A stretch of 41,166 bases of DNA, from positions 1 through 41,166 of IMG/VR virus record IMGVR_UViG_3300023109_000046; one strand, given 5' to 3'. The stretch comes from a virus. The notes under the pieces are model-generated. The model saw only the letters and a list, made by a program, of their open reading frames with translations. It did no database searches and was not told where the DNA came from. The position numbers were made by a program, and so were the translations under genes. Numbering within the stretch: the first letter of the stretch is position 1; every line of letters begins with the position of its first letter. Below, in pieces: positions 1 to 41,166 of this stretch.

Positions 1-155
1 ATGTTACTGGTCATCAAGCAGCTCTAACATTAACCGAATCTCAAATTAGTGATCTTGGAAATTATCTGCTTACGGTTCCTGCCGCCACATCCCAGGCCCT
101 CGGAGGTCTTAAGGTTTCATTCAGTAACGGAAATCTTTATATTTCAAATTCATAA
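1..155 (+). CDS. 3' end of a tail-fibre-like protein (partial)
   Basis: An open frame enters from the left edge (codons in phase with base 3) and stops at TAA 153-155. The 50 visible residues end in GLKVSFSNGNLYISNS and contain the segment LTLTESQISDLGNYL, a style seen in low-complexity fibre or virion proteins. The next gene starts one base after the stop, which suggests co-translation. Too little is visible to name the family. That it is a virion protein is inferred from composition and from the structural-type gene after it. Confidence 0.5.
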   Translation, partial: VTGHQAALTLTESQISDLGNYLLTVPAATSQALGGLKVSFSNGNLYISNS

Positions 156-156
156 T

Positions 157-672
157 ATGACAAAATTTCATTACAATACTAATATTCCATCTAACGTCTA
201 TTACAACAATGCATCGGTCAATAAAGTATTTTATGTAGATGCGAATGGGATAGAAACAGAAGTTTGGCCACTGGCCAGCCAAACAACTATTCCGGAAAAT
301 TCCGGAGATATTCGGATAGAGATTCTTTCTGGAGTATCTGCTAATTTGACTGTCGAATTTCGGCCCGACGGAAGCATATCTACTACTTCCGGAGCGTTTA
401 CATTCCCGTCCAGCTGGAATGCTTGGGCAGTTCCAGTGGGATCCGGTGCAGGAAATAATTATTCAATCAGAGTAACAACTCCAGCCTCGGGTGTTTCTGG
501 TGTACTAAATCAATGGATTAGCATGAGCACTTGGCCGACCGCGTATACGATAGCGATGTCGATACCCACAAGTAGTGCTTTAGCGAATCTGACAGTCGAG
601 GTCAGGGATAATACGACGCAATCAATCGTATCTAACGTTTATAGGATGCGGATCGAAAACGAAGACCTGTAG
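157..672 (+). CDS. Small virion/fibre-associated protein, unknown
   Basis: 171 residues from ATG 157, placed just after the previous stop. The frame stays open back to base 49, but that would overlap the upstream gene by over 100 bases, so I prefer 157; there is no strong ribosome site for either. The N-terminus (YNTNIPSNVYYNNASVNKVF, then YVDANGIETEVWP) resembles the first 30 residues of the protein at 38341, which has NRVYVGDELVWQ. The rest is Ser/Thr/Val-rich and beta-like, with two NLTVE segments suggesting a repeated Ig-like or jelly-roll unit. I infer a tail or capsid decoration protein; the exact role is unknown. Confidence 0.55.
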   Translation: MTKFHYNTNIPSNVYYNNASVNKVFYVDANGIETEVWPLASQTTIPENSGDIRIEILSGVSANLTVEFRPDGSISTTSGAFTFPSSWNAWAVPVGSGAGNNYSIRVTTPASGVSGVLNQWISMSTWPTAYTIAMSIPTSSALANLTVEVRDNTTQSIVSNVYRMRIENEDL

Positions 673-688
673 ATGGGCCAATTGTCGA

Positions 689-696
689 CATAAATA
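689..696 (+). promoter_or_regulatory. Late promoter, CATAAATA variant
   Basis: CATAAATA lies 26 bases upstream of the endolysin ATG. It differs by one base from the T4 late consensus TATAAATA. The surrounding GTCGACATAAATA also occurs on the minus strand at 17140-17152, before the probable gp2 gene, which supports a functional element. Confidence 0.55.
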
Positions 697-722
697 TTCA
701 AACAATCATAGGAGATTATATC

Positions 723-1175
723 ATGGGATTTAAATTATCATCGAGATCATTGAAAAGACTGGACGGAGTAGATCCGGATCTAGTCCAAGTAGTTAACTAC
801 GCAATCGAAGAAACTAAGATTGACTTTGGGGTGATCGAAGGGGTTCGTTCTATTCAGCGCCAAGAAGAACTGGTTGCTTCTGGTGCGTCCCAAACGATGA
901 AGTCCAAACACCTAGAAGGTCGCGCAGTCGATCTTATGGCCTATATTGGCAGCCGCGGCAGCTGGGAACTCAATATTTATGATGAAATTGCTGATGCAAT
1001 GAAATTCGGCGCAGAGAAGGTCGGCATTTCTGTCCGGTGGGGTGCTGCATGGACTATTAGCGATATTAGAGATTGGGACGGATCTATGGAAGATGCGATG
1101 AACTCTTATGTCGATACCAGAAGATCTCAGGGCAGAAGGCCCTTTATTGATGCTCCTCACTTCGAGTTGATGTAA
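723..1175 (+). CDS. M15-family peptidase, probable endolysin
   Basis: 150 residues; a zinc peptidase of the M15 (VanY / L-alanyl-D-glutamate endopeptidase) type that cleaves murein cross-peptides. Visible motifs are SKHLEGRAVDL (zinc ligands His63 and Asp70) and the C-terminal DAPHFEL (Asp143 catalytic, His146 third ligand), the arrangement of the T5 endolysin family. No signal peptide is visible, so export would need a holin. TAGGAGA lies about 9 bases before the ATG, and a late-type promoter box lies at 689-696. It stands alone after two virion-type genes and before an early-type promoter, fitting late expression. A virion-borne role is possible but less likely, because no structural domain is attached. 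Confidence 0.85.
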   Translation: MGFKLSSRSLKRLDGVDPDLVQVVNYAIEETKIDFGVIEGVRSIQRQEELVASGASQTMKSKHLEGRAVDLMAYIGSRGSWELNIYDEIADAMKFGAEKVGISVRWGAAWTISDIRDWDGSMEDAMNSYVDTRRSQGRRPFIDAPHFELM

Positions 1176-1241
1176 GTAATAAAAACCGACCCTCTTATAA
1201 CCAAATGATCTAAAAACTTCTCATTTTTTTCCCGAAAAGCC

Positions 1242-1270
1242 TTGACATTTTTGCCAAAATCGTCGATAAT
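1242..1270 (+). promoter_or_regulatory. Sigma70-type early promoter
   Basis: TTGACA (1242-1247), a 17-base spacer and GATAAT (1265-1270), 33 bases before the ATG at 1303. The flanks (AAAAGCC before the -35, AGCTA after the -10, GAGAG near the start codon) are shared with the promoter at 1976-2004. Confidence 0.8.
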
Positions 1271-1302
1271 AGCTACTTAATCAATTGAGAAGAGAGAAAT
1301 TT

Positions 1303-1656
1303 ATGGGTTACACTGCAAGTTTTGTTACGGGCGCGACTGGTCAATATTCAATCGCGGAAATTGACGGACATTTATTCGATTTGAGCGATATTCGTATCGG
1401 CGAAGTTGGAGTAAAATTCGAACTTCCAGAAATGAAACTGTTTCGAACAGTTACTTTGAACGAATTGATCAGCGTCACTAAGGCTTGGGCAGAATCTTGG
1501 AATCTTCTGGCGACTAAAGTTCACGAAGAAGGAATCGAGGTAACTGAAACGGTAGATCTCTATCGCGAGGCCTCTGCAGGAACTAGGGGCTGGAAAGTCA
1601 TCGAATTCCAAGGAACCAAGTATGCAATCAAGGCCGGCAAATATCTAATTGTTTAA
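1303..1656 (+). CDS. Hypothetical early protein, 117 aa
   Basis: I do not recognise the family. The start is ATG 1303, preceded by the purine-rich GAGAAGAGAG; an in-frame TTG at 1285 is less likely. The product is soluble, mixed alpha/beta and mildly acidic, with no membrane segment and no Cys. It is transcribed from the strong sigma70-type promoter at 1242 and ended by the intrinsic terminator at 1664-1689, so it forms a single-gene early unit. Such isolated, strongly promoted small genes in T4-like phages often act on host machinery, but nothing in the sequence shows a target. Confidence 0.65.
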   Translation: MGYTASFVTGATGQYSIAEIDGHLFDLSDIRIGEVGVKFELPEMKLFRTVTLNELISVTKAWAESWNLLATKVHEEGIEVTETVDLYREASAGTRGWKVIEFQGTKYAIKAGKYLIV

Positions 1657-1663
1657 TATTACA

Positions 1664-1689
1664 GCCCCCCGTCAAGGGGGCATCTTTTT
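1664..1689 (+). terminator. Rho-independent terminator
   Basis: A GCCCCC / GGGGGC stem with a short GTCAA-type loop, followed after ATC by five T. It lies 8 bases after the stop of the 1303 gene and isolates it from the gene at 1713. Confidence 0.85.
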
Positions 1690-1712
1690 ATCAATATTCG
1701 TATAGGAAAACT

Positions 1713-1958
1713 ATGAGATATCGACAAGAAATTACTCAGTGGGATAAATGCAATTACGACCAAAAAAATCACATCTACATCACTGAGGGCAGCTGGCTGA
1801 TCGGTTTCGTGCCGGTTGCGGGCCCCACTGCCGGCCAAGAGATTCGGTTCACAGAACCCAAGAAACAGTGGTCTGTATCTAGGAGAAAATTCCGCGATTT
1901 GACTAAAAAGGAATTAAAAGATCTAGGGTTAGATCAAAAAGATCTAACAACTAGCTAA
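1713..1958 (+). CDS. Hypothetical protein, 81 aa
   Basis: Family not recognised. The 81-residue product starts MRYRQEITQWDKCNYDQKNH and has a basic C-terminal half (KKQWSVSRRKFRDLTKKELKDLG), which could bind nucleic acid or protein; this is only a composition argument. TAGGAAAA lies just before the ATG. It lies directly after the terminator of the preceding gene and has no clear promoter of its own, so it may rely on read-through. An 8-bp inverted repeat (1928-1948) lies in its last codons. Confidence 0.55.
   Translation: MRYRQEITQWDKCNYDQKNHIYITEGSWLIGFVPVAGPTAGQEIRFTEPKKQWSVSRRKFRDLTKKELKDLGLDQKDLTTS
1928..1948 (+). repeat. Inverted repeat GTTAGATC-AAAAA-GATCTAAC
   Basis: A perfect 8-bp stem with a 5-base A loop inside the last codons of the 1713 gene, followed by no T-run. 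It might be an mRNA 3'-end stabiliser or weak terminator before the next promoter. Coding constraint alone would not give such symmetry, but chance is possible. Confidence 0.45.
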
Positions 1959-1975
1959 ATAATTCCTAAAAAGCC

Positions 1976-2004
1976 TTGACTATACCCGCTATCTATGAGA
2001 AAAT
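1976..2004 (+). promoter_or_regulatory. Sigma70-type early promoter, second copy
   Basis: TTGACT (1976-1981), a 17-base spacer and GAAAAT (1999-2004), 33 bases before ATG 2037. The flanks (AAAAAGCC upstream, AGCTATATAAATTG downstream, GAGAG before the start) align with those of the promoter at 1242, so the pair look like copies of one element. Confidence 0.65.
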
Positions 2005-2036
2005 AGCTATATAAATTGTTAGAGAGACTCAAAAAT

Positions 2037-2510
2037 ATGTCAAATCTTGTTGCGGTTTACGGTGGAAAAGCCTTCGAAAGAAAAATTGCGCATACTACGG
2101 TTACTTGGTGCATAAAAAAACTTCTTCCGAGATTACGGACTCTTGATATCACTATTCGTTTCAAGAATTTTTCCGACGGAAGTTTTGCGGATTGTAGCCC
2201 TAACGCGCTTGATGTCTTGTGCGGCTACAACCCAAGAGCATTTGAGATTCGTGTACAGAAGGGACTAAAACTGTTTGATCTGCTCACGACATTGTGTCAC
2301 GAAATGGTGCACGTTAAGCAATATGCTAAAAAGGAATTAGTCGACGTATATCACGGAGCCTGTTACACTAAAACGTTGTGGAAAAAATCTCCAAAAAATT
2401 GGGAAAATGCAGAATATCGCGAGCTTCCTTGGGAAAAGGAAGCTTGGAAGCTTGAAAGACCGATGGCAATATTATGCCTAGAGGAAGCACACTCGGACTA
2501 CTACGGATAA
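2037..2510 (+). CDS. SprT-like zinc metallopeptidase
   Basis: 157 residues from ATG 2037; an in-frame TTG at 2016 is rejected because GAGAG sits between it and the ATG. The zinc-binding motif HEMVH (88-92) follows a hydrophobic helix DLLTTLC, with HGACY at 106-110 and ELPWEKEAWKLE near residue 130. That last block resembles the PWE-E-A-E segment of SprT-like phage peptidases. SprT/Spartan-type enzymes process proteins bound to DNA; in phages the substrate is unknown. The gene stands first behind the early promoter at 1976, and its stop overlaps a possible ATG of the next gene (TAATG at 2508-2512). The peptidase fold is fairly secure; the biological role is not. Confidence 0.75.
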   Translation: MSNLVAVYGGKAFERKIAHTTVTWCIKKLLPRLRTLDITIRFKNFSDGSFADCSPNALDVLCGYNPRAFEIRVQKGLKLFDLLTTLCHEMVHVKQYAKKELVDVYHGACYTKTLWKKSPKNWENAEYRELPWEKEAWKLERPMAILCLEEAHSDYYG

Positions 2511-2584
2511 TGAAAAAAAGACTCATTTCGAAACTGGTTGCTTTCGAATATTACAAAGAAAATAAAGATTATTTGGAAGAAAAT

Positions 2585-3172
2585 ATGATGAAGAGTGTAA
2601 AAAAATCGCAGAATTGTGCTATAATGCCAAATAAATCTGGTATGGTTTTTTCGATGAGTGTTCTGCTAGCATTTGCCTTTATGTTCTGTGCGACATCCGT
2701 CTATGGTGCTGATTATGTCGAAGCGCGAGTGGTTTCCTATGAACCGGTATATTACGATGTCGTCAACCGAAGGCCGACAAGAGTATGTAAAGACGTTTTA
2801 GTACAAGTTCGCGAAGATGGTCCCATAGGAGGAAGAATCGGCAAAACTGTTGACAGAAAGTATGGGTCGGTAGGCGGGCTGGTTGGTGCTGTAACTGGTG
2901 GTCTGCTTGGCAGTAGAATTGGAGGGGGGTCCGGCAAAACTCTCTCCACGGCCACTGGGGTGATTGTTGGCGCTCATTTAGGGGATGGCATTAGTCGCAA
3001 ACGCAAAGAAACTGCTGCGGAATATGTCACTACAAATCAATGCGCAACGGTTTTTGTCGAGGACGTGGTAAAGCGAGTCGATTATTATCGAGTTGTTGTA
3101 GAGGTTGATGGTGTGCTTACTACTGCAAATTCTCGAAGAATTCCGAGCGAAACTATGATGGTGTTATATTGA
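2585..3172 (+). CDS. Secreted glycine-zipper (17 kDa antigen-like) protein
   Basis: Starting at ATG 2585 (GGAAGA upstream) gives 195 residues; ATG 2510 (overlapping the SprT stop) or 2588 are alternatives in the same frame. A charged N-terminus precedes a hydrophobic segment, MVFSMSVLLAFAFMFCATSV, then YGA|DY, a plausible signal peptidase I site. No lipobox is obvious. The mature part has a glycine-zipper hairpin (GGLVGAVTGGLLGSRIGGG, then TGVIVGAHLGDGI) flanked by tyrosine/valine-rich beta segments, as in Rickettsia 17 kDa surface antigen-like envelope proteins. It probably inserts in or under the host outer membrane. Roles in surface exclusion or envelope weakening are guesses. Confidence 0.65.
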   Translation: MMKSVKKSQNCAIMPNKSGMVFSMSVLLAFAFMFCATSVYGADYVEARVVSYEPVYYDVVNRRPTRVCKDVLVQVREDGPIGGRIGKTVDRKYGSVGGLVGAVTGGLLGSRIGGGSGKTLSTATGVIVGAHLGDGISRKRKETAAEYVTTNQCATVFVEDVVKRVDYYRVVVEVDGVLTTANSRRIPSETMMVLY

Positions 3173-3215
3173 TCTCGCTTGGCAGAAACCCGAGCATTTC
3201 GCATGGAGGGTCGTA

Positions 3216-3419
3216 ATGGGATTGGAATATACTAAGAAGTCGTGGAGCTCCTTGTCTCAGCTAGTAAGTCGGATAGAGGCTGACAAAAAAGAAAAAATAA
3301 AGGAATATGACGGCATGTTTGTCATTACCAACAAGTACACTTATGGCCTAGTGCTCGGCAAGCTCCAAGTATATGACAAAAAAAAGCAGCACTTAAACCC
3401 GTCGGATGATGAAAAATAA
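3216..3419 (+). CDS. Hypothetical protein, 67 aa
   Basis: Not recognised. GGAGGG sits 8 bases before ATG 3216, a strong ribosome site. The product is charged and Lys-rich (DKKEKIKEYDGMF, ending in KKKQHLNPSDDEK), with no membrane segment. It is the last gene before the hairpin-rich stretch at 3434-3660, and a late-promoter box begins 7 bases after its stop. Confidence 0.5.
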   Translation: MGLEYTKKSWSSLSQLVSRIEADKKEKIKEYDGMFVITNKYTYGLVLGKLQVYDKKKQHLNPSDDEK

Positions 3420-3425
3420 AATTAT

Positions 3426-3433
3426 TATAAATA
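3426..3433 (+). promoter_or_regulatory. Late promoter TATAAATA
   Basis: A perfect T4-type late box, 7 bases after the stop of the 3216 gene. The first plausible start codon downstream is at 3665, so the transcript would begin with about 225 non-coding bases. Confidence 0.55.
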
Positions 3434-3660
3434 CCTTCGTTCTGTTCATCATCACATCAAAACCTAGAAATAAACGAATTCGTCTAAATCTTGACATCGA
3501 CAAAGATTTGGACAGAACCGCTATTTGTGGCCAGTAAGATACTTGGGCAGCTGTCATGAATTGATGACAAATTGCTGCAAGCTTATCGTGCTGGAATATG
3601 AATACTTGTCGTTACCTCGGGTAACATTAACTACTGTCTTTTGGAGGCAAAAAATAAAAA
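3434..3660 (+). ncRNA. Candidate structured non-coding leader/RNA
   Basis: I find no credible ORF here. Three inverted repeats are visible. AAATCTT (3486-3492) pairs with AAGATTT (3503-3509). GCAGCTGTCAT (3547-3557) pairs with ATGACA (3564-3569) plus GCTGC (3574-3578), leaving a 4-base bulge. GTTACC (3611-3616) and GGTAAC (3620-3625) flank a TCG loop. The stretch lies directly downstream of a perfect late box. It could be a long 5' leader for the 3665 ORF or a stand-alone RNA; I recognise no Rfam family. Confidence 0.35.
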
Positions 3661-3664
3661 ATTG

Positions 3665-3811
3665 ATGGAAAAACATAAAAAAACTAATACTGATTCAAAT
3701 TCTAACTACGAATCTAGATTTTCGGCAACGATTATGACCAAGTTAGAAATGCTATTTTATATCACTTTGGCGTTCTCGCCATCGATCGCTGCTATTCATG
3801 CATTGGGATAA
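3665..3811 (+). CDS. Small putative membrane protein, 48 aa
   Basis: ATG 3665 to TAA 3809-3811. The N-terminal half is polar and Lys/Asn-rich (MEKHKKTNTDSNSNYESRF); the C-terminal half has one hydrophobic segment (MLFYITLAFSPSIAAIHAL). GGAGG occurs at 3643-3647, but 17 bases from the ATG is longer than ideal, so translation efficiency is doubtful. It lies between the structured stretch and the deformylase homologue. A single-span phage membrane peptide is the simplest reading; the ORF could also be spurious. Confidence 0.35.
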   Translation: MEKHKKTNTDSNSNYESRFSATIMTKLEMLFYITLAFSPSIAAIHALG

Positions 3812-3969
3812 CTGTGCTACTCGTATAATAATGTCGGGATGGGGATCTTAGATCCCTCTACCGGCTACCAATACTAGCACTCACAGTTCCCCCATATCCG
3901 CTTAAACGCACCTCTTCTACGAATTCGACGTTCTGTCGAGTCAGGGAAACACGAATACTAAATATTTTT
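3812..3969 (+). other. Non-coding spacer with two small inverted repeats
   Basis: No ORF is supported. GGGATC-TTA-GATCCC (3842-3856) and TCGAC-GTTCT-GTCGA (3925-3939) are perfect short palindromic stems. A TATAAT hexamer at 3824-3829 has no good -35 at 17 bases. No clear ribosome site precedes ATG 3970. Confidence 0.35.
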
Positions 3970-4548
3970 ATGCCAGATTTTAAAAATAGATTTTTTTACA
4001 AAAAATTGAAATTGCTCGAGACTCCTAGCAAGCAATTGACTAGAAGGGCCCGTCACTTTGATTACGAGCTGTATGATGCTCCAGCACTGAGTCTGAAGAT
4101 GATAGATATGATGTTCTGGGAAGCTGGATCAGGATTAAGCGCTAATCAACTCGGAATAGATGCTCAAATATTCGTAATGAAAAGGTCTAATGGTGCATTA
4201 GTTACCGCAATCAATCCCCGAATAATATCCAAGTCTGACAAAAGTTTGACTGAGATTGAAGGATGTTTGAGCTGTCCCGACTTACTATTAGCTGTCCCGC
4301 GGCCCGAATTTATCGAGGTCGAGTACTATGACGAGAAGCAAAAAAAAATAATTGATTTTTTTTACGACTACGATGCCAGAGGTTTCCTTCACGGCATAGA
4401 CCATCTTGCTGGGAAGATGTTTGTCGAAAAGGTGTCGGATTTCGAACTATGGCGAGCAGAAGAATGGCCGAGGGCCCGCTTAGATAATATTGCTATAAAT
4501 ACTAGTAATAACATGAGGATGTATGATGGAAATAAACTTAAAAGCTGA
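3970..4548 (+). CDS. Peptide deformylase homologue lacking the catalytic Glu
   Basis: 192 residues. Peptide deformylase removes the N-formyl group from nascent proteins using a metal held by one Cys and two His. Motif 1 is present as GSGLSANQ (53-60) and motif 2 as EGCLS (97-101, ligand Cys99). Motif 3 reads HGIDH (141-145) where the family has HE-x-x-H, so both His ligands remain but the general acid/base Glu is Gly. The codon is GGC, two changes away from any Glu codon, so a single read error cannot explain it. The last 26 bases overlap the lipase gene. Marine phages often carry deformylases, thought to help host protein turnover; this one is probably inactive as a classical deformylase or uses another residue. 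Confidence 0.8.
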   Translation: MPDFKNRFFYKKLKLLETPSKQLTRRARHFDYELYDAPALSLKMIDMMFWEAGSGLSANQLGIDAQIFVMKRSNGALVTAINPRIISKSDKSLTEIEGCLSCPDLLLAVPRPEFIEVEYYDEKQKKIIDFFYDYDARGFLHGIDHLAGKMFVEKVSDFELWRAEEWPRARLDNIAINTSNNMRMYDGNKLKS

Positions 4549-5317
4549 ATTCAAAAAATATAAAACTATCGAAAAGACGGATAAATATTCTGTGTCTGTA
4601 GCTAAACAGCTAGCATTATTCTCGGCCTTGGCCTACAAGACCGACAACAAGCATTTTGTGGAAAATGCTTTATCCGAGTATAGCAAATCTCATTTCAAGA
4701 CGTTTGACAATGACGCCACCGAAGCACTAGTAGTAAAGACTGGGACATGTATCATTCTCACATTTCGAGGAACCGAACCAACAGAATTTAAAGATATTCT
4801 ATCTGACATTAATATAATTCCGAAAAAAGCAGAAAGGCAGGGAATCGTTCATAGCGGGTTTGCTGGGGCTTTGGATAAAATTTGGACGGACGTTGAAATA
4901 TATTTAGATTCTATACACGCATCCGGAGACTTAGTCTATATATGCGGACATAGTTTGGGCGGGGCGTTAGCTACAGTGGCAGCTGCAAGATCGAAATATC
5001 TTTGTCAGGTGTATACTTATGGTCAGCCTAGGGTAGGAAATAAGAAATACGCTAAAAATGTAAAGTCTAATATATATCGTCACGTCCATGGAGCAGATCT
5101 GGTTCCTGCCCTGCCGCTCCCCATATTATTCTATCGGCATATGGGGGAAATAAAAGTAGTGGACAAGAAGAAGAAAATAGTGTACACTGCTAATTCTTTC
5201 TTAAATTTTGAATGGATTAGATTTAAACTAATGTCAGAATCAATCTTTTCCAAAGCGCCGTTTATGTCTTTGTTGAAGGATCATGAAATAACGACTTACT
5301 ATTCCAGTATTGCATAG
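4523..5317 (+). CDS. Class 3 lipase (alpha/beta hydrolase)
   Basis: 264 residues from ATG 4523 (a second ATG follows at once). It matches the lipase class 3 pattern: TFRGT (80-84) forms the oxyanion-side strand, HSGFAGAL follows, then the nucleophile elbow GHSLGG (142-147, Ser144), YTYGQPRVGN (165-174), HGADLVPALP (189-198, Asp192) and a C-terminal DHEITTYY (His254). A full Ser-Asp-His triad is therefore visible. No signal peptide or membrane segment is seen, so it would act on cytoplasmic or inner-leaflet acyl esters unless released at lysis. It overlaps the deformylase homologue by 26 bases and is followed 8 bases later by the FmdB-like gene. The lipid substrate is unknown. Confidence 0.85.
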   Translation: MMEINLKAEFKKYKTIEKTDKYSVSVAKQLALFSALAYKTDNKHFVENALSEYSKSHFKTFDNDATEALVVKTGTCIILTFRGTEPTEFKDILSDINIIPKKAERQGIVHSGFAGALDKIWTDVEIYLDSIHASGDLVYICGHSLGGALATVAAARSKYLCQVYTYGQPRVGNKKYAKNVKSNIYRHVHGADLVPALPLPILFYRHMGEIKVVDKKKKIVYTANSFLNFEWIRFKLMSESIFSKAPFMSLLKDHEITTYYSSIA

Positions 5318-5325
5318 GAAATAAT

Positions 5326-5568
5326 ATGCCGACATACACATACATATGTAATTCGTGTGATTATAGTTTTGAAGAAAAACTAAAAATCTCCGAAAGAAAT
5401 ACTCCACTCAAGGCCCCGTGTTTTAGATGTGGAGAACCCGCAGTATCTCAGACCATCAAGCAAGTAAATGTCGGAGATCCTGTTGCGCTGGGAGTTAAAA
5501 AGCTGCCAGAGGATTTTAAGCGAGGAGTTCTGGATAAGGCCAAAAGAGCAGCAGGGGCGATGATCTAG
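5326..5568 (+). CDS. FmdB-like zinc-ribbon protein
   Basis: 80 residues starting MPTYTYICNSCDYSFEEKL. Two CxxC knuckles (Cys8/Cys11 and Cys32/Cys35) form a zinc ribbon of the FmdB/CxxC-CxxC regulatory type. The C-terminal part (GVKKLPEDFKRGVLDKAKRA) is basic and helical. Small proteins of this type are common beside nuclease genes in marine T4-like phages; the function is unproven but DNA or protein binding is likely. It lies in a tight same-strand run with its neighbours. Confidence 0.75.
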   Translation: MPTYTYICNSCDYSFEEKLKISERNTPLKAPCFRCGEPAVSQTIKQVNVGDPVALGVKKLPEDFKRGVLDKAKRAAGAMI

Positions 5569-5578
5569 GGAGAGATTC

Positions 5579-5890
5579 ATGGGGAAACTAATAGATGCAA
5601 AAGAACTTTTTGAAATTCGAAAATTCATCAACGCAAAAGATTTGGATAGTATTCGGAAATATGTCGGAGCAGAAGAATACGCCAGGAATATATCATACAG
5701 TTTGATGGAAAATATTGTGACTGCGATTGACGAGTCCGGATTCAATATTGCAGACTCGTCAACGATAGAAGATCTAACTTTTATCAATATGGCCCTCAAG
5801 GCGACATTAGATAGACAGCTGGGGGTAGATAATGAGTTTTATCATCATATAGGAAAAATGATACAAACAATGAAATCTGAAATAAAATAG
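5579..5890 (+). CDS. Conserved phage protein, unknown, 103 aa
   Basis: Helical, acidic protein with a conserved-looking C-terminal block (FINMALKATLDRQLGVDNEF). I recall similar small proteins next to MGME1-like exonuclease genes in marine T4-like phages, but no function is known to me. GGGAGAG precedes the ATG. It sits 10 bases after the FmdB-like gene and 7 before the exonuclease, so the three probably form one operon. An accessory role in nucleic-acid metabolism is inferred only from position. Confidence 0.65.
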   Translation: MGKLIDAKELFEIRKFINAKDLDSIRKYVGAEEYARNISYSLMENIVTAIDESGFNIADSSTIEDLTFINMALKATLDRQLGVDNEFYHHIGKMIQTMKSEIK

Positions 5891-5897
5891 GTATATT

Positions 5898-6587
5898 ATG
5901 TTTAATCATGTAAGTTTCGAATCAGATGAATTCGAATTGAAGACTGTAAGTGAAGATGGAAAGCGGTGGTATGTTACTGAGAGTGGAGGGAAATACCCTT
6001 CTATAACTACAGTAATTTCTTATTTTAGCAAGAATGCCATCATGGCCTGGCGTAAACGAGTAGGAGAAGAGGAAGCAAATAAAGTTTCACTCAAGGCATC
6101 GCGTCGCGGAACCAATGTTCACTTGTTGTGCGAAGATTATATCAATAATCTTCCCGTTAAAAAGGGAGTTATGCCTAGCGACTTAGAGATGTTTAGTATA
6201 ATGAAATCCGTTCTCGACGAAAGAGTGGGAGACGTTTATGCTCAAGAATACGCAATGTATTCGGATCATCTAGGAATCGCTGGGCGGTGTGATTGCATTG
6301 CGATGTTTGATGGCAAGTTGTCCATCATAGATTTCAAAACATCTAAGCGACCCCTCAGCGCATTTGGGGGGGACAAGCTCGACAAATACTTTCGCCAAGC
6401 TGCGGGGTATGCAGTAATGTTCGAGGAACGAACAAAAATTCCAGTATCTCAGGTAGTTATTATTGCGGCAGTAGATAATGAAATTCATCCGGAAGTACAT
6501 GTTTCTCGAAGAGATGATCATATTGGCGGGCTGATCGGGATGATTGATGAATATTATACCAAAAATGGAATGGTTGGAAGACAGTAA
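5898..6587 (+). CDS. PD-(D/E)XK exonuclease, MGME1-like
   Basis: 229 residues. The conserved core is RGTNVH (His75), an E in the QEYAMYSD segment (Glu117), AGRCDCIAMF (Asp132), SIIDFKTSK (Asp145 and Lys147) and a helix RQAAGYAVMFEE with Gln167. This is the order found in the PD-(D/E)XK family that includes the mitochondrial exonuclease MGME1 and RecB-like nucleases. It probably trims single-stranded DNA ends in replication, repair or host DNA breakdown. The N-terminal KYPSITTVISYF with a following Trp-Arg helix is also typical. Other replication genes (gp59, gp32) lie 1.4 kb or more downstream on the same strand. Confidence 0.8.
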   Translation: MFNHVSFESDEFELKTVSEDGKRWYVTESGGKYPSITTVISYFSKNAIMAWRKRVGEEEANKVSLKASRRGTNVHLLCEDYINNLPVKKGVMPSDLEMFSIMKSVLDERVGDVYAQEYAMYSDHLGIAGRCDCIAMFDGKLSIIDFKTSKRPLSAFGGDKLDKYFRQAAGYAVMFEERTKIPVSQVVIIAAVDNEIHPEVHVSRRDDHIGGLIGMIDEYYTKNGMVGRQ

Positions 6588-6674
6588 ATAATACTATAAT
6601 AGAATATATGGGATTTAATAATTTCTATATATTCTTCATTTAATGTTCAAAAAAAACGGAAGGGAGTACTAAAT

Positions 6675-6917
6675 ATGTGGATATGGGTAATTCAATCTAT
6701 CGCTGGTAGTATAATCGGAAGTGCTTCAAGCAGTTGGTTTCAAAACACTGCGGCAGGAAAATGGTTCTTTGCAAAAGTATCTTCTCTATATGATTGGGCC
6801 GCCGGCCGGTATAATTTAAAAGTTTTAGATGCAGAAGACAATTGGAGAAAAAAATATCCAAATGTATCTGCAAAAATGGATGAATTAGAAAATAGACTGG
6901 AGGCCCTAGAAAAATAA
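6675..6917 (+). CDS. Small conserved phage protein with N-terminal hydrophobic segment
   Basis: 80 residues. A hydrophobic start (MWIWVIQSIAGSIIGSASSS) could be a membrane anchor or amphipathic helix; then follow WFQNTAAGKWFF, YDWAAGRYNLKVL and a C-terminal coiled-coil-like helix (KMDELENRLEALEK). Similar Trp-rich proteins ending with a short coiled coil occur in marine T4-like phages, without known function. GGAAGGGAG upstream is a strong ribosome site. An AT-rich inverted repeat (GAATATAT / ATATATTC, 6602-6634) lies between this gene and the exonuclease. Confidence 0.6.
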   Translation: MWIWVIQSIAGSIIGSASSSWFQNTAAGKWFFAKVSSLYDWAAGRYNLKVLDAEDNWRKKYPNVSAKMDELENRLEALEK

Positions 6918-6940
6918 TTTACTCATAAGGAAACTCTGCA

Positions 6941-7108
6941 GTGGAAGATTACCGACAGGTCCAGTTGAAATTAATAGACTTAAATTGGGACGGAGAAGAG
7001 CATAGCCCCTATAATTCCACAAAAAACGCAGGGCCCAAGTCATTCCCTAAGAAACGCATTTGCGATTTAGAAGATTTAGATAATATTGCAATATTATCTA
7101 CAAATTAA
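6941..7108 (+). CDS. Small GTG-start protein, 55 aa
   Basis: GTG 6941 with AAGGAAA 11 bases before it, ending TAA 7106-7108. The product begins MEDYRQVQLKLIDLNWDGEE and ends DLEDLDNIAILSTN. It is polar and acidic, with one Cys and no membrane segment. Not recognised. The coding call rests on the ribosome site and an open frame filling most of the gap between the 6675 gene and the promoter at 7120. Confidence 0.5.
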   Translation: MEDYRQVQLKLIDLNWDGEEHSPYNSTKNAGPKSFPKKRICDLEDLDNIAILSTN

Positions 7109-7119
7109 TTAAATTGTTG

Positions 7120-7148
7120 TTGACAACTTCTCGTACATAGTATATAAT
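7120..7148 (+). promoter_or_regulatory. Consensus sigma70 promoter for the 7183 unit
   Basis: TTGACA (7120-7125), 17 bases and TATAAT (7143-7148): a perfect consensus pair. It lies 35 bases before the wall-hydrolase ATG and probably also drives gp33, gp59 and the membrane protein. Confidence 0.9.
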
Positions 7149-7182
7149 TATCAATCATTAACAGTATGTAGGAGATCTCTGC

Positions 7183-7725
7183 ATGAAGCGTATATTGAGA
7201 TATGTCTTTGTCCTGGGCGCATGTATTCCTAATACAGTAGTCCCGTCCATACTAGACAGCAGCAATTCGTTTGACGAAGAGGTTACCTGTCTTGCAGAAA
7301 ATATCTACTTCGAATCTAGAAATGAAAGTGTCATGGGTCAAATTGCGGTAGCATACGTTACGCTCAATAGAGTATTCGACAAGACGCATCCCGATACTAT
7401 ATGCGGAGTAGTAAGGCAGGGAAAGCATCGAGAATCTTGGAAAACTAAAATGACCGACGATCCTGATGATGCGATATTCTTCCCTATAAAAAACAAATGT
7501 CAATTTTCTTGGTATTGCGATGGAAAGTCTGACAAAATTCTGAATCTGGCTGCATGGAAAAGTGCAGTAAGCGTAGCCGCGATGGTTACTGTAGAATATG
7601 GCTCACGTCGCCACAATGATCCGTCTAGCGGTGCGTTATGGTATCATGCAGACTATGTTCACTCTAAATTCCATTCTGGGCGGGAATATACCGCCACGAT
7701 TGGTGCTCATATATTTTACCGATAG
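7183..7725 (+). CDS. SleB-type cell wall hydrolase
   Basis: 180 residues of the Hydrolase_2 / SleB family, which cleaves peptidoglycan glycan strands. The core begins EVTCLAENIYFESRNESVMG with the following AVAYVTLNRV, the family's signature with the likely catalytic Glu44, and continues to SSGALWYHADYV near the C-terminus. The first 20 or so residues (MKRILRYVFVLGACIPNTVV) look like a signal peptide or signal-anchor, so it may reach the periplasm by itself. TAGGAGA precedes the ATG. It is expressed from a consensus sigma70 promoter and followed 12 bases later by gp33, an unusual place for a lysis gene; a role in early envelope remodelling is possible. Confidence 0.8.
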   Translation: MKRILRYVFVLGACIPNTVVPSILDSSNSFDEEVTCLAENIYFESRNESVMGQIAVAYVTLNRVFDKTHPDTICGVVRQGKHRESWKTKMTDDPDDAIFFPIKNKCQFSWYCDGKSDKILNLAAWKSAVSVAAMVTVEYGSRRHNDPSSGALWYHADYVHSKFHSGREYTATIGAHIFYR

Positions 7726-7737
7726 GAACCTCCAAAT

Positions 7738-7962
7738 ATGTTAAAAACCATGTCTCAAAAAGAATTTAGCGAAGAAATTGAAAAGTATGTTCGAGTGACC
7801 CGAGAATCTTATATGGATTCCATCATCATGTATTGCAAGGAAAATGATTTAGATTATGAGAGTATTAATTCGCTGCTCAGTACTGTGCTGAAACAAAAAA
7901 TTCAATATGAGGCCGAGAATCTTAACATGATGGCCAAGACCGCTACACAACTGCCGTTGTGA
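7738..7962 (+). CDS. 33: Probable late transcription co-activator gp33
   Basis: 74 residues, helical. The pattern (KEFSEEIEKYV, SYMDSIIMYCKENDLDYESI, then LLSTVLKQKIQYEAENLNMM and a hydrophobic TQLPL end) matches what I recall of short gp33 proteins of marine T4-like phages. In T4, gp33 links the beta-flap of RNA polymerase to the sliding clamp and works with gp55 at TATAAATA promoters; the short hydrophobic C-terminus would be the clamp-binding motif. Position directly before gp59 and near gp32 agrees with T4 order. T4 gp33 is 112 residues, so this is a reduced version. The call rests on position and weak pattern. Confidence 0.6.
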   Translation: MLKTMSQKEFSEEIEKYVRVTRESYMDSIIMYCKENDLDYESINSLLSTVLKQKIQYEAENLNMMAKTATQLPL

Positions 7963-7976
7963 GGTCGGATCTGGTA

Positions 7977-8663
7977 ATGGCCAGCAGAAAAATGGACGAT
8001 TTTGAATGTTACAAAATTTTCATTGCAATGAAAAGTCACTTTTCGACAAAAAATGATGCGTATGATTATATAAAGTATCGAGGCAAGATTACAATTCGCC
8101 AAGATTCTTATATGAAAAGAAAGGATCGCAATATTTTTCGCGATCTCAGCAAAAAATACACTCGTAAAGAGTTGGAAGAATATTTTCTTTCGGTATTCTT
8201 GTCATCAAACGAACACGGAACCGCAATAGCTAGAGGAGAATTTCTCTCTTCTGCAGAATTATTGTCCGAAGAAACTCAAGACTATTATAAATTATGGAAA
8301 ACTCGAAACCAGAGTTTGTCTTACTTGTTCGAGGACGATTTCAGAAAAATAATAGACTCTGCAATCGACAACCGGCTCTCATTTAACGAAATATTTAAAT
8401 CGCTTGGCGGAGATTACCCCCTAATCATGCAGATGGAACGTCGGGGCATAATAAGCATCGAGACTCTAGTTATCTTAGATAAGATATTAGATTTTTTGGA
8501 AGATGTGAAAATGCGAGATACCATCTATTGGCCAATCTATAAGCGAAAGTGTAAAAAATACTCAGGTTTTTTGGTAATAAATAGTAAATCCTATACTAAA
8601 AAAGTGAAAGAAATTCTATTAGATGATTATTACGAAGAGTATGGTAAACTACTAGAGAAGTAA
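7977..8663 (+). CDS. 59: DNA helicase loader gp59
   Basis: 228 residues from ATG 7977; a GTG at 7959 in the same frame would overlap gp33 and add six residues. gp59 loads the replicative helicase gp41 onto gp32-covered forks. The N-terminal FECYKIFIAMKSHFSTKNDA followed by YDYIKYRGKI is the characteristic gp59 opening, and the length is close to T4 gp59 (217). The protein is highly basic and helical. It sits between gp33 and the conserved membrane protein, with gp32 the next DNA-binding gene, the functional grouping seen in T4-like phages. Confidence 0.85.
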   Translation: MASRKMDDFECYKIFIAMKSHFSTKNDAYDYIKYRGKITIRQDSYMKRKDRNIFRDLSKKYTRKELEEYFLSVFLSSNEHGTAIARGEFLSSAELLSEETQDYYKLWKTRNQSLSYLFEDDFRKIIDSAIDNRLSFNEIFKSLGGDYPLIMQMERRGIISIETLVILDKILDFLEDVKMRDTIYWPIYKRKCKKYSGFLVINSKSYTKKVKEILLDDYYEEYGKLLEK

Positions 8664-8665
8664 AC

Positions 8666-10018
8666 ATGCAACAAGCAATAATTACACTTTTGTCCGCACT
8701 GGCCATTAGCGGAGTGGCAGCATATTATTCTATATTTGGTCTGGCAAAAATATTCTCTGCCGCAGTTCTTCCGATTATTATAATGGGTGCTGTATTGGAG
8801 GTCGGCAAACTCGTCACTGCGTCTTGGTTGTACCGAAACTGGGACACATGTCCAGTTTTACTAAAAACCTACTTTGTTGCAGCAGTTGCAGTTTTAATGT
8901 TTATTACGTCGATGGGAATTTTTGGCTTCTTATCTTCTGCGCATCTAGAACAGACCATGGGAAATCGGGAGAATCAATCGAAGATACTCCGAGTAGACGA
9001 AGAAATTCTAAGAACCGACTATCTCATAGATTCTGCTGAGCAGAAAATTCTAGAGTTCGAAAGTGCAGATACAAATTTTTCTGAAGACATTCAAACTCAG
9101 ATAGATCGAGAGCAACAGAGAATCGATACTGCATATCTTCGGGCAGATCCCCAAATCAGATCTCAGATGAAAATAATCGAAAGAGAGAATGAAATAATAG
9201 ATGATCGTGTCATGCCATATAGGGACGAAATTGTAAATATTGATAGCCGAATGTCGCAATTAGATATTGCAATACAGGAAAATGATGTAAGAATTTTGCA
9301 GAGAATAGTCGGTACGAGTGTCGACGGTTCATATGGCAACGAAACTGCGTCTAAAGTGGAATACTTCCGAGACCAGCAATTAGAAAAGCGCGAGAAGCTT
9401 CTATTAAAGATCGACGAGATCCGAAATGACAATACCCAGAATGTAGACTCTGCTATGAATCAAATTGCAGATATCCGAGATACTGTCAGGCAAGAAATAT
9501 CGGATTCTAATGCGCTAGTTCAGCGCCTTCGGGCCCAACTGGGAACTCCAGTGAATAATAATAAACTGGAACTAGTTGCACAGCAAAGGCAGACTATAGA
9601 CACATTAGAAGATAAACTGGACGAGCTTAATTTAGAGAAGTTTGACCTAGAGACTAGTTATCGCCAGCTCGAAGCTGAAGTTGGTCCAATTAAATATCTT
9701 GCAGAAATAGTCATAGGAGCCAATGCAACAGAAGCTTCATTAGAGAACGCAGTTAAGTGGATTATACTCATGATTGTGTTCGTATTCGACCCTCTCGCGG
9801 TCCTTTTGTTAATCGCAGCGAACATGAATTTAGTTTCTGCACGGAATATAGATGTTGTAGATGCTGTACAGATCCCAAAAGACCGCCCAGATGTTCCAAA
9901 TTTCGATGATGCCGAAAATGTATTGATGAAAACTTCTGGTGGCTGGCAAAGAATTGACAGGTCAGAAAAGCGTCGCCGAGAGCTCAACGAAACTCTCAAA
10001 GATGACAAAGAATCTTAA
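8666..10018 (+). CDS. Large membrane protein with periplasmic/cytoplasmic coiled coil
   Basis: 450 residues. Three hydrophobic segments lie near the N-terminus (about 4-27, 30-52 and 67-91), then a long charged, coiled-coil-like region (about 100-345), then a fourth span (about 358-382: WIILMIVFVFDPLAVLLLIAAN) and a polar tail. The segment GAVLEVGKLVTASWLYRNW is a striking polar-containing helix. I recall related proteins in the same place, between gp59 and gp32, in marine T4-like phages; no function has been assigned that I know of. It begins 3 bases after the gp59 stop. Anchoring replication to the membrane or superinfection exclusion are possibilities, neither shown by the sequence. Confidence 0.75.
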   Translation: MQQAIITLLSALAISGVAAYYSIFGLAKIFSAAVLPIIIMGAVLEVGKLVTASWLYRNWDTCPVLLKTYFVAAVAVLMFITSMGIFGFLSSAHLEQTMGNRENQSKILRVDEEILRTDYLIDSAEQKILEFESADTNFSEDIQTQIDREQQRIDTAYLRADPQIRSQMKIIERENEIIDDRVMPYRDEIVNIDSRMSQLDIAIQENDVRILQRIVGTSVDGSYGNETASKVEYFRDQQLEKREKLLLKIDEIRNDNTQNVDSAMNQIADIRDTVRQEISDSNALVQRLRAQLGTPVNNNKLELVAQQRQTIDTLEDKLDELNLEKFDLETSYRQLEAEVGPIKYLAEIVIGANATEASLENAVKWIILMIVFVFDPLAVLLLIAANMNLVSARNIDVVDAVQIPKDRPDVPNFDDAENVLMKTSGGWQRIDRSEKRRRELNETLKDDKES

Positions 10019-10065
10019 ACTGAGGAGATATATTGTACGAGAAAGCAAATAATGGTGATTACTAG

Positions 10066-10094
10066 TTGACAAACCAGAAAAACTCTGGTATGAT
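10066..10094 (+). promoter_or_regulatory. gp32 promoter with palindromic spacer
   Basis: TTGACA (10066-10071), 17 bases and TATGAT (10089-10094). The spacer is almost wholly an inverted repeat, CCAGA-AAAAC-TCTGG (10074-10088). A second one, TATGATA / TATCATA (10089-10095 and 10102-10108), covers the -10 and start site. These could be operators. Confidence 0.8.
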
Positions 10095-10100
10095 ACTACC

Positions 10101-10161
10101 ATATCATAATGATGATATATAAAAAACATAACGCATACCACGAATATAAAAGGAATATAAA
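10101..10161 (+). promoter_or_regulatory. gp32 mRNA leader, candidate autoregulatory site
   Basis: The predicted leader starts at a hairpin (ATATCAT-AATG-ATGATAT, 10101-10118) and then is A-rich and unstructured up to the start, with AAAAGGAA as ribosome site. T4 gp32 represses its own translation by nucleating at a 5' structure and coating an unstructured A/U-rich leader; the layout here is similar. The regulation is inferred. Confidence 0.4.
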
Positions 10162-11064
10162 ATGTCGAATGCATTCGCAAAACTCAAGAAGGGTAGAGAT
10201 TTCAGCAAGCTTACTGAAGAGTTAGAGAAAACTCAATCCCCACAACAAACTTCGTCGAGTCGTGATGATCGATTCTGGAAGCCCACTACAGACAAAACTG
10301 GAAATGGGTATGCAGTAATTCGATTGTTACCCCCTCCCTCGGATGAAGAATTGCCTTGGGTTCGCATCTTTAATCACGGATTTAAGGGCCCAGGCGGTTG
10401 GTTAATTGATAATTGTCTGACTACTCTGAACAAGAAATGTCCTGTCTGTGAGGCAAACACTGAACTATGGAACACGGGAACTACTGAGAACCAGAACATC
10501 GCTAGAGATCGTAAGCGTAAGTTGAAATACTACTCTAATATCTATGTGGTAAGCGATCCTGCTCATCCCGAAAACGAAGGTAAGGTATTCTTATATCAGT
10601 TTGGTAAAAAGATCTTTGATAAGATCTCTGATATTATGCAGCCTACGTTCGAGGACGAAAATCCAATCAATCCATTTGATATGTGGGAAGGTGCAAACTT
10701 CAAGTTGAAGATTCGGACTGTAGACGGTTATATTAATTATGACAAGTCTGAGTTTGATTCTGTTAGTGCATTATCTGATGATGATGAGGAGTTGGAATCA
10801 ATCTTTAACAAAGAACATTCTTTGCAAGATTTTCTCGCTTCTGATCAATTCAAAGCATACGAGAGTATGAAAGATCGGCTAGACCGAGTTCTTGGCACAG
10901 TAACTCCTACGAGGACTGCTGCAGAAGACATGGAGCAGATCATGGATCGAACTCCATTGACTGAAGCGGCCGCCCCTGTGGCTGCTAAGGAACGAGTTGC
11001 AGTTATCCAAGACGAAGAAGATGACGCGCTGTCATATTTTGAAAAGTTGGCAAACGAAGACTAA
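10162..11064 (+). CDS. 32: Single-stranded DNA-binding protein gp32
   Basis: 300 residues (T4 gp32: 301). It coats single-stranded DNA in replication, recombination and repair. The N-terminal basic B-domain (AFAKLKKGRDFSKL) drives cooperativity. The core has a zinc site His72, Cys85, Cys93 and Cys96, the T4-type H-C-C-C set. The OB-fold strand YYSNIYVVSDP follows, and a very acidic C-terminus (QDEEDDALSYFEKLANED) is the protein-recruitment tail. It has its own promoter at 10066 and a perfect terminator hairpin just after the stop, so it is a monocistronic, strongly expressed unit as in T4. Confidence 0.95.
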   Translation: MSNAFAKLKKGRDFSKLTEELEKTQSPQQTSSSRDDRFWKPTTDKTGNGYAVIRLLPPPSDEELPWVRIFNHGFKGPGGWLIDNCLTTLNKKCPVCEANTELWNTGTTENQNIARDRKRKLKYYSNIYVVSDPAHPENEGKVFLYQFGKKIFDKISDIMQPTFEDENPINPFDMWEGANFKLKIRTVDGYINYDKSEFDSVSALSDDDEELESIFNKEHSLQDFLASDQFKAYESMKDRLDRVLGTVTPTRTAAEDMEQIMDRTPLTEAAAPVAAKERVAVIQDEEDDALSYFEKLANED

Positions 11065-11070
11065 TGTGAT

Positions 11071-11093
11071 TGGCGGTGGGTCGCCCACCGCCA
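11071..11093 (+). terminator. Terminator hairpin after gp32
   Basis: TGGCGGTGGG-TCG-CCCACCGCCA: a perfect 10-bp GC-rich stem beginning 6 bases after the gp32 stop. Only a weak T-rich tail (TTTAGTT) follows, so it may also act as an mRNA 3' stabiliser. Confidence 0.8.
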
Positions 11094-11110
11094 TTTAGTT
11101 CTGCGTACTG

Positions 11111-11194
11111 GGAGGGGTTCCTGAGCGGCCAAAGGGATCAGACTGTAAATCTGACGCGAAAGCTTCGGTGGTTCGAATCCACCCCCCTCCACCA
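11111..11194 (+). tRNA. tRNA-Tyr (GTA)
   Basis: 84 bases including an encoded CCA. The acceptor GGAGGGG pairs with CCCCTCC; the anticodon stem TCAGA/TCTGA holds loop CTGTAAA with anticodon GTA. A long variable arm (type II, as in bacterial Tyr tRNAs) and the T-loop GTTCGAATC are present. First of a four-tRNA run. Confidence 0.93.
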
Positions 11195-11332
11195 AGCCAA
11201 AAGTTTCTTATAATATACAATGTATATTTTACGAAACATAAATTTTCAAGAAATCGAATAATTCGCAGAAACCCCCTGCGGCAAGTGACGTTGGAATATA
11301 ATTTATTTTGATATTTCGACTAATCTTATTAA
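11195..11332 (+). other. Intergenic spacer with AT-rich inverted repeat
   Basis: No gene seen. AATATAC-AAT-GTATATT (11212-11228) is a perfect 7-bp inverted repeat 18 bases after tRNA-Tyr, possibly a processing or weak termination structure. Confidence 0.35.
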
Positions 11333-11340
11333 TATAAATA
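11333..11340 (+). promoter_or_regulatory. Late promoter box before tRNA-Ala
   Basis: A perfect TATAAATA 12 bases before the first base of tRNA-Ala. If real, three tRNAs and the small ORF would be transcribed late, which differs from the early tRNA expression known in T4. Confidence 0.45.
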
Positions 11341-11352
11341 CATGTAGTATCT

Positions 11353-11428
11353 GGGGCTATAGCTCAGCAGAAAGAGCGCTTGATTTGCATTCAAGAGGTC
11401 GGGGGTTTGACTCCCTCTAGCTCCACCA
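11353..11428 (+). tRNA. tRNA-Ala (TGC)
   Basis: 76 bases with encoded CCA. Acceptor GGGGCTA/TAGCTCC; anticodon stem CTTGA/TCAAG with loop TTTGCAT, anticodon TGC; D-arm GCTC...GAGC. The T-loop reads GTTTGACTC, a slight departure from the usual TTCGA. Confidence 0.92.
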
Positions 11429-11446
11429 ATTTTATAGGTAACTAAT

Positions 11447-11662
11447 ATGAATACTTCTAGCGAGGGCAATTTTGTGTATATCCGACCATCAGAAGATGGT
11501 ACTGGTGAGTGGTGGTCAAAATTAAATAATGATGAGTTTACCATAGACTCAGAAAATTTATTTCTATACCCATCAGCAGACAAGTCTGGTCAATGGTGGT
11601 ATGATGGGAAAGAAGTGTATCCGCAATCTCATTCGCACTTAGAATATATTCATAATAAATAA
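11447..11662 (+). CDS. Small protein inside the tRNA cluster, 71 aa
   Basis: ATG 11447 with TAGGTAAC upstream. The product has two similar halves: RPSEDGTGEWWSKLNNDEF and YPSADKSGQWWYDGKEVY share P-S-x-D-x-(T/S)-G-x-WW, so it is an internal duplication of a small Trp-pair motif. It is acidic and soluble. Not recognised. It sits between tRNA-Ala and tRNA-Asp on the same strand, so it would be co-transcribed with them and released by tRNA processing. Confidence 0.6.
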   Translation: MNTSSEGNFVYIRPSEDGTGEWWSKLNNDEFTIDSENLFLYPSADKSGQWWYDGKEVYPQSHSHLEYIHNK

Positions 11663-11682
11663 TAATAATAATAACAAATTTA

Positions 11683-11759
11683 GGACTGGTAGTTCAGTTG
11701 GTTAGAATGCTGGCCTGTCACGCCAGAGGTCGCGAGTTCGAGTCTCGTCCAGTCCGCCA
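11683..11759 (+). tRNA. tRNA-Asp (GTC)
   Basis: 77 bases with encoded CCA. Acceptor GGACTGG/CCAGTCC; anticodon stem CTGGC/GCCAG with loop CTGTCAC, anticodon GTC; T-loop GTTCGAGTC; D-arm with GTTGGTTAGA. Confidence 0.94.
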
Positions 11760-11760
11760 A

Positions 11761-11785
11761 TTAAAGTTTGCTCGACAAACTTTAA
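11761..11785 (+). repeat. 10-bp hairpin between tRNA-Asp and tRNA-Ser
   Basis: TTAAAGTTTG-CTCGA-CAAACTTTAA is a perfect inverted repeat starting 2 bases after the CCA of tRNA-Asp. It is AT-rich with no clean T-run, so it may be a processing signal or weak terminator. Confidence 0.6.
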
Positions 11786-11827
11786 TATAACGAACTAAAT
11801 AAGTTAAAAGGTGTTTAATAACAGATA

Positions 11828-11918
11828 GGAAGATTGGCAGAGTGGTCGAATGCACTGGTCTTGAAAACCAGCATACCTTAATAGGGTATCGAAGGTTCGA
11901 ATCCTTCATCTTCCGCCA
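11828..11918 (+). tRNA. tRNA-Ser (TGA)
   Basis: 91 bases with encoded CCA. Acceptor GGAAGAT/ATCTTCC; anticodon stem CTGGT/ACCAG with loop CTTGAAA, anticodon TGA. The long variable arm (ATACC...GGTAT) is typical of Ser tRNAs, and the T-loop is GTTCGAATC. It ends 3 bases from the stop codon of the convergent minus-strand gene, with no terminator between. Confidence 0.94.
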
Positions 11919-11920
11919 CG

Positions 11921-12100
11921 TTATCCTTTCTTATAGATCTTATAAGCACCATACGCGATCGCGCCAAAAGCGATCCAAGTCACAATAGACTTGACGAATA
12001 ATACCGCAACACCTCCCGCAATCAAAACTGCGCCATCCCACGAAGATGCTTCTCTCATCTTTTCTTTAATCTTGGATTTTAAAAATTCTAATTGTAGCAC
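11921..12100 (-). CDS. Small membrane protein after the tape measure gene, 59 aa
   Basis: GTG start at 12100; AAGGAGA in the 3' end of the gp29-like gene (12104-12112) is its ribosome site, so the two are translationally linked. The product begins MLQLEFLKSKIKEKMREASS, a basic amphipathic helix, followed by WDGAVLIAGGVAVLFVKSIV and TWIAFGAIAYGAYKIY, one or two hydrophobic spans, and a basic tail. I recall close relatives, with the same M-R-E-x-S-S-W-D-G-A-V-L-I pattern, after tape-measure genes of marine T4-like phages. A holin or a tail-tip ejection peptide is possible; function is unproven. Confidence 0.75.
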   Translation of the reverse strand: MLQLEFLKSKIKEKMREASSWDGAVLIAGGVAVLFVKSIVTWIAFGAIAYGAYKIYKKG

Positions 12101-12110
12101 AGGCTTCTCC

Positions 12111-14612
12111 TTATATTGCGCCCGATAGCGCAGAATTTATTTTAGTAAAACTATTTTCCGAATTATATGCCCTTGATGGAATTACTGTACTGCTACTATT
12201 AGACACGTTGTTATTTGTTATGTTAGACAAATTATTCAGAATTGGGCTCAGATTGCTAGATGAAGTTTTTTCTATTGCATTTTCTTTCATCGATATTGCT
12301 GCTGCGTTCTTCACTTGTGGACTCGAAGAGGTTATTTTCCCCATAATGTCTGTCGGTGCACCAGAAACTTGCTGCAGCGGCGCTGTGGCGGTATTTGTTG
12401 TTCCATTACCAATTACTGTAGAACCTCCCGCACCTAGTGCTTGCGATCCTTGTGCGAGCGCTGTTGGTATGGTAGTTACGTTATTAGAACTGGTAGAGGT
12501 TCTGCCGACAAGTATTGACTTATTTTTGGCAACTGATGCATTGGTGACGGATCGCCTAGAATCCGGGCTGGCTGATGCGCTGGTAGTGATATTTGGCTGC
12601 TCGTAATTGACTACTTTAGATACCGGAGATATGGTAGATCTCGAAGAGTTTCCTTCGTTGTCCTGCTCAAACATATTCCCTACAAAGGTTCGCGTGTCCG
12701 ACGCTTTGTCTGCTACGCTCCCTGCTAATTCCTTTGCAGTACTCATGGCACCCGCGGCCGTGTCTTTTGCTGAGTCTATAATGTTTCCTGCGAACTCAAT
12801 CGGACCCGAAATAAACCCTTTAATTTTTTCGATTATCCCATTAAAAAATTCTACAATAGAATTAAATGCGGAATTTATTGTCTCTCCAATTTTCTCTGGT
12901 AATGCAGTAACGAATTGACCGATTTGTTTTGGGAGGTCGGACTGAAAAAACGCAATGGTTGCTGCAATCGCTGCACCGACTGCCATGATTTTTAGTGCGA
13001 TTGGGCTGAGTAGCATCATAAGCAATCGAGGTAACGTCGTTAAGAATTTTCCGATCCCCTTAAACATTCCAAGACTTCCTGAGATAGCGCCAAGAACTCC
13101 GCCAGTTTCCTTTCTAGAATCTTCTGAAGATTCTATAGAATCTTCTAACAGGCGGTTTTGGACAGTCTCTACTCGCAAATTAGCTTGTTCCGTTCGCTTT
13201 TTTTCTCGCTGGGTTTCTATTTCTCCCATCTCACTATCCGATTGAGAAGAATTTATGAATCCCAATAAGTCTCGAATCTCTGCAAAAATGGGAGAGCTGT
13301 CAGACTTTTCGGATTGTCCTACTGATAATTCTTTCGAGTCTATTGGAGTTATTACTGAGGACCGACCTTCAGCCGCGATTGGCGTTTCGGTCAGAACTTC
13401 AGCGGAAGTTTCTGCTCGCTCTATAGTGACTCGGGTTTCTGCTGGATCAGCCGATACTTCTTTCGAGTCTATTGGAGTTATTAATGAATCTATCGCGGCC
13501 GGTACAATAGGAGTTTCGGGTAGGACTCCGACTGGAGTTTCTGCTCTCTCTATAGTGACTCGGGTTTCTGGGCCAGCACTAATAATCGAATCAGACAAGC
13601 TTGTATTATTAGTCGCGGTTCCTCCTTCGACAGAAGTCAATCGGGTCATTTCCGACGAATCCCCCGAAACTTGATTTATTTCTGTTGCGGCATTATTCGT
13701 ACGGCTATTATCAACTGTTTGTGGTGCTTGGGATTCGTTTATAGAAACTTGATTCGCAGAGGCCGCGCCGGCCGTCGGAGATTGAACAGAAACTCGTTCG
13801 TTATTGGTCGGAGATAGGTCAAGTCCGACTCGTTCCTTCAATTCTCGTATTCGCAACTCTTCTGCAGCTACATTTTCCTGTTGCGCCTTTGCGATCTTTG
13901 ATTGTTCTATAATATGATCGCGCTGTTCATTATAGATCTGTTCTTTAGTTTTGCTTTCTTCTTCTGCGCGCTTTGACAACTCTTCGTCGGTAATATTTAA
14001 TCTTTTTTGTACGTCGGATTCCGAGATCTGCTCTCTCAAAACTTTTCTTTCTTCTGCATCGATCCTTTCTTGTTCTCGGAACAGTTCTCGTTGGTGCTCT
14101 CGTATTGAAGCTTCTTCTTTTTTCTTTTTTCTAAAATTGTTAAACGTTATCACGTTTTTCTTAATACCATCTCCTAAGAATTTTATTCCTAACGCGAGCA
14201 ACGGGCTGTCGGACACCACACCAGCGACTACTGCGCCAATGTTCGTGACTCCCTCAGTAAGAGTTTCTGTTATTTTTGATCCTACCTCGTTCATCAGAGA
14301 CGAGTCGGCCCGTACCCGCTTATCGTGCATTTTTATTAGCGACTGGAACTTATCCTTATCGGAGTCGCCGACTTCTGCGGAAGATTCGATCAGCTTTCCG
14401 ATATTGTCCATATCTTTTCGGCTAGATCTTCTATCAGAAGCACTCATATCTGATTGCTTCTTGACTAGTTCTGATAGCTGTCGTATTGCCTCGGCGGTAG
14501 TATTAGATTCCATTTCGCCAGACGCAGCATCTAGACTAGCAGACAATCCCTGATAGTCTATATTTACCGATTCCAATTTATCGATTACTGAGTCTAGTGT
14601 TGCTTCCGACAT
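12111..14612 (-). CDS. 29: Tape measure / baseplate hub protein, gp29-like
   Basis: 833 residues (T4 gp29: 590). It would span the inside of the tail tube, set its length and be ejected on infection. The layout fits: helical N-terminus, a hydrophobic stretch (about 117-145), a long charged helix region (about 155-260), a low-complexity Ser/Thr/Pro-rich linker with a 43-residue tandem repeat, a strongly hydrophobic pair near 530-560 (LMMLLSPIALKIMAVGAAIA, then ATIAFF), amphipathic helices and a Ser/Asn-rich C-terminus. Position among gp51, gp26 and gp54 is the main reason for gp29; sequence identity to T4 is not evident to me. Its ATG overlaps the upstream stop (TAATG). Confidence 0.75.
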   Translation of the reverse strand: MSEATLDSVIDKLESVNIDYQGLSASLDAASGEMESNTTAEAIRQLSELVKKQSDMSASDRRSSRKDMDNIGKLIESSAEVGDSDKDKFQSLIKMHDKRVRADSSLMNEVGSKITETLTEGVTNIGAVVAGVVSDSPLLALGIKFLGDGIKKNVITFNNFRKKKKEEASIREHQRELFREQERIDAEERKVLREQISESDVQKRLNITDEELSKRAEEESKTKEQIYNEQRDHIIEQSKIAKAQQENVAAEELRIRELKERVGLDLSPTNNERVSVQSPTAGAASANQVSINESQAPQTVDNSRTNNAATEINQVSGDSSEMTRLTSVEGGTATNNTSLSDSIISAGPETRVTIERAETPVGVLPETPIVPAAIDSLITPIDSKEVSADPAETRVTIERAETSAEVLTETPIAAEGRSSVITPIDSKELSVGQSEKSDSSPIFAEIRDLLGFINSSQSDSEMGEIETQREKKRTEQANLRVETVQNRLLEDSIESSEDSRKETGGVLGAISGSLGMFKGIGKFLTTLPRLLMMLLSPIALKIMAVGAAIAATIAFFQSDLPKQIGQFVTALPEKIGETINSAFNSIVEFFNGIIEKIKGFISGPIEFAGNIIDSAKDTAAGAMSTAKELAGSVADKASDTRTFVGNMFEQDNEGNSSRSTISPVSKVVNYEQPNITTSASASPDSRRSVTNASVAKNKSILVGRTSTSSNNVTTIPTALAQGSQALGAGGSTVIGNGTTNTATAPLQQVSGAPTDIMGKITSSSPQVKNAAAISMKENAIEKTSSSNLSPILNNLSNITNNNVSNSSSTVIPSRAYNSENSFTKINSALSGAI
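13331..13569 (-). repeat. 129-bp tandem duplication in the tape measure gene
   Basis: Two copies (13331-13440 and 13460-13569, offset 129) share blocks such as TTTCGAGTCTATTGGAG and TATAGTGACTCGGGTTTCT. They encode two 43-residue units with ETRVTIERAET and ITPIDSKE. The period is a multiple of 3, so length change keeps the frame. Confidence 0.85.
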
Positions 14613-14929
14613 TACTTGCTACCGTTAAATGATTTGCTTGAGGTACTCGTTCCTGCGTACAATCCAAACCAAGCAGCGCCTGCTCCGACAATCACAGAAA
14701 TAAGCCCGGACTGCTCCATCGATGGCGCGGGAAGATCCATATACCAAAGAACTGTTTTGTACAGCAGGAATATATATACGGACAAAAACAATCTAGGAAA
14801 AATTCTCCATGCATCAATCGCCGCAGCTAGATGTATGCTTCTCTGGTATGGATTCGTTCCACTATTAACTGTTCTGGTGTCGACTTCAAGTTCGATTTGA
14901 ACTTTCTTCGTTTTAATTTCTTCTTCCAT
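14612..14929 (-). CDS. Two-span membrane protein, 105 aa, holin candidate
   Basis: The N-terminal 40 residues are polar (KTKKVQIELEVDTRTVNSG), then the amphipathic RSIHLAAAIDAWRIFPRLFL leads into span 1 (LSVYIFLLYKTVLWYM) and span 2 (GLISVIVGAGAAWFGLYAG), with a short Ser/Lys tail. AGGAAG lies upstream, and the ATG follows the gp51 stop by 9 bases. Similar proteins occur beside the tape measure gene in marine T4-like phages. Topology and size would fit a class II holin, but a structural or ejection role with the tape measure is equally possible. Confidence 0.7.
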   Translation of the reverse strand: MEEEIKTKKVQIELEVDTRTVNSGTNPYQRSIHLAAAIDAWRIFPRLFLSVYIFLLYKTVLWYMDLPAPSMEQSGLISVIVGAGAAWFGLYAGTSTSSKSFNGSK

Positions 14930-14938
14930 GTTAACTTC

Positions 14939-15115
14939 CTATTTTTTCATTCTATCTTTTTCTTCTTGTAGATAATTTAGCAGCATTGACACATAGATTT
15001 CTCTTTCCCACGGCATCATATTCTCCAATTCTGTCAGACTATATTTATGGTGTTGCATCAATGCGAAGTTTGTCTGATAGAGAGAATATAAGCTTTCATG
15101 ATATAATCCTATACG
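14939..15115 (-). CDS. 51: gp51-like assembly factor, read by predicted -1 frameshift from gp26
   Basis: The coding part runs from the CGT codon at 15115 to TAG 14939-14941, 58 residues: it begins RIGLYHESLYSLYQTNFALM and continues QHHKYSLTELENMMPWEREI, then YVSMLLNYLQEE. This is the conserved block of short gp51 (baseplate hub assembly catalyst) proteins of marine T4-like phages. No ATG, GTG or TTG lies in this frame before codon TTG-ATG at 15061-15056, which would delete the conserved first 18 residues and has no ribosome site. The frame joins gp26 in the -1 direction at the T-TTT-TTC heptamer, giving a predicted 300-residue fusion. The PWE block recalls the second domain of tail assembly chaperones in other phages. 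Confidence 0.75.
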   Translation of the reverse strand, partial: RIGLYHESLYSLYQTNFALMQHHKYSLTELENMMPWEREIYVSMLLNYLQEEKDRMKK

Positions 15116-15840
15116 AAAAAATCGGAGATTCCTCGCAATTTAAAGGAATTCGTCCATCCACAGTCTGGACATTTCACATCTGCGTCAGTTACGCATTGCG
15201 GCATAGTTTCGAAAAAATTATTAATTTTCTGAAACTGTCCCTGAGATAATGATTCTAAAAACGAAAAGACTTCTTCGTCATTATAATCATTTATGTCGTG
15301 GACTTCATCGCCATCATAGATATATTCGATACAATTTTTTAACATCTTCATCGTATCATCAAAGTTATTCAAATTCTTAATGCCCGTGAGCATTTTAAAA
15401 TCTGGGTATTTCATAATCACGCCAACCATATCTGTCAGCTCGATTTTATTTGTATGATCTTCGGTATTCTCGATCTCTACATTGTCCAAATTGATATCAA
15501 AACGAACATCACACTGAACCAAAGTTCCGTCTTCTGACTTATTGGCACAGTCGTGTTTATAATTTAACTGTATAATATTTCCTACAGATTTGCTGCGAAT
15601 GTTGACAAACAGATATTCTATATCAAACGTTGCAAGAGTTTCGACTTTTATCCCGCTTGTTATGATACAGTTCGATATAACTTGTTTCGCTGCATCTATT
15701 TGTTCTTCGATATCATCTCCCTCATTCGCCATCAATAAAATCTTTTCTTCCTTGACCAAGAATGGACGATATTTAATCTTCTTCTTGTTTGACGGGAGGA
15801 TAAGATTGTAAGTTGGCATATCTAACTTAGGTAGAGCCAT
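15109..15840 (-). CDS. 26: Baseplate hub assembly protein gp26
   Basis: 243 residues (T4 gp26: 208). The opening MALPKLDMPTYNLILPSNKK then KIKYRPFLVKEEKILLMA is the hallmark of the T4 baseplate (gp26) family, with the central FEIE-type core and a C-terminal zinc-like motif (Cys before VTDADVKCPDCG) and FKLRGISDFFV. Although called a hub subunit, gp26 is not seen in the finished T4 baseplate structure, so it is probably an assembly factor. TAGGAGA precedes the ATG. Its last codons hold a slippery heptamer (15115-15121), from which ribosomes could enter the gp51 frame. Confidence 0.9.
   Translation of the reverse strand: MALPKLDMPTYNLILPSNKKKIKYRPFLVKEEKILLMANEGDDIEEQIDAAKQVISNCIITSGIKVETLATFDIEYLFVNIRSKSVGNIIQLNYKHDCANKSEDGTLVQCDVRFDINLDNVEIENTEDHTNKIELTDMVGVIMKYPDFKMLTGIKNLNNFDDTMKMLKNCIEYIYDGDEVHDINDYNDEEVFSFLESLSQGQFQKINNFFETMPQCVTDADVKCPDCGWTNSFKLRGISDFFV
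15115..15121 (-). promoter_or_regulatory. Slippery heptamer T-TTT-TTC for -1 frameshift
   Basis: In the gp26 frame the codons are GAT TTT TTC GTA TAG, so the heptamer has the X-XXY-YYZ phase needed for tandem -1 slippage, two codons before the stop. GAGGAA (15129-15134) lies 7 bases upstream, like the Shine-Dalgarno stimulator of E. coli dnaX. No strong downstream stem was seen by eye. Confidence 0.7.
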
Positions 15841-15876
15841 TTTAATCTCCTATAATAAAAAAATAAGTCACTATTA

Positions 15877-16542
15877 CTATTTAGTAAACTTTTTCCACTT
15901 GCGATAAGCCATAGTTACTGGCAATCTTGCAACTTCGTCAGAAGCATATGCATAGGTTATTTGTCCGATAGATATTGGATATGCTTGCTCGAATGTCACA
16001 GAAAAATCTGCAAATTCATTTAACTCCTTTTTGGCAAATTCGCCCAATCTTTCCCGTACAATTTCGGTAGTTGCTTGCTTCCCGCCAAAATCGGCAGTTC
16101 TCGAATATGAATAAAATTTGCAGTCGGTTACTATGTCGTCGTAATAAGAGACGTGAGCAGTATCATAGTCTATCGCTAAGTCCATCCATTCGCTGAAAAA
16201 ATTTCGTTCTTCTAAATTTTTGCTAAGATATACATTAAATGTCAGATCTTCGTATATCATTCCATACGCAGATTTCCTTGGAGGTCCGTAGTATTGCACT
16301 TCGTCCGTCGCGAGCTGCTTGCCCGGCAATTCTAGATTGTCGATCCGGAGTGTTAAGTTTTCTTGCATTCCGCCAAAGGATTGCTGGATTGCTGCTGGCG
16401 AGGGAATCACTAATGCATAAGTATTAGGGACTAGCAAGTTAGTAGATACTTTAGAAGCGAAATCTGCTACACTAAATTTTCCGCCTCTCTCTAATACAGA
16501 ACTTTTGCTTATGTTACTGCTTTTTGGTGAATTTTCTGCCAT
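15877..16542 (-). CDS. 54: Tail tube initiator-like protein gp54
   Basis: 221 residues with the tail-tube fold pattern. After a polar N-terminus comes NTYALVIPSP, then LTLRIDNLELPGKQLATDEV, a YYGPPRK loop, YEDLTFNVYLSKNLEERNFF, a helix SEWMDLAID, YYDDIV, and a C-terminal strand VTFEQAYPISIGQITYAYAS with LPVTMAYRKWKKF. This resembles tube-initiator proteins between the hub and gp19 tube. T4 gp54 has 320 residues, so this is shorter; a gp19-like paralogue is the alternative. Its ATG overlaps the stop of the upstream gene (TAATG), and it is followed by gp26. Confidence 0.65.
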   Translation of the reverse strand: MAENSPKSSNISKSSVLERGGKFSVADFASKVSTNLLVPNTYALVIPSPAAIQQSFGGMQENLTLRIDNLELPGKQLATDEVQYYGPPRKSAYGMIYEDLTFNVYLSKNLEERNFFSEWMDLAIDYDTAHVSYYDDIVTDCKFYSYSRTADFGGKQATTEIVRERLGEFAKKELNEFADFSVTFEQAYPISIGQITYAYASDEVARLPVTMAYRKWKKFTK

Positions 16543-17120
16543 TATTGCATCCTCGATGAATCTGACCAGACCTTACTTGCGTTTGCCTTTCGGAACTTCT
16601 GTACCGGCAAGAATATAGCAATATCCCATTCGTTTGCGTTTATTGTCACAAAACTACTTTTTACGTTGCTGAATAAATATTTCTTAATGCACGGCTTCAT
16701 GGTACTAAATTTGCTTACCCCTCGCAATACTTTATAAGATAACGCGAGTCTAGTACTAGCATCATATCTTTTATTTGTTGCTATTCCGCTCAAACTTTCC
16801 ATTATTTCCATTCTATTTCTAGGAGACACATAATGCAAGTTTATCCCCATAAATCCTCCAGAAAAATAGTCTATGACGAAGATCAGAGGAAATTCGTCAT
16901 AGTACGGCAATTTGTCTTTGAATTTTGGATCATAATTATAGAAATACATCTTTCCTATTTGTGGTGTCGCGGCCTTACGCTCAGAATCCGACAAAAGAGT
17001 TCTTCTATTGATAACTGAGCTCTCGCGGATCTTTTTGCTGAACCATTCTCTGGCCGCTGCGCTATTTGGTCGTATGCCGCGCTCAGATAGTCGGTTTAGT
17101 AGTGGTCTAAAGTCTGCCAT
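16542..17120 (-). CDS. 2: Probable DNA end protector gp2 (conserved T4-like virion protein)
   Basis: 192 residues, basic. The central block MYFYNYDPKFKDKLPYYDEF followed by PLIFVIDYFSGGFMGINLHY and VSPRNRM is a conserved marine T4-like pattern, which I associate with proteins annotated as gp2. T4 gp2 binds packaged DNA ends and protects them from RecBCD; T4 has 274 residues, so homology over full length is uncertain. Adjacent gp4 is also gp2's neighbour in T4. AGGAAT lies upstream, and a late-type box (17140-17147) precedes it inside the end of gp4. Confidence 0.5.
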   Translation of the reverse strand: MADFRPLLNRLSERGIRPNSAAAREWFSKKIRESSVINRRTLLSDSERKAATPQIGKMYFYNYDPKFKDKLPYYDEFPLIFVIDYFSGGFMGINLHYVSPRNRMEIMESLSGIATNKRYDASTRLALSYKVLRGVSKFSTMKPCIKKYLFSNVKSSFVTINANEWDIAIFLPVQKFRKANASKVWSDSSRMQ

Positions 17121-17139
17121 ATGTTATTCCTGTTTGGTT

Positions 17140-17147
17140 TATTTATG
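17140..17147 (-). promoter_or_regulatory. Minus-strand late promoter variant CATAAATA
   Basis: Read on the minus strand as GTCGACATAAATA, the same 13 bases as at 684-696 on the plus strand. It overlaps the last codons of gp4 and lies 20 bases before the gp2-like ATG. Confidence 0.5.
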
Positions 17148-17586
17148 TCGACAGCAGATGCTTCTCTGTGATAATTTTAAAATCCCAACCCTTAAGTTCG
17201 CAATATTTTTTTGCGGCCCGCCACTTGGCCTCATTTACTCCCCAAGTCTTAATTTCTTGTAAATATCTTTTCTGATTTTTCTTTTTTCTAGGGGGGCGAG
17301 TTTCTCGATTTGGCTTGACCTCTATCATGCTAATCTTTTCGCCGGCATCCGTTTTAATTTTTATAATAAAATCTGGATAGTATCGATGCATCTTTTTGTC
17401 AATGGGGGATAAGTAAGGAACATGAAGTTCTTCGCTTGCCCAAGAAATGATTGATGGAGTTTTATCGCAATATACCATGAATCTTCGTTCCCAGCTAGAA
17501 CGATAAATAATATTCGAGGAATCGCCTGCGTATTTCTTCGGATTTTCCGGCAAATATCTACCTTTGTAGGTAAATTTCTGAAACAT
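17143..17586 (-). CDS. 4: Head completion nuclease gp4
   Basis: 147 residues (T4 gp4, also gp50: about 150). It finishes DNA-filled heads before tail joining. A PD-(D/E)XK nuclease core is visible: SWERRFMVYCD (Glu33), RYYPDFIIKI (Asp72) and MIEVKP (Glu89, Lys91), the TnsA-like arrangement. A very basic loop follows (NRETRPPRKKKNQKRY), then WRAAKKYCELKGWDFKIITE. GAGG lies 7 bases before the ATG. First gene of the minus-strand tail operon, served by the late box at 17622-17629. Confidence 0.9.
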   Translation of the reverse strand: MFQKFTYKGRYLPENPKKYAGDSSNIIYRSSWERRFMVYCDKTPSIISWASEELHVPYLSPIDKKMHRYYPDFIIKIKTDAGEKISMIEVKPNRETRPPRKKKNQKRYLQEIKTWGVNEAKWRAAKKYCELKGWDFKIITEKHLLST

Positions 17587-17598
17587 TCAAAAACCTCA

Positions 17599-17606
17599 TA
17601 TAAATA
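17599..17606 (+). promoter_or_regulatory. Late promoter TATAAATA for the plus-strand tail operon
   Basis: A perfect box 43 bases before ATG 17650 (gp48). It lies to the left of the minus-strand box at 17622-17629, so the two promoters face each other. Confidence 0.85.
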
Positions 17607-17621
17607 GTAGATATTAATAAC

Positions 17622-17629
17622 TATTTATA
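17622..17629 (-). promoter_or_regulatory. Late promoter TATAAATA for the minus-strand tail operon
   Basis: A perfect box on the minus strand, 35 bases before the gp4 ATG at 17586. With starts about 5-8 bases downstream, both promoters would initiate within the same few bases near 17612-17616. Confidence 0.85.
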
Positions 17630-17649
17630 AAAATTAAAACGGACCGATC

Positions 17650-18582
17650 ATGCCAAACGAAACGATGACAATTAGATCCCAGAACACGGCCGATAGGGAG
17701 ATAGAGAAGTCAAGACGCCCGATGACAAGCCTAGAATTTCCCGCAGGCCTTGGCAGTACAAACTCAGAACTCCATAGTTATATAGAATTTAAAGTTCTGA
17801 AAGAATCCGTTTCAAGACAAGAATTGCGACAGGCATTCAATACCCGGCTAGCCGGTCTAGGAGTCGGTTCTGAGAATAAATCAGTTCCTCCTGCGGATCC
17901 GAAGATTATCAAAACAAATACGAGAATAGAATCTGACGCAACAGTTCGACTGTTTATTCCAGAAAATCTTTCTCTTCCGACTGCTGCACAATATGACTCA
18001 CAGACGATGGGAACTGTGGGTGCAAGTATGACAAACGGAGTTTCGGGAAGTTTTGCAGATTTAAAAGATATAGGAGCAGGGGGAAATCTAGGCCAGTCTG
18101 CACTTAGCGAACTTGTACAGACTGGCGGAAATCTATTGGGCGGCGGCGCAGGGGACGTAATCAACCAAGCAGTATTCAATCGTGCCGCAAATGCCGCAAA
18201 ATATTTGCTGTTTAAGGGAATAGAATTTAGAAAATTTCAGTTCCAGTACAATTTTGTTCCGCAAAATAAACAGGAATCTATAAATTTAGAAGAAATTGTT
18301 CAGATATTTCGGCAAGCAATGTTGCCCGATATCGTTTCTGTAGGATTTTATGACATTCCTCAATCATTTCAGATACAGTATATATTAAAAGATTCGACAG
18401 GCAAGAAAGTAAACGAGCTCCATAAATTCAAACCATCAAATCTGGAAGAATGTAACGTCTCATATGGAGCCAATGGCAGATTTACTCTGACAAAAGATGG
18501 ATATCCTGCCAATATTCAATTATCTCTTACTTTCTCTGAAAACGAGCAAGTCACCAGAAAAGACATACCAAAAGGTTATTAA
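17650..18582 (+). CDS. 48: Tail tube cap / baseplate protein gp48
   Basis: 310 residues (T4 gp48: 364). gp48 sits on the hub and begins the tail tube. The N-terminal third is polar and probably flexible, a Gly-rich stretch follows (about 130-175), and the C-terminal half is the recognisable part. That half contains FRKFQFQYNFVPQNKQESIN, a helix LEEIVQIFRQAMLPD, a strand FQIQYILKDS and the end NGRFTLTKDGYPANIQLSLT with FSENEQVTRKDI, matching the gp48 C-terminal layout. First gene of the plus-strand tail operon behind a perfect late promoter. gp54 is the alternative name but is better assigned to the 15877 gene. Confidence 0.75.
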   Translation: MPNETMTIRSQNTADREIEKSRRPMTSLEFPAGLGSTNSELHSYIEFKVLKESVSRQELRQAFNTRLAGLGVGSENKSVPPADPKIIKTNTRIESDATVRLFIPENLSLPTAAQYDSQTMGTVGASMTNGVSGSFADLKDIGAGGNLGQSALSELVQTGGNLLGGGAGDVINQAVFNRAANAAKYLLFKGIEFRKFQFQYNFVPQNKQESINLEEIVQIFRQAMLPDIVSVGFYDIPQSFQIQYILKDSTGKKVNELHKFKPSNLEECNVSYGANGRFTLTKDGYPANIQLSLTFSENEQVTRKDIPKGY

Positions 18583-18584
18583 AG

Positions 18585-19130
18585 ATGTCGGGCAAAAGTT
18601 TATTTAATAAAGTTCCATATGTTAGTTACGATATATTCAGAAATAATAAAAATAGAGTCGTAAAAAATATATTTAAAGTTGCACAAGTAGTAGAGAAGTA
18701 TCAGATAGATCCTTCCTCTTCATACGAATATATAATTAAGGACGGGGATTCTCCCGAAATTATTTCGCAGTTATATTACAAATCTCCACTATATCATTGG
18801 ACTATAATGGTATTCAATGGAATAACCAGTTTCTATGACGATTGGCCATTAAGTTCTGCGGCATTTGCATCTCTGATGGAAAAAAAGTATGGAGATTTAA
18901 TTACTGCAGAAACCACCCCTCACTGCTACATAAACAAAATAAATTCTACAAAAATTAGTCCAGAAACTTATAGTTTCTTTGTTACAAAATTAGATCAAAG
19001 CCAATACGAAATGTATTCTAAGTTTCAATATGAAAACAGCATAAATGAAAAGAATCGCACAATACGATTACTGAGAAACGAAATTGTAGATGATTTTGTC
19101 AGAGAATACGAAAGAGTTATCAGCCTATGA
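18585..19130 (+). CDS. 53: Baseplate wedge protein gp53
   Basis: 181 residues (T4 gp53: 196). It clamps neighbouring wedges around the hub. Typical features are the N-terminal FNKVPYVSYDIFRNN, a YEYIIKDGDSPEIISQLYYK region of LysM-like type, then PLYHWTIMVFNGITSFYDDW (the most conserved part) and the C-terminal RTIRLLRNEIVDDFVREYER. It begins 2 bases after the gp48 stop, and its stop overlaps the gp27 ATG (ATGA). Confidence 0.9.
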   Translation: MSGKSLFNKVPYVSYDIFRNNKNRVVKNIFKVAQVVEKYQIDPSSSYEYIIKDGDSPEIISQLYYKSPLYHWTIMVFNGITSFYDDWPLSSAAFASLMEKKYGDLITAETTPHCYINKINSTKISPETYSFFVTKLDQSQYEMYSKFQYENSINEKNRTIRLLRNEIVDDFVREYERVISL

Positions 19131-20332
19131 AGTTTGCCGGACAATATAATGTAAAAAGCTTTAAAGTATACCAATCTGCGGATACCGGCCTCGATCTTGG
19201 TGGAGTATTTATAGATCTGTCGATATATGAAAATATTTTTTCTCAAAGTTTGTCAGTTCGGGCAACAATCGTAGACACTCATGACTTTGTTACATTAATT
19301 CCTATCATCGGGCAAGAATCTGTAGAGCTAGAAATCGAGATGGCTACAGATTCGGAAGAAGCGCCGATCGATCCTATAAAATTAGATTTAGTAATCTACA
19401 ACATAACTAACATAGAACGAGACGGGGAGACGCTAACATACGTGCTAGACATGACCACCAAAGATTTTATAGAAAACTTCGAAAAGAGAGTATGCACTGG
19501 TCATAGAAAAGAAAGTTCTTCTTCCATAGTCAAAAAGATATTCAAAGAATTAGGTTCCGAAAAAGAACTTAATATTACTGCGAGCGACGACTCGCAGACT
19601 TTGGTAGTTCCCAACATGACTCCGTTTCGGGCAATTAACTGGCTAAAAAACAAATCATTTTCAAATAATTATTCGGCTCCATACTATTTTTTCGAAACTG
19701 CGAATGAATATAGATTTAAGCCTTTGTTGGAGATGGCAGAATCTGACTACGTAAAAGAGTATACCAAAACCGTTCCAAATACCGGCAATCCGGCAGAAGA
19801 AGAATTGAAGATAATAAATTATACTGTAATCTCTAAGTTTTCGGTATTGGACAATATAACCTCGGGTATGTATGCCGCCAAAGCAAGAACAGTAGATTTG
19901 ATCGGCAGAACGTATGACCAATTTGGTCATAACTATTGGGATAATAATTATTCTCCAAAACTTGCTGAAAATAAACTTCAGGCGAGCAAAGCTTATAATT
20001 ATTCCCCAAAGAACGAATATCTTCTTCCAGAAAACTACCTAAATCCGTACCAGCAGGATAAGTTTTATTTGCAATCAAAATCTAATGAACAAATCTTTAA
20101 AAATTTCAAGATTAAGGTGGACGTATTCGGAGATAGTCGAGTGTCTTCTGGAGATGTCATTAGGTTAGTTTTCCCCGAGGCAAGCTTGCCCGAAGGCGAG
20201 CTCGGACCACGAGAAGATAAGAATTATAGCGGCAATTGGCTGATTGTAGCAATCAAGCATACCTTTCAGAAACGAGGATATACTATGACCGTGGAACTGG
20301 TCAAAGACGGCTCTGGAGTTAGCTATGGATAG
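19127..20332 (+). CDS. 27: Baseplate hub protein gp27
   Basis: 401 residues (T4 gp27: 391). Its trimer forms the hub ring holding the spike. The N-terminal YNVKSFKVYQSADTGLDLGG, IYENIFSQSLSVRATIVDTH, the YVLDMTTKDFIENFEKRVCT segment and the LVVPNMTPFRAINWL block are typical hub (gp27/VgrG N-terminal) signatures. The C-terminal VFGDSRVSSGDVIRLVFPEA is the usual last tube-like barrel. Translation is coupled at both ends: it overlaps gp53 by 4 bases and the spike gene by 8. Confidence 0.92.
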   Translation: MKFAGQYNVKSFKVYQSADTGLDLGGVFIDLSIYENIFSQSLSVRATIVDTHDFVTLIPIIGQESVELEIEMATDSEEAPIDPIKLDLVIYNITNIERDGETLTYVLDMTTKDFIENFEKRVCTGHRKESSSSIVKKIFKELGSEKELNITASDDSQTLVVPNMTPFRAINWLKNKSFSNNYSAPYYFFETANEYRFKPLLEMAESDYVKEYTKTVPNTGNPAEEELKIINYTVISKFSVLDNITSGMYAAKARTVDLIGRTYDQFGHNYWDNNYSPKLAENKLQASKAYNYSPKNEYLLPENYLNPYQQDKFYLQSKSNEQIFKNFKIKVDVFGDSRVSSGDVIRLVFPEASLPEGELGPREDKNYSGNWLIVAIKHTFQKRGYTMTVELVKDGSGVSYG

Positions 20333-21170
20333 TTTGATGAACGCTGGTATTATTTGGTGGCAGGGAATCGTTCAGGACATCGACGATCCAGAAAAAATTG
20401 GCAGAGTTAAAGTAAGAATTTTTGGTTACCACACCGAAGATATCGATATAGATCTACTTCCGTGGGCATCGCCTATAATGCCCATAACGTCTGCAAGCAT
20501 CGGCGGTCTTGGAACCTCTCCTACCGGAGTAATTACTGGTGCGTGGGTTGTCGGGTTTTTTCGAGACGGAGATTCTGCAGAAGATCCAATCATCTTCGGT
20601 ACAGTCCCCGGCAAACCGCAAACTAAATTGAACACTCAAAATAAATTTTCTGATCCGGCTGGCCTTTACCCCACAGAAAATAAAGATTCTCTGTTACCCA
20701 ACGGAAGTATTCTCAAAGAATCGGATGTCAATCGGCTAGCAACTGGCGACAACACGGATGAGACTATTGTACAAACAAAGAAGGACTCAATAGATTCTGC
20801 AGCAGGAGAGCCTATAACCCCATATGCGGCAAAATATCCTCACAATAATGTATTTAGCACTAAGTCGGGCCACCATGTAGAATTTGATGATACGCCAGGA
20901 TCTGAAAGAATACACATCTATCACAAATCGGGAACATTCATCGAAATTCATCCAGACGGAACTACAGTCAAGAAGTCTAAAAATGACGATTACGAAATAA
21001 TCGAAGGAGATAAAACAGTCCACATCACCGGAAATTACAAGATGATAGTGGACGGAAAAATTTCTGTTCATGGAGGTTCTGCTGCGGAGTATAAATATGG
21101 AGGAACGCATAAAGTAAATTCTGGAGGGACTCATACTATTGAGGCTCCTAAATTAGACCTAAATCCGTAA
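20325..21170 (+). CDS. 5: Baseplate spike protein, gp5-type without lysozyme domain
   Basis: 281 residues against 575 in T4 gp5. Residues 1-100 are the OB-fold (IIWWQGIVQDIDDPEKIGRV, KVRIFGYHTED, WVVGFFRDGDSAEDPIIFGT). After a linker, GHHVEFDDTPGSERIHIYHK and the repeats GTFIEIHPDGTTVKKS, DYEIIEGDKTVHITGNYKMI and VDGKISVHGG form the triple-stranded beta-helix needle as in VgrG. T4 gp5 carries a lysozyme domain between these parts; here only about 60 residues join them, so the murein-cutting function is absent. Overlaps the gp27 stop by 8 bases. Confidence 0.9.
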   Translation: MDSLMNAGIIWWQGIVQDIDDPEKIGRVKVRIFGYHTEDIDIDLLPWASPIMPITSASIGGLGTSPTGVITGAWVVGFFRDGDSAEDPIIFGTVPGKPQTKLNTQNKFSDPAGLYPTENKDSLLPNGSILKESDVNRLATGDNTDETIVQTKKDSIDSAAGEPITPYAAKYPHNNVFSTKSGHHVEFDDTPGSERIHIYHKSGTFIEIHPDGTTVKKSKNDDYEIIEGDKTVHITGNYKMIVDGKISVHGGSAAEYKYGGTHKVNSGGTHTIEAPKLDLNP

Positions 21171-21176
21171 GAAACC

Positions 21177-21608
21177 ATGGCATATTCAAATACATCGGCA
21201 GATAATAACGTAGGCATTCTCGGAAAAAATCAATATCTGGATATTGATCTGTCCTTCAAGAAAAATCCTATAACAAACGACATAATGATGAAACGAGATG
21301 TCAATGCAATTAATCAAGCATTGCGCAACTTGCTTCTGACTAATCGGTTTGAGAGACATTTTTCGCCGTCCTTTGGAGGGAATATATACAACTCATTATT
21401 TGAGCCCCAAGACGAATTCACCGCTAGAGATTTGGAAGATAATATTAGCAGAACAATAGAAAATTACGAAAGGCGGGTCAAAGTAGTTTCTGTTAACGTA
21501 AATTATCCCGAATTATATCCAAACGCAGCAAAATTGCAAGTAGTTTATGTATTGATATCTACCGATGAGGAAGTTACGACCACCTTCACTATAGAGAGAA
21601 TCCGATAA
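21177..21608 (+). CDS. 25: Baseplate wedge protein gp25
   Basis: 143 residues (T4 gp25: 132). gp25 is the sheath-initiating wedge core protein, related to type VI TssE. The opening YLDIDLSFKKNPITNDIMMK, RDVNAINQALRNLLLTN, the RFERHFSPSFGGNIYNSLFE block and EDNISRTIENYERRVKVVSV are all family hallmarks. The stop overlaps the gp6 start (TAATG). Confidence 0.97.
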   Translation: MAYSNTSADNNVGILGKNQYLDIDLSFKKNPITNDIMMKRDVNAINQALRNLLLTNRFERHFSPSFGGNIYNSLFEPQDEFTARDLEDNISRTIENYERRVKVVSVNVNYPELYPNAAKLQVVYVLISTDEEVTTTFTIERIR

Positions 21609-23473
21609 TGGCAAGAACTATTCAAATATCCGACTTAGATTTTAAGGATATTAAGCAGAATATCATTGAATATATGAAAAATGATCCGACGTTTTCGGAT
21701 TATGATTTCGAAGCTTCCGGACTCAATACGCTGGTCGACATTCTATCATACAATACTCATTATACCTCATACTATTTGAATATGATAGCCAATGAAATGT
21801 TTTTAGATACTGCAAGAATGCGCGAAAACGTAGTTTCTAGAGCAAAAATGTTAGGTTATGAAGTAAAATCTAATATCGCACCAAAGACAGTAGTCTCGAT
21901 AGTTATAGAAAAGATCGGTCCATTGGAAAGCGAAAACGCAGCTGTGCTCATTAATAGCGAGTTTAAATTTTCTGCTAGTTTGGACGGAGTATCTTATAAC
22001 TTTTTCCCAGAAGTTCCTAGATCTGCTGCAAAAATATCATCAACAGTCGCCACAGATGGCGCGACAGTAACCACAAGGTACTTTCTGAGAGACCTAGTAT
22101 TAGTTCAGGGAGATCCTGTTGTCGAATATTTTGTGGTGAACACTACAAACCCGAATCAGCGATTTGTATTGTCGAATGATACTGCAGACACCACATCCAT
22201 CAAAGTAACGGTAAGAGAGGATTTAACCACTGACGAGTTTACCGAATTTAAGCGCCCAACAGATACTATGGAGCTAAGTGATATATCGAAATCCTTTTTT
22301 GTTCAGGAAGTTGAGAGTGGATTGTATGAAATATTTTTTGGTGACGGGGTGCTGGGGTCTGCGGTAGAAAGTGGCAATGTAATATCCGTCGAATATTTGA
22401 CAACAGCTGGGTCGGATTCTAACGGCATTGCAAAAATAAATTCTAATAATACCGATTCTGAGTTCAAGATAATAGAATTGACTACTATAAACAAAGTATA
22501 TGGGGGATCTGACAAAGAAACTACGGATTCTATCAAATTTTATGCCCCAAGAACGTTTGAAGGCCAAAACCGAGCGGTAACAGTCAGAGATTATAAAACA
22601 ATTATTCCAAAAATTTATACGCAAGCATCTTCGGTCAATGTTTGGGGAGGAGAAGATAACGATCCCCCCCAATTTGGCAGAGTTTTTATATCAATAAAAC
22701 CAAATGATGGAAGCTTTCTAACAAACTTTGAAAAAGCTTCTATACAGAATCAACTGAAGTCAAATTACTCTATACTGACAATTCTGCCAGAAATTACGGA
22801 CCCGAATTATACTAAATTGATCGTAACTAGTAAAGTAAAATACGACAACGAGGCTACAATTCTGGGCGAAGATGAATTGAAGTCGGGGGTTGTGGCCACC
22901 ATCAAAGATTTTAGTGATACTTTTATGAACGAATTTGATAACTATTTCAGATATTCTAATTTTGTTAGCTCAATCGACACATCTAACGATGCAATAACCA
23001 ACAACACTACCACGGTAGACTTGCAGATCGAAAAGAAAATAACGCTAAACGCAAGATCTCAATATATTTATCAGTTTAATAATGAAATTATGCCAAGAAC
23101 TTTGTCCTCCACCGGATTTACAGTCATGAACTCCAATAATCTTCTATATATCGAAGATGACGGAGAAAGTTACCTAAAGTTTTATTATACTGATGCAAAT
23201 GGGAAGCGAGTATATGTCTCCACTGTTACCGGAACGATAGATCACAAGAAAGGGACCATTACTATTAATGATCCGATCATAACAAATTTAGAAAATAACG
23301 CAAGCTTTTTGAAGATAAGAATCTCGCCCAAAGATCAAGATGTTTTCCCCAGAAGAAACCAGATCTTATTTATTGATCCGCAAGATATATCAATAACCAT
23401 GATGGCAGATACCGATGATTATAACAATAATTATGATATATCCACCCAAAGTGTTAGTATTATTAGAAGATAG
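21608..23473 (+). CDS. 6: Baseplate wedge protein gp6
   Basis: 621 residues (T4 gp6: 660). gp6 dimers form the inner ring of the baseplate and trigger its change of shape. The N-terminus (FSDYDFEASGLNTLVDILSY, NTHYTSYYLNMIANEMFLDT, then ARMRENVVSRAKMLGYEVKS) is the classic gp6/gpJ-type wedge signature. The middle has ITVREDL-like beta domains and YEIFFGDGVLGSAVESGNVI; the C-terminal KFYYTDANGKRVYVSTVTGT is typical of the T4 branch. Start coupled to the gp25 stop; gp7 starts 4 bases after its stop. Confidence 0.96.
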   Translation: MARTIQISDLDFKDIKQNIIEYMKNDPTFSDYDFEASGLNTLVDILSYNTHYTSYYLNMIANEMFLDTARMRENVVSRAKMLGYEVKSNIAPKTVVSIVIEKIGPLESENAAVLINSEFKFSASLDGVSYNFFPEVPRSAAKISSTVATDGATVTTRYFLRDLVLVQGDPVVEYFVVNTTNPNQRFVLSNDTADTTSIKVTVREDLTTDEFTEFKRPTDTMELSDISKSFFVQEVESGLYEIFFGDGVLGSAVESGNVISVEYLTTAGSDSNGIAKINSNNTDSEFKIIELTTINKVYGGSDKETTDSIKFYAPRTFEGQNRAVTVRDYKTIIPKIYTQASSVNVWGGEDNDPPQFGRVFISIKPNDGSFLTNFEKASIQNQLKSNYSILTILPEITDPNYTKLIVTSKVKYDNEATILGEDELKSGVVATIKDFSDTFMNEFDNYFRYSNFVSSIDTSNDAITNNTTTVDLQIEKKITLNARSQYIYQFNNEIMPRTLSSTGFTVMNSNNLLYIEDDGESYLKFYYTDANGKRVYVSTVTGTIDHKKGTITINDPIITNLENNASFLKIRISPKDQDVFPRRNQILFIDPQDISITMMADTDDYNNNYDISTQSVSIIRR

Positions 23474-23477
23474 ATAA

Positions 23478-26400
23478 ATGTCAAGCCCAAATTTAAAGAA
23501 TATTTCAGCAATTGTCAAGGAAAGTCTACCATTTCATCTTCGAGAGGGGGATTATGATAAATTTGTTCTTTTTCTAGAGTTATACTATGATTGGTTGAGC
23601 AAAGAAGGCAGCCCGCTAGATACTATGGCGGATATTGCCGAGTATGGCGATATTGACAAAACGCTAGACATATTTGTAAACCAATTCAAGTCAGAAATTG
23701 GATCGGTTTTCCCTTCCGTGACGCGCATACGAGACAAAAACACCAATTCAAAGTTATTATCTGCACTGTTTAACTCGGCTGCGCAATCAACTTCGGAAAA
23801 TGAAACCTTTGTCCAAGACTCCTTTGTCGGAAACGGCATTGTATCGGAGTTTTTATTATCCTACAACGATCCATCATATTATTTTGGGAAGAATATATCT
23901 CCGTATGTTGCAGAAGTAAAGGTGTACACGAATCCCGCAAATCCTTTTTCGGGAATTCCTGCGTCAGATTCCAGCTTGCTATCATTCCCATCGGATTATA
24001 CAGAACTATCAGAGGGCGTGGATTATCATCTGTCTTCAGATAAATTATTTTTTGGCGAAGAAAATAATATTGTCGCCCCATTAGACGGCGTATCGATTGT
24101 GGTAGTTTTTCGGTTGAGGACGGATCCCACATCATCGCCGGATAAAAATATCGAAGAAGAAGAAAAGAAAAGATTTACCGATCAAAATCATTTTTTTAAG
24201 CTTCTCCGAAGCTTTTATGAATCTAAAGGTTCGCAAAAATCCTTGAAATTTCTTTTTAGAGCATTCCTAAACGAAGATATCGATGTATATTACCCCAAAG
24301 AAAATATCTTCAAGGCGAGCAATAACCAATGGGTCCAAAGTAAGAGCGTAAGAACAAAGCCTAATACTACTTCTGCCACAGGAACTCCGGTCCGGCTAAT
24401 CGGAGAAACTAGTTCTGCCGTAGGTGTAGTAGAATCTAAGATTGACTTCGCTATATCTAATTTTAAGGTCAATGAATATTTTTTGGGCGATATCGCTGGC
24501 GAATTCCAAGATCAAGAAAATGTTTTTGTGGAAATGACCGACGGCCGGTTAGTTAAAGAGCAGCTATATTCTTGCGTGATCGGATTTAACATATTAGTGC
24601 CGGGCAAAGATTACCCGAGAAATTTTAATTTGGATTATAGTCTTAGTAGCAACGGGACGGGGTCGGGGTTTAGCGCAAAAATCAATAACACCACAACAGG
24701 AGAAGTTTCTGCTGTCGGCGTAAATACTTCGGGCGAAAATTATATCACGGGTGAGTTTGTCAAGTTTGTCAACGACGGAACATTTGGCAGCGGGGCGATA
24801 GGAAGAATTTCTAAAGTCGGCGGAATAGAGACTGAATTTGATATTACTTGGACACAGGACACTAAGTCAGGAAACTACCCGCAAATTACTTGGAACATAT
24901 CAGATCATCCATCTGCAATATTCGATTCTCAGTCGTCAAATGAAGTAGAGGCATATTTAGTCAATCGCGATACAAAATACGAGGATGTCGTGCTATTGTA
25001 CGATTTTGATACAGTAAAATCTTCTTCAGTATTCTACGAGTTCAGGGACGATGCAGATAGTGTTCGTCATAATGCATACAGAGAAAATCCTTCTTTCGGT
25101 TCTGCGATAGGAAACTTTAGCTTATCGTTGCGAGGAGATGGGTATGTCCGCATTCCTGAAGCTGCTGGTAGGTTTAATGAGCAAAACGATTTCACCATAG
25201 ATTTTTGGTACTACGGCATCGGCGGATCTGATTCTGTCGTGTTGGCATTTAATGGTATCGGACAAAACGATTCTTCTGACATACTAGTATTGAAGCATCT
25301 TGCTTCGGGTCAATTCGAAATAATTGCTTCTGACAATTCTAATATAACCAGAAATTATGTCTCTCCTATCGACACGCAGCTAACCCAGCTAGACAGTTGG
25401 AGACATGTCGTTATATACTCTTCAATATCAGAAGGGACCACGATATATTTAGATGGGATCGAATCGGGAGATTTTCCTGATCTAATCGTGGGAATGACTC
25501 CCGATGCTATTTTGACGTTGGGTGCGGATAATGATGATTCTGATAGCGGAACTGATATGTCTACAGCATATTTTGGATCATTTAGAATTACGAAAGGTAG
25601 AAGATTCGCCGAATATGCGGACAGCGCAGAAGAGGTTCGAATATTTGGATGGGAGTTAGATCCAATACAGGTCGCAAGAAGATTGTCCGACTATCAATAC
25701 TCAATAAATTCGGTAGCAAATACGATATCTTATATGGAATACGGAGTAACCGGAGATTTAGTTCCTGCCGCAATACCAGATTGGCAATCGTTACAATTAA
25801 AGTTTAAGAATGTTGCCAAGGGCCCAATCGAAAAGATCGAGGTAGTGACCGGCGGGTCTGGATATGCTAGAAATCCCTACGCATACATCTCGGACCAATC
25901 CGACGGATACATTTCAAGCGGATTAGGAGCATCAGTTTCTGTTGTTGGATCAGATATTGGAGGGATAGAAGATATATCTATCCGCCAGCTGTCCTCAGAT
26001 CCCGCTCATGACGGATTTGGTGTTGGGTATGGTAATCCCCCAACTTTAGATTTAACCTCGCTAGGGGACGGAAGCGCGCAGGTAGAGGTCCTTACCGGTC
26101 CATTATGTGTTCGCGAAGGCGCATTTACTACGGATCAGAGCTTTGCGTCTTCCGATAATAGAATACATGATGGATATCTGTGGCAAGATTATTCGTATGT
26201 AGTAAGAGTAAATCGCGTAATTGATGAGTGGAGAGAGCTGATTAAGCGAGTCATTCATCCTGCAGGAATGATGGTTTTTGGCGAAGTGACGCTTACCACC
26301 AAGATAGAAGGAAAGCGTCTTAAGCAAGCAATCTTATATTTATTTTATGAAATCATTAAGAATGTCGATGTTACGATGAAGAACATGGATGGTCTTGGCA

Positions 26401-27692
26401 GATGGACAGCCGGTACTAAATTGGATGGCTCGGGCAATGTTGTCAATAAACAGACGCCGGTAAACTCTCAGGACTTGATGTCTTCTGGCCTCATCCTAGA
26501 ATACGACAATCGGCAGGAAGATATATCTTCGATGACTGGTATCTCGGACGATACCCCGATTGGAGCCAGCGTGGATGTTGGTGAAGGGAGATACGCACTT
26601 CTAAGCAGTGCAGACGAAATTAATTTTACCACAGCAAGTACATTTTCCGAAATCCAATATGTTGTGCTAAACCACAAAGACCGCTTCAATAAAAGCCAAA
26701 AACATTATTATGAGAGTGGTATTATCGGAAATTATTTTACGTTTTATAATGTATCCGAAAAGATCGTAACGGACGATGAACATCTGGCAACCAGATCCTT
26801 TGCGAAATTTGAAGTTAGCAGCGCAATGTCAACCGATAAATATATTCTATTAGGGGTTAATTTGATTAGTTCTTATAGTTCGCTGGACTCAGATTTGATT
26901 GAGCCAGGAAACATAGTAGAATTTCGGTGGGATAAAATTTCAAGAGGCAATGTAGGAAGAATAAATACTAATTGGATCGGTTCTGTTAAAGATGGTGCCG
27001 ATCCAAGGGACGAAAAGTTTATCGTGAGTATTGCTACGCGTCATCACGAAATTCCAAGTTTAGGAACTACATATAAGAGCTTAGAAAGGTTTAAATTTTT
27101 CTTTGACACGATATATTCATTTGACGATCTGATACGATATAGATTTAGCCCTCAAGAAGAGGCTATGGACTCTCCATATTTAGCATATTACGGATATACT
27201 GGAATATTCCGGAATACTTCTATGACAGGAAATCAGGTTACTGTGATTCAGAAGGAAGACGGAACTAATGTGTGGGGAGTTGTTCCCATATTTTCCCAAA
27301 ATAATTTTTTGGGCATTACTGATTTTTCTGATCACAAGTGGCCAACTACTACAATAAAACAAGTAGAAGACATGATTGATAGGAATTATCATGCAGTGCT
27401 AGATTCTAGAATAACACTGAAACCAAAGTATTTAGTTATAACCGAAGAAAATTCAGAAAGCGACGGGCCCCGGGCTATAGGAATGACAAATCTTTCTATA
27501 GAGAGATCTAAGTTTGCCATAACCCCACAGCTGCTGGACAACAATCTAGAGACTACAAAGATAACGGATATAGACTCAAAATATTTCGAAAAAACAAATT
27601 TTGCACACGAATCAATCCTGAGTGTGTATGATGCGAATAGTGTTCCAGCAAGCTTGGAAGATTTAAATTCTTTAACACAAATCGTAGATTAA
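23478..27692 (+). CDS. 7: Baseplate wedge protein gp7 with inserted LamG-like domain
   Basis: 1404 residues (T4 gp7: 1032). The N-terminus (SSPNLKNISAIVKESLPFHL, ELYYDWLSKEGSPLD, then FFKLLRSFYESKGSQKSLKF with LFRAFLNEDIDVYYP) is the gp7 signature. Residues about 505-720 form a concanavalin/LamG-type module: VLLYDFD, SLSLRGDGYVRIPE, FTIDFWYYG, WRHVVIYSS, TIYLDGIE and AYFGSFRITKGRRF. Such domains bind carbohydrates or proteins, and T4 gp7 has no equivalent that I know. A glycine-turn repeat (GGSGYARNP) follows, then DYSYVVRVNRVIDEWRELIK and HPAGMMVFGEV, which belong again to the gp7 core. Confidence 0.88.
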   Translation: MSSPNLKNISAIVKESLPFHLREGDYDKFVLFLELYYDWLSKEGSPLDTMADIAEYGDIDKTLDIFVNQFKSEIGSVFPSVTRIRDKNTNSKLLSALFNSAAQSTSENETFVQDSFVGNGIVSEFLLSYNDPSYYFGKNISPYVAEVKVYTNPANPFSGIPASDSSLLSFPSDYTELSEGVDYHLSSDKLFFGEENNIVAPLDGVSIVVVFRLRTDPTSSPDKNIEEEEKKRFTDQNHFFKLLRSFYESKGSQKSLKFLFRAFLNEDIDVYYPKENIFKASNNQWVQSKSVRTKPNTTSATGTPVRLIGETSSAVGVVESKIDFAISNFKVNEYFLGDIAGEFQDQENVFVEMTDGRLVKEQLYSCVIGFNILVPGKDYPRNFNLDYSLSSNGTGSGFSAKINNTTTGEVSAVGVNTSGENYITGEFVKFVNDGTFGSGAIGRISKVGGIETEFDITWTQDTKSGNYPQITWNISDHPSAIFDSQSSNEVEAYLVNRDTKYEDVVLLYDFDTVKSSSVFYEFRDDADSVRHNAYRENPSFGSAIGNFSLSLRGDGYVRIPEAAGRFNEQNDFTIDFWYYGIGGSDSVVLAFNGIGQNDSSDILVLKHLASGQFEIIASDNSNITRNYVSPIDTQLTQLDSWRHVVIYSSISEGTTIYLDGIESGDFPDLIVGMTPDAILTLGADNDDSDSGTDMSTAYFGSFRITKGRRFAEYADSAEEVRIFGWELDPIQVARRLSDYQYSINSVANTISYMEYGVTGDLVPAAIPDWQSLQLKFKNVAKGPIEKIEVVTGGSGYARNPYAYISDQSDGYISSGLGASVSVVGSDIGGIEDISIRQLSSDPAHDGFGVGYGNPPTLDLTSLGDGSAQVEVLTGPLCVREGAFTTDQSFASSDNRIHDGYLWQDYSYVVRVNRVIDEWRELIKRVIHPAGMMVFGEVTLTTKIEGKRLKQAILYLFYEIIKNVDVTMKNMDGLGRWTAGTKLDGSGNVVNKQTPVNSQDLMSSGLILEYDNRQEDISSMTGISDDTPIGASVDVGEGRYALLSSADEINFTTASTFSEIQYVVLNHKDRFNKSQKHYYESGIIGNYFTFYNVSEKIVTDDEHLATRSFAKFEVSSAMSTDKYILLGVNLISSYSSLDSDLIEPGNIVEFRWDKISRGNVGRINTNWIGSVKDGADPRDEKFIVSIATRHHEIPSLGTTYKSLERFKFFFDTIYSFDDLIRYRFSPQEEAMDSPYLAYYGYTGIFRNTSMTGNQVTVIQKEDGTNVWGVVPIFSQNNFLGITDFSDHKWPTTTIKQVEDMIDRNYHAVLDSRITLKPKYLVITEENSESDGPRAIGMTNLSIERSKFAITPQLLDNNLETTKITDIDSKYFEKTNFAHESILSVYDANSVPASLEDLNSLTQIVD

Positions 27693-27701
27693 AAAAATTG
27701 T

Positions 27702-27709
27702 TATAAATA
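27702..27709 (+). promoter_or_regulatory. Late promoter TATAAATA before gp8
   Basis: A perfect box 10 bases after the gp7 stop and 34 bases before the gp8 ATG; it gives gp8 and the following genes their own late start. Confidence 0.85.
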
Positions 27710-27742
27710 TAGGATTAGACAAAATTTAGAGGACAATGATCA

Positions 27743-29434
27743 ATGGCGGCAATCATCACAAATCGACTCAGAATATTCAATGCACAGCAGTTCATTGAAT
27801 CTCTATCTGAACAAACTCCATTGTGGGAAGGAGGAGTGTCATACTCCGAAGGAGATGTAGTTCTATATCAATCTAACCTATACATATCGGTAGAGGCAGG
27901 CACATCTGATGCAGGATTACCCCCAACACATACTACAGGAGTTTCTTCTGGCGGCTCAGTATTGCGCTGGGCATTCTATAATGTATCTCTGTATAATAAT
28001 CTTTATCTCGGAATTGGAAAAAACACAGCATGGACGGACGATTCGAATCCACCCACACCTTCCGATTCAGTTAAAGAGCACTACACAGTAAAAAATGACT
28101 TAATCGCCATGAAGAAGGTAGGCGAGGATACTATAACCCTCGCGCTTCCCAGAATTGATTGGGAATCTGGGAATGTGTATACGATGTATGATGATCAAGA
28201 TCCAGAAGAAATTATTCCAAACGGGTATGTTATTACCGAAGGCAACAACCAGTATAACGTATATAAGTGCGTAAATAATTCTAAGTGGAAGGATTCTTCT
28301 GTCGGAGTTACCCCTGCTACATCAACAGTAAAACCGACGGGAACTTCTACCTCGCAGCTCATCGAAACTGGGGACGGATATGTTTGGAAGTATCTATATT
28401 CTATTCAATTGGATAGGGCATTAAAGTTTTTGACAAAAGATTATTTTCCCGTAAAATACTTAACTGCAGAACCAACGGATTCGTTGTCTGCAGATTATGT
28501 ACAATACCAAGTTCAGCAAAACGCTAAGGCCGCTGCCGGATCTATCGATTTTGTTCGGATCGTAGATGATGGAGACGGGTCGGGACACGCGGGAGGAAGA
28601 GGATATCTCCAAAACCTGAATCAGACCGGCGTAACGATTGGCGAATCTACTGTCAGTTTCTCCTTCACACCATCATCCAGCGACATGATTCAACGAGCTA
28701 CTGACGCAGGAAGTGGCGGATATGATGGATATGACGTAGTTTTTATTTCTGGAAATTCTTCTTATCAGGCGACAATTTCTTCATACGCATTTAGCGCAGG
28801 ACAAGTAGATATCACCCTTAATACTGCATTCTCGGGGCTCTCGGGTTCTCAGAGTGGAGACATTATTATTGCCCCGAAAGTGCAACTTGTAGGAGACGGG
28901 AGTGGAGCTACCGCGTATGGAATAACGCAAGGTGATGAAATTTCTAAGATTGTCATCTCTAATGGCGGAAGCGATTATACATATGCCGAAGCGCAAGTGC
29001 TGCCTGCCATTTCTGGCAGTAGTACCGGATGCAAAGTCCGTGCGATCATGTCGCCAGGCGAAGGTCATGGATACAACCCAGTAGAAGAACTTGGGGGATA
29101 TTACGCCATGGTCGCGTTGAAGCTAGAATATGACGAGCAAGACACGCGAAATGGAAATACCGAATCGGTTTTCCCCGTGGTGTCTGACTCGTTGAGCGGG
29201 TTTGATCCAGTATTCCGTCAAATTGTGATTTTGTCAGATCCCGTCGATACTTCTACGAGCAAAATTGCGTACAACTCGACATATCGCGGCGCAGCGCATC
29301 CAGAATATTCTGATGGCAATTCGGAGTTTAATGTCGATGCTGGGACGGGCAAAGTCCTATACATAGAAAACCGACAACCTGTTTCGAGAGCAGTAGACCA
29401 AATCGAAGATATTAAAGTAGTGTTCGAATTTTAA
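27743..29434 (+). CDS. 8: Baseplate wedge protein gp8, extended
   Basis: 563 residues (T4 gp8: 334). The core is clear: NNLYLGIGKNTAWTDD, DLIAMKKVGEDTITLALPRI and DW, ETGDGYVWKYLYSIQLD and the end VLYIENRQPVSRAVDQIEDI with KVVFEF, which lines up with the T4 gp8 C-terminus. Extra sequence sits near residues 27-80 (LWEGGVSYSEGDVVLYQSNL, YISVEAGTS), resembling a small chitin-binding-type (CBM5/12) beta module, and in a Gly/Ser-rich middle. Start chosen at ATG 27743, with GAGGA 9 bases upstream. Confidence 0.88.
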   Translation: MAAIITNRLRIFNAQQFIESLSEQTPLWEGGVSYSEGDVVLYQSNLYISVEAGTSDAGLPPTHTTGVSSGGSVLRWAFYNVSLYNNLYLGIGKNTAWTDDSNPPTPSDSVKEHYTVKNDLIAMKKVGEDTITLALPRIDWESGNVYTMYDDQDPEEIIPNGYVITEGNNQYNVYKCVNNSKWKDSSVGVTPATSTVKPTGTSTSQLIETGDGYVWKYLYSIQLDRALKFLTKDYFPVKYLTAEPTDSLSADYVQYQVQQNAKAAAGSIDFVRIVDDGDGSGHAGGRGYLQNLNQTGVTIGESTVSFSFTPSSSDMIQRATDAGSGGYDGYDVVFISGNSSYQATISSYAFSAGQVDITLNTAFSGLSGSQSGDIIIAPKVQLVGDGSGATAYGITQGDEISKIVISNGGSDYTYAEAQVLPAISGSSTGCKVRAIMSPGEGHGYNPVEELGGYYAMVALKLEYDEQDTRNGNTESVFPVVSDSLSGFDPVFRQIVILSDPVDTSTSKIAYNSTYRGAAHPEYSDGNSEFNVDAGTGKVLYIENRQPVSRAVDQIEDIKVVFEF

Positions 29435-29456
29435 AAATAATTGATAGAGAAAACGC

Positions 29457-32400
29457 ATGGCATCCAATTTCAATGTAACTCCATATTATGACGACTATGA
29501 TGTAAATAGTGGATATCTTAAAATACTGTTCAAGCCCGGGAGCTCGGTTCAAGCAAGAGAACTGACACAAATACAGTCTATCTTGCAGCAACAGATTGCA
29601 AATGTATCAGACCACTTCTTCAAAGAAGGCGCGATGATCATTCCTGGCCAGTCAGCAATTGATACTGATATCACATATTTGAAAATAGGATATCAGGGGA
29701 ATTCTACCACATATAACTCAGCTTCGGATTTCGTCGGCCGGGTCATTGTTGGTTCTATAACAGGAATCCGCGCCCTCGTTGTGCATGCAGAAAACTCCAC
29801 TGGGTCTTCGAGCACAGACGATCCAGACACATTATATGTCAAATTTATTAGCGGAGCAGATATATCGGATTATTCTTTAGTAGATTTTATTGAAGGCGAT
29901 AGCATATCATTTTTGGCCGATGAAATTCTGACAACAGAATCCGTTATTTCTATGAGCGATTTTGCCTGTCAAATAAATCCACAATCCGACACACCTACGG
30001 GAACTGGTTCCATTGCGTTCATAGAATCTGGGGTATATTATTTACAAAAACATTTAATCATGGTAAATGATCAAAAAATTGTGCTAGACAAGTATTCTAA
30101 CAAACCATCATATAAAATTGGTTTGCAGGTCAACGAATCCTTCGTCAACAGCAACATGGATAATACTCTTCTCGATAATGCGCAAGGAACAACGAACTTT
30201 AATTCTCCTGGCGCAGATCGATACAGAATCTCTCTCATATTTTCGAAAAGATCTATTGATGAGGTCGATACAAGCAATTTCATCGAGTTAATTAGCGTAA
30301 GAAATGGTTATGTAGAGTCTCATGTCAGGTCTACCGAGTATTCAGTATTAGAAGAGACTTTAGCCAGAAGAACTTATGACGAATCTGGAGATTATACAGT
30401 TCGGCCGTATAAAATCGATATTCGGGAATTACTAAACGAAAATGACAATCGAGGCGTTTCTACCTTGACAGATTACGAATTTAGTAACCAAGTAGATGCA
30501 AAGGAAATGGCCCGGACCAGATTCTTCGATGAACCAGACATGATAGATCTTGCTTCGGGCAATGGCCAAGCGCACACCGCAACTCCAAACGATAGAACAA
30601 AATATCCAGAGCAGAATTTAGACGATACAGGGACAAAATATTACCCCGGCAAGACCCACGATAGTTTAGTCGCAGCATTGCGAGGAAGACTTGCAATCGG
30701 AATTGAGCCAGGCAAAGCATATGTTCGCGGATATGAGCTAGAAACCTTAGTAACTCAGTTCGTGGATTATAAAAAATCACGAGAGCATGTACAAAGGAAT
30801 AACGAATACCTGACAACGAAGTTAGGCAATTTTGTATATCTTACGGACACGATGGGGCTTCCAATTCCAAATCAAACTGTCGATCTATTGAATATCAACG
30901 TCGACGGAAATGATCATGTCAAAATTATCAACAATCCACAAGTTAATAGCGGTGATGGGGCCATAAGTGAGGGAAGAACGTTATATGACAAAAATCAAAT
31001 AACTTCTGATTTTTCTGCATGGGGGGCGTCTAATCCTGCAGGATCGGACATCATCGGTACTGCAAAAATAAGATATGTGGAGCATTTTTCACACGACCAA
31101 GATGCCGACTTCAATTCTTCGAATTTTGCTCCTGCAATTGCTCCGCTAGACAGCGCAATATATAAAGTATATCTATATGATATCAAAATGGAAATCAATC
31201 CAAGAACTAATAGAGAATATTTGCTGACAGATCTTCGGTCTATCGAGTCTCAGCTTGTAGCGGGATCGTACAACCTGTTTAATGGTAATATTTTAGTAGA
31301 ATATACCTTGGTAGACCAATTAGCTACATTTCAAAATAAAAATATTATATATTCCGAATATCAAGATTCTGATGTTCGGGGAGTTGTGTATTACAGCACT
31401 GCGAATAAGATTTTAGTAAAAACTCTAGGGGCCGGTAACCCGTCTTCTGTCGAAGTAGGAGAATTGTCTCCCAGGCTATTCGAAAGCAATGAAGTTGTTC
31501 GAGAAGTACAGTATGATACTACTCCCGAGAATGCGTTTTCTGGCTCATCTAATCACGACATTGGCCTGACGCCAAATAACGCAAGAGTCATCTCTCGTAA
31601 CGTCATATTCGACACATCGGGGTCTAGCATCGTCACTACTGGCGCTGAGTTTGTCAAAACCATTCGGTTTGTCGATGACGATAGTGGAAACTCTAGCGTA
31701 GACACTTCGTATACGGTACAGACAAAGTTCGAAAATGTCTCACAGGCATATAGTGGGCCCGGAAGCCAAGTACAACTAACTCTCGGAACTAATTCTAATC
31801 AAGTTTTTGGATCTTTTAACGAAAAGTACTATTTTGCATATACACCAACTTCTGGGAACGGAGTTCCGGTAGCACACAAACTTACAACAAATAACGTGAC
31901 TCTATCTACGGATGCAAATAACAGAGTTACCTCAGCATCTATAACATTAGTAAATTTGCCTGCGGGAAATAGCATAATTGTTTATGCTCCAGTTATCAAA
32001 ACAAATGCCTCAGAAAAAACAAAAACTTTGGTAGACGATCAGGTAATATACCCGTTCGCAGCAAGACAGTCTAATGGCACTTCAGTCGCGGCGGAAACTT
32101 ATGCCTCTAATTCATCATCTACTTGGTACACATTAGACCTGTATGGAACGAATAATACTGCAGGAATATTCAACTCAAACACTTCCGATAGCCTAGGAAA
32201 TTCCCTTGCGCTAACAAATATCCAATTAGAACATTCGGACGTATTCGAGTTAACCCGTGTGTACGATACTTGTAGTGTCAATAACGTCATATATCAGACA
32301 GACTCTTCGGGAACAAAGAAATTTTATAATGAATTGACTGCACCAGAACTGAAATTTGCGCTAGATTCTTATGCGCAGTACGAATCCACTGGAGCCAATC

Positions 32401-35400
32401 CAGCCGGTTTTTCGGAAGCCCCAACAAAAATATTAGATATAACTGATCGATATGTATTAGATAACGGCCAGCGGCCTGGAATGTATGACTTGGGGTCGTT
32501 ACAAGTCGAAGCCAGCCAGACTGAATGTGCAGGAAGAATTGTAGTAGTATATTCCTATTTCGATCACAGTACTGGTGGGGATTATTTTTCTGCCGACTCG
32601 TACACCCATTCTTCTTCCGGAATATCTTATTCCCAAATTCCTGCATTCAAAAATAACAGATTGTCTGACGTCTTAGACTTCCGCCCGAAGACGGAAGCTG
32701 CAGATCTTTTTACTGAAAAATCTCTTGCGACTCCACTAAAGTTTGGAAAGGTATCTACGAACTCAAACACCCCACTAGACAATTCTTATGTTATTGCAGA
32801 TTATAGACAGTATCTTCCTAGAAAAGATAAAGTATATTTGAGCAAAGACGGAGACTTTCTGATAAAGTATGGTGCTCCTTCGGTCAGCCCAGATTTTCCA
32901 GAAGATCCTTCGGACGGAATGGTTATCTATAAGTTAGAAACTGACCCATATACTCTAGAAGAAACTAGCATTACTGCAGAAATGCTTGACAACAAACGAT
33001 ATACCATGCGAGATATCGGCAAACTAGAACATAGAATTAAGACTATTGAATATTATACTAGCCTGTCTTTATTAGAGAAAGAGACTAAAGACATGGAAGT
33101 TCTCGACGATAATGGTCTGGACAGATTTAAAAATGGATTTGTAGTAGAACCATTCACCGGTCATAATGTCGGAGATGTATTTGACTCCCAGTACCGATGT
33201 TCAATAGATACAGAAAATAACGAATTGCGGCCGGTATTTAACGAGAAGAACGTTCCTATGCACTTCTCTCAGGCAGAATCTTCGTTATACGAAATCAAAG
33301 ATGGTCTGGTCATGTTGCCATACGAATCAGTAATTCTTTCTGGTCAAAGTAAGTCTTCAAAGACCGTATCGATAAATCCATATGCAATCATGGGATTCAA
33401 GGGAGCTATTAAATTGTTCCCCCAACAGGATGAATGGAGGGATACAAAAACTCTTCCGGATTTGTCGAGCAATGTTTCTGGCCAAATGGATCATTTGAAG
33501 CACAACTCGGTGGGAGCTAAAATATTCAACGAAACTCAAATGATATCTACCGGTGTTTCTCAGAAGAGAAACAATTCTCAGAACAACTCAGCAAAATCTA
33601 ATATGCAAACTTTGCAGACAAATCGATTGCAATCTAAGTCGAATATTAGCTCTGGGTTTTCTGGACTAAATGCGACCGAAGCTTCAGGCGATAAAGATAT
33701 ACAATCAAATATTGTACCGTTTATCCGCGAAAGAACTATATTTTTTCACGCGGCAGGTCTGAAACCTAAGACCCGAGTTTTTGCTTTTTTCGACGCAACT
33801 CCTGTTTCGTCCTATTGTTCCACCACAAAGACTATCAAAGTTTCTAACGTGACAGCTGCCGATGCGTTCATTCGAACCTACGAAGCAGAAATCATCGACA
33901 ACATGGGAGACACAACTCTCGTAAATAATCAAGGACACGAAGTTAGGGTAGTAGGAATCCAATATGTAGATGCTTCTACTTTAAATTTTTACGTCATCGA
34001 CAACATAGACTCAAACACATTTACTGGTGGCCAAGCGCTGTTTTTAGTTGGTCCAAACTTTACTAACGGAATTTCGCCTGGCAAGTTTTCTTCAGAAACT
34101 GGCTCTAGTGTTTCTGGAACCTTAATTACTGATGCTTCGGGCAATTTGAGAGGAACGTTCACAATTCCAAATACCGCACAAATGAGATTTCGGACTGGGG
34201 ACAGAATATTCCGCTTGTCGGACAGACAGAGTAGCTCTACTGTCGCAGGAACCGAGGCGGAAGGATTGTATTCAGCAAAGGGGAATTTAAATTCTTCGTC
34301 TAGATCAACAATCTCTACGAGGCCTGCAAACTATAGTTTAGGATCTGTGTCTTCTAATAGATCAGTAAAAACTCGAATTGGAGAAGGGTCTAATCAATTC
34401 AATCCGGTGGCTCAGACAATCCTCTCTGACAAAATCGGCGGGTCGTTTATTACATCAATAGATCTATATCTCTCTGCTAAGGATTCTACGATCCCTATCA
34501 GCATAGAAATAAGAAACACTGTTGGCGGATATCCGGGCACGACAGTATTAGCTAGAAAAACATTATACCCATCTAGCGTTTCAGTGTCGGCTAATGGAAC
34601 TAGTCCTACTAACTTTCTATTCGACTCTCCAGTTTATATCGAGCAAGGCTCCGAATATGCAATTGTCACACTAGCAGACTCTCAGGACTATAGTATTCAT
34701 GTTGCAAGATTGGGAGACAGTGCATTAGACGGAACTGGAACAATAAGCAAACAGCCATATAGCGGAGTGTTTTTCAAAGCTGCTTCAAGTTCTTGGGCCC
34801 CCGAACAAATGGAAGACATGAAGTTTACGTTATATCGGGCTAAATTCGATACTTCCGTAAGCTCCTCTCTTTTTTTCCAAAATAGTTCTTCGGATAAGCT
34901 GGGATATTCTGCCGACAAGGCAGAATTAGGATCTTCTTCTATAGAGACCTTCGCGGGCCAAGATACGGTAAGGTTCCATCTTCCTAATCACGACCTTATT
35001 CCATCTACTGGTCAGAACACTCATTATTATGTCACCATTAGCGGAATAAACCCTAACGCGAGATATGGGGGAGATACAAATTCGAACGCTTGGCTAGGAT
35101 CGGAATTAAATGGGACTCACCAAGTAATTGATACTACTCTCGACACGTTTGATATTTTGATGTCTAACGTTAAGTACGTAGGCGGAAATGCCGTGTCAGG
35201 AAATTCTAAAGCAAACACCCTTTCGAGCTCTGGCAGATTCAATCCTTCTGCTGACGGCGAGGGAGCTGTTACTGCTCAAGTAAATTCCAAGTTTGATATG
35301 CTGATGCCAGTTGTAGAAAGCTTACAATTGCCACAAACAAATATCACCTATGCAATGAAAACTACCAGCGGATACTCTCAGGATTCAGATTCTATTACTG

Positions 35401-36077
35401 GCGTTAAGGACAGTTCTTGGTCAAACTTTGTGCCCAACGAAAACATAATATTCGATTCTGCGCGGTCTGTATATTCTTCATACAACGAAACTACATTTGG
35501 CTCGGGAAGTAATAACTTTGAGAAAAAATCTTTAGTCTATAAACTGACCTTGTCGTCGACTCAAGATAACATTTCTCCAATCATAGATACTCAGAGATTT
35601 AGCTCGGTGCTGACATCGAATGTCATAAATTACCCAGTATGGTCTACGAGTACGGATTCTCTCGGAAATTCTACAGATACTTCTTCCAACTATTCGAATT
35701 TTATATCAGAAAGAAATAGCTCTGGGGGAACAGTAGCGTCGAAATATATTACTAGAGAAATACAATTAAATCAGCCGGCCACTGCGTTCAAGATAGTGTT
35801 ATCCGCGCACAGACCCCAAGATGCTGATATTGATTTGTATTATAAAATAAAGACCAGCGACAGTCAAGAGTACCGAAGGTTGTCGTATGAATATATAGAG
35901 CGGCCAGCTGGATATTCGCAATCGTCGACATCAATCAACCAATTCACTGAATTTGAATATGATGTCAAGGGGCTGACTGAGTTTTCTGCTTTTGGAATTA
36001 AGATCATAATGCGGAGTAAAAATTCTGCATTGCCTCCAAGGGCGAAGGACTTAAGAATCATTGCCCTCGCGAATTGA
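29457..36077 (+). CDS. Giant virion protein, DUF4815 type (baseplate/tail fibre)
   Basis: 2206 residues. The N-terminus FNVTPYYDDYDVNSGYLKIL, then FKPGSSVQARELTQIQSILQ, is the DUF4815 pattern of large virion proteins in marine T4-like phages. The middle has KIRYVEHFSHDQDADFN-type segments, LEHRIKTIEYYTSLSLLEKE, and RTIFFHAAGLKPKTRVFAFF. Near residue 1640 a receptor-binding-like jelly roll reads GGSFITSIDLYLSAKDSTIP and ending YVEQGSEYAIV. It occupies the place of gp9/gp10 in T4 order and probably links baseplate wedges to long fibres; the T4 equivalent is not proved by sequence. Confidence 0.75.
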   Translation: MASNFNVTPYYDDYDVNSGYLKILFKPGSSVQARELTQIQSILQQQIANVSDHFFKEGAMIIPGQSAIDTDITYLKIGYQGNSTTYNSASDFVGRVIVGSITGIRALVVHAENSTGSSSTDDPDTLYVKFISGADISDYSLVDFIEGDSISFLADEILTTESVISMSDFACQINPQSDTPTGTGSIAFIESGVYYLQKHLIMVNDQKIVLDKYSNKPSYKIGLQVNESFVNSNMDNTLLDNAQGTTNFNSPGADRYRISLIFSKRSIDEVDTSNFIELISVRNGYVESHVRSTEYSVLEETLARRTYDESGDYTVRPYKIDIRELLNENDNRGVSTLTDYEFSNQVDAKEMARTRFFDEPDMIDLASGNGQAHTATPNDRTKYPEQNLDDTGTKYYPGKTHDSLVAALRGRLAIGIEPGKAYVRGYELETLVTQFVDYKKSREHVQRNNEYLTTKLGNFVYLTDTMGLPIPNQTVDLLNINVDGNDHVKIINNPQVNSGDGAISEGRTLYDKNQITSDFSAWGASNPAGSDIIGTAKIRYVEHFSHDQDADFNSSNFAPAIAPLDSAIYKVYLYDIKMEINPRTNREYLLTDLRSIESQLVAGSYNLFNGNILVEYTLVDQLATFQNKNIIYSEYQDSDVRGVVYYSTANKILVKTLGAGNPSSVEVGELSPRLFESNEVVREVQYDTTPENAFSGSSNHDIGLTPNNARVISRNVIFDTSGSSIVTTGAEFVKTIRFVDDDSGNSSVDTSYTVQTKFENVSQAYSGPGSQVQLTLGTNSNQVFGSFNEKYYFAYTPTSGNGVPVAHKLTTNNVTLSTDANNRVTSASITLVNLPAGNSIIVYAPVIKTNASEKTKTLVDDQVIYPFAARQSNGTSVAAETYASNSSSTWYTLDLYGTNNTAGIFNSNTSDSLGNSLALTNIQLEHSDVFELTRVYDTCSVNNVIYQTDSSGTKKFYNELTAPELKFALDSYAQYESTGANPAGFSEAPTKILDITDRYVLDNGQRPGMYDLGSLQVEASQTECAGRIVVVYSYFDHSTGGDYFSADSYTHSSSGISYSQIPAFKNNRLSDVLDFRPKTEAADLFTEKSLATPLKFGKVSTNSNTPLDNSYVIADYRQYLPRKDKVYLSKDGDFLIKYGAPSVSPDFPEDPSDGMVIYKLETDPYTLEETSITAEMLDNKRYTMRDIGKLEHRIKTIEYYTSLSLLEKETKDMEVLDDNGLDRFKNGFVVEPFTGHNVGDVFDSQYRCSIDTENNELRPVFNEKNVPMHFSQAESSLYEIKDGLVMLPYESVILSGQSKSSKTVSINPYAIMGFKGAIKLFPQQDEWRDTKTLPDLSSNVSGQMDHLKHNSVGAKIFNETQMISTGVSQKRNNSQNNSAKSNMQTLQTNRLQSKSNISSGFSGLNATEASGDKDIQSNIVPFIRERTIFFHAAGLKPKTRVFAFFDATPVSSYCSTTKTIKVSNVTAADAFIRTYEAEIIDNMGDTTLVNNQGHEVRVVGIQYVDASTLNFYVIDNIDSNTFTGGQALFLVGPNFTNGISPGKFSSETGSSVSGTLITDASGNLRGTFTIPNTAQMRFRTGDRIFRLSDRQSSSTVAGTEAEGLYSAKGNLNSSSRSTISTRPANYSLGSVSSNRSVKTRIGEGSNQFNPVAQTILSDKIGGSFITSIDLYLSAKDSTIPISIEIRNTVGGYPGTTVLARKTLYPSSVSVSANGTSPTNFLFDSPVYIEQGSEYAIVTLADSQDYSIHVARLGDSALDGTGTISKQPYSGVFFKAASSSWAPEQMEDMKFTLYRAKFDTSVSSSLFFQNSSSDKLGYSADKAELGSSSIETFAGQDTVRFHLPNHDLIPSTGQNTHYYVTISGINPNARYGGDTNSNAWLGSELNGTHQVIDTTLDTFDILMSNVKYVGGNAVSGNSKANTLSSSGRFNPSADGEGAVTAQVNSKFDMLMPVVESLQLPQTNITYAMKTTSGYSQDSDSITGVKDSSWSNFVPNENIIFDSARSVYSSYNETTFGSGSNNFEKKSLVYKLTLSSTQDNISPIIDTQRFSSVLTSNVINYPVWSTSTDSLGNSTDTSSNYSNFISERNSSGGTVASKYITREIQLNQPATAFKIVLSAHRPQDADIDLYYKIKTSDSQEYRRLSYEYIERPAGYSQSSTSINQFTEFEYDVKGLTEFSAFGIKIIMRSKNSALPPRAKDLRIIALAN

Positions 36078-36085
36078 TATAAATA
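36078..36085 (+). promoter_or_regulatory. Late promoter TATAAATA before the 36092 gene
   Basis: A perfect box directly after the stop of the giant gene. It lies only 6 bases before ATG 36092, so a transcript starting 5-8 bases downstream would be leaderless or miss that ATG; it may serve the fibre gene at 36312. Confidence 0.65.
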
Positions 36086-36091
36086 TCTAGT

Positions 36092-36310
36092 ATGGCGAAT
36101 GATATAAAAAATTATCTTGTGGTCAAGGAGGACAGAACTCTTAAAAGAGATCCGCACTCCAAGGCCATAATAAATTTTGATAATGGTGCGTATGTTAAGT
36201 ATATGAAAAAATTGAAAAAATTAGAAACGCAAGAGGCAGAAATAGTCGGTCTCAAAACCGAATTACAAGAAATAAGAGAAATTCTCAATAAAATTTTAGA
36301 GAGCAAATAA
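36092..36310 (+). CDS. Small coiled-coil protein before the tail fibre, 72 aa
   Basis: The N-terminal half (YLVVKEDRTLKRDPHSKAII, NFDNGAYVKYMKKL) has a D-x-x-S-x-A-I-I-N turn, and the C-terminal half is a coiled coil (LKTELQEIREILNKILESK). Small proteins of this form occur among virion genes of marine T4-like phages and I do not know a function. It is followed 1 base later by the repeat fibre, so it may be a fibre-assembly cofactor. The start is in doubt because the late box is only 6 bases away. Confidence 0.65.
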   Translation: MANDIKNYLVVKEDRTLKRDPHSKAIINFDNGAYVKYMKKLKKLETQEAEIVGLKTELQEIREILNKILESK

Positions 36311-36311
36311 C

Positions 36312-38336
36312 ATGGCAACATTCAATTATCCATCAACCAACAATGTATTGAGGACTGATACCTTCGATGCTTGGAAAAATAAAACTAATGAGCTAAACTC
36401 TCATACTCTTTATGTCGCATCGCTTTTGGGAGATTTTGGCAATCTTGCCACGAATAACAAAACTGTCGTTGGCGCATTTAATGAAATTCATAGCGAAACT
36501 GACATAAACGCTGCAAGAATCGGAGATGTTTCCACCCTTAGCTCCAATTTCACCGCCGCATCAAATCTTTCTTCTGCAGTCAATGATTTATATTCCAAGG
36601 TCATCACATATACCAATGATCTGGTGGCCGCTGAGGCAGTTACGAGGGCGTCAGAGGATAGCACTCTACAAAGTTTGATTGACACGGTAGAAGTTTCTTC
36701 TGGCTTGACCGGCAGCGGCGGATATATTCAAAAAACATCTTTGCGATATATCTCTTCCGCAACATCTCTTGCTGCGGCTGATACTTTATTAGATCAGGCA
36801 TTAGACACAGCACAACAAGAATTAGACAACACCAAAGCTTCAGTAGGAACTAGTTCAGATGGAACTCTGGCGTTAGAAGGAAATTATATTTTGGGATCCG
36901 TCAAGGAATCCGTGATTGCATTAGACGGCCAAGCGTTAAAGAATGAGAGCGACATAACAGGTCTGAAGGTTACTGCAGGAAATTTGCAATCAGAGATAGA
37001 TTCTACTCAAACTGGATCTGGGCTGAATGCTTCCGGGCAATATATTGGGGCTATTGAGGGAGCCACGAACCTAACAGACGCGGACGATCTTCTTCAGACA
37101 CAAATAGTATCCAGTAATCAGGACATAGTTGCGCACTCAGGAAGATTGACAGACCTAGAATCCACCATCCAAGATCTTGGCGTCATTTCTGGCCAAAGAC
37201 TCGATCTGTCTGGAAATTATATTGCAGACCTCTTTGTAGACGACGCGCTCGAAGCATTAGATACGGAGATTCGAAATAATGAACTTGCTATCGGCGTATT
37301 GACCACAAAAACTACCGCACTGCAAACAGAATTGAATGCAACACAGCTTGCAGCCGGCCTTGATGCCGATGGCAGCTATTCTGGTAGTATTACTGGTGCT
37401 ACGAGCTTGGTCTCTGCCGACGAGATCTTGCGACTGCAGATTGCTACAAATGCATCAAACATATCAATCAATGTCGCAGATATATCAAATGCAGATTTGA
37501 CTATGCAATCATATTTAGGTGCAAGTATAGGCGAATCGCATGCATATTCGGGAACTAGTTATATAGACAACCAAACAGTAACTTCTGCGGTAAGAACATT
37601 AGACATCCAGACAAAAACTCTCGCAGACCGAATATTAGACGTCGAAAATTCTGCAGTGATTTCCGGAGAATTTGATCCTTCGACGCTGAGCACAATTGCA
37701 ACTTCAGGCTCGTATGCAGATTTGACCGAACAACCAACGAACCTGAACGAATTTACTAATGGAACTTCGGAAGAATTCTTTGTCAAGAGTACGGACACGC
37801 TGACCTCTTCAAATCTTCCTGCAAATACGGTTACTGGGCTTTCTATCACGAATCATGCAGACGAAGATAAGGTTAAAGTTACTTCGATTGCATTCAGCCG
37901 TCAAGGCCGTGCAGGAACCACTAGTTTCATCAACACACACCCACAGAATTATATTAAGACTGTTGGCACTTCAGGAAACACTTTAACGCTAACCCATAGG
38001 GATGGAACTGAATCCTCATTTACTCCTAGCTTTCCGGACAATGATACTACGTATACGCAGGGCGAAGGAATAAGTATCAGCGCCGGAAACGTAATTTCGA
38101 ACACGGCTATGAATAAAAATACTTGGAAAGCAAATACTATCTCTAGCGAGGGGTATGTAGCAAAAACTGACGGCGCAGTAAAAAAAGTTTGGAAAACGGA
38201 TTCTCTCGGAAACCCTAGTTGGCAATCGGAAGACGACACTACATGGAACGGTTATCGGGTTTCGGTTTTAGAATCTCAAGCTGCCTATGATAATTCTGCA
38301 AAAGATCCAAATACAATATATTTCATAAAGGAATAA
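36312..38336 (+). CDS. Tail fibre protein with repeats
   Basis: 674 residues. After NVLRTDTFDAWKNKTNELNS and a segment like VVGAFNEIHSETDINAARIG come at least three copies of a roughly 110-residue unit. Its core is LNASGQYIGAIEGATNLTDA / LDADGSYSGSITGATSLVSA, then a heptad-like helix (D-x-x-L-x-x-Q-I). Such fibres are typical of marine T4-like phages. The C-terminal part (SFINTHPQNYIKTVGTSGNT, YVAKTDGAVKKVWK, YDNSAKDPNTIYFIKE) is probably the tip, in contact with the host surface. Confidence 0.85.
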   Translation: MATFNYPSTNNVLRTDTFDAWKNKTNELNSHTLYVASLLGDFGNLATNNKTVVGAFNEIHSETDINAARIGDVSTLSSNFTAASNLSSAVNDLYSKVITYTNDLVAAEAVTRASEDSTLQSLIDTVEVSSGLTGSGGYIQKTSLRYISSATSLAAADTLLDQALDTAQQELDNTKASVGTSSDGTLALEGNYILGSVKESVIALDGQALKNESDITGLKVTAGNLQSEIDSTQTGSGLNASGQYIGAIEGATNLTDADDLLQTQIVSSNQDIVAHSGRLTDLESTIQDLGVISGQRLDLSGNYIADLFVDDALEALDTEIRNNELAIGVLTTKTTALQTELNATQLAAGLDADGSYSGSITGATSLVSADEILRLQIATNASNISINVADISNADLTMQSYLGASIGESHAYSGTSYIDNQTVTSAVRTLDIQTKTLADRILDVENSAVISGEFDPSTLSTIATSGSYADLTEQPTNLNEFTNGTSEEFFVKSTDTLTSSNLPANTVTGLSITNHADEDKVKVTSIAFSRQGRAGTTSFINTHPQNYIKTVGTSGNTLTLTHRDGTESSFTPSFPDNDTTYTQGEGISISAGNVISNTAMNKNTWKANTISSEGYVAKTDGAVKKVWKTDSLGNPSWQSEDDTTWNGYRVSVLESQAAYDNSAKDPNTIYFIKE

Positions 38337-38340
38337 CTTA

Positions 38341-39492
38341 ATGATTAATATTGGCGGAAACATATCTAAGATCAATAAGGGCCAAGAATCCATAAACCGA
38401 GTTTATGTTGGCGACGAGCTAGTCTGGCAAAAGCATAGGCCTGTTGCGATCATAGATCTTCCTTCGGTAGAAGTTAATAAACCAGAAGATAACTGGCTAC
38501 ATCTTCATTCTGGCACGCCTTATGCTGCCTGGCCGACAAATACTAATCGCGGGTTGGTTAAAGTGGGCAGTGGGGAAATAAAAGCATTTACCAGCAATAA
38601 GCGGGGAGTTGACCGCACGTTTGACTATGGAGAAGTCGTCATTCAAGATTCCGTTGGGAATGATGCGGGGAATCTGGTAATAACTTTCGAATCTCAGCTG
38701 AGAGCTGATCACGATATAAATAAAAGAAACTTAGAATTGATTCTGACGTGCGATGATGCAGATATTTCAGCATTTCAGAATAACCCTATAGTAGCAGGAG
38801 AAGTTATTGCACTACCCAGACGAGAAGAAACTACTACTTCCGGCATTCGGTGGATATCTTATGGCCAATATCCAGACTCTCTCGTAACATCTTCATATTC
38901 TGGATATAGAGACTCCATAAAAGACCATCTTCCTATAGACACTTCCAGTCTTGCAGGCGAAGGAATTTGTGTTGCTAACACGTCAAATATGAGTGATACT
39001 TGGAGAGAACGTCGCGATCATCAGGCGAAAAACAATTTCCAAATATCGTTTACAATAAATGCGAGTAGCGAATGGTACGACAAAAATTTTACTCTACATT
39101 ACCGTCATGCAGAAGGAGCAGCCACTTGGAACGAGAGAATAACTTTTAATACAATTTCATATACCGATTACGCGAAAAGAGAGATCGCTATAGCCGAAGC
39201 TTCGGGAATTGCTCAAGAAGACATTTATGTTAATGCCACAGGATTTTTCTCTGGCAACATTCCGATAGGAACCTTGGGCACATTCGATCCTACGGACGTT
39301 GTTAGTGTCGCTGGGACCACCATAGAAGTTGCAGAAGTTGGACAAGGAATTACAAATGTCATAACAGCGGCTGCTGATGTTAGCACCGAAGATACTCAGG
39401 TATTGCAAGACAGTCAAGGAAGTGTTGTGGTGGTAAAACCATTGGGCAAGGTTATACAGGCAATGGGCATCAAGAATCTTTCGGCGAAGTAA
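38341..39492 (+). CDS. Virion/tail protein, 383 aa
   Basis: Not assigned to a named family. The N-terminus INIGGNISKINKGQESINRV, then YVGDELVWQ, is a short docking-like module also seen, in looser form, in the protein at 157. The middle is beta-rich (LVITFESQLRADHDINKRNL) with a charged DTWRERRDHQAKNNF loop; the end has repeated IEVAEVGQG / VVVVKPLGK strands. AAGGAATAA precedes the ATG by 5 bases. Position between the fibre and another virion protein suggests a fibre-associated or baseplate-edge protein. Confidence 0.65.
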   Translation: MINIGGNISKINKGQESINRVYVGDELVWQKHRPVAIIDLPSVEVNKPEDNWLHLHSGTPYAAWPTNTNRGLVKVGSGEIKAFTSNKRGVDRTFDYGEVVIQDSVGNDAGNLVITFESQLRADHDINKRNLELILTCDDADISAFQNNPIVAGEVIALPRREETTTSGIRWISYGQYPDSLVTSSYSGYRDSIKDHLPIDTSSLAGEGICVANTSNMSDTWRERRDHQAKNNFQISFTINASSEWYDKNFTLHYRHAEGAATWNERITFNTISYTDYAKREIAIAEASGIAQEDIYVNATGFFSGNIPIGTLGTFDPTDVVSVAGTTIEVAEVGQGITNVITAAADVSTEDTQVLQDSQGSVVVVKPLGKVIQAMGIKNLSAK

Positions 39493-39508
39493 CTCACGAG
39501 AATATAAA

Positions 39509-41166
39509 ATGTCAGTAAAAATAATCAATAGTATCAGCGATCTCCCAAATTATGGAGTATCTGTGTCCAGATCTGGGTTTACCAAACTAACAGATACTGG
39601 GGGAATTAATAGTGTCGGTGGGGTTGCGGGTGTCGGAATGTTGATGACCCTTGCAGCCGATATGGTTGCTGATTGGCAATTATATAATGGCGAACCCACA
39701 CCAGACAATAAAATACAATTGGCCGGGGTTGGAGAAAATTCTGCAAGCGATGTCACTAAACAATTTTTCACTCAAATAAATCTCAACTCTTTGCCATATT
39801 CTGGGGAAGCAAATTTTGGCCCGATTGACAATCGTAGACAACATGTCTTGTTGCTGGAAACTTCAACCGAAATGTTGCCAAATCGAGGAGCAGTTTCTAG
39901 AGGAGTAGATCAATCTTATCGCGTTCGTCTAGAATTTGACGAAAGATCTAGGCTATACACGACCGACCCAGAATTTAAAAGAGAACTGTATCAATTAAAT
40001 TTGAGATTGCGGTCTATGGGCAGAGCACAATACGTTCTAGGTGCGCCAATAAATGAAACTTCTGACGCACAACATTTATTAGTCAATTCTAAAGACAGAG
40101 ACAATAATCTAATTCATACAGGATACACATTTACCGGAACTTGGGCAGAGTCAGACGGAATTCCTAATGGTATGTATGGGTGGCTAAAGACTAATATAGG
40201 AACTGCAAACCAGTTATTGACCGATGGGTCTGTACTGGAATCCGTGGCAGGCAATGATGGACTGATAACGTTAGAAAACGGGTCTACCCTCACCACTTCC
40301 GTAGTGAGGACTCCTGGCGAGCTGGTAGATCTTCATTTCGAAGATGTGACTATTCCTGCACAATCTCTAATCTTACCATACGACGGAAACAATCAATATT
40401 CTGTTGGAGAAATTATTTCTGGTGCGGGCGGTGCGTCAGCAATTGTGCATAGTATCACCACTTCGGCTACTAATCAGAATATAACATTTTCTAATTGGAA
40501 TAATGTTCCATTTATAGAGGGAGAGGTTGTCACTGGCGCGACAAGCGGTCTCGCGAAGAATCTTACTCTACTCACCACACAGATAAATAGAAGTAAAAGA
40601 TTTAGAAATAAAAGAAAGGGGAAAGGGTGGTTTAAAAGATTCCCCAAAATCGGAACGGGAGTTGAAGGAACATATCCAATGTCCTATAGGCTGACCATGA
40701 CCGAACGAGGATTTGTATTGTACATTTTTGACGATGCTGCAAGCGATCAGTCAGACGATTACGCGTGGACCTGCGTTCAACGAACGGTAGATAACACGGA
40801 AGGAACTACGCCCACAGACGAAGCTTCGAGATATCCGGTTCATGTGCTATATTCTTGCTCAAGAGAAAGCGTATATGCTAGAGATTTTGGAGTATATTTC
40901 TCGGAGAGTGCAGCAAATCTCCAAACCGCAGAAACTGCTGTAAGTACAGTATATGACAATGAAGGAAATAGCTATTCAGTAAATAATCTAAATAATGATA
41001 GCTTTTATATTTTAAGCCCATACGACAGAGAAGATTCTCTTGCAGACGAGTTTACTGCGAAACTTATCTGGCGATTTGTCGCAAGAGAATTTGACATACT
41101 AAAGCCATGGGACGTACATAAGCTTGCGACAAAGCACCAGACAGACAGTAACGCAATCATCAATCC
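39509..41166 (+). CDS. Virion structural protein (partial, runs off the right edge)
   Basis: Open from ATG 39509 to the end of the window, 552 codons with no stop, so the 3' end is missing. The N-terminus has LPNYGVSVSRSGFTKLTDTG and a Gly-rich GGVAGVGMLMTLAADMVADW. A very basic internal patch (RSKRFRNKRKGKGWFKR, about 361-377) is followed by YPMSYRLTMTERGFVLYIFD with YAWTCVQRTVDN, a block I associate with virion proteins of marine T4-like phages. The C-terminal part visible has LADEFTAKLIWRFVAREFD. The promoter is unclear; it follows the previous gene by 16 bases. Confidence 0.75.
   Translation, partial: MSVKIINSISDLPNYGVSVSRSGFTKLTDTGGINSVGGVAGVGMLMTLAADMVADWQLYNGEPTPDNKIQLAGVGENSASDVTKQFFTQINLNSLPYSGEANFGPIDNRRQHVLLLETSTEMLPNRGAVSRGVDQSYRVRLEFDERSRLYTTDPEFKRELYQLNLRLRSMGRAQYVLGAPINETSDAQHLLVNSKDRDNNLIHTGYTFTGTWAESDGIPNGMYGWLKTNIGTANQLLTDGSVLESVAGNDGLITLENGSTLTTSVVRTPGELVDLHFEDVTIPAQSLILPYDGNNQYSVGEIISGAGGASAIVHSITTSATNQNITFSNWNNVPFIEGEVVTGATSGLAKNLTLLTTQINRSKRFRNKRKGKGWFKRFPKIGTGVEGTYPMSYRLTMTERGFVLYIFDDAASDQSDDYAWTCVQRTVDNTEGTTPTDEASRYPVHVLYSCSRESVYARDFGVYFSESAANLQTAETAVSTVYDNEGNSYSVNNLNNDSFYILSPYDREDSLADEFTAKLIWRFVAREFDILKPWDVHKLATKHQTDSNAIIN

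Follow-up and report, generated by a model that had tools for sequence, protein, structure and literature searches.

A probable programmed -1 ribosomal frameshift joining gp26 and gp51 into one tail assembly chaperone gene in a T4-like virus

The locus considered here lies in the IMG/VR record IMGVR_UViG_3300023109_000046, of which positions 1 to 41,166 (virus, 40% GC) form the window, that is, the whole stretch of DNA that was analysed. On its minus strand a gene of the gp26 family stands between a tail tube gene and a 105-aa open reading frame (ORF), the latter followed by a probable tape measure gene, and the end of gp26 is overlapped in another frame by a stretch related to gp51 (Table 1). 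Elsewhere in the window, at 11111-11918 of the plus strand, there are four tRNA genes (Tyr, Ala, Asp, and Ser), and the ORFs called across them are spurious.

Table 1. Features of the gp26-gp51 locus and its neighbours, in window coordinates.
Feature	Position	Strand	Match or remark
gp26, short form, 243 aa	15840-15109	minus	PF12322 T4_baseplate, Pfam E 2.2e-63; PHROG 150, E 1.3e-64
Shine-Dalgarno-like GAGGAA, candidate 5′ stimulator	15134-15129	minus	7 nt upstream of heptamer
Slippery heptamer T_TTT_TTC	15121-15115	minus	in phase with gp26
gp26 stop TAG, terminates unshifted product	15111-15109	minus	
gp51 part of predicted fusion, -1 frame, 58 codons + stop	15115-14939	minus	PHROG 634, E 6.8e-27
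Tail tube gene, upstream neighbour of gp26	15877-16542	minus	PHROG 45 tail tube, E 1.9e-30
105-aa ORF between gp51 and tape measure	14612-14929	minus	PHROG 10198 (function unknown), E 1.9e-21
Probable tail tape measure, 833 aa	12111-14612	minus	PHROG 1272 tail length tape measure, E 2.6e-7
Possible long-range stem in shifted frame, weak	15013-15093	minus	folding z in 105-nt context

Read in its own frame on the minus strand, the 3′ end of gp26 is CGA GGA ATC TCC GAT TTT TTC GTA TAG, in which a single sense codon, GTA, separates the heptamer T_TTT_TTC from the stop. The -1 frame that carries gp51 is open from 15139 to 14939 (minus strand), and its codons ahead of the conserved gp51 block (ATT GCG AGG AAT CTC CGA TTT TTT CGT ATA) include no ATG, GTG, or TTG; the earliest start-type codons of the gp51 frame in the window (TTG ATG) stand after GLYHESLYSLYQTNFA. 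The initial annotation had described gp51 as lacking a start upstream of its block and as lying in the -1 frame to gp26, with a heptamer in the correct phase near the gp26 stop, and the reading of the window's frames bears out both descriptions. A -1 slip at the heptamer leads to a predicted gp26-51 fusion of 242 + 58 = 300 residues, the size originally given. Taken with the comparisons set out below, these features make it probable, at roughly 95%, that gp26-gp51 is a single gene for a tail assembly chaperone whose translation involves a programmed -1 ribosomal frameshift; in other words, this marine T4-like phage would very probably make two versions of a tail-building helper from one gene by -1 slippage of some ribosomes at a run of six Ts.

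The heptamer was followed through relatives chosen because their proteins resemble gp26 or gp51, and not for the motif, from cyanophages and marine, rhizobial, Vibrio, Pseudomonas, and Aeromonas phages. An in-phase T_TTT_TTN is found at the same place in all 112 distinct junctions, with its last base C in 78, T in 18, and A in 16, and in each of the 112 the gp51 block, read in the -1 frame, begins exactly 12 nt downstream of the heptamer, a position that stays constant relative to the block though the gp26 stop shifts by 3-24 nt. In a second set, reached with the gp51 of KVP40-like phages and of phiM12, which may have some contigs in common with the first, the heptamer is present in 59/59, and it is carried as well by five further isolates, Stenotrophomonas YB07, Aeromonas 65, PX29, Caulobacter Cr30, and Rhizobium AF3, the last in the form T_TTT_TTG. 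The gp26 proteins of the junction set fall into 57 clusters at 60% identity (36 at 50%), and thus the conservation does not reflect near-copying. The junction alignment that the initial annotation had proposed across relatives gives the expected result, heptamer and phase being kept in every case outside the Ackermannviridae and the group of Vibrio phage K361.

In counts uncorrected for shared descent, this conservation goes beyond the need of coding, with T at the third position of both heptamer codons: the heptamer's two codon columns are the only ones, out of 230 in gp26, that end in T in 100% of sequences, the runner-up reaching 88%, and the codon just ahead of the P-site, which may specify S, D, N, A, or R, ends in T in every sequence. 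An internal negative control is offered by gp26 itself, since the window has a second in-phase T_TTT_TTC at 15217-15211, at another conserved Phe-Phe pair, after which the -1 frame soon closes, and at that pair an in-phase T_TTT_TTN occurs in only 8/92 relatives. About 13 in-phase T_TTT_TTN occur in the 11,947 codons of the window's long ORFs, and the chance of one in the short overlap, taken alone, is about 1%. A fortuitous heptamer is ruled out by this internal control and by the conservation in 112/112 and 59/59 junctions and in the five isolates, which makes chance untenable.

A different explanation for gp51 is that it is a separate short protein with a start of its own, which would be either the internal Met that follows NFAL or, through coupled re-initiation, an ATG beside the gp26 stop. 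In its favour, several lineages show either TAATG or, three nucleotides inside the gp51 block, an ATG; 89/112 relatives have an internal ATG at gp51 codon 20; and in two database records the annotated gp51 begins internally. However, 80 of the 112 junctions, the window's included, have no ATG, GTG, or TTG ahead of the block or in its first 18 nt, the homologues thus agreeing largely with the initial annotation's view of gp51 as devoid of a start, and the internal ATG is preceded by a Shine-Dalgarno (SD)-like 4-mer in 0/89 cases, vs 59/100 gp26 starts. Moreover, ahead of the internal Met the block keeps its protein sequence, and its variation falls mainly at third codon positions, which indicates that this part is translated; T4 gp51 runs unbroken out of a gp26 domain; and a separate start leaves the heptamer unexplained. 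The internal Met codon (about 15058-15056 in the window) is itself conserved, T4 gp51 having Val there, and in 13/112 junctions a -1-frame stop abuts the heptamer. In the window an independent start is rejected, there being neither a start codon nor an SD, and in general we hold this explanation to be very improbable, although in relatives with an ATG just past the gp26 stop coupled re-initiation could operate beside frameshifting or in its stead.

The two frames might also be joined before translation, by RNA polymerase slipping on the T run and adding a base, and every junction does have six to eight Ts in a row. Against this, the run is of exactly six Ts in 94/112, which is short for transcriptional slippage, the X_XXY_YYZ phase is invariant where RNA polymerase would need no such phase, and the SD-like element and downstream hairpin of many relatives suit slippage by the ribosome. 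Transcriptional slippage is unlikely on account of the T run, mostly of exactly six, and on the whole of this evidence it is barely credible.

With regard to the elements that could stimulate a ribosomal slip, the GAGGAA 7 bases before the heptamer is where the initial annotation had placed it; the spacing had been likened to that of dnaX, a likeness that does not hold, as in dnaX the SD-to-heptamer distance is about 10 nt. Without correction for shared descent, an SD-like 4-mer is found 7-18 nt upstream of the heptamer in 93/112 junctions, vs a background of 8% elsewhere in gp26, and at codon -7 the GAG:GAA ratio is 50:18, vs 772:1834 elsewhere in gp26 (P 2e-13). On the 3′ side, the 45 nt that follow the slip site fold more stably than their synonymous recodings (mean z -1.71; individually significant at P<0.05 in 42% of junctions), later windows past the slip show no excess stability (z -0.56 and -0.25), and two hairpin geometries in relatives display compensatory changes. 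No local 3′ hairpin was found in our window by comparing its folding with that of synonymous recodings (z +0.96), nor in its 82%-identical relatives, and a local hairpin was dropped as the stimulator there on this value. A longer-range stem, 15093-15013, has in a 105-nt context z values from -1.4 (window) to -2.4 (relatives) and may be a product of chance.

T4 provides a natural control for the predicted fusion. Its divergent genes for gp26 (208 aa) and gp51 (249 aa) are neighbours, and gp51 consists of a PF12322 domain (residues 1-201, Pfam E 3.9e-52) with the gp51 tail behind it; T4-type gp51 aligns without gaps through the predicted junction, against SDFFRIGLYHESLYSLYQTNF, and T4 gp51 is thus a natural single-ORF version of the gp26-51 fusion. 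In T4-type gp26 genes the heptamer is absent, the 3′ end being, for example, GAG TTC TTT GAG. Judging from these sequences, T4 uses two paralogous genes where its putatively frameshifting relatives use one: a frameshift predicts a short and a C-terminally extended form of one protein, and T4 has each of them encoded by a gene of its own. The gp26 and gp51 of T4 type each form a single group in an unrooted tree, and a branch with support 90/78 sets the two groups jointly apart, a pattern consistent with one duplication. Within the Straboviridae the frameshift arrangement is kept by ValKK3, phage 65, and PX29, and therefore, even with the tree unrooted, the two-gene state is probably the derived one. 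In a Klebsiella phage KPV15-like sequence, gene 51 is interrupted at codon 120 and reads as two ORFs, which may reflect a real split or a sequencing error.

The exception to the heptamer is found in the Ackermannviridae and Vibrio phage K361, in which a gp51 homologue follows gp26 in the -1 frame with no T_TTT_TTN. In Limestonevirus and K361 a TAATG could serve as the start of gp51, and Kuttervirus-like sequences read GAR ATT TTC ATT TAA TTT, with no ATG, GTG, or TTG ahead of the conserved part, a lack common to most of the Ackermannviridae genera covered. A tentative scheme, which we regard as possible and somewhat less probable than its contrary, is that the frameshift was ancestral for the T4-like superfamily, was lost in T4 by duplication, and gave way to a third solution in the Ackermannviridae; if this third way is true, these phages would have to start gp51 at a non-AUG codon or to slip at an uncommon site, with tRNA-Phe on T_TTC.

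The function of the two products is suggested first by their surroundings. The order in the window, tail tube - gp26/51 - 105-aa ORF - tape measure, is like that of lambda, where it is V - G/GT - H, and the succession of tail tube, gp26/51, and tape measure is found also in phiM12 and AF3; in phage 65 and PX29 a large unnamed ORF occupies the place of the tape measure. A published account of T4 names gp26 and gp51 among the hub assembly chaperones, with gp51 absent from the final particle and some genetic work placing gp26 in the hub (PMC3004832). The initial annotation had viewed gp26 and gp26-51 as the chaperone pair for a gp29-like tape measure encoded just downstream. The chaperone role is favoured by the gene order and by the published assignments in T4-like phages; "gp29-like" stands only in the functional sense, through PHROG 1272, as the 833-aa ORF has no match to the Pfam family of T4 gp29, and "just downstream" has to allow for the 105-aa ORF between. 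The probable tape measure has diverged far more than the proteins encoded beside it, and tblastn against 50,697 named phage records gave no match to it. Binding of gp26 and gp26-51 to it would follow the example of the known chaperones.

Structural models add a suggestion. The AlphaFold models have a mean pLDDT of 92.8 for the window gp26 and 89.4 for a T4-type gp51, and for the former the only PDB entry with a probability above 0.5 is the HK97 tail assembly chaperone 2OB9; the match to 2OB9_A (probability 0.80, TM (target) 0.55; other chain, 0.66) has E 1.2 and is not significant, so the likeness of the predicted folds is suggestive only. The T4-type gp51 model found no match in the PDB with Foldseek, and in BFVD mainly gp26/gp51 relatives; a PDB sequence search with gp26, T4 gp26, and T4 gp51 gave nothing useful.

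The nearest known arrangements are three. (i) The lambda gpG/gpGT pair (Xu et al. 2004; PMC5009743) shares with the predicted arrangement of the window the short form and a long form made by -1 frameshift, the location between tail tube and tape measure genes, and products needed for assembly; here, unlike lambda, the site is T_TTT_TTN, the N-terminal domain is much larger (about 240 aa), and the tail is contractile. (ii) T4 gp26/gp51 belong to the same families, T4 gp26 corresponding to the short form and the 249-aa gp51 to the predicted 300-aa form, but they are two divergent paralogous genes with no heptamer, where the window phage has one gene with a predicted -1 frameshift. (iii) The chaperone locus of the Vandenendeviridae and Andersonviridae (PMC12846349) is likewise that of a myovirus, and its -1 site, a conserved poly-T, again lies close to where the short form ends; it differs in its GTTTTT slip site and in belonging to other phage families.

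In the literature, G-T frameshifting was described as widely conserved "except T4" (Atkins et al. 2016; PMC5009743), and the gp51 of cyanophages and vibriophages as lacking about 200 N-terminal residues and having only about 20% of the length of T4 gp51 (Sullivan et al. 2010; PMC3037559), in a text in which the word "frameshift" does not appear. According to later papers that cite it, Vladimirov, Gautam & Davidson (2022) identified the tail assembly chaperones of T4-like phages (PMC10885494, PMC12846349), "some T4-like phages" having a short gene and a long fusion gene in place of frameshifting (PMC10885494), and poly-T slippery sequences being known in T4-like TAC-N genes (PMC12846349). As these citing papers present it, an outline of the principle was in print by 2022, and we take it as known; what may be new is the breadth of the heptamer's conservation and the misannotation in databases.

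If we accept the above, the majority of ribosomes would terminate at the TAG and give the 243-aa gp26, the short "G-like" form, whereas a minority would slip from TTT_TTC to TTT_TTT at T_TTT_TTC, probably assisted by the upstream SD-like GAGGAA, and would continue into the 300-aa gp26-51 fusion, the long "GT-like" form. Present in a fixed ratio, the two forms would probably cover the tape measure protein and bring in tail tube subunits, as in lambda, during tail or hub assembly. The sequences themselves establish the site, its phase and conservation, the translation of the -1 frame, and the single-ORF counterpart in T4; that the slip occurs and how often, that the SD-like element acts in the window, and that the products are chaperones, we infer.

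This reading would account for an oddity of the marine T4-like phages, in that the roughly 200 residues missing from their gp51 would be gp26, joined to it through the frameshift. In hundreds of cyanophage and marine records gp51 would be better annotated as a ribosomal-slippage join; several such records omit the gene or place its start wrongly, and in those of ACG-2014e, S-CAM1, Melnitz-3, and S-T4 it is unannotated or begun at an internal ATG, the slippage join being missing. The "except T4" statement (PMC5009743) would be qualified as well, since many of the T4-like lineages examined would frameshift and it is the phages near T4 that would have swapped in two genes. The superfamily would thereby offer a natural experiment, in which the ratio of short to long chaperone is set in some phages by frameshifting and in others by two separately expressed genes.
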